Assembly (NCBI GenBank): GCA_903873775.1
Contig: CAIQPR010000008.1
Location: 1-38,822, forward strand
Origin: an uncultured Actinomycetes bacterium
GTDB taxonomy: Bacteria > Actinomycetota > Acidimicrobiia > Acidimicrobiales > RAAP-2
Length of the DNA: 38,822 bases
Direction of reading: 5' to 3'
Shown here: positions 1 through 38,822 of the stretch, in pieces
How the letters are laid out: each line of letters starts with the position of its first letter
Position numbering within the stretch: position 1 is the first letter of the stretch
Made by a program: the position numbers and the translations under genes
Notes under the pieces: model-generated
The model's input: only the letters and a program-made list of their open reading frames with translations
Database searches by the model: none
Told to the model about the DNA's origin: nothing

Positions 1-44
1 CTCCTCGACGACAAGTCGACGACGTGGCACGGAAAGTGCCAAGG

Positions 45-130
45 ATCAGCTGATGCGCTGTGAAAGATCAGGTGTTGTTCTGTCAATCATCACCTGATGC
101 GGAAGTGTCCAGCATCAGGTGTGATCACAC
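45..130. repeat. Nest of inverted repeats beside a tRNA gene
   Basis: The 8-base word ATCAGGTG occurs at 67-74, in inverted form at 91-98 and again direct at 114-121. The second and third copies extend to a perfect 10-base inverted repeat (91-100 with 112-121, 11-base loop). A related palindrome ATCAGCTGAT lies at 45-54, and a 12-base perfect palindrome GTGTGATCACAC at 119-130. The middle arm can pair with either neighbour, so two alternative hairpins are possible. On the minus strand the element lies just downstream of the CAU tRNA, so it could end that transcript, but no T-run follows. No gene is seen in 1-140. Function is unknown. Confidence 0.6.
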
Positions 131-140
131 TTCGCACTCG

Positions 141-213
141 TAGGGCCGGTGGGGATCGAACCCACGACCGAGGGATTATGAGTCCCCTGCTCTAACCACT
201 GAGCTACGGCCCC
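141..213 (-). tRNA. tRNA with CAU anticodon (Met elongator or Ile2)
   Basis: The minus strand folds into a full cloverleaf of 73 nt: acceptor GGGGCCG paired with CGGCCCT, a D-arm with the usual AGCTCAGTGG, an anticodon loop CTCATAA giving CAU, a GGTTCGATC T-arm and discriminator A. The acceptor starts with a G-T wobble. CCA is not encoded. A CAU anticodon can be elongator Met or the Ile2 species whose C34 is changed to lysidine by TilS; the short D-loop resembles Ile2 of E. coli, but sequence alone does not settle it. It is not initiator tRNA, because the three G-C pairs of the anticodon stem base are missing. Confidence 0.9.
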
Positions 214-240
214 GTGCGCACCCTCCCGTGCGGCGTCCGC

Positions 241-246
241 ATCATA
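241..246 (-). promoter_or_regulatory. Candidate -10 box of the CAU tRNA
   Basis: TATGAT on the minus strand lies 27 bases before the tRNA 5' end, giving a predicted leader of about 20 nt that would be removed by RNase P. No clear -35 box is seen. Confidence 0.45.
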
Positions 247-307
247 GTGATCCGTCTTCACAATCCACTGATGAAGGGGCGTTCCTCTCAACGCCGGTCG
301 TCGGACG

Positions 308-313
308 TACCAT
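308..313 (+). promoter_or_regulatory. Candidate -10 box of the SGNH hydrolase gene
   Basis: TACCAT lies 26 bases before the ATG at 340. The implied leader of about 20 nt holds the Shine-Dalgarno-like AAAGGA at 326-331, so this gene would be translated from a leadered mRNA. Confidence 0.4.
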
Positions 314-339
314 CGAGACGTATCGAAAGGACGTCTGCA

Positions 340-1266
340 ATGTCGCCGACTCAACGAATCCGCTTCCGCCCTCGGCCCCTTCTCGCGATGACACTCGTAG
401 CGTTGCTGATGACCGGGGTCGGGCTGCGTACCTTTGCGGGAGGCGCGACCAACGTCCCGAACGGTTCGAAGCAACACGGCACGACCACGACGACCACCGT
501 TCCTCCCTCCGACGTCGTGGTGAACACCGCGGCATTCACTCCTCCACGTCGCGGATGCACTTTCGACGCTCGGACGCCCGCCACTAAAGCAGCACCGCCC
601 CGTCCCGGTCGCTGCGAGATTCTCGAAATCGGCGACTCGCTCGGCGTGGACCTCGGGTACGGGCTCTACCACCAGATGACACCGCCCGCGGGCGTGTCCT
701 TTGTGTCTACCGCGAAGGAATCAACGGGACTGGTCAACACCAACTTCTACAACTGGCCGCTCCACTTGCGGCAGGACCTCGCGTTGTATCGACCGCACCT
801 CGTCATCATTTCGCTCGGCGCGAACGACAACCACTCACTCGCAGTACATGGCGAGTCGCAACTCTTCGGCACCCGCGAATGGCGCATTGCCTACTCCCAG
901 CGTCTCCACCAAATCATGACCGAAGCCACCGCCTCGGGGGCCTACGTGCTCTGGGTGGGTATGCCCATCATGCAAAACCCCATCTTCAGTCACGACGTGC
1001 AGATCATCAATTCGCTCGCCCGCACCGTCGCGGGACAAACGCGGGGTGCCGCGTACGTCTCGGTGTGGTCGGTCTTGGCGTCGCCGCAAGGAAAGTACCG
1101 GGCCGGGGCGTACGTCAATCGCGTGTCGGCAGGTCTACGAGGGGCCGATGGCATCCACGTGAACAATGTCGGAGCCGGCGTCCTCGCCACTTTTGTCACG
1201 ACCAAGGTGGCCGACATCTATCACGTGCGCCTCGCGCCAGCTCACCCCATGGTGATCACGGGATAG
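340..1266 (+). CDS. Secreted or membrane-anchored SGNH/GDSL hydrolase
   Basis: The 308-residue product is probably an esterase or acyl-removing enzyme acting outside the membrane. An N-terminal basic stretch followed by a hydrophobic segment (about residues 14-35) is a signal peptide or anchor, then comes a Thr-rich linker (49-53). The SGNH blocks are visible: EIGDSLG with nucleophile Ser100, SLGAND with Gly160 and Asn162, and DGIH with Asp270 and His273. The layout resembles the DUF459-type SGNH proteins of actinobacteria. The ATG at 340 is chosen because AAAGGA sits 8 bases upstream and the signal peptide starts there; an in-frame ATG at 214 would overlap the tRNA region and lacks such a site. 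The gene runs tail to tail, with no gap, into an acyltransferase gene, which suggests the pair sets the acylation state of a surface glycan. The substrate is unknown. Confidence 0.85.
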   Translation: MSPTQRIRFRPRPLLAMTLVALLMTGVGLRTFAGGATNVPNGSKQHGTTTTTTVPPSDVVVNTAAFTPPRRGCTFDARTPATKAAPPRPGRCEILEIGDSLGVDLGYGLYHQMTPPAGVSFVSTAKESTGLVNTNFYNWPLHLRQDLALYRPHLVIISLGANDNHSLAVHGESQLFGTREWRIAYSQRLHQIMTEATASGAYVLWVGMPIMQNPIFSHDVQIINSLARTVAGQTRGAAYVSVWSVLASPQGKYRAGAYVNRVSAGLRGADGIHVNNVGAGVLATFVTTKVADIYHVRLAPAHPMVITG

Positions 1267-2475
1267 CTAGAAGTGACCTAGCCGGCCCACCCACCAGGTG
1301 GCGTCCCAGACGGCCGCAATGCTCACGAGCAGGATCAGCACCACCGCGATCGGGTCGCGCCCGAGACGACGTGAGTGTCGAATGGGATTCTCGATGACGC
1401 GATACGAGATCTCCGCGCACACCGCGGTCGCGGCGATCTCGAAGACGGTCGGGATGAAACCGGACACTGGATGCACCAGCTGCAGCGGGATTTCCAGCCA
1501 GGCGAAATGGTAGAGATAGAGCGAATACGACCGGTCGCCGATACGGGTCATGATCGGATGCGACAAGAACGTTGACACCGGCGTCGGTGTCGGCGCCGTG
1601 CCGACCCAGAGCACAGCCGCGGTCGCCGCACACGGCCACCAGGCGGCAATACCCGGGAAGCTCAGCGTCGATCGCTGCAGAACGGCTGCGGCGAAAAGGG
1701 CCCCGAGCGCGACCGCGGCGGTGCGCGTCGCGGCGAGACGTGACCAGTCGCGGGGCCACGAAGGAACGAGGGCGACGAGCGCACCAAGACCTAACTCCCA
1801 TCCGCGCGTGAAGGGCGAGTAGTAGGCGGTCGTCGAATGCAACACGGTGTCGTGCCACGACCACCACGCCGACGTGGCGACGAGGACGGCGAGCACGCCG
1901 ATCACCGCCTGACGACGAACCGCGACGGGCGTCCAGCGATTCACGCTCAAGAGAATGATCGGCCAGACGAAGTAAAACTGCTCCTCGACCGCCAGAGACC
2001 AGAAATGTTGAATGAGTGACGGCGGGACGCCCGAGATGAAATAGGACGAACTCGTGCTGATGAAGCGAAAGTTCGCGGAGAACAACGATGCCCACCGGGC
2101 GTCGCCGAGCAGTGACGGATCGAAATTACTCCCGAGACATTCGTATCCCAGGAGAACCGTCAAGACGAGGACGACGCTGGCGGCCGGCACGATGCGCCGA
2201 ATGCGCCGCGTGTAGAAGTCGCGGAGATCTCCCCCGAGCGACCCGGTGTCGTGACGCACGAGATGCCCGGTGATCACGAAGCCACTAATGACAAAGAAGG
2301 CGTCGACGCCAACAAATCCACCGCCAAAAAGCCAGAACCGCGCGTGATACAGGATCACGAGGGCGACCGCTATCGCACGGAGTCCCTGTACGTCGGGACG
2401 AAATGAAGAGGAATGACGGGAATGCGTCGACGACGGAGCGGGCGTCGAAGGACTACTGGACGACGAGTGAAGCAC
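1267..2475 (-). CDS. Membrane acyltransferase of the acyltransferase-3 (OafA-like) family
   Basis: This 402-residue polytopic membrane protein belongs to the family that moves acyl groups across the membrane onto surface sugars. A low-complexity Ser/Pro N-terminus (4-25) precedes the hallmark RPDVQGLRAIAV segment, with the catalytic-type His44 in LYH, and FFVISGF at 60-66. About ten hydrophobic segments follow, and the protein ends soon after the last one. The C-terminal SGNH domain found in fused OafA enzymes is absent, but an SGNH hydrolase gene lies next to it, tail to tail. The start is GTG, with a TACCGT hexamer ending 6 bases upstream, consistent with a leaderless mRNA; a GAGGAG is present but 12 bases away. 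The sugar acceptor cannot be told from sequence. Confidence 0.9.
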   Translation of the reverse strand: MLHSSSSSPSTPAPSSTHSRHSSSFRPDVQGLRAIAVALVILYHARFWLFGGGFVGVDAFFVISGFVITGHLVRHDTGSLGGDLRDFYTRRIRRIVPAASVVLVLTVLLGYECLGSNFDPSLLGDARWASLFSANFRFISTSSSYFISGVPPSLIQHFWSLAVEEQFYFVWPIILLSVNRWTPVAVRRQAVIGVLAVLVATSAWWSWHDTVLHSTTAYYSPFTRGWELGLGALVALVPSWPRDWSRLAATRTAAVALGALFAAAVLQRSTLSFPGIAAWWPCAATAAVLWVGTAPTPTPVSTFLSHPIMTRIGDRSYSLYLYHFAWLEIPLQLVHPVSGFIPTVFEIAATAVCAEISYRVIENPIRHSRRLGRDPIAVVLILLVSIAAVWDATWWVGRLGHF

Positions 2476-2481
2476 GTGGGC

Positions 2482-2487
2482 ACGGTA
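2482..2487 (-). promoter_or_regulatory. -10 box, leaderless start of the acyltransferase
   Basis: TACCGT ends 6 bases before the GTG start, so transcription would begin at or next to the start codon. Confidence 0.5.
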
Positions 2488-2593
2488 CTCCTCGCACGAG
2501 AGGACGAGGGGAATACTCGGTGACGGCGACCGAACAATTTGAGTCGTGACTTGATTGTCCGCGTGTCCCAGAAAATCTGAGACATCAAGAAAG

Positions 2594-2666
2594 CTCCCAG
2601 AGCAGGACTCGAACCTGCAACCTAGCGGTTAACAGCCGCTTGCTCTGCCAATTGAGCTATCTGGGA
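2594..2666 (-). tRNA. tRNA-Asn (GUU anticodon)
   Basis: The minus strand gives a 73-nt cloverleaf: acceptor TCCCAGA paired with TCTGGGA, D-arm AGCTCAATTGG, anticodon loop CTGTTAA (GUU), T-loop TTCGAGT and discriminator G. The sequence closely matches bacterial tRNA-Asn. CCA is not encoded. Confidence 0.95.
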
Positions 2667-2686
2667 ATGGTCCCGAGGGCTCCTCG

Positions 2687-2692
2687 AATCTA
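2687..2692 (-). promoter_or_regulatory. Extended -10 box of tRNA-Asn
   Basis: TAGATT preceded by TGC lies 20 bases upstream of the tRNA. The TGC extension is shared with the boxes before rpsT and tRNA-Ala. Confidence 0.5.
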
Positions 2693-2708
2693 GCAGCACC
2701 CGCCACCC

Positions 2709-3566
2709 CTACTGCGCGCGGAGCCACGCCAGCATCTGGTCGGCGTGCTCGCTCGTTTCGACCGCCCGCCGCCACTTCGCCACGCGCTTGGCCATGGCTT
2801 GTTTGGAAATACCGTGGCGACGCCCCAGCTCCTCCAGAGACATCACGCGACCCGTCCACATCCAAAAATCGGTGAAGTCCTTCCCGAGGATGTCCTTGAG
2901 GCCGTCGATCACCCACTCCGCTTCGGGCCACGGTTGCGTGTCGTCCGGCACGCGCGCCATGTCGGAGTCGTGATCAAGAGTGCCGAGGCCCGCTGCGATG
3001 TCGGACGAGAGGCGCATGATTCTCGCCGCCTCCGTGCGCGACACACCGAGCACCTTGGCCGCCTCGGTCGGACTGAGAGATCGCTGGGGATGCTGATGCT
3101 CGTGTCGTCGCAATTTGATGACCAGTCGAATGTCAGCTTCGGGATAGGTCACCCGGTGCGAAATAGCCGTGAAGACCATTTTGGAGATCCAGTAGTTCGC
3201 GTACGTGGCGAATCTCGTGCCCTGATGGGGATCAAATCGTCGCAGAGCTGTGACCAGTCCCTCGAGTCCGGCCGATTCAAGTTCGTCTTGATCAAAGGGG
3301 AAGCCCAGGTCGTTCACCCGTTTCTTCACCAAGGCGCACGTGCCGGCGAGAAGCTCCTCTTCGGCCGCGCGCCCGTCGTTCACTTCCCGACGAAGGCGTG
3401 TGCGCTCGGCGGCGGGTATGTCCACTCCGGCACTGAGCGTCGCCGCGGCGTCACGACCTCGCGCCATGCGCGCGTGAACAATGTCTTCTTCGTCCTTGTC
3501 GAGCGGCGTGCGGATCGTGATCATGCCGACGGCACCGTGCCGCGCACTCCCCCGCCTAGTCGACAT
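2709..3566 (-). CDS. Compact sigma-70 family factor downstream of dnaG
   Basis: The 285-residue protein directs RNA polymerase to promoters. Region 2 is at about 70-136, with LEGLVTALRRFDP and an aromatic FATYANYWISK in the 2.3/2.4 part. Region 3 is at about 160-190 with a helix-turn-helix-like SPTEAAKVLGVSRTEAARI. Region 4 is at about 240-270 with LEELGRRHGISKQAMAKRVA. Region 1.1 is absent. It is much shorter than a primary sigma factor and its region 2 is divergent, so it looks like a group 3 type factor. The ATG overlaps the end of dnaG by 11 bases and has GAGAGGA at good spacing, so the two genes form one operon. That position is the one rpoD holds in macromolecular synthesis operons. Whether this factor is essential or conditional is not known. 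Confidence 0.85.
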   Translation of the reverse strand: MSTRRGSARHGAVGMITIRTPLDKDEEDIVHARMARGRDAAATLSAGVDIPAAERTRLRREVNDGRAAEEELLAGTCALVKKRVNDLGFPFDQDELESAGLEGLVTALRRFDPHQGTRFATYANYWISKMVFTAISHRVTYPEADIRLVIKLRRHEHQHPQRSLSPTEAAKVLGVSRTEAARIMRLSSDIAAGLGTLDHDSDMARVPDDTQPWPEAEWVIDGLKDILGKDFTDFWMWTGRVMSLEELGRRHGISKQAMAKRVAKWRRAVETSEHADQMLAWLRAQ

Positions 3567-5409
3567 GAACGTCCTCTCGACTCACGAGCCACGCGCGCAG
3601 TTCCGCTTCCGCCGCCAGCGTGTCAGGTCCCCCCAATTCGGCGAGACGCAACTTCACGTCGCGGATGACCGCCATCGCCGACGCGGGCGTGACGGCGCCG
3701 GCGCGCAGGTCCCGATCGATCTCCTTCAAGGCGTCGGTCGCCGATGCCCGCAGCAATTGCGCCACGATGTCGTTGATCTCCTTGTCGCCGAGAGGACCAT
3801 CACCGAAATCCTCCACCGACACCATCCGTATCAGTTGGGCGGCCGCCCCGTCATCTTGACGCTCTAGCGCGTCCACCGCGTCGGCGACGAGTTGACCTCC
3901 AGTGAGCGCTTCGAAGGCGCGTCGCTGGGTCTCATCGAGAAAATAGGCCGCTTCGAATCTCCCCTCGGCACTGTCGGGTTGATGAATAAGAACCGACAGT
4001 GCCGCCAACCCGGGTCTCGGCGAGTTGCGCAGATCAAAGGTGGGCTCGTGAGGCACGTCAGTTTCCACGACGCGTGCCGGTGGGCCATCCGGTCGAGGTC
4101 CTCGTCGGATGGCGGCGTCCACCATGGGGCGGAGACGTTCGACGTCCACACGGCAGCGGTCGGCGATTTGCTGCAGGTATTGATCGCGCACCAACTCGGT
4201 GGGGTGTTCCGCAACGACCTCGACCGCAGCCTCGGCGGCGCGAGCGCGACCCTCGGCCGACGTCAGGTTGGCCCCCGCGAGAACGCGGTCCAGGCGAAAT
4301 TGCAGGAAGGGAATAGCTGCGGCCACGGCGTCCCGCAGAGCCTGCGGGTCCTTTTGGGCGAGCTCCCCGGGGTCCATCCCGCTCGGCAGACGCACCACGG
4401 CGACGTCGACCTCGTGCTTGCGTTCCCATTGGTAGACCGACGCCGCCGCACTTTGACCGGCGGCGTCGGCGTCGTAGGCGAGAACAATGCGCCGCGCAAA
4501 ATTCCGCATGGTCTTGAAGTGTTCTTCGGACAGCGCGGTGCCGCAGGTCGCCACAGCACGCGGCACGCCGGCTTGAAAGAATCCAATGACGTCGGTGTAT
4601 CCCTCGCATACGAGGATCTCACCGCTCTTGATGATGTCGTCTTTCGCCACATTGAGCGCGTAGAGCGTGCGGCGCTTGGAGTAGATGGCGGTCTCGGGGG
4701 AATTCTTGTACTTCGGCTCCACGCGCCCGTCGGTGCGGGGAGGATCGTCGGGGTGGGGCGGCAAGATACGACCGCCCAAGGCGATGGGCTTGCCCGCCGT
4801 GTCAAAAATGGGAAACACCACGCGAGCGCGCAGCGCGTCTTGACGGCGACCACGGGAGTTCTCAAAGCCGAGACCCGTGCCGGTCAACACCTTGACCGGC
4901 AATTTGAGCGAGGTGGCGAGCGCGTCCCAAGCGTCGGGAGCCCACCCCAGCTTGAATTTCCGCACTGTCTCGCCATCGATGCCGCGCGCGCGAAGATACT
5001 GGCGAGCGCGCCCGGCGTCCGGTGACGTCAAGAGCCGCTCGTGGTACCACTCGACAGCCTGCGCCATCGCCTCCATGAGTTCCTTGCGTTCCTTGTTCTT
5101 GAGCCCCGACGATTCGTCTTCGTGGAGTTCGATGCCGGCCTTGTCCGCGAGAAATTGCATGGCATCGCGGAAATCGACATGCTGAATCTCCCGGACGAAT
5201 TTGATCGCGTCGCCCGAGGCCCGGCACCCGAAGCAGTAATACACACCCTGCTCGGCGTTGACGGAGAATGATGGCGTCTTTTCGCCGTGAAAGGGGCAGA
5301 GGCCCGTCCACCGACGGCCGGATCGCTTCAGTGCCACGTGCTCGGAGATGACCGCCACAATGTCGGTCGCCGCCCGCACTTGGGCAATTTCTCCGTCGGC
5401 GAATGCCAT
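3556..5409 (-). CDS. dnaG: DNA primase DnaG
   Basis: DnaG lays the RNA primers for DNA replication and works with the replicative helicase. The 617-residue length is typical. The N-terminal CHC2 zinc finger is complete (Cys38, His41, Cys59, Cys62). The core contains the TOPRIM motifs: EGYTDV with Glu269 and Asp273, and AYDADAAG with Asp313 and Asp315. The helicase-binding C-terminal part is poorly conserved, as usual. The ATG start has no Shine-Dalgarno sequence, but TACCCT ends 6 bases upstream. The gene is divergent from the ABC transporter genes across 67 bases and is followed by an overlapping sigma factor gene. Confidence 0.97.
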   Translation of the reverse strand: MAFADGEIAQVRAATDIVAVISEHVALKRSGRRWTGLCPFHGEKTPSFSVNAEQGVYYCFGCRASGDAIKFVREIQHVDFRDAMQFLADKAGIELHEDESSGLKNKERKELMEAMAQAVEWYHERLLTSPDAGRARQYLRARGIDGETVRKFKLGWAPDAWDALATSLKLPVKVLTGTGLGFENSRGRRQDALRARVVFPIFDTAGKPIALGGRILPPHPDDPPRTDGRVEPKYKNSPETAIYSKRRTLYALNVAKDDIIKSGEILVCEGYTDVIGFFQAGVPRAVATCGTALSEEHFKTMRNFARRIVLAYDADAAGQSAAASVYQWERKHEVDVAVVRLPSGMDPGELAQKDPQALRDAVAAAIPFLQFRLDRVLAGANLTSAEGRARAAEAAVEVVAEHPTELVRDQYLQQIADRCRVDVERLRPMVDAAIRRGPRPDGPPARVVETDVPHEPTFDLRNSPRPGLAALSVLIHQPDSAEGRFEAAYFLDETQRRAFEALTGGQLVADAVDALERQDDGAAAQLIRMVSVEDFGDGPLGDKEINDIVAQLLRASATDALKEIDRDLRAGAVTPASAMAVIRDVKLRLAELGGPDTLAAEAELRAWLVSREDVHVD

Positions 5410-5415
5410 GGGGGC

Positions 5416-5421
5416 AGGGTA
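5416..5421 (-). promoter_or_regulatory. -10 box, leaderless start of dnaG
   Basis: TACCCT on the minus strand ends 6 bases before the dnaG ATG, inside a 67-base spacer shared with the divergent ABC transporter promoter. Confidence 0.5.
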
Positions 5422-5462
5422 CCTTGTCCGCGCCGCCGCAAGGACACGGAGAAGTCGGTCGT

Positions 5463-5468
5463 TAGGAT
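5463..5468 (+). promoter_or_regulatory. -10 box, leaderless start of the ABC transporter operon
   Basis: TAGGAT ends 8 bases before the ATG at 5477. No Shine-Dalgarno sequence lies at normal spacing. Confidence 0.5.
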
Positions 5469-5476
5469 GCTAGGCC

Positions 5477-6472
5477 ATGACTGAATTCGCTGTTGAGTGC
5501 GACAACCTGGTCCGCACGTATCGACAAGGACAAGTACGCGCTCTCGACGGCGTGTCACTACGCGTGCCGACCGGCCAGGTGTTCGGACTACTAGGACCCA
5601 ACGGGTCGGGCAAGACGACCATTGTGCGCATTTTGTCGACGATCTTGAAGCCCGAGAGCGGCACGGCAACGGTGCTCGGCCACGACGTGGTCAAGCACCC
5701 TGAGCGCGTGCGCCGCGTCATTGGTCTCGCGGGTCAGTACGCGACCGTGGATGAGAGCCTCACGGGATTTGAGAACCTTCGCATGATTGGGAAGCTCAAT
5801 CACATGGAGAACCCCGTGGTCGTGCGGCGCGCCAACGAACTGCTCGAGCAATTCGGCCTGACAGACGCCGCCAATCGCCCGACGAAGACCTATTCGGGCG
5901 GTATGCGCCGCCGCCTCGACCTGGCCGCCGCCTTGGTTGCCCGTCCTCCCCTTCTCTTCCTCGACGAGCCGACGACCGGTCTTGACCCCCAGAGTCGTCA
6001 AGACCTCTGGACGGTGATTGAGACATTGGTGGAAGGTGGCACCACCGTGCTGCTCACCACGCAGTACCTCGAAGAAGCCGACCGCTTGGCGTCCCAACTC
6101 GTCGTCCTCGACCACGGAAAAGTCATCGCGGAAGGAACGCCGCCGGAGCTCAAGGCGCAACTCGGCACGACCATCCTCGCGTTGACCTTTGCCAACACCA
6201 CCGACGCCGCGAAGGGCGTGCCCCTCGTCGCCGACCTCTCGAATGTGCCGCCCATCGTCGATGGCTCGAACGTCGAGCTCACGGTCAACAGCGGCCCGAG
6301 CACGGCTATCGACGCCCTGCGCCGTTTGGACGCGGCGCACATCGAGCTCGCCGGTTTGGCCCTGCGCGAACCGAGCCTTGACGACGTGTTCTTAACTCTC
6401 ACCGGTCACAAGGCGGACGACGGCAGCGATCTCGTCGCCCCCACCACCTCCACCAAGAAGGGACGCGCATGA
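5477..6472 (+). CDS. ABC exporter ATP-binding subunit, DrrA-like
   Basis: This 331-residue subunit should power an ABC-2 type exporter with the membrane protein encoded next. The Walker A motif GPNGSGKT lies at 40-47, the signature SGGM at 140-143 and Walker B LLFLDEP at 159-165, followed by the D-loop TGLD and a switch-region TTQYLEEAD. A C-terminal extension of about 90 residues after the ATPase core is typical of the daunorubicin-resistance (DrrA) family. The stop codon overlaps the permease start as ATGA, which indicates coupled translation. The substrate cannot be deduced; relatives export drugs, lipids or natural products. Confidence 0.93.
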   Translation: MTEFAVECDNLVRTYRQGQVRALDGVSLRVPTGQVFGLLGPNGSGKTTIVRILSTILKPESGTATVLGHDVVKHPERVRRVIGLAGQYATVDESLTGFENLRMIGKLNHMENPVVVRRANELLEQFGLTDAANRPTKTYSGGMRRRLDLAAALVARPPLLFLDEPTTGLDPQSRQDLWTVIETLVEGGTTVLLTTQYLEEADRLASQLVVLDHGKVIAEGTPPELKAQLGTTILALTFANTTDAAKGVPLVADLSNVPPIVDGSNVELTVNSGPSTAIDALRRLDAAHIELAGLALREPSLDDVFLTLTGHKADDGSDLVAPTTSTKKGRA

Positions 6473-7293
6473 GCACCCAGACCACCTCTCCCGCCACAGC
6501 GCCGGAGTCACTCGCGTCCTCCGGCGGCGGACTGCGCTGGGCCATCAGCGACACCCTGACGGTGGCGCGACGCAACATTCTCGCCATCGTGCGCATTCCG
6601 ACGTCGCTGGTCTTCGCGATCATCCAGCCGGTGATGTTCGTGTTGTTGTTCCGCTACGTCTTCGGCGACGCGATTCGAACGCCGCCTGGCGTGAGCTACG
6701 TCGATTACCTGATCCCGGGCATCCTCGTACAGACCACCATCTTTGGCGCTGTCGGAACGGCGATTGGTCTCGCGGAAGACCTCCAACGCGGACTCATTGA
6801 ACGCTTCCGCGCACTCCCGATGTCAAGAATGGCCGTTCTCGGTGGCCGGACCGTGGCTGACGTGCTGCGCAACGTCATGGTGCTGATTGTGATCACCGTG
6901 GTCGGCATTCTCGTGGGCTTCCGCCCCCACGGTGGCGTGGTGCCCTACGTCGAGGCGAGCCTCGTCATGTTGTTCTTCGCCTACAGCCTCAGCTGGGGCT
7001 TCGCCTACGTAGGTCTCAAGGCCCCGAATTCCGAGACCGCCCAGGCCATGACCTTCCCGCTGATCTTCCCGTTGACGTTTGCGTCGAGCGTCTTCGTTCC
7101 GCCGGAATTCATGCCCGGGTGGCTCCAAGGTTTCGCGAAGAACCAGCCGGTCACGCAGACGGCCGACGCCGTGCGGGGACTCATGAGTGGCACACCGGTC
7201 GGCAACTCCGTCTGGGTTTCGCTCGCCTGGAGTGCCGCCGCTCTTGTCATCCTGGCGCCCCTCGCGACCCGCGCGTATCGCCGCGTCGTCTAG
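6469..7293 (+). CDS. ABC-2 type permease, DrrB-like
   Basis: The 274-residue membrane subunit pairs with the ATPase encoded just before. A soluble N-terminal tail of about 40 residues leads to six hydrophobic segments, starting near residue 43 with a VIQPVMFVLLFRYVFG stretch that is typical of DrrB proteins. The middle cytoplasmic loop carries the EDLQRGLIERFRALPMSR pattern, in which the ERFRxLPM motif is common to ABC-2 permeases and probably contacts the ATPase. It starts with an ATGA overlap. A thioesterase gene follows after 3 bases, so all three genes are likely one transcript. Confidence 0.92.
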   Translation: MSTQTTSPATAPESLASSGGGLRWAISDTLTVARRNILAIVRIPTSLVFAIIQPVMFVLLFRYVFGDAIRTPPGVSYVDYLIPGILVQTTIFGAVGTAIGLAEDLQRGLIERFRALPMSRMAVLGGRTVADVLRNVMVLIVITVVGILVGFRPHGGVVPYVEASLVMLFFAYSLSWGFAYVGLKAPNSETAQAMTFPLIFPLTFASSVFVPPEFMPGWLQGFAKNQPVTQTADAVRGLMSGTPVGNSVWVSLAWSAAALVILAPLATRAYRRVV

Positions 7294-7296
7294 GTC

Positions 7297-7722
7297 GTGG
7301 CTCGTTCGACGTCTCCGGTTCTGAGTACGTCAGAACTGCAGGACATTCTGCACGCGTCATTTCCTGGCGCGGACGTTCCCGTCGTGGAACAGGTCACGGA
7401 CACGGGCGTCACGGTGCGACTGCGTGCGTCGGAACGACACGGTCGACCCGGCGGCACCGTATCCGGTCCAGCGCTGATGACGCTCGCGGACACCGGTGCG
7501 TGGATGGCCATTCTCTCTCGCATTGGTCCCGTGGTGCTCGCCGTCACCACGAGCTTGCACATTGACTTTCTTCGCAAACCGGCCCTTGGGGATGTTCTCG
7601 CCGAGGCGGAACTTCTCAAATTGGGATCTCGGCTTGCCGTCGTCGATGTGCGTCTGTACTCAGAGGGGCACCGCGACGTCGTGGCGAAGGCGCAGGTCAC
7701 CTACTCCATTCCGCCGGAGTAG
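7297..7722 (+). CDS. PaaI-type hotdog thioesterase
   Basis: The 141-residue protein fits the PaaI/YdiI hotdog-fold family, which hydrolyses acyl-CoA thioesters in the cytoplasm. The central helix segment GGTVSGPALMTLADTGAW matches the family pattern with its acidic catalytic residue (Asp in LADT), and the C-terminal beta strands are complete. The GTG start lies 3 bases after the permease stop codon, so it is probably the last gene of the ABC operon. The gene ends directly against the glyS stop codon on the other strand. The acyl substrate is unknown. Confidence 0.82.
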   Translation: MARSTSPVLSTSELQDILHASFPGADVPVVEQVTDTGVTVRLRASERHGRPGGTVSGPALMTLADTGAWMAILSRIGPVVLAVTTSLHIDFLRKPALGDVLAEAELLKLGSRLAVVDVRLYSEGHRDVVAKAQVTYSIPPE

Positions 7723-9039
7723 TCAGGCGGGCGTCGTCCGGTTCCAGATCTCGTGCAGGAGGTCGTCGATCTTGATGCGCGTCTGTTCGGTCGTGTCGCG
7801 ATCCCGAATCGTGACCGCACGGTCCTCGAGCGAGTCAAAGTCCACCGTGATGCACAGCGGCGTGCCGACCTCATCCTGACGGCGGTAGCGCTTGCCGATC
7901 GACTGGGTGACGTCGTAGTCCACCATGAAGTGCGGCTGCAGCTTGGCGAGAACTTCTCGACTGACCGACTCCAGCTCGGGCTTCTTGGAGAGGGGCAGCA
8001 CGGCGATCTGGTACGGCGCGAGGTTCCAGTTCAAGCGCAGCACCGTGCGCACTTCCCCTTCGACTTCGTCCTCGTGGTAGGCAGAGAGCAAGAACGCCAT
8101 CATGGCGCGTGTGGCCCCGGCGGCGGGTTCGATGACCCACGGGGTGTAGCGCTCGTTGGTGCCTTGATCGAAGTATTCGAGCTTCACGCCCGAGGCCGCG
8201 GTGTGGGCGCTCAGGTCGTAGTCGCCGCGGTTCGCAATGCCCTCCAACTCGTCAAATCCCCACGGGAAGAGGTACTCCACGTCGGTGGTGCCCTTGGAGT
8301 AGTGCGACAGGTCCGCGGCGTCGTGCTCGAGGAGGCGGAGCTGGTCGGCCGGGATACCGAGGTCGAGGTACCACTGGTAGCGCTGCTGAATCCAGTAGCG
8401 GTACCACTCCTCGGCGTCGGCTGGCGGCACGAAGTATTCCATTTCCATCTGTTCGAATTCCCGGGTGCGGAAGACGTAGTTACCCGGCGTGATCTCGTTG
8501 CGGAACGACTTACCAATCTGCGCGATACCGAACGGGGGCTTCTTGCGCGACGTGGACAACACGTTCGAGAAGTTGGTGAACATGCCCTGGGCCGTTTCGG
8601 GACGTAGATACGCCGTCGCACCCTCGTCCGCGACGGGACCGGCCTGGGTCTTGAACATAAGGTTAAAGGCGCGCGCCTCGGTGAGTTCCGTCGACCCACA
8701 CTTCGGGCACACGCCGTCGATCTTGTCCTCGCGCCAGCGCTCGTGACAGTTCTTGCAGTCCACCAGAGGATCCGTGAAGGTCTCGAGGTGGCCGGAGGCG
8801 GCCCAGATGGCCGGCGGCGACAAGATTGCCGCGTCGATGCCCACGATGTCGTCGCGCATCTGCACCATGGACTTCCACCACGCGTTCTTCACGTTGCGCA
8901 ACATGAGCGCGCCGAGCGGGCCGTAGTCGTAGGTGGAGCGGAATCCTCCGTAGATCTCCGCCGAGGGAAATATGAAGCCACGTCGCTTGCACAGCGAGGT
9001 GACCTTCTCCAGCAGGGTGGTCTCCGGGGTGGTGCTCAT
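7723..9039 (-). CDS. glyS: Glycine--tRNA ligase, single-chain type
   Basis: This class II synthetase charges tRNA-Gly. At 438 residues it is of the dimeric eukaryote/Gram-positive-like single-polypeptide type, not the bacterial alpha2beta2 enzyme. Visible marks are YGGFRSTYDYGP near the N-terminus, a zinc knuckle with Cys95, Cys98, Cys111 and Cys114, motif 2 around FRNEITPGNYVFRTREFEQ, and a C-terminal anticodon-binding domain beginning near APYQIAVLPL. The ATG has no Shine-Dalgarno sequence; TAGCCT ends 6 bases upstream, and its first three bases are the hemW stop codon. It may therefore have its own leaderless promoter while also lying 9 bases behind hemW. Confidence 0.97.
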   Translation of the reverse strand: MSTTPETTLLEKVTSLCKRRGFIFPSAEIYGGFRSTYDYGPLGALMLRNVKNAWWKSMVQMRDDIVGIDAAILSPPAIWAASGHLETFTDPLVDCKNCHERWREDKIDGVCPKCGSTELTEARAFNLMFKTQAGPVADEGATAYLRPETAQGMFTNFSNVLSTSRKKPPFGIAQIGKSFRNEITPGNYVFRTREFEQMEMEYFVPPADAEEWYRYWIQQRYQWYLDLGIPADQLRLLEHDAADLSHYSKGTTDVEYLFPWGFDELEGIANRGDYDLSAHTAASGVKLEYFDQGTNERYTPWVIEPAAGATRAMMAFLLSAYHEDEVEGEVRTVLRLNWNLAPYQIAVLPLSKKPELESVSREVLAKLQPHFMVDYDVTQSIGKRYRRQDEVGTPLCITVDFDSLEDRAVTIRDRDTTEQTRIKIDDLLHEIWNRTTPA

Positions 9040-9045
9040 CCCCCA

Positions 9046-9051
9046 AGGCTA
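9046..9051 (-). promoter_or_regulatory. -10 box, leaderless start of glyS
   Basis: TAGCCT ends 6 bases before the glyS ATG. The TAG at its left end is the stop codon of hemW, so one trinucleotide serves two purposes. Confidence 0.5.
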
Positions 9052-10143
9052 CCGGAGGGTGTCGTCGTCACCCGCCGAGCGCAAACGCACGATGACCTGA
9101 TTCGCGACCAGTCGACCATTCGCCGCCAGCGTCACGCGTCCGTCGCGCACATCCACGAGATGCGCGATCTCGCTCAAGGAGTCAAAGGCCTCCAGCGGCA
9201 CACCCACGCGCGTGCGCAACGCGAGCGAGTTACGCTCGAATGCCTTGGTGGCCTCGTCGAGGACTTCTTCACCGCCTCGCGGGGACTCCCCCTTGGCGAT
9301 CATCGCGATGTAGCGATCGGGTGTGCGCACGTTCCAGTACCGCACGCCGTCGCGGTGCGAGTGCGCGGCCGAACCCACACCGGCGTACTCGCCGTGATTC
9401 CAGTACAGGTGATTGTGGCGACACTCGTGGCCGGGGCGAGCCCAGTTAGAGATTTCCTCCCACTCGTAGCCGGCGCCCTCCAGCAAGACGCCGACCAGGT
9501 CGTACGCGTCCGCCGTGGCGTCCTCGTCCGGATGTCTCGACGCGTCGCCCCCCAAGGGTGTTCCCGGTTCCGCGGTGAGTGCGTAGACCGAAAGGTGCGG
9601 AGGCGGTGTGGGTAGATCCAAGAGATCCGACACCGACGTCGCCACGTCCTCTAGTGATTCGGCTCTCGAACCGACGATGAGATCCATGTTCCAGGTAGCG
9701 AACCCCGCGTCGGTGACCGCGCGCGCGACCTCTTCGTGGGCCAGCGTGCCGTGACGTCGACCGAGGTCGGCGAGGACGGCCGGTCTCGTGGATTGAATAC
9801 CGAAACTCATGCGGGTCACGCCGTGCCGGCGGTAGTAGGTGAGGCGCTCGAGTGACGCGTCCTCGGGGTTGCACTCCACGGTCACTTCGGCGTCGTCGGT
9901 GCGGGGAATTGCATCCAGAATGCGAAGAAGGTCATCAGCGGGCAGGCGAGAAGGCGTGCCACCCCCGAAGAAGACGCTGGTCGCGAGGGGTTGTCCGGCG
10001 GCGACATTGCGTTCGATTTCGGTGACGACCGCCGCGGCGTAGTCACTCATGAGGTGGTCACGGTCGGCGTAGGTCGCAAAGGCGCAGTAGTCGCAGCGGT
10101 GCGCGCAGAAGGGGATGTGGACGTAGACGCCAAACTCACTCAC
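9049..10143 (-). CDS. hemW: Radical SAM heme chaperone HemW
   Basis: HemW is a radical SAM protein that binds heme and delivers it to respiratory proteins; it was long misnamed as oxygen-independent coproporphyrinogen oxidase. The 364-residue chain has the HIPFC cluster motif with Cys13, Cys17 and Cys20, a GGGTPS SAM-binding turn near 60-68, and the HNHLYW segment matching the HemW heme-binding HNxxYW motif. The latter separates it from HemN. The GTG start overlaps the photolyase stop codon as GTGA, so translation is probably coupled. Confidence 0.93.
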   Translation of the reverse strand: MSEFGVYVHIPFCAHRCDYCAFATYADRDHLMSDYAAAVVTEIERNVAAGQPLATSVFFGGGTPSRLPADDLLRILDAIPRTDDAEVTVECNPEDASLERLTYYRRHGVTRMSFGIQSTRPAVLADLGRRHGTLAHEEVARAVTDAGFATWNMDLIVGSRAESLEDVATSVSDLLDLPTPPPHLSVYALTAEPGTPLGGDASRHPDEDATADAYDLVGVLLEGAGYEWEEISNWARPGHECRHNHLYWNHGEYAGVGSAAHSHRDGVRYWNVRTPDRYIAMIAKGESPRGGEEVLDEATKAFERNSLALRTRVGVPLEAFDSLSEIAHLVDVRDGRVTLAANGRLVANQVIVRLRSAGDDDTLR

Positions 10144-11555
10144 GCGACAGTCTCCCGCGCCGCGGCGAAGCGCGCGAGCGCTTCCTTGCGCTCGACGTCG
10201 AGATCAATCATCGCGGGTGCGTAGTTCTCCGCCGCGAAGAGCCCACTCCCACCACCGGGTAGACGACACGCGGGTGCGTCGAGTGTTGCGAGTTCGGGCA
10301 CGTAGCGCCGGATGTACGTACCCTCGGGGTCGAAACGTTCGGCCTGCAAGGTGGGATTGAAAATGCGGTGGAAGGGTGCCGCGTCGGTGCCGGTGCCCGC
10401 CGTCCACTGCCACCCGTGTTGATTCGAGGCGACGTCGCCGTCCGCGAGGTTCCACATGAACCAGCGCGCTCCCCACCGCCAGTCGAGATGGAGGTGTTTG
10501 ACAAGAAAAGACGCGGCGAGCATACGCACCCGATTGTGCATCCAGCCCTCTTCGCGGAGTTGTCTCATTCCCGCGTCCACCAACGGGAAACCGGTCTCCC
10601 CGCGCGCCCAGGTTTCAAATCTCTTGCGCGCGGAAGCGTCGGTGTCGCAGCGCAACGTGGCGAGCGATGGTTGCAGCACTTCTCTCACGGAGTTCGGGTG
10701 ATGAAAGAGCACGTCCGCATAAAACTCGCGCCACCCGAGCTCCGCGAGGAACGTGGCCTCACCCGAACCCGTGCCGCGACACGCCTCGGCCACGGTTCGC
10801 GGATGCAGCGCGCCGATTTTGAGGAAAGGACTCAGACGACTGGTGTCGTCGGCGTCGGGGTCGTTTCGTTGTTCGCCGTAGCGCGACACTTTGGGCGCAA
10901 ACAAGGCGAGAGCCTCCCTCGCCGCGTCTTCACCGGCTAGGGGTCCATGCGGCGCAACCGTTGTCTCGAGGTCGCCAAAATAATCTGGTCGAGCCCGAGA
11001 GGCACCCGCGAACGCGGACTCGAGGTCGACGCTCTCGGCCGAGCGCCATTCCGTCTCGACCGCGGCGAGCGGGACCTGTTCCGCGGCGAGTGGTTCCCAC
11101 CGACGTCGAAAGGCGGTGAACACTTTGAGGGCCTGCCCGGCGTCGGAACGCACCGTTCCCGGCGCCACGAGATACGGCGACCCCACGAAATGACACTCGA
11201 TGCCCGCGGCCGACAGTGCGGCGGATACGTGTTCGTCCCGTGCACGGCCGTAGGGCGCAAAGTCAGCGGTCGCGACAACGTGGTGCGCGCCAACCTCGCG
11301 GGCCACCTTCAGCAGTTCTGCCGCGGGGTCGCCCGCGCGCACCACGAGAGCGCCACCCATGGATGTCGACAGTGACGCGAGCGACCGACGAACGAAGTCC
11401 ACCCGTGTCGGTCCGGCCGGAGCGGTGAGGCGAGGATCCACCACAAACACCCCGAGGACGTCGCGGTTCCCGAGAACGGTGGCGTAGGTCAGTGCTTCGT
11501 GATCACGCAGTCGCAGGTCACGCCGAAACCAGAACACCACTGGGGTCACTGCCAC
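10140..11555 (-). CDS. phr: Deoxyribodipyrimidine photolyase, class I type
   Basis: The 471-residue flavoenzyme should repair UV-induced pyrimidine dimers with light. The N-terminal FWFRRDLRLRDH segment is the family hallmark of the antenna-binding domain. The FAD domain contains RVRMLAASFLVKHL, WRWGARWFMWNLADGD, SNQHGWQW and the TGTDAAPFHRIFNP block typical of CPD photolyases rather than plant-like cryptochromes. The GTG start has AGAAGAGG upstream, and TAGGGT farther up is a possible -10 box, so the mRNA has a leader. hemW is coupled behind it. A photolyase suits a cell living in sunlit habitats. Confidence 0.95.
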   Translation of the reverse strand: MAVTPVVFWFRRDLRLRDHEALTYATVLGNRDVLGVFVVDPRLTAPAGPTRVDFVRRSLASLSTSMGGALVVRAGDPAAELLKVAREVGAHHVVATADFAPYGRARDEHVSAALSAAGIECHFVGSPYLVAPGTVRSDAGQALKVFTAFRRRWEPLAAEQVPLAAVETEWRSAESVDLESAFAGASRARPDYFGDLETTVAPHGPLAGEDAAREALALFAPKVSRYGEQRNDPDADDTSRLSPFLKIGALHPRTVAEACRGTGSGEATFLAELGWREFYADVLFHHPNSVREVLQPSLATLRCDTDASARKRFETWARGETGFPLVDAGMRQLREEGWMHNRVRMLAASFLVKHLHLDWRWGARWFMWNLADGDVASNQHGWQWTAGTGTDAAPFHRIFNPTLQAERFDPEGTYIRRYVPELATLDAPACRLPGGGSGLFAAENYAPAMIDLDVERKEALARFAAARETVA

Positions 11556-11589
11556 TCACCTCTTCTCGCGGGAACTCGCGGGCGCTCGC

Positions 11590-11595
11590 ACCCTA
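11590..11595 (-). promoter_or_regulatory. Candidate -10 box of the photolyase-hemW operon
   Basis: TAGGGT lies 34 bases before the GTG start at 11555, implying a leader of roughly 28 nt that contains AGAAGAGG. It lies in the 48-base gap after recO. Confidence 0.35.
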
Positions 11596-11603
11596 CCGGT
11601 GCT

Positions 11604-12326
11604 CTAGCTGAGAGACGGCCGGCCAACTTTGAGCCGACGACCGAGGTGGCGCTCGACCGCCTCACTCGCCAGGAGCGCAACCTCGGTGCCACCGGGAGGA
11701 TTGTCTTCACGCAACACGGCCGCGAGATCACCCCCGAGGATGCGCCGCAGCAGGTGCAACGCGTCCGCCGACAGCGACCGGCCGCGTCGGCACGACGGAC
11801 ACAACGCCCCGCCCACCTCCGCGTCAAAAGACACCAGAGGACCAGGTGAGCCACAACTCACGCACTCGTCAATTTGTGGTTCGGAACCGTCGTAGGCCAA
11901 CAGTTTGAAAAAGAACGAGGGCGGCACCAAGGTGGGATGAAAGTCCGGCGTGTCCAACGTGTGCAAGGCACGAGAGAGCAGCGCGAAGATGCCGCTGTCG
12001 GCCACGTCGTCGAGGGGAATCGCGTCGACCACTTCCACAATGGCCATCCCGGCGGTGATGCGGTCGTAGTCGGCGTGCAGCGTCTCCAGCCTTTGGACGT
12101 GGCTCGCCTGACGCACGATGTGCAAATCGCCGCGTCCCTTGACGAGATAGACCTCGACGTGGGCCAGCGGCGTGAGGCCGCCGCCGATCTTGGACGTGGG
12201 CTTGCGCACACCCTTCGCAATCGCCCGAATCTTTCCGTGGTCCTTCGACCAGAACACCACCACTCGATCGGCCTCACCAGAGCGGTAGCTGCGCAGGACG
12301 ACCGCCTCGTCACGAATCTCGTTCAC
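11604..12326 (-). CDS. recO: DNA repair protein RecO
   Basis: RecO loads RecA at gapped DNA together with RecR. The 240-residue product starts with an OB-fold segment (DEAVVLRSYRSGEADRVVV) and carries a zinc knuckle with Cys155, Cys158, Cys176 and Cys179. The start is GTG, set by a GTGA overlap with the preceding small gene; the open frame extends upstream, but that part is antisense-like, Arg/His-rich and lies across other genes. It is the last gene of the uppS operon. The uppS-recO linkage is common in actinobacteria. Confidence 0.93.
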   Translation of the reverse strand: MNEIRDEAVVLRSYRSGEADRVVVFWSKDHGKIRAIAKGVRKPTSKIGGGLTPLAHVEVYLVKGRGDLHIVRQASHVQRLETLHADYDRITAGMAIVEVVDAIPLDDVADSGIFALLSRALHTLDTPDFHPTLVPPSFFFKLLAYDGSEPQIDECVSCGSPGPLVSFDAEVGGALCPSCRRGRSLSADALHLLRRILGGDLAAVLREDNPPGGTEVALLASEAVERHLGRRLKVGRPSLS

Positions 12327-12544
12327 TCGGTGGTGTCGTCCTCGTCGTCCGGTGTCTTGAATTTCTGGGGTCGCCCCGGAATGCCCATGAACGACTGCAA
12401 GAGATTGCCGCCGGCGACGAGGAGCACGAGAACCGTGATGACCACGACCAAGGGCAAGAACGCGGTGGCGCCCGCGATCACGATCATCCAGAGCGCGGCG
12501 TAGGCAATCATGCCCAGCACAATGGCCGTGCGGGTGACGATCAT
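12323..12544 (-). CDS. Small two-helix membrane protein of unknown function
   Basis: The 73-residue product has two hydrophobic segments (about 5-26 and 28-46) and an acidic, hydrophilic tail (TPDDEDDTTE) that probably lies in the cytoplasm. I do not recognise the family. It is coupled on both sides by four-base overlaps: ATGA with uppS and GTGA with recO. That placement shows it is a real gene and expressed with undecaprenyl diphosphate synthase, so a link to lipid carriers or the envelope is possible but unproven. Confidence 0.8.
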   Translation of the reverse strand: MIVTRTAIVLGMIAYAALWMIVIAGATAFLPLVVVITVLVLLVAGGNLLQSFMGIPGRPQKFKTPDDEDDTTE

Positions 12545-13281
12545 GATTCGAGCCCTCCGAAACGGCGTTCGCGTCGCTGATACTCCTCGATCGCCGCGTA
12601 GAGATGTTCCCGTCGGAAGTCGGGCCAGAGCACGTCATCAAAGACCAGCTCGGAATACGCGATTTCCCAGAGGAGGTAGTTAGAGATCCGGTGCTCGCCG
12701 GACGGACGCAGAACCAGATCGGGGTCGGGAATCTCGGGGTGATACAGGCGCTGGGCAATCGCCTTCTCGGTGACCTTGTCGGCGCTCACGCCGTCTTCGA
12801 TCAGGCGCTTAACGGCGTCGACAATCTCCGCGCGACCGCCGTAGTTGAAGGCCATATTGAAGACCATCTTCTTGTTCTTGCGCGTGAGCTCCTCGGCCTC
12901 GCGCATGTTGGCGAGCACTCTCTTCGGCACCCGCCAGTCGCGGCGGCCCGAAAAAACGATCCGGATGCCGTCGTCGTTCATCTCGTGCATGCGTCGCTTC
13001 AGCAATGATTCGTTGAAGTTCATCAAGAACCGCACTTCGTCGACGGGTCGCACCCAGTTTTCTGTCGAAAACGCGTAGCAGGTCAGGACCTCCACGCCGA
13101 GCGCGAGCGCGCCGTAGGCGGTGTCGACAAGAGCTTCCTCGCCGGCGGCGTGTCCCTCGGTGCGCTTCAGTCCTCGGCGTTGCGCCCACCGCCCGTTGCC
13201 GTCCATGACGAGGGCCACGTGACGCGGAATCTTCTTCGGGTCAATCGTCGTGGGAATGGGCGTGGGCCGAGGATCTGGCAC
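12541..13281 (-). CDS. uppS: Isoprenyl (undecaprenyl/decaprenyl) diphosphate synthase
   Basis: The enzyme adds isopentenyl units in cis to make the polyprenyl carrier for peptidoglycan and other glycans. The 246-residue chain shows the family motifs MDGNGRWA with catalytic Asp27, CYAFSTENW, FNYGGRAEI and the C-terminal RPSGEHRISNYLLW with EIAYSE. The product chain length is not readable here; actinobacteria often make decaprenyl. The GTG start has TAGTTT ending 6 bases upstream and no Shine-Dalgarno sequence. It is divergent from dinG over 60 bases. Confidence 0.96.
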   Translation of the reverse strand: MPDPRPTPIPTTIDPKKIPRHVALVMDGNGRWAQRRGLKRTEGHAAGEEALVDTAYGALALGVEVLTCYAFSTENWVRPVDEVRFLMNFNESLLKRRMHEMNDDGIRIVFSGRRDWRVPKRVLANMREAEELTRKNKKMVFNMAFNYGGRAEIVDAVKRLIEDGVSADKVTEKAIAQRLYHPEIPDPDLVLRPSGEHRISNYLLWEIAYSELVFDDVLWPDFRREHLYAAIEEYQRRERRFGGLES

Positions 13282-13287
13282 GTATCA

Positions 13288-13293
13288 AAACTA
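13288..13293 (-). promoter_or_regulatory. -10 box, leaderless start of uppS
   Basis: TAGTTT on the minus strand ends 6 bases before the GTG start. Confidence 0.5.
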
Positions 13294-13329
13294 CTGGTCA
13301 GAAGGGTCCACCTCACGCCCGTCGACATC

Positions 13330-13335
13330 TAACCT
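13330..13335 (+). promoter_or_regulatory. -10 box, leaderless start of dinG
   Basis: TAACCT ends 6 bases before the GTG at 13342. Together with the uppS box it fills a 60-base divergent spacer. Confidence 0.5.
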
Positions 13336-13341
13336 CACGAG

Positions 13342-15333
13342 GTGCGATCCTTTGACCCCGATGAGGATGATCCGTACGTCGAACCCACCGAAGATGCGGT
13401 GATTCACGTAGACGACGACCTCATCGAAATTGACGAAAACGCCGCCCTCGAACTGCTCGATCGAGTGACTGCCCGACTTCCGGACGGGGGCGAGGTCCGC
13501 GAGGGTCAACAGATGATGGTGCGCGCGATCGCGGCCGGCTTGTCGCGTCGGCGACACGTTGTCATCGAAGCCGGGACGGGCGTCGGCAAGTCTCTCGGCT
13601 ACTTGATTCCCTTGGCCCAACTGAAGCGTCGCGTCATTGTCGCTACCGCGACCAAGAATCTCCAGGACCAGCTCGCCACCAAGGATGCTCCCCTCGTGGC
13701 GGCCGCAGCCGCCGGACTACGCGTGGCGGTCCTCAAAGGTCGATCGAACTATCTCTGCCGTCTCCGCGTACGTGAAGTCGGCGGCGACGGACAGCTCAGT
13801 TTCGATGACGGCGAAGAGGTCCCGAAGGGTGTGGCGAGCCAGATGCGGCGCGTGCTGGAGTGGGCCAAGGAGACAAAGACGGGCGAGCGCGACGAACTTA
13901 GTTTCGAAGTTGACGCGCGCGCTTGGCGGCAATTGTCGGTGACTCCCCAGGAGTGCCTCGGCCGCATTCAGTGCCCCCTTGGTTCAACCTGCTTCGTGGA
14001 GGCAGCAAAAGACACCGCCGCCGCGAGCGACATCGTGATTGTGAATACCCACCTCTACGCGTCGCACCTCGCCGCCGGTATGACCATCCTGCCGGACCAC
14101 GACGTGGTGGTGTTTGACGAAGCCCACGAAGTCCTCGACATCTTTGCCTCGCTTCTCGGCACCTCACTCAACGCCTCACGATTCCGCGCGGTCGCCACTC
14201 TGGCGCGCGGCGTCCTCGGCGCGGCGCACGCGGACGTCACGAACGAACTCAGCGATTTCGCCGACCGTTTCGAAGCGGCTCTCGATCGGCAGGTCGACCG
14301 TGGAGAGACGACCGGCCTCGGCGAAGAGGCCGCCGCCTTGCGCGATGAGGGTTCGCGTCTCATGACCACGATCACCGATCTTCTCCGCGTGAAGAGCGAC
14401 GGCGAGGGAGATGACGAACATCGCCGTTTGCGGGCGCTCGGTCCCGCGGTCCATTTGGCCAATGACCTCACACGACTGGCCGACGTGTCGTCTGACGAGC
14501 TCCTCTGGCTCACCCGCCGTGATCGGGAAGTTGACCTCGAACTCTCTCTCGTCGACGTCGGACCCAAATTGCGCCAAGAACTCTGGCCGGCGGTGACGGC
14601 CGTGCTCACGAGCGCGACTATTCCCGACACCTTGATTCGAGACCTCGGGCTCGACGGTCTGGCCGATGACGTGCGCGTGCCGAGTCCCTTCGATTACGCG
14701 ACGCATTCATTGCTCTACGTGCCCGATCATTTGCCCGATCGCAAGAGCGACGACGCCGAAGACGCGATCGCCGACGAATTGGTGGACCTCATTACCGCCG
14801 CGGGCGGACGCACGTTGGCGCTATTTACGAATCGCACCGTGATGCGGCGCGTCGCGGAAAAGGTCGAATCCCGCATCAGCACGCCCGTGCTCGTCCAGGA
14901 CACCCTGTCGCGCCAACGACTCATCACTCTGTTCCGCGAAGAAGACGCGGCGAGCCTGTTTGCCGTGACCTCGTACTGGCAGGGAGTCGACGTCCCCGGC
15001 ACGTCGCTGGCTCTGGTGACCATTGACCGACTGCCGTTCGCGCGACCCGACGACCCCCTCAGCCAAGCGCGCCGAGATCGAGCCGGCGACCGTGCCTTCT
15101 ACGACGTCGATGTGCCGCGCGCGTCGATGTTGCTCGCCCAAGGAGTTGGTCGCCTGATCCGCTCCTCGAGTGATGAGGGCGTCGTGGCGGTTCTCGACAC
15201 CCGTCTCGCGACGGCCAGCTACCGCTCGATGATGCTGAAGCGCTTGCCGCCCATGAAGCGCACCCGTACCAAAGCCGAAGTTCTTGAGTTCCTACGACGT
15301 CTCAATCACGAGTCTCTGTCGCGAACGCCGTGA
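13342..15333 (+). CDS. dinG: DinG/XPD-like ATP-dependent DNA helicase with Fe-S cluster
   Basis: This 663-residue superfamily 2 helicase should unwind DNA in repair. Walker A is AGTGVGKS at 77-84, the DEAH box is at 259-262, and motif VI is QGVGRLIRSSSDEG near the C-terminus. Four cysteines between motifs I and II (139, 205, 211, 217) fit the XPD-type iron-sulfur cluster. There is no N-terminal exonuclease domain, unlike DinG of Firmicutes. The first 35 residues are strongly acidic. The GTG start lacks a Shine-Dalgarno sequence and looks leaderless. Its last 32 bases overlap the end of the convergent VOC gene. Confidence 0.93.
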   Translation: MRSFDPDEDDPYVEPTEDAVIHVDDDLIEIDENAALELLDRVTARLPDGGEVREGQQMMVRAIAAGLSRRRHVVIEAGTGVGKSLGYLIPLAQLKRRVIVATATKNLQDQLATKDAPLVAAAAAGLRVAVLKGRSNYLCRLRVREVGGDGQLSFDDGEEVPKGVASQMRRVLEWAKETKTGERDELSFEVDARAWRQLSVTPQECLGRIQCPLGSTCFVEAAKDTAAASDIVIVNTHLYASHLAAGMTILPDHDVVVFDEAHEVLDIFASLLGTSLNASRFRAVATLARGVLGAAHADVTNELSDFADRFEAALDRQVDRGETTGLGEEAAALRDEGSRLMTTITDLLRVKSDGEGDDEHRRLRALGPAVHLANDLTRLADVSSDELLWLTRRDREVDLELSLVDVGPKLRQELWPAVTAVLTSATIPDTLIRDLGLDGLADDVRVPSPFDYATHSLLYVPDHLPDRKSDDAEDAIADELVDLITAAGGRTLALFTNRTVMRRVAEKVESRISTPVLVQDTLSRQRLITLFREEDAASLFAVTSYWQGVDVPGTSLALVTIDRLPFARPDDPLSQARRDRAGDRAFYDVDVPRASMLLAQGVGRLIRSSSDEGVVAVLDTRLATASYRSMMLKRLPPMKRTRTKAEVLEFLRRLNHESLSRTP

Positions 15334-15691
15334 GCGAGAGGACGTTGCCGTCGGGGTCAAAGAACCAGGCCACACGATCTCCATTCGGCGCCGTCCAGAT
15401 CCCGAGCTCGTCCTGATCCACCCCGTCAAAGGACGCGAAGGCCACACCGCGCTCCGTGAGTTGTCGCACGGCGGCGTCAAGATTCTCCACGCTCCACCCC
15501 GCGATGGTGAAGGGCTGAGGGGTGAGACGCTCGACCGCCGTGAGTCGGAGCATCGTGCCGCCGAGATCCACGGACAGAGCGAACGGTCCGTGCGACGTCG
15601 TGGCGAGACCCAGGGTGTCACCGTAAAACGACGTCGCGACGGACAAGTCGGTCACCGGGACGAAGGCGATGAAGGGAACACTCGACAACAT
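15302..15691 (-). CDS. VOC/glyoxalase-like single-domain protein
   Basis: The 129-residue protein has the VOC (glyoxalase/bleomycin-resistance) fold pattern: FIAFVPVTDLSVATSFYGDTLGL at the start, a second beta-alpha module from about residue 63, and a closing segment with PNGDRVAWFFDPDGNVLSLT. The N-terminal metal His of typical members is not evident, so a catalytic function is uncertain. The ATG has TACGAT ending 6 bases upstream, which fits a leaderless transcript. The gene's end overlaps the end of dinG by 32 bases. The substrate cannot be predicted. Confidence 0.8.
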   Translation of the reverse strand: MLSSVPFIAFVPVTDLSVATSFYGDTLGLATTSHGPFALSVDLGGTMLRLTAVERLTPQPFTIAGWSVENLDAAVRQLTERGVAFASFDGVDQDELGIWTAPNGDRVAWFFDPDGNVLSLTAFATETRD

Positions 15692-15697
15692 GTGGAT

Positions 15698-15703
15698 ATC
15701 GTA
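15698..15703 (-). promoter_or_regulatory. -10 box, leaderless start of the VOC gene
   Basis: TACGAT on the minus strand ends 6 bases before the ATG at 15691. It lies in the 45-base gap after trmO. Confidence 0.45.
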
Positions 15704-15736
15704 GGGTGAACTTTCCGGCGAGAGTACGGCGCTGGG

Positions 15737-16195
15737 TTAAAAGTACGTGTCGCCGAGTTCGTCGCTCCACGAGGGTGCACGAACCGCGGTGCGAGGTCCG
15801 CTCCAGTGGAACACGGGCTTGATATCCAGCACGGGCGTGCCGTCGACGGCGTCGAGGCCCCGCACGATGACGCGGCGCTCCTCGACCCGCACGATCTCCG
15901 TTGTCGACAGAAGAAGTCGGTTCGGACGGTCCTTGTTACGTTGCGCGAAAATGCCGACGAGGGGCCACTCGGTGTTGCCGCGAGGATGTCGGGCCCAGGG
16001 GTCCGGTGGTACATCTCGTGCGCGATCGGCCACGCAAATCACGTCGACGTGGGAGAAACTCTCGAGTCCCGCCAGCGCCTCGGACGGGATATCGGCAGCG
16101 AGTTCGAGACGTGACTCGAACGCGTCCCATCCGTCGTCAATGAGTTCCGTACGTTCGCACCGCACAGTGGCAATGGCGCGAAGTTCGTAGGACAT
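15737..16195 (-). CDS. trmO: TrmO-like tRNA methyltransferase (TsaA/VirR family)
   Basis: TrmO N6-methylates t6A37 of threonine tRNAs. The 152-residue product holds the family core: an AIATVR start, a GLESFSHVDVI segment, HPRGNTEWPLVGIFAQRNKDRPNRL, and GLDAVDGTPVLDIKPVF. It lacks the longer C-terminal extension of the E. coli protein, as in many compact homologues. The ATG shares one base with the era stop codon (TAATG), so translation is probably coupled; an in-frame ATG farther upstream would lie inside era and is not preferred. It ends the nine-gene operon that begins with hrcA. The tRNA target is inferred from the family. Confidence 0.88.
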   Translation of the reverse strand: MSYELRAIATVRCERTELIDDGWDAFESRLELAADIPSEALAGLESFSHVDVICVADRARDVPPDPWARHPRGNTEWPLVGIFAQRNKDRPNRLLLSTTEIVRVEERRVIVRGLDAVDGTPVLDIKPVFHWSGPRTAVRAPSWSDELGDTYF

Positions 16196-17100
16196 TAGTA
16201 CCCCAGGCGGTCGAGAATGTCCTCGCGCTTCTGCCAACCGGGCTCGACTCGCACGCGAAGTTCGAGAAAAACACCTTCGGGCAATTGGCGGCGAGCAGCG
16301 ATACCGACTTCTTTCAACAATGCCCCACCCTTACCAATCACCATGCCCTTTTGCGATTCACGCTCCACGAGAATCTCCACGGTGATGTGAGGCCACTCGT
16401 ACTCCGCGACACGACAATGAATGCTGTGCGGCAACTCTTCGCGCGTCTTGCGCACGAGCTGTTCACGCACCAGCTCGGCGATGAAGAGATTCTCCGGGAC
16501 GTCGGAGACTTCGTCTTCATCGAAGAGATAGTGACCTTCCGGCATTGCCGCCTTCACCGCCGCCACGAGATCTTCGACCCCGTCACCCGTGCGCGCCGAT
16601 AGCGGAAAATATTCAATGCGGCGGGCGACGTCGGTCAACGAAATCTCCTCGGCCAGAGCCTCGGTCTCCGTCACTACGGCGAGGAGTTGGGCCGCGACTG
16701 CGGCACGCGAGGTGCGATCCATTTTGTTGACGGCGACAATCGGCAGGGGACCGTCCGCGCGACGGCATCCCTGGAGCATGGTTGTCAGCACCATTTTGTC
16801 GCCCGGCCCAATCGCGGCCCCGGCATCGATCATCGCAACGATCACGTCCACGCCATCGGTCGCGGCGCGCGCGTTGTCGTTCAGTCGACTCCCGAGAGAG
16901 GTCTTGGGGCGGTGGAGTCCCGGGGTGTCGACAAAAACCACTTGGACGTCGTCTTCGGTGAGAATGCCCCGAATGAGTTGTCGCGTCGTGTTGGGCGTTG
17001 ACGACGTGATCGTGACCTTTTCGCCCACCACGGCGTTGATCAACGTTGACTTTCCGACGTTCGGGCGTCCGATGATCGCGCACAATCCGGCCCGGGTCAC
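16195..17100 (-). CDS. era: GTPase Era
   Basis: Era is an essential GTPase that binds 16S rRNA and helps mature the 30S subunit. In the 301-residue chain G1 is GRPNVGKS at 11-18, G3 is DTPG at 58-61, G4 is NKMD at 125-128, and a SARTGDG G5 region follows. The C-terminal KH domain carries VIGKGGALLKEVG. The GTG start overlaps the preceding gene as GTGA. Its place in one operon with ybeY and rsmE groups three 30S-biogenesis factors. Confidence 0.97.
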   Translation of the reverse strand: MTRAGLCAIIGRPNVGKSTLINAVVGEKVTITSSTPNTTRQLIRGILTEDDVQVVFVDTPGLHRPKTSLGSRLNDNARAATDGVDVIVAMIDAGAAIGPGDKMVLTTMLQGCRRADGPLPIVAVNKMDRTSRAAVAAQLLAVVTETEALAEEISLTDVARRIEYFPLSARTGDGVEDLVAAVKAAMPEGHYLFDEDEVSDVPENLFIAELVREQLVRKTREELPHSIHCRVAEYEWPHITVEILVERESQKGMVIGKGGALLKEVGIAARRQLPEGVFLELRVRVEPGWQKREDILDRLGY

Positions 17101-18383
17101 GCGTCGTCTCGCAGATGTTCCACTTCAACTTCTTCCACTCGTCGTCCGTCCACGCGTCGCACCGTCAATCGATAGTGCTCGGTATCAAATGCTTGCCCGG
17201 CGCTGGGCACACCACCGGCGAGGTCCATGATGAGACCACCCACAGTGTCCCAACCACCCTTCGGGAGATCGAGGCCAAACTCCTCGTCGGCGTCGTCGAT
17301 GTTGAGACGCCCGCTCAGAACGAGCGGCCCCTCCTGCGTGAGGTCCACGGTGACCCCTTCAACTTCCTCGGGATCCGATTCGTCGGCAATCTCGCCCACC
17401 AATTCCTCGAGGACGTCCTCGAGAGAAATAAGACCCGCGGTGCCGCCGTATTCGTCCACGACGATGAAGAGGTGACTCTTGCGGCGCTTGAACTCGCCAA
17501 TCAGCGTGGCGACCTTTTTTGTTTCGGGCACAAAGTGGGCGGCGAGCACGTGCGCACCGACGGGCTCGTCCCCGCGGCCGTCGCGCACCAGCGTGGCGAG
17601 ATAGCGAAGATTGACGATACCCAACACATCATCCACGGACTCGCCCAGAACCGGAAGGCGTGATCGTCCCGATTCCACCGCGCGCTCGAACGCCACGTGC
17701 ACGGTCTCGTCACTTTCTACGTCCACCATGTCGGTGCGCGGCACCATGATTTCGCGAACGATGGTGTCACCGAATTCGATCACCGAGTGAATGAAATTGC
17801 GTTCTTCCACCTCGATCGCCTGGTCTCCCACGGCGACGTCCGCCATGGCCAGGATTTCCGACTCCGTGACTTTCTGGGAACTGTCCGAAACGCCCAAGGG
17901 TCGCAGCACCGCGCGCGCGACGGCAAGGAGGATGCCGGATACCCACTTGATGGGCCAGAACTTGAGCAGCGTCTCCACGACCGGCGCGGTCACCATCGCG
18001 GAGCGATCGGCGTAGGCGACGGCGTAGTTCTTGGGGATGGCTTCGAAGACGACGAAGATGACGACCACTTCGAACACGGTGGCGAGTGCGAGTCCCCACG
18101 CACCGAAGAGGCGACCCGCGAGAACGCCGACCAGAGTGGCCGAGACCAGCTGACAGATCAGCACCAAGAGCAGCAGAGGGTTGAGAAACTTCTCCGGGTG
18201 CTCGACGAGCCGGACCAGGGAGGCCGAACCACGATGACCCTCCTCACGCAAGGACTGCGCTCGCGTGCGCGACATGCGCACGAGCGACGTCTCGGCCATC
18301 GCGAGAAATCCCGACATCATGAGCAACACCACCACCGTGGCGAGCAGCCACGAGTCACTGGTCTGCCAGGTCAGCGCGATCAC
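17097..18383 (-). CDS. CNNM/CorC-type membrane protein with CBS domains
   Basis: This 428-residue protein belongs to the hemolysin C/CorC (CNNM) family, whose members are linked to magnesium or cobalt transport. An N-terminal DUF21 membrane domain of about four helices (roughly 10-165) includes AMAETSLVRMSRTRAQ. Two CBS motifs follow, marked by REIMVPRTDMVDV and HLFIVVDEYGGTAGLISLEDVLEELVGEI, then a CorC/HlyC domain with GRLNIDDADEEF. The GTG start is fixed by a GTGA overlap with ybeY; the open frame upstream of it is antisense-like sequence. Linkage to ybeY and era is widely conserved in actinobacteria. Confidence 0.93.
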   Translation of the reverse strand: MIALTWQTSDSWLLATVVVLLMMSGFLAMAETSLVRMSRTRAQSLREEGHRGSASLVRLVEHPEKFLNPLLLLVLICQLVSATLVGVLAGRLFGAWGLALATVFEVVVIFVVFEAIPKNYAVAYADRSAMVTAPVVETLLKFWPIKWVSGILLAVARAVLRPLGVSDSSQKVTESEILAMADVAVGDQAIEVEERNFIHSVIEFGDTIVREIMVPRTDMVDVESDETVHVAFERAVESGRSRLPVLGESVDDVLGIVNLRYLATLVRDGRGDEPVGAHVLAAHFVPETKKVATLIGEFKRRKSHLFIVVDEYGGTAGLISLEDVLEELVGEIADESDPEEVEGVTVDLTQEGPLVLSGRLNIDDADEEFGLDLPKGGWDTVGGLIMDLAGGVPSAGQAFDTEHYRLTVRRVDGRRVEEVEVEHLRDDA

Positions 18384-18886
18384 GCCCCACTCGCCTGGTA
18401 GTGACGAGCCAACAGCTCTCGTTCTCTCGCTTCCATCCGCTCGGCCTCGGCGTCCACCATGTGGTCCCACCCGAGGAGATGGAGCACCCCGTGCACCACG
18501 AGCAGCGCGAGTTCGTCATCGAGCGAACACTCGTGGTCCACCGCGTTACGTGCGGCCACTGTCGGGCAGATCACGATGTCACCGACTAATTGTGGGATCT
18601 CGGGCTCGGGGGGATCCCCCGGTCCCGAGGAACCCGCGTCGGGGACGCGCCCCGTGGGCATCGGGTCGTCATCGATCGGAAAACTAAGGACGTCGGTCGG
18701 TCCGACCTTGCCCATGAATTGGCCGTTGAGTTCGCTCATGGTGTCTTCGTCGACGAACAGGAGTGACACTTCGGCCAGCGCGCGCACACCTTCGTCCACG
18801 AGCGCGCCGCGCGCGAGATCCACCCAACGCGCCAAGTCAATGGAGACCGCGGACTGTTCGTCGGCGGCGTAAATATCGATACTCAC
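18380..18886 (-). CDS. ybeY: Endoribonuclease YbeY
   Basis: YbeY is a zinc-dependent RNase needed for 16S rRNA 3' end processing and ribosome quality control. The 168-residue chain carries HGVLHLLGWDH with metal ligands His132, His136 and His142. An acidic, Pro/Gly-rich insert at about 72-98 separates the FPID segment from the VGDIVI strand and is longer than in E. coli YbeY. The GTG start overlaps phoH as GTGA. Confidence 0.95.
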   Translation of the reverse strand: MSIDIYAADEQSAVSIDLARWVDLARGALVDEGVRALAEVSLLFVDEDTMSELNGQFMGKVGPTDVLSFPIDDDPMPTGRVPDAGSSGPGDPPEPEIPQLVGDIVICPTVAARNAVDHECSLDDELALLVVHGVLHLLGWDHMVDAEAERMEARERELLARHYQASGA

Positions 18887-19845
18887 AGGCCCTGCTGATC
18901 GTAGGCGGACACGATGTCCGCGACGATGCGGTGACGCACCACGTCGCGGGAAGACATGTGCACAAAGGCAATGCCCTCGATGCCTGTGAGGATCTTCTCG
19001 ATGTTCGCGAGACCACTCCGTCCGCCGCCGAGGTCCACCTGAGTGACGTCACCGGTCACGACGCACTTTGATCCAAATCCGATGCGGGTCAAGAACATCT
19101 TCATCTGTTCGGGAGTGGTGTTCTGGGCTTCGTCCAGAATGATGAAGGAGTCGTTCAAGGTGCGCCCGCGCATGAACGCCAAGGGGGCGACTTCGATGGT
19201 GCCCTTTTCGATGAGGCGCTGCGCGCCGTCGGCGCCGACCATGTCGAACAGCGCGTCGTAGAGAGGGCGCAGGTACGGGTCGACTTTGGCCATGAGGTCA
19301 CCGGGAAGAAATCCGAGGCGCTCGCCCGCCTCGACCGCGGGTCGGGTCAACACGATGCGATTGATCTGTCGTCGTTGCAACGCCTGCACTGCCGCCGCGA
19401 CCGCAAGATAACTCTTACCGGTTCCCGCCGGACCAATGCCGAAGGTGATGATGTTGCTCTCGATAGCGTCGGTGTAGCGCTTCTGTCCCGCCGTAGACGG
19501 TCGCACGGACTTCCCCTTGGCGCCGCGCACTACTTCGTGACGCAGCACCTCACTCGGGCGCAAGTCGTCTCGCACCATGTCGATGGTGCGCTGCATCTTG
19601 GTGGCGTCAAGGACCTGACCACCCTCGAGCACGAGCACGAGTTCGTCAAACAGGCGCAACACCATGGTGGCGTCGGGCCCGGTGACCGCGATTTGATTTC
19701 CTTGCACGCGAATCTTGGTCGACGGGAATGCCTTTTCGATCTCGCGCAAGTGTTCGTCACGATGTCCGAGCAGACCGGCCATCAGATGAGTGTTGGGAAC
19801 GTACGTCGTGACCTGCAGGTCGTCCGAAGCGGAATCGATGGTCAT
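18883..19845 (-). CDS. phoH: PhoH-family ATPase
   Basis: PhoH-like (PhoL) proteins are ATPases that act with YbeY, and the two genes are neighbours in many bacteria. The 320-residue product has an N-terminal KH-like part (about 15-75), then a P-loop GPAGTGKS at 138-145 and a Walker B DSFIILDEAQNTT. The ATG at 19845 is set by an ATGA overlap with the HIT gene; an upstream in-frame start would run 66 bases back into HIT. The role in RNA metabolism is from family knowledge. Confidence 0.95.
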   Translation of the reverse strand: MTIDSASDDLQVTTYVPNTHLMAGLLGHRDEHLREIEKAFPSTKIRVQGNQIAVTGPDATMVLRLFDELVLVLEGGQVLDATKMQRTIDMVRDDLRPSEVLRHEVVRGAKGKSVRPSTAGQKRYTDAIESNIITFGIGPAGTGKSYLAVAAAVQALQRRQINRIVLTRPAVEAGERLGFLPGDLMAKVDPYLRPLYDALFDMVGADGAQRLIEKGTIEVAPLAFMRGRTLNDSFIILDEAQNTTPEQMKMFLTRIGFGSKCVVTGDVTQVDLGGGRSGLANIEKILTGIEGIAFVHMSSRDVVRHRIVADIVSAYDQQGL

Positions 19846-20186
19846 CCGAGGTGGCCCGCCAACCGCTGACCCCCGAGCACGTGAAGGTGCAAGTGCGGAA
19901 CGGACATCCACGCATCCTCGCCGACGTTCATGATGAGACGGTACCCACTGTCGGCGACGCCCGTGACGTCGGCGACTTCCTGGGCCAGCAGGATCATCTG
20001 ACCCACGATGTCCGCCTGCTCGGGCGCGACGTGAGCGGCGGTTGCGATGTGCACCTTGGGCACTACGAGCACGTGGACGGGAGCGTGGGGATTGATGTCC
20101 TTAAAGGCGTAGGCGGCGTCATTCTCCGCCACGCGCTCGGACGGGAGTTCCCCGGCGACGATTTTGCAAAAGAGGCATTCAGTCAT
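19842..20186 (-). CDS. HIT-family nucleotide-binding protein
   Basis: The 114-residue protein is of the HINT type, which hydrolyse nucleoside phosphoramidates or bind purine nucleotides. It starts MTECLFCKIVAGELPS, typical for the group, has the HVLVVPKVHI strand and ends in the histidine triad HLHLHVLGG. The ATG at 20186 is preferred because a GAGGA precedes it by a good distance and homologues start here. It follows rsmE by 22 bases and overlaps phoH as ATGA. The physiological substrate is unknown. Confidence 0.93.
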   Translation of the reverse strand: MTECLFCKIVAGELPSERVAENDAAYAFKDINPHAPVHVLVVPKVHIATAAHVAPEQADIVGQMILLAQEVADVTGVADSGYRLIMNVGEDAWMSVPHLHLHVLGGQRLAGHLG

Positions 20187-20208
20187 GACGTCCTCATCAT
20201 TACCGAAC

Positions 20209-20913
20209 TTAGGTGTCACGAGCGTGACGACTCCACCCCGCACCCCGCGACACCAGCAAGGTGGTGGCGGCAATGGCGGCGGTATCGCCCCTCAGTACGT
20301 GATCTCCGAGTGACACGCGGGGTTGCTCGGACGGCCACTCGTCGTGCTCCCACCCGCCCTCTGGTCCTATCGCAATGGCCCGCACACCCTCGAGGGTGGC
20401 CGTTCCGCCGAAATCCGCCACGGCGACGTCACGCGGAACGCCACTCACCTCCACCGGGTCCTCGATGACGAGGTCCCACGTGCGGCGGCACTGGCCCATC
20501 GCCTCGCGCGCCACGCGACGCCATCGCGCGAGAGCCTTGTCGCGAGCCTCGCCCCGGAACTTCACGGCGACAAAACGCGACGTCAACGGCACGACGCGCG
20601 TGACACCCAATTCCGTGGCCTTGACCACGACGTTCTCACTCCGGTCACCCTTGAGTGGCGCGATGTAGAGCGTGGTGTCGAGCAGCGGGTCGTCCTGTCC
20701 GATCTCGCTCGCGGGTTCGTACGAGGAACTCGTGACGGTGGCGAAGCGGTAGCCGCCACGTCCATCCGTGAGGACGATTTCTTCTCCCTCGCGGGCCCGC
20801 AAGACCCGGCGCAGGTGGTGCTCGTCATCGGGTGTCAAGGTCAACGACGCAAGGTCGTCGACACGGAATTGGCTCAACGCCCGCACGCGACGCGGGAGGT
20901 CCGCCCGGCTCAC
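20209..20913 (-). CDS. rsmE: 16S rRNA m3U1498 methyltransferase RsmE
   Basis: RsmE methylates U1498 of 16S rRNA on assembled 30S subunits. The 234-residue SPOUT-fold protein has an N-terminal PUA-like part (HHLRRVLRAREGEEIVLTDGRG) and the C-terminal knot motifs AIGPEGGW and VSLGDHVLRGDTAAIAA. The GTG start overlaps the end of dnaJ as GTGA. The dnaJ-rsmE pair is a common actinobacterial and firmicute neighbourhood. Confidence 0.95.
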   Translation of the reverse strand: MSRADLPRRVRALSQFRVDDLASLTLTPDDEHHLRRVLRAREGEEIVLTDGRGGYRFATVTSSSYEPASEIGQDDPLLDTTLYIAPLKGDRSENVVVKATELGVTRVVPLTSRFVAVKFRGEARDKALARWRRVAREAMGQCRRTWDLVIEDPVEVSGVPRDVAVADFGGTATLEGVRAIAIGPEGGWEHDEWPSEQPRVSLGDHVLRGDTAAIAATTLLVSRGAGWSRHARDT

Positions 20914-22010
20914 CGCTTCGACCGCAACCTCGAGAGCAGTCCGTGGGGCTGCTCCTTGACAGTCTCACCGCGGTGGGCCGCGAGTTCACGCAGCAGTCGC
21001 TCCGACTCCTCATCGAGCTCGGTGGGAACTTCTACGCGCAAGTGCACGTATAGGTCGCCACGTCCGCGTCCGCGAAGGTGGTGCACACCTTCGTGGCGCA
21101 CCACGAGCACCGTGCCGGTTTGGCTCCCCGGCTCGACCTCCAGATCACACGTTTCGCGCAACGTCGGCACGGTGATCGTTGCCCCGAGGGCCGCCTGCGT
21201 GAAGGACAGCAGCGCCTCGTGGTGGAGATCGTCACCGTGTCGTTCAAAACGAGAATCTTCCGCGACTCGTACGTGGACGTAGAGCGTGCCGTTCGGGCCC
21301 CCACGGGGACCCGCGGGACCTCGATCCATCAGTCGCATGGTGGAGCCGTTTTCGATGCCCGCGGGAATCTCCACGCTCAGCGTGCGCTGTTCTTCTTGAC
21401 GGCCGTCGCCACGACACGAAGAGCAGGGCGACGCGATCGTCTCCCCCATTCCCCGGCACGTCGGACACGGGGTGGCGGTCACCATCTGTCCGAGGATGGA
21501 ATTTCGTACGCGACGAACTTGACCGGACCCCGAACACTCCGTACACCGGGTGGCGGACGTTCCGGGCGCCGCCCCGCTCCCGTGGCACTCGTCGCAGTGC
21601 ACGAGCAGGCGAACGGTGATGTCCTTGGTGACGCCGAATGCCGCGTCATCGAGGGTGACCTCGACGACCACTTCGGCGTCCGGGCCGGGTTGCGGCCCGC
21701 CCCGACGAGACGGACCCTGCGCCCCCATGCCGCCGAAAAAGAGGTCGAAGATGTCCTGGACGGAGCCCGGTTGGAATCCTCCCGAGAACGCATCCTGGGT
21801 CCCGAACTGGTCGTAGTGCGCCCGACGATCCGGGTCGGAGAGAATTTCGTAGGCCTGCGAGACTTCCTTAAATCGAGCCTCGGCCGCCGGGTCGTCGGGG
21901 TTGGCGTCGGGGTGGAGTTCGCGCGCGAGTTTGCGATACGCGCGCTTCAGCTCGTCGGTCGACGCCGAACGGTCCACCCCGAGCAATTCGTACAGGTCAG
22001 TACTAGGCAC
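20910..22010 (-). CDS. dnaJ: Chaperone DnaJ (Hsp40)
   Basis: DnaJ is the co-chaperone that delivers substrates to DnaK. The 366-residue chain has the J domain with HPD at 33-35, a Gly/Phe-rich linker (GGFQPGSVQDIFDLFFGGMG), four zinc repeats (CDECHGSG, CTECSGSG, CPTCRGMG, CSSCRGDG) and the C-terminal substrate domain. It is the DnaJ2-type copy linked to hrcA rather than to dnaK-grpE; neither of those genes is in the window. The GTG start overlaps the end of hrcA by 8 bases. Expression is probably controlled by HrcA through the CIRCE site. Confidence 0.97.
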   Translation of the reverse strand: MPSTDLYELLGVDRSASTDELKRAYRKLARELHPDANPDDPAAEARFKEVSQAYEILSDPDRRAHYDQFGTQDAFSGGFQPGSVQDIFDLFFGGMGAQGPSRRGGPQPGPDAEVVVEVTLDDAAFGVTKDITVRLLVHCDECHGSGAAPGTSATRCTECSGSGQVRRVRNSILGQMVTATPCPTCRGMGETIASPCSSCRGDGRQEEQRTLSVEIPAGIENGSTMRLMDRGPAGPRGGPNGTLYVHVRVAEDSRFERHGDDLHHEALLSFTQAALGATITVPTLRETCDLEVEPGSQTGTVLVVRHEGVHHLRGRGRGDLYVHLRVEVPTELDEESERLLRELAAHRGETVKEQPHGLLSRLRSKR

Positions 22011-23052
22011 GTCGAGAGTCCTCGCCTCCGAATCGTTGGGCCAGCTGCTCGGACACGGCTTGGGCCGTGAGGAGTGCTTCGGGGTAATTCATGCGCGTCG
22101 GACCCAGGAGACCGACGGCTCCCGCGGGTACGCCATCGATAGAGACCGGCGCCACGACGACCGCACAAGCCGACAAGGGCTCAATACCGTGCTCGGACCC
22201 GATGGATACCGAGAGTCCGCTGTCGATGATGTCGCGCAGGAGCGACACGACGACGAGCTCTTGCTCCAAGATGCCGAGAACGCTCCGCACGGTGTCGACC
22301 GTTTCAAACGCGTCCGCGACGCGCGACGATCCACCGATAAAGAGTTGGTCGCCGTCCAAGATGGGGGCTTCGTCGAACAAGGCTCCGGTGGCCGCACGAA
22401 TGAGCTCCGCCACCACACCCGCGCGCGAGGGCACCTCCACGCGCTGGTCGAGCGACGTACCCACGAGAAGGCCGTTCAACTGCGCGGACGCGTCGGCGAC
22501 GTCAGCCACGGAGGCGTCGTGATCAAGATCCAATGTTCGTTTTTCGACCGCGCCATCGGACAGCACAGCGACCACGAGAACGCGCCGGGGACCCAGGTCG
22601 ACGAGCTGGACCGAGCGCACCGTTGCGTGCGTGTGACTCGGCCCCACGATGACCGAGGTGTACTGGGTGAGACGACTCAGCAGCGTCGAGGTCTGTTCGA
22701 GCACGTCTTCGATCTCTCCGTGCACCGTGTCAAAAAATTCCCGCACCGTGTGCTGTTGCGTCGGTCCGAGGGTGCCGCTGCGCAAGTGGTCGACGAAGTA
22801 CCGGTACCCACGATCCGTCGGGATGCGGCCCGCCGACGTGTGCGGCTGGGAGAGGAAACCCTCACGCTCGAGCGCGACCATTTCGCTGCGCACCGTCGCG
22901 GGGGACACGCCGACGCGTTCACTGGAGGCGACCGAAGAGGACCCGACCGGCTGGGCGGTGTCAATGTGTTCGGTGACGACGGCTTCCAGGATGGCGGCCT
23001 TGCGGGCGTCGAGTTCCTGAGCCGGCTCCTGCGATTCGGGGCGTCGGGCCAT
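22003..23052 (-). CDS. hrcA: Heat-inducible repressor HrcA
   Basis: HrcA represses chaperone genes by binding CIRCE and needs GroEL to stay active. The 349-residue protein has an N-terminal winged helix (QPVGSSSVASSERVGVSPATVRSEMVALEREGFL, then HTSAGRIPTDRGYRYFVD) and the HrcA core with IIDSGLSVSIGSE and a C-terminal VGLLGPTRMNY. The ATG at 23052 has AAGGAG six bases upstream; an earlier in-frame GTG would lie inside the operator. A CIRCE element covers the promoter, so the gene controls itself and the eight genes behind it. Confidence 0.97.
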   Translation of the reverse strand: MARRPESQEPAQELDARKAAILEAVVTEHIDTAQPVGSSSVASSERVGVSPATVRSEMVALEREGFLSQPHTSAGRIPTDRGYRYFVDHLRSGTLGPTQQHTVREFFDTVHGEIEDVLEQTSTLLSRLTQYTSVIVGPSHTHATVRSVQLVDLGPRRVLVVAVLSDGAVEKRTLDLDHDASVADVADASAQLNGLLVGTSLDQRVEVPSRAGVVAELIRAATGALFDEAPILDGDQLFIGGSSRVADAFETVDTVRSVLGILEQELVVVSLLRDIIDSGLSVSIGSEHGIEPLSACAVVVAPVSIDGVPAGAVGLLGPTRMNYPEALLTAQAVSEQLAQRFGGEDSRRA

Positions 23053-23063
23053 GAGACTCCTTG

Positions 23064-23090
23064 TTGGCACTCAATTCTACTGAGTGCCAA
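23064..23090. promoter_or_regulatory. CIRCE operator
   Basis: TTGGCACTC, nine bases, GAGTGCCAA form a perfect 9-base inverted repeat. It matches the CIRCE consensus TTAGCACTC-N9-GAGTGCTAA except for one symmetric A-to-G / T-to-C change that keeps the palindrome. It lies 12 bases before the hrcA ATG. Confidence 0.95.
23074..23079 (-). promoter_or_regulatory. -10 box of hrcA inside the CIRCE spacer
   Basis: TAGAAT on the minus strand lies in the nine-base spacer of CIRCE, so bound HrcA would block polymerase directly. The mRNA leader would be about 15 nt and include AAGGAG. Confidence 0.55.
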
Positions 23091-23110
23091 CGCGCGTGGG
23101 CCACACCATC

Positions 23111-23116
23111 TACGCT
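23111..23116 (+). promoter_or_regulatory. -10 box, leaderless start of the DinB gene
   Basis: TACGCT ends 8 bases before the ATG at 23125. The -35 position of this promoter would touch the right edge of CIRCE. Confidence 0.4.
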
Positions 23117-23124
23117 CCTGCCAC

Positions 23125-23652
23125 ATGTACGTGATGACGCCACCCGAACGTCCCCCTCTCTTGCACAGCGGTGATGAGCGAGCGCAGCTCGGCCGCTGGC
23201 TCGATTTCATGCGAGCGACCTTGCTGCTCAAGTGCGCCGGCCTCACCATGGAACAGCTCCGCCAGCGACACCTAGCGACCTCGGAGCTCACCCTGCTCGG
23301 CATACTTCGACACATGGCCGCGGTCGAGCAGTACTGGTTTGAGTCCATCCTCGAGGATCGCGACGTCACCTGGTACATCGACGCCGAGGAGGACCCGGAC
23401 GCTGACTTCCACGATCTCGACGGATTGCCGCTGGCCGAGGTGGAGTCGCTCTTCCTCCAGGCCTGCGAGATTTCGCGCGACATCGTCGCGAACAGGTCTC
23501 TCGACGATCTCTCGCGAAATCAAGATGCCGAGCGCGGAGGCCGGACGGTCGACACGCGGTGGGTGCTGGTGCACATGATCGAGGAGTACGCCCGGCACCT
23601 GGGCCACGCGGATTTTCTTCGCGAAATGACCGACGGCGCGACGGGCTACTGA
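23125..23652 (+). CDS. DinB-like four-helix protein (DUF664 type)
   Basis: The 175-residue protein fits the DinB/YfiT-like superfamily; many members bind a metal with three histidines and some are thiol-dependent transferases using mycothiol. Visible marks are LLGILRHMAAVEQYWFE, with a candidate metal His, and VLVHMIEEYARHLGHADFLRE near the C-terminus with further His residues. The ATG at 23125 has no Shine-Dalgarno sequence and a TACGCT 8 bases up; a second in-frame ATG lies at 23134. It diverges from hrcA, with CIRCE between them, and ends against lepA. The reaction is unknown. Confidence 0.82.
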   Translation: MYVMTPPERPPLLHSGDERAQLGRWLDFMRATLLLKCAGLTMEQLRQRHLATSELTLLGILRHMAAVEQYWFESILEDRDVTWYIDAEEDPDADFHDLDGLPLAEVESLFLQACEISRDIVANRSLDDLSRNQDAERGGRTVDTRWVLVHMIEEYARHLGHADFLREMTDGATGY

Positions 23653-25458
<1,806 letters not shown>

Positions 25459-25467
25459 GGTCCACCA

Positions 25468-25473
25468 AGGCTA
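25468..25473 (-). promoter_or_regulatory. -10 box, leaderless start of lepA
   Basis: TAGCCT, identical to the boxes of glyS and of the phosphotransferase gene, ends 9 bases before the GTG start. Confidence 0.45.
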
Positions 25474-25578
25474 CCTGTCGCACGCCGTACGACCCCGTCG
25501 GCGAGGAGTTCGCCCGACGTCGCTCGTCACTCACGCGGACATCGTCGCAACGACACCAGTCACGGAATCACGTCGCTG

Positions 25579-25584
25579 TACAGT
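25579..25584 (+). promoter_or_regulatory. -10 box, leaderless start of the large membrane protein gene
   Basis: TACAGT ends 6 bases before the GTG at 25591. Confidence 0.5.
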
Positions 25585-25590
25585 GACCGG

Positions 25591-27444
25591 GTGAGCACCC
25601 GATCCGCGCGACTTCGCCCGTGGCTCATCAGCGCCGGGGGCTACCTCGTTGTCGTGCTCGCGCTCCTGCATCCCGTGATCACCTCGGGCATTCGACACGC
25701 CACCGTATGGCCCGAGGGGGACGCGTCGTTTCCGATCTGGGCCAACGGGTGGGTGGCCCACGCCCTCAGCCACGGCGAGAATCCTTTCTTCTCGAACGCC
25801 ATCTGGGCACCCCACGGCGTCAATCTCGCCGCCAACACCACCGCCGTGGGCCTCGCGATTCTCTTCACGCCGATCACGTGGGTCCTCGGACCCGTCGGTG
25901 CCTTCAACTGCCAGTTACTCCTGATCCCGGTCGTGTCCGCGCTCGCGGCGATGGTGGCGATTCGCCCGTGGGTCACCCGGTGGTGGCCGTGCTGGATCGC
26001 CGGACTTCTCTGGGGATTTGGACCATCCGCCCTGCAGGCCGAGGTGTGGGGCTGGACCAATTTTCTCTATCTCGTGACGCCACCTCTGCTGTTCTGGTTG
26101 GTGAGCGATGTGTGGCGCTTTCGCACACTGAGCCCGCGGCGCGCCGGACTACTGGGCGGTGCGATCGTGAGCGTCCAACTTCTGATTGGCGCCGAACTCC
26201 TCGTCATCACGACCATCGTCGGCTCCTGCGCGCTCGTCATCGGACTCGTCGTGCTCGGCAGTACGCATCGCGATCAATTGCTCGAGTCCGCCCGTCGAGG
26301 CGTCCGCGTGGCCCTGTGGTCGCTCTGCGTGCTGATTCCCGTCGCCGCGCCGGTCGCCCTCTACATCGCAGCCGGCCCCCAACACCTGCCGAATTGGGTC
26401 TTCAACAAAGGACTCTTCACGTTCAGCTCCGTGCCGTGGGCGAACTTCGTCGCGCACGGCGTGGATGCGGGCGCCTTCCACTGGGGATGGACGCCGGTCT
26501 ATCCGAGTTTCCAAGACTTCTCCGCCGTCCTCATTGCGGTCACTCTGGTCATCGGCGTGTGGCAGTGGCGTTCGGTCCTCGTTCGTAGCGGCCTCACGAT
26601 CATTGTTCTAAGTGTGTGGTTGACCCGCGGGTACGCGGCCCTGTTTCATCCCTGGACCATCCTCTGGAACTTGCCGCTCATTCACAATTCGCTCTCCAAC
26701 CGCTACGCGATTGTCGCGTGGTTCGGATTCGCTCTCGTTCTGGCCGCGGGCACTGACGCGCTCGCCGACGCGCTGCCGGACGGGTGGCCCACCGTGCGTC
26801 GCCACGTGGTCGTCGTGGCGGCGTCGTGCGCCGCCCTCGTCCAAGTGGCCTACGTCGCGTTGCCGGCCAGCGTGATTGTTCCCCAATCGATCGTGGGTGA
26901 CCCGGCCCTCGCCCAATTGGGCGCCACGCACGCCCACCCCATCCTCGTGACCTATCCCTACCCGCTGTCGGGGCGCAGCATGGTCCAACAGGCGTCGAGC
27001 GACTTCTCCTACGCGCTGGCGGGCGCGTGGGGGCCACAAGTGAACTTCGGCACCACCCTGGATCGTTTCGCGCGCGCCACCGCCAGTCAACTGAGTGAGG
27101 GCAACCCTCCCCCGCCGACGTCGCGGGAGCTGCGGGCGCTGGCGACGCTGTTTGCCGAGGATCACGTGAACGACGTCGTCGCACCCGTCACGCTCACGTA
27201 TCCCCTGAATCGGGGCTACGCCCAGCCGTATTCGTGGGTGTCGGCGATGACGTTGATCTACGGAGCACCCCACGTTGTCAAGGGAGAATGGGTGTGGTCA
27301 ACCGCGACCCGTCGGGCCACGCCTCTTGTTCTCAGCCCCGCCCGCTGGGCCTCGTGCGTCCACGTGGTGGGTCCCCGTGTGCCGACCTCCATCCCCGACT
27401 GCACGCTGGCCGGGGCTGAAGAACGCGCTTCGTCGGCGCGATAG
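25591..27444 (+). CDS. Large polytopic membrane protein, possibly GT-C glycosyltransferase-like
   Basis: The 617-residue product has about ten or more hydrophobic segments spread over residues 12-430, followed by a soluble C-terminal part of roughly 170 residues. After the first helix comes an outer loop with acidic Glu/Asp (WPEGDASFPIWANGW) and a segment NPFFSNAIWAPHGVNLA. Such a first loop followed by many helices resembles GT-C glycosyltransferases that use polyprenyl-linked sugars, but no diagnostic motif is certain. The GTG at 25591 is chosen because TACAGT lies 6 bases upstream; the open frame continues far upstream, antisense to lepA, with Arg/His-rich non-protein-like sequence. The gene diverges from lepA, and rpsT follows. 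Confidence 0.8.
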   Translation: MSTRSARLRPWLISAGGYLVVVLALLHPVITSGIRHATVWPEGDASFPIWANGWVAHALSHGENPFFSNAIWAPHGVNLAANTTAVGLAILFTPITWVLGPVGAFNCQLLLIPVVSALAAMVAIRPWVTRWWPCWIAGLLWGFGPSALQAEVWGWTNFLYLVTPPLLFWLVSDVWRFRTLSPRRAGLLGGAIVSVQLLIGAELLVITTIVGSCALVIGLVVLGSTHRDQLLESARRGVRVALWSLCVLIPVAAPVALYIAAGPQHLPNWVFNKGLFTFSSVPWANFVAHGVDAGAFHWGWTPVYPSFQDFSAVLIAVTLVIGVWQWRSVLVRSGLTIIVLSVWLTRGYAALFHPWTILWNLPLIHNSLSNRYAIVAWFGFALVLAAGTDALADALPDGWPTVRRHVVVVAASCAALVQVAYVALPASVIVPQSIVGDPALAQLGATHAHPILVTYPYPLSGRSMVQQASSDFSYALAGAWGPQVNFGTTLDRFARATASQLSEGNPPPPTSRELRALATLFAEDHVNDVVAPVTLTYPLNRGYAQPYSWVSAMTLIYGAPHVVKGEWVWSTATRRATPLVLSPARWASCVHVVGPRVPTSIPDCTLAGAEERASSAR

Positions 27445-27465
27445 GTGGTCCGTGGGCCCTTCTGC

Positions 27466-27471
27466 TAGCAT
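27466..27471 (+). promoter_or_regulatory. Extended -10 box of rpsT
   Basis: TAGCAT preceded by TGC gives an extended -10 box. Transcription would start near 27478, leaving a leader of about 40 nt with GAGG at 27507-27510. Confidence 0.5.
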
Positions 27472-27517
27472 TGACAAGCCCGCCGGACTGTTCGGCACCA
27501 GATAACGAGGTTTTTTC

Positions 27518-27781
27518 GTGGCCAACATCAAGAGCCAGATCAAGCGGAACAAGCAGAACGAGAAGGCGCGTCTGCGCAACAAGGCCGTCAAGTCGGAATT
27601 GCGCACCCGCACGAAGACTGCCGTGTCCGCTGTGGGGACCGAGAACGAAGAGTTGGCGCTGCGTCAGGCCATCAAGCGCATTGACAAGGCTGCCGCTAAG
27701 GGCATCATCCACAAGAACCAGGCCGCGAACCGCAAGAGCGGCCTCACCCGTCGCATCAACAAGCTCAAGGCTGACGCGTAA
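27518..27781 (+). CDS. rpsT: Ribosomal protein bS20
   Basis: bS20 binds 16S rRNA in the body of the 30S subunit. The 87-residue, Lys/Arg-rich, helical protein starts [26 protein letters not shown] and ends in [15 protein letters not shown], both typical. The GTG start has GAGG 7 bases upstream, with a T-run between them. The gene stands alone, convergent with holA; the linkage of rpsT, holA and lepA is a classic bacterial neighbourhood. Confidence 0.98.
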
Positions 27782-27796
27782 CACCAGTCGTGACCC

Positions 27797-27813
27797 GACG
27801 CGAGTCGCGCGTC
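27797..27813. terminator. Weak hairpin between rpsT and holA
   Basis: GACGCG and CGCGTC pair over a 5-base loop between two convergent stop codons. No T-run follows on either strand, so it may only slow or protect transcripts. Confidence 0.25.
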
Positions 27814-27838
27814 AGACAGCGTCGCACGTGACATGTCG

Positions 27839-28861
27839 CTAGTGGCGGCGAGCGGCTTCGGCCAATTTCGCGAGTCGCGCGACGAGGACTTCCACCACCG
27901 TTAAATCGGTGCGATTGATCGCGTCGTCGTTCATGCCGCCGTAGTCGGCACCACCCTTCAGATCGAGATCCGCGCGCGCGATCAAATCGATGGCGTAGGC
28001 GATCCGGTCGCCTCCGAGAAGACGAGCGGACTGCACCAGCTTCTGTGCGGGGAAGGGGTGGCCTCCCACAATTGCTGCGGCGTCCTCGCCCGTAGAGGCT
28101 CCCGAACCGTCGAGTCGGGCCATCTTCAGATAGTGACGTTGCAGCAGGTTGATGATCTGCACCCCCACGCGAGCACGAGAGTCGAGCATGCGACGGGCAA
28201 TCCGAATCGCCTCCGCCACTTGACCCTTGTCGATGGCTTCCGTCAGGTCCCACTCCGGCACGCCGCCGGCGTCGCCCAGGTACGGCTCGACGTGATCGAA
28301 GCTCAGCGGGGCAATCCCGAAAATCGTCCGCAAGGTGCGGCAGAGAGCGTCGACGCGCGCGACGTCATCGCCGACGCGATCGGCAATCTTGGCCGCCACG
28401 CCGGCCTGCAGCGTGACGCCGGCCGCTTCGAACTGTTCGGAAATGTACGCGAGGCGATCTTTGGGGCGTGAGCCCACGGTCACATCAACGACGCGGTGCG
28501 CGGCCTTCACCAATTTTGATTTGGACTTCGTTCCCACCACCGAGACCACGAGAGTGATCCCCGGCGTCGGCGAGGACGCCCACGACACGAGGTAGTCGGC
28601 GTCCTCCGCACCGAGGGCCTGGACGTCACGCAAGACCACCACGCGACGCGGCACCAGGAAGGGCGGCGTATTGAGGGCTTCAAGGGTGCGCTGCACGACC
28701 GTGCTGCTCTCATCCTCCGCGGCCGCGGACTCTTTGACCGCGAAATCTTCGAGGGCGGTCGATGGGTCGAGGCCCTCTAAGAGTTCATTCACGGTCGCGT
28801 GAACGGCGTCATTGACCATGGTGGCGTCGGTGCCGAGAACACAGACCACGGCCTCACTCAT
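27839..28861 (-). CDS. holA: DNA polymerase III delta subunit
   Basis: HolA is the clamp-loader subunit that opens the beta clamp. The 340-residue protein has the delta-type AAA+ fold without a working P-loop: an N-terminal VVCVLGTDATMVNDAVHATV, PFLVPRRVVVLRDVQALGAEDADYL, and the C-terminal LIARADLDLKGGADYGG block that marks the family. The ATG at 28861 overlaps the end of the FolP-like gene by 8 bases; the frame extends farther upstream only as an antisense-like stretch. It is the last gene of the trx-folP2-holA operon. Confidence 0.92.
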   Translation of the reverse strand: MSEAVVCVLGTDATMVNDAVHATVNELLEGLDPSTALEDFAVKESAAAEDESSTVVQRTLEALNTPPFLVPRRVVVLRDVQALGAEDADYLVSWASSPTPGITLVVSVVGTKSKSKLVKAAHRVVDVTVGSRPKDRLAYISEQFEAAGVTLQAGVAAKIADRVGDDVARVDALCRTLRTIFGIAPLSFDHVEPYLGDAGGVPEWDLTEAIDKGQVAEAIRIARRMLDSRARVGVQIINLLQRHYLKMARLDGSGASTGEDAAAIVGGHPFPAQKLVQSARLLGGDRIAYAIDLIARADLDLKGGADYGGMNDDAINRTDLTVVEVLVARLAKLAEAARRH

Positions 28862-29717
28862 CGCGGGCCTCAAAGAGGGCTTCGAGCGCATCGCGCACGC
28901 GTACCGTGCCGCGAACGTCGTGCACCCGCAAGATGCGGCAGCCACCAATGATGCCGAGCGACGCCGCGGCGAGTGACGCCTCTCGTCGCTCCGTGACGGG
29001 AAGGTCGAACATGACGCCGAGGAAGGTCTTGTTCGACGCCGAGAGCAGCAAGGGCGAGCCGATCTCCGCAAGGGTGGCCGAGTCACGCAGAAGCTGCAAC
29101 GACTGCCCGGCAGTCTTCCCGAGATCGAGACCCGCGTCGATGATGATGCGGTCAGCCGCGACGCCCGCGGCGAGAGCCCGGTCGCGGCGGTCAAGAAGAA
29201 ATGCGCGCACGGTCGCCGTCACGTCGTCGTAGTGCGGCGAGGGATCCGCCACACGCGGCCGCAGGCGAATGTGCGTCGCGACGACGGTCGCCTTGGCCGC
29301 GGCGGCCGTGGGCAGATACGCCGGATCGGCAAATCCCGAGATGTCATTCCCGACCACCGCCCCGACGGCGAAGCACGCCCCCGCGACCGACGCACGCCAA
29401 GTGTCGACGGACAACGGCACATCAAAGCGCCGGTGCAACTCCTCAATCACGGGCACGACGCGGTCCAACTCTTCGGCTTCACTCACCTCGTCGCCCGGCC
29501 CGGCCTTCACACCACCCACATCCAGCAGATCGGCGCCGTCGGCGACGAGTTGCTCGGCGCGCGCGTACAGATCGTCGAGCCCGAAGGTGGCGGCCGGGGC
29601 GAAGAAGGAATCCTTGGTGCGGTTCAAGATCCCCATGACCAGCGCGTAGTGGGTCAGGTCGTAGTCGCGATCGCCGAGGCGCACGTCAATGGACGTCGCG
29701 GGTTGGTACGCCCTCAC
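28854..29717 (-). CDS. FolP2-type dihydropteroate synthase homologue
   Basis: The 287-residue TIM-barrel protein is related to dihydropteroate synthase, which joins a pterin and p-aminobenzoate. The first motif reads MGILNRTKDSFF instead of MGIINVTPDSFSDGG, and the second GGVKAGPG instead of the STRPG loop. These changes match mycobacterial FolP2, which lacks normal synthase activity. The VDTWRASVA segment, IIDAGLDLGKT and a C-terminal RVHDV remain. It starts with GTG, overlapping the thioredoxin-like gene by one base (TAGTG). A true folP is not in this window. The role is probably not folate synthesis, but is not established. Confidence 0.85.
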   Translation of the reverse strand: MRAYQPATSIDVRLGDRDYDLTHYALVMGILNRTKDSFFAPAATFGLDDLYARAEQLVADGADLLDVGGVKAGPGDEVSEAEELDRVVPVIEELHRRFDVPLSVDTWRASVAGACFAVGAVVGNDISGFADPAYLPTAAAAKATVVATHIRLRPRVADPSPHYDDVTATVRAFLLDRRDRALAAGVAADRIIIDAGLDLGKTAGQSLQLLRDSATLAEIGSPLLLSASNKTFLGVMFDLPVTERREASLAAASLGIIGGCRILRVHDVRGTVRVRDALEALFEARDE

Positions 29718-30421
29718 TAGTACAGGCGACTCGCGAGCCGCCGACGATACGTGACGTACCGGGGATCCTCCGGACCGAGGGCGTCGAGCACTTCGACGAA
29801 CTGCTCCCGCGCCGCGGGGTCCGCCACGGCCTGCTCCAACAGATGATCGAGCGTCAGATCGATATCGCCGCCCAGGGTGACGCCCTTCGTGGCGAGAGTG
29901 GCGCGCGCCAACAGCGTCTTCGCAGCCAGTTGGCTCTGAAACGGCGTCAGGAGAGTGACGGCGTCCGCGGCGCGATCGGTCGCTAGGAGAATCTCGGCGA
30001 GGGCAATCGCGGCGTCCGCGTTCTCGGCGTCGAGCTCGAGGGCGGCACGCAGGGATTCCTCGTCGCCTTCATTCACTAATTTGTCCACCGCGCTCGCACC
30101 CGGTGCGAGCTTCTCGACGAATTCTCGAACAGCGTGCTCGGGCAGTGCGCCCACGAAGGTATCGACAACCTTTCCGTCCTTCAGTGCGAAGACGGCCGGG
30201 ATGGATTGCACCTGGAACGCTTGACTGACTCGCGGATTCTGATCGACGTCGATGGTGGCGAGTTCTACCGTGCCATTGGTCTCGGCGATGACCTTTTCGA
30301 TGATCGGACTCAGCGTCTTACACGGGCCGCACCACGTCGCCCAGAGGTCGACGACGACCGGGACTTGATAGGAGCGTTCGATGACCGCCGTTGAAAAAGT
30401 CGCGTCCGTGACCTCAGCCAT
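29717..30421 (-). CDS. Thioredoxin-TPR protein, CnoX/YbbN-like
   Basis: The 234-residue protein joins an N-terminal thioredoxin domain (about 1-110) to a C-terminal TPR-like helical part with EFVEKLAP, ESLRAALELDAENADAAIALAEIL and EQFVEVLDALGPEDPRYVTYRRRLASRLY. The redox site WCGPC is intact (Cys31, Cys34). CnoX proteins protect folding substrates under oxidative stress and pass them to GroEL or DnaK; this fits the family but is not shown here. The ATG start has TAGGCT 6 bases upstream and is probably leaderless. The gene leads an operon with the FolP2-like gene and holA. Confidence 0.9.
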   Translation of the reverse strand: MAEVTDATFSTAVIERSYQVPVVVDLWATWCGPCKTLSPIIEKVIAETNGTVELATIDVDQNPRVSQAFQVQSIPAVFALKDGKVVDTFVGALPEHAVREFVEKLAPGASAVDKLVNEGDEESLRAALELDAENADAAIALAEILLATDRAADAVTLLTPFQSQLAAKTLLARATLATKGVTLGGDIDLTLDHLLEQAVADPAAREQFVEVLDALGPEDPRYVTYRRRLASRLY

Positions 30422-30427
30422 GGTCGA

Positions 30428-30433
30428 AGCCTA
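30428..30433 (-). promoter_or_regulatory. -10 box, leaderless start of the thioredoxin-TPR operon
   Basis: TAGGCT on the minus strand ends 6 bases before the ATG at 30421. Confidence 0.5.
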
Positions 30434-30473
30434 ACGGGCGTTGTGGGCCGAGAAGAGGGGCCAGAAATTCGGT

Positions 30474-30479
30474 TAGCCT
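30474..30479 (+). promoter_or_regulatory. -10 box, leaderless start of the phosphotransferase gene
   Basis: TAGCCT ends 8 bases before the ATG at 30488, in a 66-base divergent spacer. Confidence 0.45.
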
Positions 30480-30487
30480 CAGCGGCT

Positions 30488-31528
30488 ATGAGCACCGAAG
30501 TGATCGGCATCAACGAACCGATGGTCACCGCGTGGCTGGTCGAGCACGTCGGCGCCACCGCTCCTGTGACCTACGAATTGATCGCGGGGGGACGCAGCAA
30601 TCTCACCTACAAAGTTGTCGACGCGACGGGCCGCGCGTTCGCTCTGCGTCGTCCGCCCACGTCGCACGTCCTCCCCACCGCGCACGACATGGTGCGCGAA
30701 CACACCATCATCTCCGCGCTCGCGCCCCAGGGCATTCCCGTCGCGACGCCGCTCGGCCTGTGCGTCGATGAGGCCGTGAACGAGCGACCGTTCTACGTCA
30801 TGGACTTCGTTGACGGGGCGATTTTGCGCGACCGCGCACAGACCGAACGCGACTTCACCCTCGAACAGCGACCGTCGATCGGCCCCAACCTCGCCGCGAC
30901 GTTGGCGCAGTTGCACGACGTCGACGTGGCGGCGGCGGGTCTGTCGGATCTCGCCCGACACGACGGCTACATCGAGCGCCAACTGCGTCGGTGGCGCGGT
31001 CAGTACGAACAAATGGCCGTTCCCGGCGTGGACCACGGCGGACTCGTGGAAGCGGTCGGTGACGCGCTCGCCGCGTCCATTCCGACCCAGCAGAAGGTCG
31101 CCGTCGTGCACGGGGATTACCGGCTCGACAACACCGTGCTCGATCCCTCGGGTCGCGTGAAGGCCATTCTCGACTGGGAGATCTGCACGCTCGGGGACCC
31201 GATGGCCGACGTCGGTCTTCTTCTCGTGTACTGGGCGGAGCCGAAGGACGCGGCGGCGGCGCTACTCGGCGCGGCACCCACGACGGCGGCCGGCATGTCC
31301 TCGCGCGCCGAGGTCTTGGCCGCCTACGCCGCGCACTCCTCGCTCGACGTCAGTGACGTCGCGTTCTATCAAGCCTTCGGGTACTGGAAGCTCGCGTGCA
31401 TTCTCCAGGGTGTCTTCGCGCGCTACAGCGCCGGGGCCACCGCGGGTGACACGGGTAGCGTCGCGGAATTCCCCCACCACATCGCCCTCCTCGCGGAGAC
31501 GGCCAAGACAACGCTGGAGGGTCGCTGA
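30488..31528 (+). CDS. APH-family phosphotransferase, ACAD10/11 type
   Basis: The 346-residue protein has the aminoglycoside-phosphotransferase-like kinase fold. The catalytic loop HGDYRLDN and the metal-binding ILDWEICTLGDPMADVGLL are intact, and the N-terminal GGRSNLTYKVVDATGRAFALRRPP matches the nucleotide-binding part. This subtype is linked to acyl-CoA dehydrogenase-type proteins and phosphorylates small hydroxy compounds such as 4-hydroxy-acyl-CoA in some bacteria; it need not act on antibiotics. The ATG at 30488 is preferred over an upstream in-frame ATG at 30443, which would lie in the divergent promoter. The next gene starts at its stop codon (TGATG). Confidence 0.88.
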   Translation: MSTEVIGINEPMVTAWLVEHVGATAPVTYELIAGGRSNLTYKVVDATGRAFALRRPPTSHVLPTAHDMVREHTIISALAPQGIPVATPLGLCVDEAVNERPFYVMDFVDGAILRDRAQTERDFTLEQRPSIGPNLAATLAQLHDVDVAAAGLSDLARHDGYIERQLRRWRGQYEQMAVPGVDHGGLVEAVGDALAASIPTQQKVAVVHGDYRLDNTVLDPSGRVKAILDWEICTLGDPMADVGLLLVYWAEPKDAAAALLGAAPTTAAGMSSRAEVLAAYAAHSSLDVSDVAFYQAFGYWKLACILQGVFARYSAGATAGDTGSVAEFPHHIALLAETAKTTLEGR

Positions 31529-32409
31529 TGGACGACGAATCCTTCGAGCGCATCTTGTATCTCGCCGACCCGGAACTGCACGAGCCCGTTCTGATCGTCG
31601 CGCTCGAGGGCTGGATTGACGCCGGCCTCGGCGCCAGTGCGGCCATCAGCACCTTGCTCGACACGATGCACACCGAGACGCTCGTCACCTTCGACACCGA
31701 GTACTTCATCGACCAGCGAGCTCGCCGTCCCATCGCGCGCATCATCGACGGCGTCACGACCGAGTTGACGTGGCCCGAAATCCAAATTCGCTACGGCCGT
31801 GACGGCGACGGGGCTGACGTGCTCCTCCTCGTGGGCCCCGAGCCCGACTTCCACTGGAGCGACTTCATCGATCTCGTGACCGACGTCGCCGGACGGTACG
31901 ACAGTCGCCTCGTGGTGGGCCTCGGCGCATTTCCCGCGCCGACCCCCCACACACGACCCGTGCGCGTCATCGGCACGGCGCCCTCCACGTCCGCGTACCT
32001 TCTCGAAACTGTCGGCACGGTCGAAGGCGAAATCGAAGTTCCGGCGGGCATCATGGCGGCGCTCGAAATGGGCTTCGCCGAAACCGCTACGCCGGTGCTC
32101 ACGTTGTGGGCCCGCGTGCCGCACTACGTGGCGTCCATGCCTTACCCCCAGGCGTCCGCGGGCCTCCTCGACGCTCTCGCGGCCGTGGCCGGCCTCACGA
32201 TCAATGCTCAGCCTCTGCGCGCCGCGGCCGACGAGGCGCGGCAACGCGTGGACGACCTGGTGATCAATAACCCCGATCACCAGTCTATGGTCCGGGACCT
32301 CGAAGAGACGGCCGACGAGACCGAAGGCACGTCGCTCGGCGACGAGCTCCCGAGTGGTGACGAACTCGCCGCGGAACTCGAACGCTTCCTGCGCGGCGAA
32401 GAGGGCTAG
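31528..32409 (+). CDS. PAC2-family protein
   Basis: The 293-residue protein belongs to the PAC2 family, related to a proteasome-assembly chaperone and common in actinobacteria and archaea. Features are the start ILYLADPELHEPVLIVALEGWIDAG, the GADVLLLVGPEPDFHW region and the VVGLGAFPAPTPHTRPVRVIGTA stretch. The C-terminus (from about 265) is acidic and low in complexity. It is coupled by TGATG to the phosphotransferase gene. No proteasome gene is in the window, so a link to proteasome assembly is only inferred. Confidence 0.88.
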   Translation: MDDESFERILYLADPELHEPVLIVALEGWIDAGLGASAAISTLLDTMHTETLVTFDTEYFIDQRARRPIARIIDGVTTELTWPEIQIRYGRDGDGADVLLLVGPEPDFHWSDFIDLVTDVAGRYDSRLVVGLGAFPAPTPHTRPVRVIGTAPSTSAYLLETVGTVEGEIEVPAGIMAALEMGFAETATPVLTLWARVPHYVASMPYPQASAGLLDALAAVAGLTINAQPLRAAADEARQRVDDLVINNPDHQSMVRDLEETADETEGTSLGDELPSGDELAAELERFLRGEEG

Positions 32410-32418
32410 GCGACGGAC

Positions 32419-33003
32419 TCAGTCCACGTCGCCGGACTCGACCCGCAGTCCGAGCCCGAGAGCAAAACCCTCGAGAAACAGTGTGCACTCCCGCTGGCGG
32501 GGATGCCGGTCCGCGATCTCGTAGAAGCGCGCCGAGTGGTCGATCTCCTGGAGGTGCGCGAGTTCGTGCACGAGCACCGCGTCAATCACCCACTCGGGAC
32601 ACTGCCGCAGTCTCGTCGAGACACGTATTTCGCGCGTGGCTGGCGAGCAGGACGCCCAACGCTGTCGCTGATTGGTGACCCAGCGCACGGACTGGGGCTT
32701 CACGCCGTCGTTATAGAGCTCGGCGAGCACGCTGGCGCGCTCTTCGAGCGACGCGTCGTGGCCGTGCGTGTGGGGCCGTTGCTGTAACAATCGGTCAACC
32801 AATTCATTAACGAATTCATCACGGGCGCGACCGCGCAGGCGCGCCGGAATCTGCACGACCACGCGACTGCCGGACCAGTGGGCGTTACCCGTCTTCGTCC
32901 GCCGAGCGGACGCCCGAATCTCGACCTCCGGACGGTCGAAGCGAGGTGGTTCAATGACGACCGACGACTCACTGCGCGGTCGACGTGCGTCAGTCGGGCT
33001 CAC
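32419..33003 (-). CDS. YgjP-like zinc metallopeptidase (DUF45 family)
   Basis: The 194-residue protein carries the zinc site VLVHELAHLQEIDHSARFYEI, with His146, Glu147 and His150 plus a distal His156, typical of the YgjP/DUF45 group of the M48/SprT-like clan. A Trp/Cys-rich QRQRWASCSPA stretch precedes it. The N-terminus is Arg-rich and shows no signal peptide, so it is probably cytoplasmic. The GTG start is fixed by a GTGA overlap with leuS; the frame upstream is antisense-like. The function of this family is poorly known. Confidence 0.87.
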   Translation of the reverse strand: MSPTDARRPRSESSVVIEPPRFDRPEVEIRASARRTKTGNAHWSGSRVVVQIPARLRGRARDEFVNELVDRLLQQRPHTHGHDASLEERASVLAELYNDGVKPQSVRWVTNQRQRWASCSPATREIRVSTRLRQCPEWVIDAVLVHELAHLQEIDHSARFYEIADRHPRQRECTLFLEGFALGLGLRVESGDVD

Positions 33004-35468
33004 GGGACGATGTTCACCATTCGGGGTGGCCGGGACACCACGCGCGTGGGGCTCGCTCCCTCCAGAGCCGCGATCACTGCGGGATCGGCGAGCGCGGCGG
33101 CGGTGGCGTCGGCTTCGGAGATGTCGGGACTCACCTCGAGGCGAGCACGAACCTTCCCGTTGACCTGCACCACCATCGTCACGGTGTCGTCCACCAACAA
33201 TGCGGGATCGGCCGTCGGCCACGTCTGCGCGTGCAGGTGCGACGAGGTGCCGTGCCGCATCTCCCATAGTTCCGCGGGCATGTGGGGCGCCATCGGGGCG
33301 AGCAAGGTCAGCAATGTGTCGATGGCCTCATTCAGGGTGTCCTCGTGCGCGCCGCGGGCGTCGCGCGCCCACTTGCCGACGGTGTTGAGAAGTTCCATGA
33401 GCGCCGCAACGGCCGTGTTGTAACTCCAGCGCTCGTAATCGTCACTGACTTTGGCGATGGTCTTGTGCACCGCGCGACGGATGGCGAGGTCGCTCTCGTC
33501 CCCCTCCTGTCGCAGAGTGATGTCGTCGAGTGTCGCGAGTCGCCACAAGCGATCGAGGAAACGTGCGCAACCGTCGATCACCTCGTCGGTCTGCGACGTC
33601 CAGTCCACGTCGTCGGCAGGCGGACCGACGAATAGGTGGAACAGTCGCAGGCCGTCCGCGCCCACCGTCGTGTAGTACTGCCCGGGGGCGACCAGATTGC
33701 CCTTGGACTTGCTCATCTTGGATCCGTCCATGCGGATCATGCCTTGGGTGAACAGTCGCGTGAAGGGCTCCCGGGGAAGTCCCGGCGCGATACCCACGTC
33801 CACGAGAGCCTTCATGTAGAAGCGCGCGTAGAGCAGGTGCAAGATCGCGTGTTCGACACCACCGATGTACTGATCGACGGGCATCCACGCCGCCGCTTGG
33901 ACGGGATCAAAGGGACGATCCGTGCTCGTGGGGTCGGTGAAGCGCAGGAAGTACCACGAGGAATCGGTGAAGGTATCCATCGTGTCGGCTTCGCGCCGTG
34001 CCGGTCCCCCACACGTCGGGCAGGTGGTGTTGCGGAAACCCTCGTGAGTGGCGAGCGGGGACTGGCCCGACGACGTCATGACGACGTCGTCGGGTGCGAG
34101 CACCGGCAATTGGTCGAGCGGAACCGGCACGATGCCGTCCGTGTCGCAGTAGACCACGGGAATCGGGCAGCCCCAGAAACGCTGTCGCGACACCAACCAG
34201 TCGCGGAGTCGGTAGTTGACCTTGGCTTCACCGTGCGCGTTGGCCACGAGGAAGTCGAGCGCGGCGCGCTTCGCCGCGGGCACGTCCAGGCCGTCCATGA
34301 AGCCGGAATTGATCTTGACCCCATCGCCGGCGTACGCGCCGCCTTCGAACCCTTCGGGCGTGGCAACCGTGCGAACCACCGGCAGGCCGTGCACCTGCGC
34401 AAAGGCGTAGTCGCGCTCGTCTTCGGCGGGCACCGCCATGATCGCACCGGTCCCGTACGTCCCGAGCACGTAGTCGGCGACGTAGACGGGCACGCTCTCG
34501 CCCGTGAAGGTATTCACCACGTAACTTCCGGTGAAGGCGCCCCGCTTCGTGAGTTCCGCCCCGTCGGTTGTCGTCGCGGAACGCTCGACCTCACTGGTGT
34601 GACGAGCCCGCTCCACCAAGTTCGCCACGGCGTCTCGCTGATCTCCAGTGGTTAGGCGTTCGAGCAGCGGGTGCTCGGGGGCTACGACGGCGTAGGTAAC
34701 GCCGAATCCGGTGTCCGGCCGCGTGGTGAAGACACGCAGACCCACACTCGGATCTTCGGCGAGCGGCAGCTCGAACTCGACGCCTTCGCTGCGACCAATC
34801 CAGTTGCGCTGCATTGTTTTCACGCGCTCGGGCCACTGGAGATGATCGACCTGCTCCAAGAGTTCGTCCGCGTAGTCGGTGATCTTGAAGAACCATTGCT
34901 CGAGGTTCTTGCGTTCCACCACGTCGCCGGAGCGGTCACACGTGCCGTCGGCCGTGACTTGTTCGTTCGCGAGCACGGTCGCACACCCCGGGCACCAATT
35001 CACCGGAGCCTCGGCGCGGTACGCGAGACCGGCCTCTAAGAACTTCAAGAAGATGAACTGTGATTGACGGATGTACGCCGGGTCGTGGCTGCGCACCTCT
35101 CGACGCCAGTCGTACACGGCACCCAGTTCTTGCACTGACGCTTTGAGTTCTTCGATTCTTTGATCCGTGAACACGCGCGGGTGGCTGTGAGCCTTGATCG
35201 CAGCGTTTTCCGCCGGGAGTCCAAACGAGTCAAAACCGAACGGGGAGAGCACGGCCTTGCCGCGCATGGTCTGGTAGCGCACGACGAGATCGCCGAAGAC
35301 GTAGTTGCGGACGTGCCCCTGGTGGGCCACACCCGACGGGTAGGGGTACATGCACAGGGCGTAGTACCGCTCGCGAGGGTCGTCATTGTCGACCTCGTAG
35401 GTCCCCTCGCGGCGCCACCGGTCCTGCCACTTCTTTTCCAGTGCGACGACGTCAAAAGGCCTTGCCAT
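33000..35468 (-). CDS. leuS: Leucine--tRNA ligase
   Basis: LeuRS charges tRNA-Leu and edits mischarged products. The 822-residue class I enzyme has the HIGH-type motif HQGH at 49-52, KMSKS in DGSKMSKSKGN, and the CP1 editing domain in between. The zinc-binding insert has one clear CPGC pair, whereas its second half reads GTCDRSG and so lacks a second CxxC. The ATG has TAGAAT ending 6 bases upstream and no Shine-Dalgarno sequence, so it is probably leaderless. It diverges from the AIM24-like gene across 82 bases. Confidence 0.98.
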   Translation of the reverse strand: MARPFDVVALEKKWQDRWRREGTYEVDNDDPRERYYALCMYPYPSGVAHQGHVRNYVFGDLVVRYQTMRGKAVLSPFGFDSFGLPAENAAIKAHSHPRVFTDQRIEELKASVQELGAVYDWRREVRSHDPAYIRQSQFIFLKFLEAGLAYRAEAPVNWCPGCATVLANEQVTADGTCDRSGDVVERKNLEQWFFKITDYADELLEQVDHLQWPERVKTMQRNWIGRSEGVEFELPLAEDPSVGLRVFTTRPDTGFGVTYAVVAPEHPLLERLTTGDQRDAVANLVERARHTSEVERSATTTDGAELTKRGAFTGSYVVNTFTGESVPVYVADYVLGTYGTGAIMAVPAEDERDYAFAQVHGLPVVRTVATPEGFEGGAYAGDGVKINSGFMDGLDVPAAKRAALDFLVANAHGEAKVNYRLRDWLVSRQRFWGCPIPVVYCDTDGIVPVPLDQLPVLAPDDVVMTSSGQSPLATHEGFRNTTCPTCGGPARREADTMDTFTDSSWYFLRFTDPTSTDRPFDPVQAAAWMPVDQYIGGVEHAILHLLYARFYMKALVDVGIAPGLPREPFTRLFTQGMIRMDGSKMSKSKGNLVAPGQYYTTVGADGLRLFHLFVGPPADDVDWTSQTDEVIDGCARFLDRLWRLATLDDITLRQEGDESDLAIRRAVHKTIAKVSDDYERWSYNTAVAALMELLNTVGKWARDARGAHEDTLNEAIDTLLTLLAPMAPHMPAELWEMRHGTSSHLHAQTWPTADPALLVDDTVTMVVQVNGKVRARLEVSPDISEADATAAALADPAVIAALEGASPTRVVSRPPRMVNIVP

Positions 35469-35474
35469 TGGACC

Positions 35475-35480
35475 ATTCTA
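35475..35480 (-). promoter_or_regulatory. -10 box, leaderless start of leuS
   Basis: TAGAAT, close to the TATAAT consensus, ends 6 bases before the leuS ATG. Confidence 0.6.
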
Positions 35481-35519
35481 GGGAACGCGTCGATCAGCCC
35501 CCGCTCGGCGCGCCAGGGC

Positions 35520-35525
35520 TACGCT
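35520..35525 (+). promoter_or_regulatory. Candidate -10 box of the AIM24-like gene
   Basis: TACGCT lies 25 bases before the ATG; the leader of about 19 nt holds AAGGAG at 35538-35543. Confidence 0.4.
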
Positions 35526-35550
35526 GAGCAAAACAGCAAGGAGCATCATC

Positions 35551-36324
35551 ATGAGCGAGCACGTCGACGGCAATCTTCCCGAGTTCGAAGACACCGAACA
35601 GGCAGGTGTGTCTCACCGCGTCGTCGGCACGACGATGCCCGTCCTTGAAGTGGCTCTCCAGCCGGGCCAGTCAGTGATTTCCCAGGGTGGCGAATTGTCC
35701 TGGATGACCGCTTCGATTCAGATGTCGACCGCCACCTCGGGTGCCGGCGGATCCGGCGTCTTTGGCGTCCTCAAGCGCGCGGTCGCCGGAGGATCCATCT
35801 TCATGTCGCAGTACACCGCCAACGCGGACCGCGGCATGGTCGCGTTCGCCGCCAAGATGCCCGGTCACATCAAAGCGATTCACGTGGACGACCAGCACGA
35901 GTACATGGTGTCCCGCCACGGTTTCCTCGCCGCCACCGCGGGTGTCACGCTGAATCTGGGCATCCAGCAGAAGCTCGGCGTGGGTGTGTTTTCCGGCAAT
36001 GGCTTCGTCCTGCAGCGCATCGCGGGTTCCGGCACGGCGTGGGTGGAACTGTCCGGTGAAATGGTGACCTACGACCTTGCGGCAGGCGAGACGATGATGG
36101 TGCACCCCGGACACATTGGTCTGTACGAAGCGTCGGTCAACCTGGAGATCACGCGCGTCAAGGGCATCAAGAACATCATGTTCGGCGCCGACACGCTGTT
36201 CCTCGCCAAGCTCACGGGCCCCGGCAAGGTGCACCTGCAGACTCTCACTCTCCCGGGCCTCGCTCACGCCCTGGCGCCGTACATCGTGCCGCCGGACAGT
36301 GGGGGCGGCATCAAGATCGGCTAA
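35551..36324 (+). CDS. AIM24/TIGR00266-family protein
   Basis: The 257-residue protein fits the AIM24 family of beta-sandwich proteins seen in bacteria and mitochondria. Signs are the QPGQSVISQGGELSWM start, the FMSQYTANADRG segment, a GFLAATAGVTLNLGIQQKLG stretch, and a Gly-rich C-terminal tail. It has no signal peptide or membrane segment. The ATG has a strong AAGGAG, the best in the window. The function is not known; mitochondrial AIM24 supports cristae organisation. An alpha/beta hydrolase gene follows after 4 bases. Confidence 0.88.
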   Translation: MSEHVDGNLPEFEDTEQAGVSHRVVGTTMPVLEVALQPGQSVISQGGELSWMTASIQMSTATSGAGGSGVFGVLKRAVAGGSIFMSQYTANADRGMVAFAAKMPGHIKAIHVDDQHEYMVSRHGFLAATAGVTLNLGIQQKLGVGVFSGNGFVLQRIAGSGTAWVELSGEMVTYDLAAGETMMVHPGHIGLYEASVNLEITRVKGIKNIMFGADTLFLAKLTGPGKVHLQTLTLPGLAHALAPYIVPPDSGGGIKIG

Positions 36325-36328
36325 CGCG

Positions 36329-37030
36329 GTGCCCACAGTGCTCCTCGTCCACGGAGCGTTTCAGGACGCACGCGTTTGGCGCGACATCCAAGCGGAGTGG
36401 ACATCGCCCGACATCGCTCTCGCGACGCTCGATCTGCCGAGTGTCTCGGGTGTCGGGTCCCTCCTCGCCGATGCTCGCGCCGTCGTCGACGCCTGCCGAG
36501 ATCTCGCGGGACCTCTCGTGCTGCTCGGTCACAGTTACGGCGGCGCGGTCGTCACGCAAGCCTCTCTCGCGATATCTGATCTCGCGGGCGTGGTCTATCT
36601 CGCCGCATTTCGACCCCATCTTCACGAGTCGGTAACCGCGGCCTCTCGACGCGCAACCAGCCCGAACGACTTGGACCCGACACTCGCGTGGTCCGACGGG
36701 GCTCTCGTGCTCACGTCCGGGTCTGCGCACGCCCTCTTCGACGACCCACACGGCCGCCTCGCTCTTGACTGCTTGGCGAGCGCGCACCGTCAACCGCTCG
36801 AAACTTTCCGCGAGGAACTCTCGAGTGACGTGCCACATGGCGTGTGGACGCACTACATCGTGTGCGAACACGACCGCACAATCCCACGCGAACTACAGAT
36901 GGAGATGGCGGGTGTCTGTTCAGACCAGTCATCTCTCCCCACCGGTCACTGTCCTCAAGTCGATGATCCGCGCGGCACGGCCCAGCATGTGCGGTCCGTT
37001 GTCGAGGTCACCTTGTCGCGCACGAGATAG
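36329..37030 (+). CDS. Alpha/beta hydrolase
   Basis: The 233-residue enzyme has the alpha/beta-hydrolase fold with a complete triad: oxyanion HGAFQDARVW, nucleophile elbow GHSYGG with Ser69, acid in CEHDRTIP and catalytic His in TGHCPQVDDP. The arrangement resembles small esterases of the EstC/salicylate-binding-protein type. The GTG at 36329 comes 4 bases after the previous stop codon; upstream in-frame starts lie inside the AIM24-like gene. It may be an esterase; the substrate is unknown. Confidence 0.85.
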   Translation: MPTVLLVHGAFQDARVWRDIQAEWTSPDIALATLDLPSVSGVGSLLADARAVVDACRDLAGPLVLLGHSYGGAVVTQASLAISDLAGVVYLAAFRPHLHESVTAASRRATSPNDLDPTLAWSDGALVLTSGSAHALFDDPHGRLALDCLASAHRQPLETFREELSSDVPHGVWTHYIVCEHDRTIPRELQMEMAGVCSDQSSLPTGHCPQVDDPRGTAQHVRSVVEVTLSRTR

Positions 37031-37070
37031 GGACGAGACGCGTCGCACTGGTGGGTCGACGCGTAACTGC

Positions 37071-37076
37071 TACCAT
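37071..37076 (+). promoter_or_regulatory. Extended -10 box of tRNA-Ala
   Basis: TACCAT preceded by TGC lies 13 bases before the tRNA 5' end, the same extended form as for tRNA-Asn and rpsT. Confidence 0.5.
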
Positions 37077-37089
37077 CGGAGAGCCTTTT

Positions 37090-37165
37090 GGGGGTATAGC
37101 TCAGTTGGTAGAGCGCTTGACTGGCAGTCAAGAGGTCAGGGGTTCGAATCCCCTTACCTCCACCA
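37090..37165 (+). tRNA. tRNA-Ala (GGC anticodon)
   Basis: The 76-nt gene folds fully: acceptor GGGGGTA with TACCTCC, anticodon loop CTGGCAG (GGC), and T-loop TTCGAAT. The acceptor has the G3-U70 wobble, the identity mark for alanine. CCA is encoded, unlike in the other two tRNA genes here. Confidence 0.97.
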
Positions 37166-37178
37166 AATGACCTGATTC

Positions 37179-37214
37179 AAACCTCGGTCCGTCACGGACC
37201 GAGGTTTGTTCTTT
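37179..37214 (+). terminator. Rho-independent terminator after tRNA-Ala
   Basis: A perfect 13-base stem (37179-37191 with 37195-37207) closes over a 3-base loop and is followed by GTTCTTT. It starts 14 bases after the tRNA end. It is the clearest intrinsic terminator in the window. Confidence 0.9.
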
Positions 37215-37375
37215 GACTCGCGATGATGCGCTCTCACGTCGCGTCACAGGAAGACACGAGAGCCGTAGTGTCGCGAATCTGGCGCACCCCGAGACGTCCT
37301 TGTTGCCGAGATCGGTTCACCCGAGCGGCACGTGACCGAGTGCTCACCTGGTGCACGTGAGTCTCCGCGCAATCG

Positions 37376-38062
37376 TCAGTGGGCAAACGCCACGCGTCGC
37401 GCGGTGGCGGCAATGTAGCTTCCGTCTTTGGCCGAGCGCGTGCGCAGGACAACGGCACCCCCAGTGACCGTGGGGGTTGCGAACGAGATCGCCTTATGAA
37501 ATGGTCCCGTCTCCCCCATGGACCCGCCCATTACGACGTCCGTCGCTACCGGTGTCACCGATCCGTCTCCGACGATCGCCACGTTGACGACCGCTTCAAA
37601 CGCGGTGCTCTGACCCGACAGGGTGACCGGTGACGAGACGGTCGCCCGGGCGACGGGCTCGTCAAGTCGCAGCGTGGGGGCGTCCGCACTCACGACCCAC
37701 CAGGTGTGGTCGCTCGTCAGTTGGCGCACCGCAACCGTCGTAACCTCGCCCCCCGGGCTTGTGCGCACGGGCACGTCGCCCGAACGATGGCCACTGGCGT
37801 GGAAATCGCCGACCAGCGGACTGGTGAAGCCCAGATACTGCACGGCAAATGAAAACGCGGCCGTCACGGGGTCTGTGTAGCGAGTCGCGGACGTAGCGAA
37901 GGGCCAGATGGCGACCTGGGGTTGGGACTCCGGGATGCTCGTGGTCGGTACGGAGAGGCTCGTGGTCGTGGTTGAGGGCGTTGTCGCTCGACCAATCACG
38001 AAGGCGAGCCCCGCTACCAGCACGAGGCTCACGCCCACTACGAGTACGTGTGTGCGTCGCAT
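37376..38062 (-). CDS. Membrane-anchored protein with Gmad2 domain
   Basis: The 228-residue protein has one N-terminal membrane segment (about 5-27), a Thr/Ser-rich linker and an outside part. Residues from about 143 match the Gmad2 immunoglobulin-like domain: ATVSSPVTLSGQSTAFEAVVNV, then GGSMGETGPF and RSAKDGS. Gmad2 occurs in spore germination proteins and other surface proteins. The ATG at 38062 is preferred because GAGAGG stands 6 bases upstream; an ATG at 38068 would touch that site. The 168 bases between the tRNA-Ala terminator stem and this gene hold no gene I can support. Confidence 0.8.
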   Translation of the reverse strand: MRRTHVLVVGVSLVLVAGLAFVIGRATTPSTTTTSLSVPTTSIPESQPQVAIWPFATSATRYTDPVTAAFSFAVQYLGFTSPLVGDFHASGHRSGDVPVRTSPGGEVTTVAVRQLTSDHTWWVVSADAPTLRLDEPVARATVSSPVTLSGQSTAFEAVVNVAIVGDGSVTPVATDVVMGGSMGETGPFHKAISFATPTVTGGAVVLRTRSAKDGSYIAATARRVAFAH

Positions 38063-38083
38063 ATACATCCTCTCGCCACTCCC

Positions 38084-38089
38084 AACCTA
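38084..38089 (-). promoter_or_regulatory. Candidate -10 box of the Gmad2 gene
   Basis: TAGGTT lies 21 bases before the ATG at 38062; the short leader contains GAGAGG. Confidence 0.4.
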
Positions 38090-38246
38090 CGTCGATGTGT
38101 GCTCGAACGTATGACTTTTTTCGAGGACTACACGCGGGTTGAAGATGACATGGACAGTGAGAGAAACACGATGGTGGGCAGCACATCTTGTGATTCAGAT
38201 CCTCCCGCGTTGTCCGTTCGAGGCCCGCGTGGCAAGATGGCGTTCG

Positions 38247-38759
38247 ATGAGCGATGACCAGTCAAGTGTGCGTGTCTCGCGGGTGATTGCCGCATCGGCC
38301 GACGTGATCTTCGATCTCGTGTCCCGTCCTCAGGTGCACGCCGTCTTTGACGGGTCGGACATGCTGCGCGGATCAGTGGACGAACAGATGATTACCGCGG
38401 TCGGCGACACATTCACTATCAAGATGCATCGCCTCGGGCGCGACTACGAAATGATCAACCACGTCGTCGTTTTCGAACCCGGGTATCGGTTGGTCTGGGA
38501 GCCGTCGCCGGGCGACATCGACACCGCAGGTGGCGATCCTCAACGCATTGGCGTTCCATCTGGATATCGCTGGGGCTTCGAACTTCGCCCACTCAGCGAG
38601 ACCGCAACGGACGTCACAGAGATCTTCGAGTGTGGTGCCGAAACGAATCAGTGGATTCTGGCGTCGGACGGCGGAACGTGGATCAATGGCTCCACGACGG
38701 TCAAAGACTCCATGACCCGCACGCTCGAGAAACTCGAACAGCTGGCCTGCGGGACGTAA
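38247..38759 (+). CDS. SRPBCC (START/Bet v1-like) family protein
   Basis: The 170-residue protein resembles SRPBCC lipid- or ligand-binding proteins: an SRVIAASADVIFDLVSRPQVHAVFDGS start, central strands with TFTIKMHRLGRDYEMINHVVVFEPGYRLVWEP, and a long closing helix (STTVKDSMTRTLEKLEQLA). The ATG at 38247 is chosen over an upstream in-frame ATG at 38139, as homology-like sequence begins there; CAAGAT 8 bases upstream could be a weak -10 box. The ligand is unknown. The 63 bases after it hold nothing recognisable. Confidence 0.8.
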   Translation: MSDDQSSVRVSRVIAASADVIFDLVSRPQVHAVFDGSDMLRGSVDEQMITAVGDTFTIKMHRLGRDYEMINHVVVFEPGYRLVWEPSPGDIDTAGGDPQRIGVPSGYRWGFELRPLSETATDVTEIFECGAETNQWILASDGGTWINGSTTVKDSMTRTLEKLEQLACGT

Positions 38760-38822
38760 GCCTCGATCAGCCTCATTCGTCGGCCATCGATCGCGAGCCA
38801 TCTCGTCGTGCCCTTAGGTCTC

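Follow-up and report, generated by a model that had tools for sequence, protein, structure and literature searches.

The gene that stands behind the primase gene dnaG in a genus of uncultured Acidimicrobiales, here called sigX, is best read as what the dnaG-linked rpoD (sigA/hrdB) became in this genus, with a SigB-type factor probably in charge of housekeeping and sigX most likely still a sigma factor (probability of this reading about 0.68). The primary sigma factor is commonly regarded as fixed, essential and tied to replication in the macromolecular synthesis operon. Descent of sigX from rpoD is suggested by its position and by trees that are partly supported, and sigX would most likely be active as a sigma factor today. 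The wider reading, that the order as a whole moved housekeeping from RpoD/SigA to the SigB type, that the dnaG-linked rpoD was repeatedly eroded or deleted and that this genus remade it as a new sigma factor, or a regulator of sigma origin, linked to the expression of primase, is held at even odds.

The window, the whole stretch of DNA analysed with a length of 38,822 nucleotides, is contig C8 of a genome of 1.97 Mb that is 91% complete. On its minus strand dnaG is followed by sigX, tRNA-Asn and, further on, tRNA-Met (Table 1). The initial annotation had described a compact sigma factor directly behind dnaG, overlapping the primase gene and provided with a GAGAGGA of its own, and all of this was recovered from the open reading frame coordinates and the sequence; sigX is probably translationally coupled to dnaG. 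Beyond tRNA-Asn, an open reading frame that looks acyltransferase-like by eye occupies positions 1267-2475 of the minus strand, and is equally seen in genome G015 (L125, 539-1726).

Table 1. Features of the sigX locus and further sigma factors of the same genome
Feature	Position	Strand	Basis and remarks
sigX, 285-aa divergent sigma-70-like protein	2709..3566	-	ORF with ATG start; putative positional descendant of rpoD/sigA
dnaG, DNA primase	3556..5409	-	TIGR01391, 396 bits; Pfam Zn ribbon, Toprim and DnaB_bind domains
Overlap of dnaG end and sigX start, 11 nt	3556..3566	-	ORF coordinates
GAGAGGA, Shine-Dalgarno-like, 5 nt ahead of the sigX ATG	3572..3578	-	Read from sequence
tRNA-Asn(GTT), conserved gene after sigX	2593..2666	-	ARAGORN
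tRNA-Met(CAT), next tRNA	140..213	-	ARAGORN; after tRNA-Asn in many relatives and outgroups
sigX region 2.3/2.4, residues 119-130, FATYANYWISKM	3177..3212	-	Canonical YATWWIRQ reads YANYWIxK
sigX region 4.2 recognition helix, residues 253-264, ISKQAMAKRVAK	2775..2810	-	Canonical TRERIRQIE replaced
SigB-type factor	contig C2, near NAD+ synthase gene		301 bits on the RpoD model
C10-type factor			215 bits on the RpoD model
Two small sigma-like proteins			ECF-like by eye

The gene is not a chance open reading frame, as a counterpart of 36-45% identity was found in 32 of the 36 other genomes of the genus searched, at the same place in those checked; in 24 genomes of other families the sigX search gave weak matches only, the best of 52.8 bits compared to at least 156 in the genus. 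In all 29 genus loci examined for both neighbours, sigX stands immediately between dnaG, on its upstream side, and tRNA-Asn, and so it does in G004, G010 and G035. A larger set of 80 named loci comes from MAG contigs, most of them filed under Acidimicrobiaceae, Acidimicrobiales, Actinomycetes or uncultured actinobacterium; bog, palsa and fen are among the isolate names on records with the sigX locus. Here, the distance from the dnaG match to the sigX match is -16 to 48 nt in 77 loci, the other three having no room for dnaG. In 75 loci tRNA-Asn comes 39-58 bp after the point where the sigX match stops, while two loci lack the room, L282 lies near a contig end and the tRNA is 730-865 bp off in L300 and L322. 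This gap between sigX and tRNA-Asn, positions 2667-2708 in the window, is nearly constant in those 75 loci, which may mean that both belong to one transcript.

The sigX protein begins inside region 1.2, as judged by alignment and by eye, so that the proposed lack of region 1.1 holds; equally, region 2.3/2.4 is divergent as described, with a motif that reads FATYANYWISKMVFTAISHR. Residues that touch the promoter or the core enzyme were assigned from work on Escherichia coli sigma-70. Column counts over 13 sigX rows, set against 24 SigA, SigB-type and same-family rows, did not show the canonical DLIQEG (region 2.2), YATWWIRQ (2.4), RTIRIPVH (3.0) or TRERIRQIE (4.2) in sigX. The altered parts comprise the core-binding motif of region 2.2, region 3.0 with its RTIRIPVH lost, the sigma finger with its motif D..L.D.IED lost, part of region 4.1 and the helix of region 4.2, whereas parts of region 1.2 and of the linker between regions 1.2 and 2.1, as found in SigA and SigB rows, remain. 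On curated models, sigX scores 31.9 bits with RpoD_Cterm (TIGR02393, cut-off 354) and 39.4 bits with FliA_WhiG (TIGR02479, cut-off 189.6), while Sigma70_r2 (PF04542, cut-off 24) gives 22.9 bits for the protein and 25.1 in the genome search and is matched by 60 of 60 members of the sigX family alignment with E values up to 0.001.

Whether a protein altered to this extent still programs RNA polymerase is the point at which the most serious alternative arises, namely that sigX is a sigma-derived DNA-binding regulator that no longer binds the RNA polymerase core as a sigma factor. DLIQEG has become ELEAAG or ELESAG, with its Q replaced by A (9 rows), S (2) or L (2) and its E by A in all 13, so that binding to the core may be weakened or lost, and the deleted sigma finger and shortened region 4.1 point the same way. 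On the other hand, region 2 is the best conserved part of the protein, with R-F-x-T-Y-A-N-Y-W-I unchanged across 60 sequences, and modelling predicts a sigma fold: for the AlphaFold2 model, although of modest confidence (pLDDT 76.7, pTM 0.58), the top-ranked Foldseek hits are the SigA and SigB chains in RNA polymerase complexes from mycobacteria and Streptomyces (E 4e-7). Its overall TM score reaches only some 0.4, because domain placement differs, and is 0.41-0.51 over 183 columns with 6eyd. A regulator without sigma function is considered unlikely, if worth keeping in mind, and sigX is taken forward as most likely a working sigma factor.

That rpoD is the usual gene after dnaG, as the initial annotation had stated, is borne out by genomes of other families. 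In 24 of 24 such genomes, one per family and with the placing next to dnaG resting on coordinates, the same-strand gene after dnaG encodes a SigA/HrdB-type RpoD and is the best RpoD_Cterm match of its genome (340-393 bits), above the cut-off in 20 and missing it at 340-353 bits in 4. L076, an RpoD of another family that scores 396 bits against SigA and 339 against SigB of Mycobacterium tuberculosis, served as reference SigA for BLAST identities along a ladder of rpoD genes within the family of the window. These are 58-62% identical to L076 in genera g156, g158, g162 and g163, 53% in g160, 51-53% in g27 and 44-45% in g26; sigX has a median identity to SigA of 23.5% in the core alignment. A dnaG match lies upstream in all same-family ladder loci read, and tRNA-Asn lies downstream in the one g26 and two g27 rpoD loci checked. 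The g27 rpoDs span 405 and 409 aa, and other same-family rpoDs are longer when measured from stop to stop. Motifs change along the same ladder: the first tryptophan of the W-dyad becomes F in g26 and Y in sigX, the residue before the dyad passes from T to S to N (with Y in one sigX row), and in region 4.2 TRERIRQIE turns into TKERxRQ(R/I)E and further into (S/T)(R/K)Q(A/G)(M/L)(A/S/T)KR, as RQIE gives way to RQRE in two of three g26 rows and to KR in sigX.

A phylogeny of sigma factors, suggested by the initial annotation, places sigX differently with and without the ladder. With the ladder included, sigX groups with the rpoDs of g26, g27 and g160 against the rest, at 98/96 in a tree of 45 rows from which four group 3 rows were left out and at 85/97, with the bootstrap not settled, in a tree of 49 rows with group 3 in. 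Without the ladder, sigX is unplaced in one tree and stands beside group 3 at 82/93, an unstarred value under a long-branch warning, in another. This is the single sighting of the group 3 affinity that had been named as the finding to speak against an origin from rpoD, and it is absent from the ladder tree that holds group 3. In all trees the sigX branch is very long, with 3.1-3.4 changes per site when the ladder is left out and 4.7 and more than 5 when it is included. In AU tests, sigX with the g27 rpoD is not rejected (p 0.35, 0.43), nor is sigX with all SigA (p 0.455, smaller set), and rival placements are equally not rejected, p being 0.24 and 0.19 for sigX with the SigB type and 0.17 for sigX with the C10/H types. 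A sigX HMM run on single sequences gives 63.9 and 79.7 bits for the g27 rpoDs, 72.2 for one g26 rpoD, a median of 64.0 for SigA, 58.4 and 57.8 for the SigB type and 27.8 for group 3, the lowest class tested; single SigB-type and group 2 rows, however, reach 70 bits, above the SigA median. Comparisons with hhalign favour SigA classes for sigX, and are used as supporting evidence only, because class diversity inflates such scores. As a candidate in its own right, assignment of sigX to group 3 is disfavoured by the low FliA/WhiG and group 3 profile scores and by the part of region 1.2 that is kept.

The initial annotation had left open whether a derived factor replaced rpoD at this locus or descended from it. 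For replacement, the original rpoD would have been deleted and a group 2 or group 3 relative inserted between dnaG and tRNA-Asn. Such a history might explain why sigX has a median identity of just 20-25% to each of the sigma classes, why the AU tests leave other affinities possible, and why region 2.2 resembles group 3 by eye (ELEAAGxEGL), the tree at 82/93 pointing in the same direction. Yet the swap would have had to leave the tight block of dnaG, sigma gene and tRNA-Asn undisturbed, and the partly retained region 1.2 and linker of SigA and SigB rows, the low group 3 scores and the ladder trees all argue against it. Replacement is thus distinctly unlikely, and descent is favoured because sister genera keep intermediate rpoDs behind dnaG that group with sigX in the ladder trees.

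A separate full-length RpoD, the presence of which the initial annotation had proposed to look for, was not found in the genome of the window at 91% completeness, where the best other sigma factor, of the SigB type, stays below the cut-off of 354 bits. Likewise, no RpoD over the curated cut-off was found among 61 genomes of the genus, many of which are incomplete. Of these 61, 45 hold a SigB-type factor of at least 248 bits, 8 only fragments that are assumed to be of SigB type and 3 an insert-bearing form, while no SigB-type match was obtained in 5 (G002, G021, G023, G064 and G077), a count to be read with the incompleteness of many assemblies. All 24 genomes of other families also hold a SigB-type factor elsewhere (294-308 bits), and its median identity between families is 90% compared to 66% for SigA (276 pairs each). 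Within the genus the median is 96% (435 pairs among 30 rows, namely that of the window and the best-scoring ones, which were thereby picked for intactness). The motifs of regions 2.2, 2.4 and 4.2 are kept in five of five SigB-type rows, with one conservative change, and region 3.0 reads RTIRLPVHAGD. From this relative constraint and from the genomes in which no canonical RpoD was found, the SigB-type factor probably carries housekeeping transcription.

A third sigma factor, the C10 type, was weighed for the same role and receives little credence. It is widespread in the genus, including G002, G064 and G077 where the SigB-type match is absent, but intact copies reach 204-219 bits on the RpoD model as compared to 295-301 for most SigB-type copies, and C10-grouped rows are just 32-85% identical, although they mix two types and several families. 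RbpA is an actinobacterial partner of sigma factors; its model (PF13397) was matched in 0 of 34 genomes of the order, that of the window included, with Corynebacterium glutamicum positive as control, and this lack of matches is uninformative on the sigma partner.

The SigB-type gene itself shows some variation. In G012, G015 and G075 (L228, L231 and L229) it measures 454-515 aa from stop to stop, the extra length coming from two inserts of, very roughly and by eye, 90 aa: one between regions 1.2 and 2.1, the other, which contains a cysteine-rich motif, in region 3.1. The dnaG-linked sigma gene is missing in both of these genomes that were read at dnaG, G012 and G015. About 1 kb from the enlarged gene, G012 and G075 encode a further divergent sigma factor (276 and 383 aa; L228, frame from 325, and L229), and a similar one of 355 aa lies on a separate contig in G015 (L230). 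In G007, G013 and G073 the coding sequence of the SigB type runs across two frames, by sequencing error or a real frameshift.

Erosion of rpoD might extend well beyond one genus. RpoD exceeds the cut-off in 134 of 248 genomes of the order, compared to 87 of 118 in a sample of the phylum; in 75 of the 248 the best match is weaker than 1e-95 and in 3 there is none at 1e-60. Most of the 75 sit at the level of the SigB type, and gaps in the assembly will account for some. Weak scores run through whole groups, namely f32 (8/8), f35 (8/8), f56 (7/7), f59 (7/7), f26/g28 (7/7) and f51 (3/3). A weak RpoD score does not equal loss, as became evident when 30 genomes of the order, chosen for weak or intermediate scores, were read at dnaG and 16 of them had a sigma match after it. 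These range from fairly canonical, with identities to L076 of 58% in G110 and G114, 50% in G244 and 47-50% in f61, down to 37-43% in f26, f32 and G116. In six genomes (G096, G280, G257, G217, G233 and G191) tRNA-Asn is near the end of dnaG with no sigma gene, the tRNAs being on the opposite strand in G191. Four more (G095, G234, G119 and G111) have no sigma gene in the stretch read after dnaG, and further stretches of G217, G234, G119 and G111 were likewise without one. The contig ends in the remaining four, G085, G115, G091 and G304, the locus of G085 being found on another contig.

Within the genus, sigX is under purifying selection in close pairs, dN/dS (Nei-Gojobori) being 0.148, 0.072, 0.056 and 0.108 in the four pairs with the lowest dS; values among the 25 pairs listed reach 0.615, though at higher dS, which is less reliable. 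Median pairwise identity is 60% (528 pairs, 33 rows), 41 columns are invariant in 60 sequences, and the 33 genus copies are free of internal stops, with the G035 copy matching only residues 10-244. The low dN/dS of the closest pairs makes it most likely that sigX is a live sigma factor, specific to the lineage and derived from rpoD. Against these values, a decaying remnant heading for loss without a selected role earns the slightest credence, even though the gene is gone in G012 and G015, where dnaG runs straight into tRNA-Asn, and several genomes of other families have no sigma gene between the two. In G002 and G031, which gave no strong sigX match, the contig stops within dnaG.

Taken together, the following course of events is proposed. 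A SigB-type factor with canonical -10 and -35 recognition motifs, far better conserved than SigA, would have taken over housekeeping in the order, and the rpoD behind dnaG may have been free to change because the SigB type did this work. Freed of housekeeping, the rpoD copy would have shed, one after another, its region 1.1, its sigma finger and the residues that canonically contact the promoter, while staying beside dnaG, probably translationally coupled to it, and under purifying selection. Its product, sigX, would most likely program RNA polymerase for a small and different set of promoters.

If the order has moved housekeeping to a paralogue while rpoD drifted, the definition of a primary sigma factor becomes directly testable, and the family offers a natural ladder of change in promoter recognition by one gene at one locus. 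Equally, in these uncultured bacteria caution is due with markers based on rpoD and with annotations that take SigB for a stress factor, as both can be misleading. Among the papers listed in searches of an open-licence library, none reports rpoD loss or decay in Acidimicrobiales, as judged by titles and the beginnings of abstracts.

Among known systems, sigX resembles RpoD/SigA/HrdB of the macromolecular synthesis operon in its place behind dnaG, a linkage on record as the dnaG-sigA operon (PMC2824700), in its colinearity from part of region 1.2 to region 4.2 and in having the same-family rpoDs as nearest relatives in the ladder trees; it differs by lacking region 1.1 and the sigma finger and by its altered motifs in regions 2.2, 2.4, 3.0 and 4.2. 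With the small group 3 factors FliA and WhiG it shares size, the absence of region 1.1 and, by eye, the look of region 2.2 (xxAGxEGL), but unlike these it keeps part of region 1.2 and the linker to region 2.1. The coexistence of two related factors recalls the group 2 or alternative primary sigma factors of actinobacteria and Burkholderia, where a paralogue exists beside the primary factor (PMC2194791). In Burkholderia, as portrayed in that work, rpoD remains the essential primary factor and the alternative primary factors are additional paralogues (PMC2194791), whereas in these Acidimicrobiales it is the putative rpoD orthologue that has diverged and the SigB type that is conserved.
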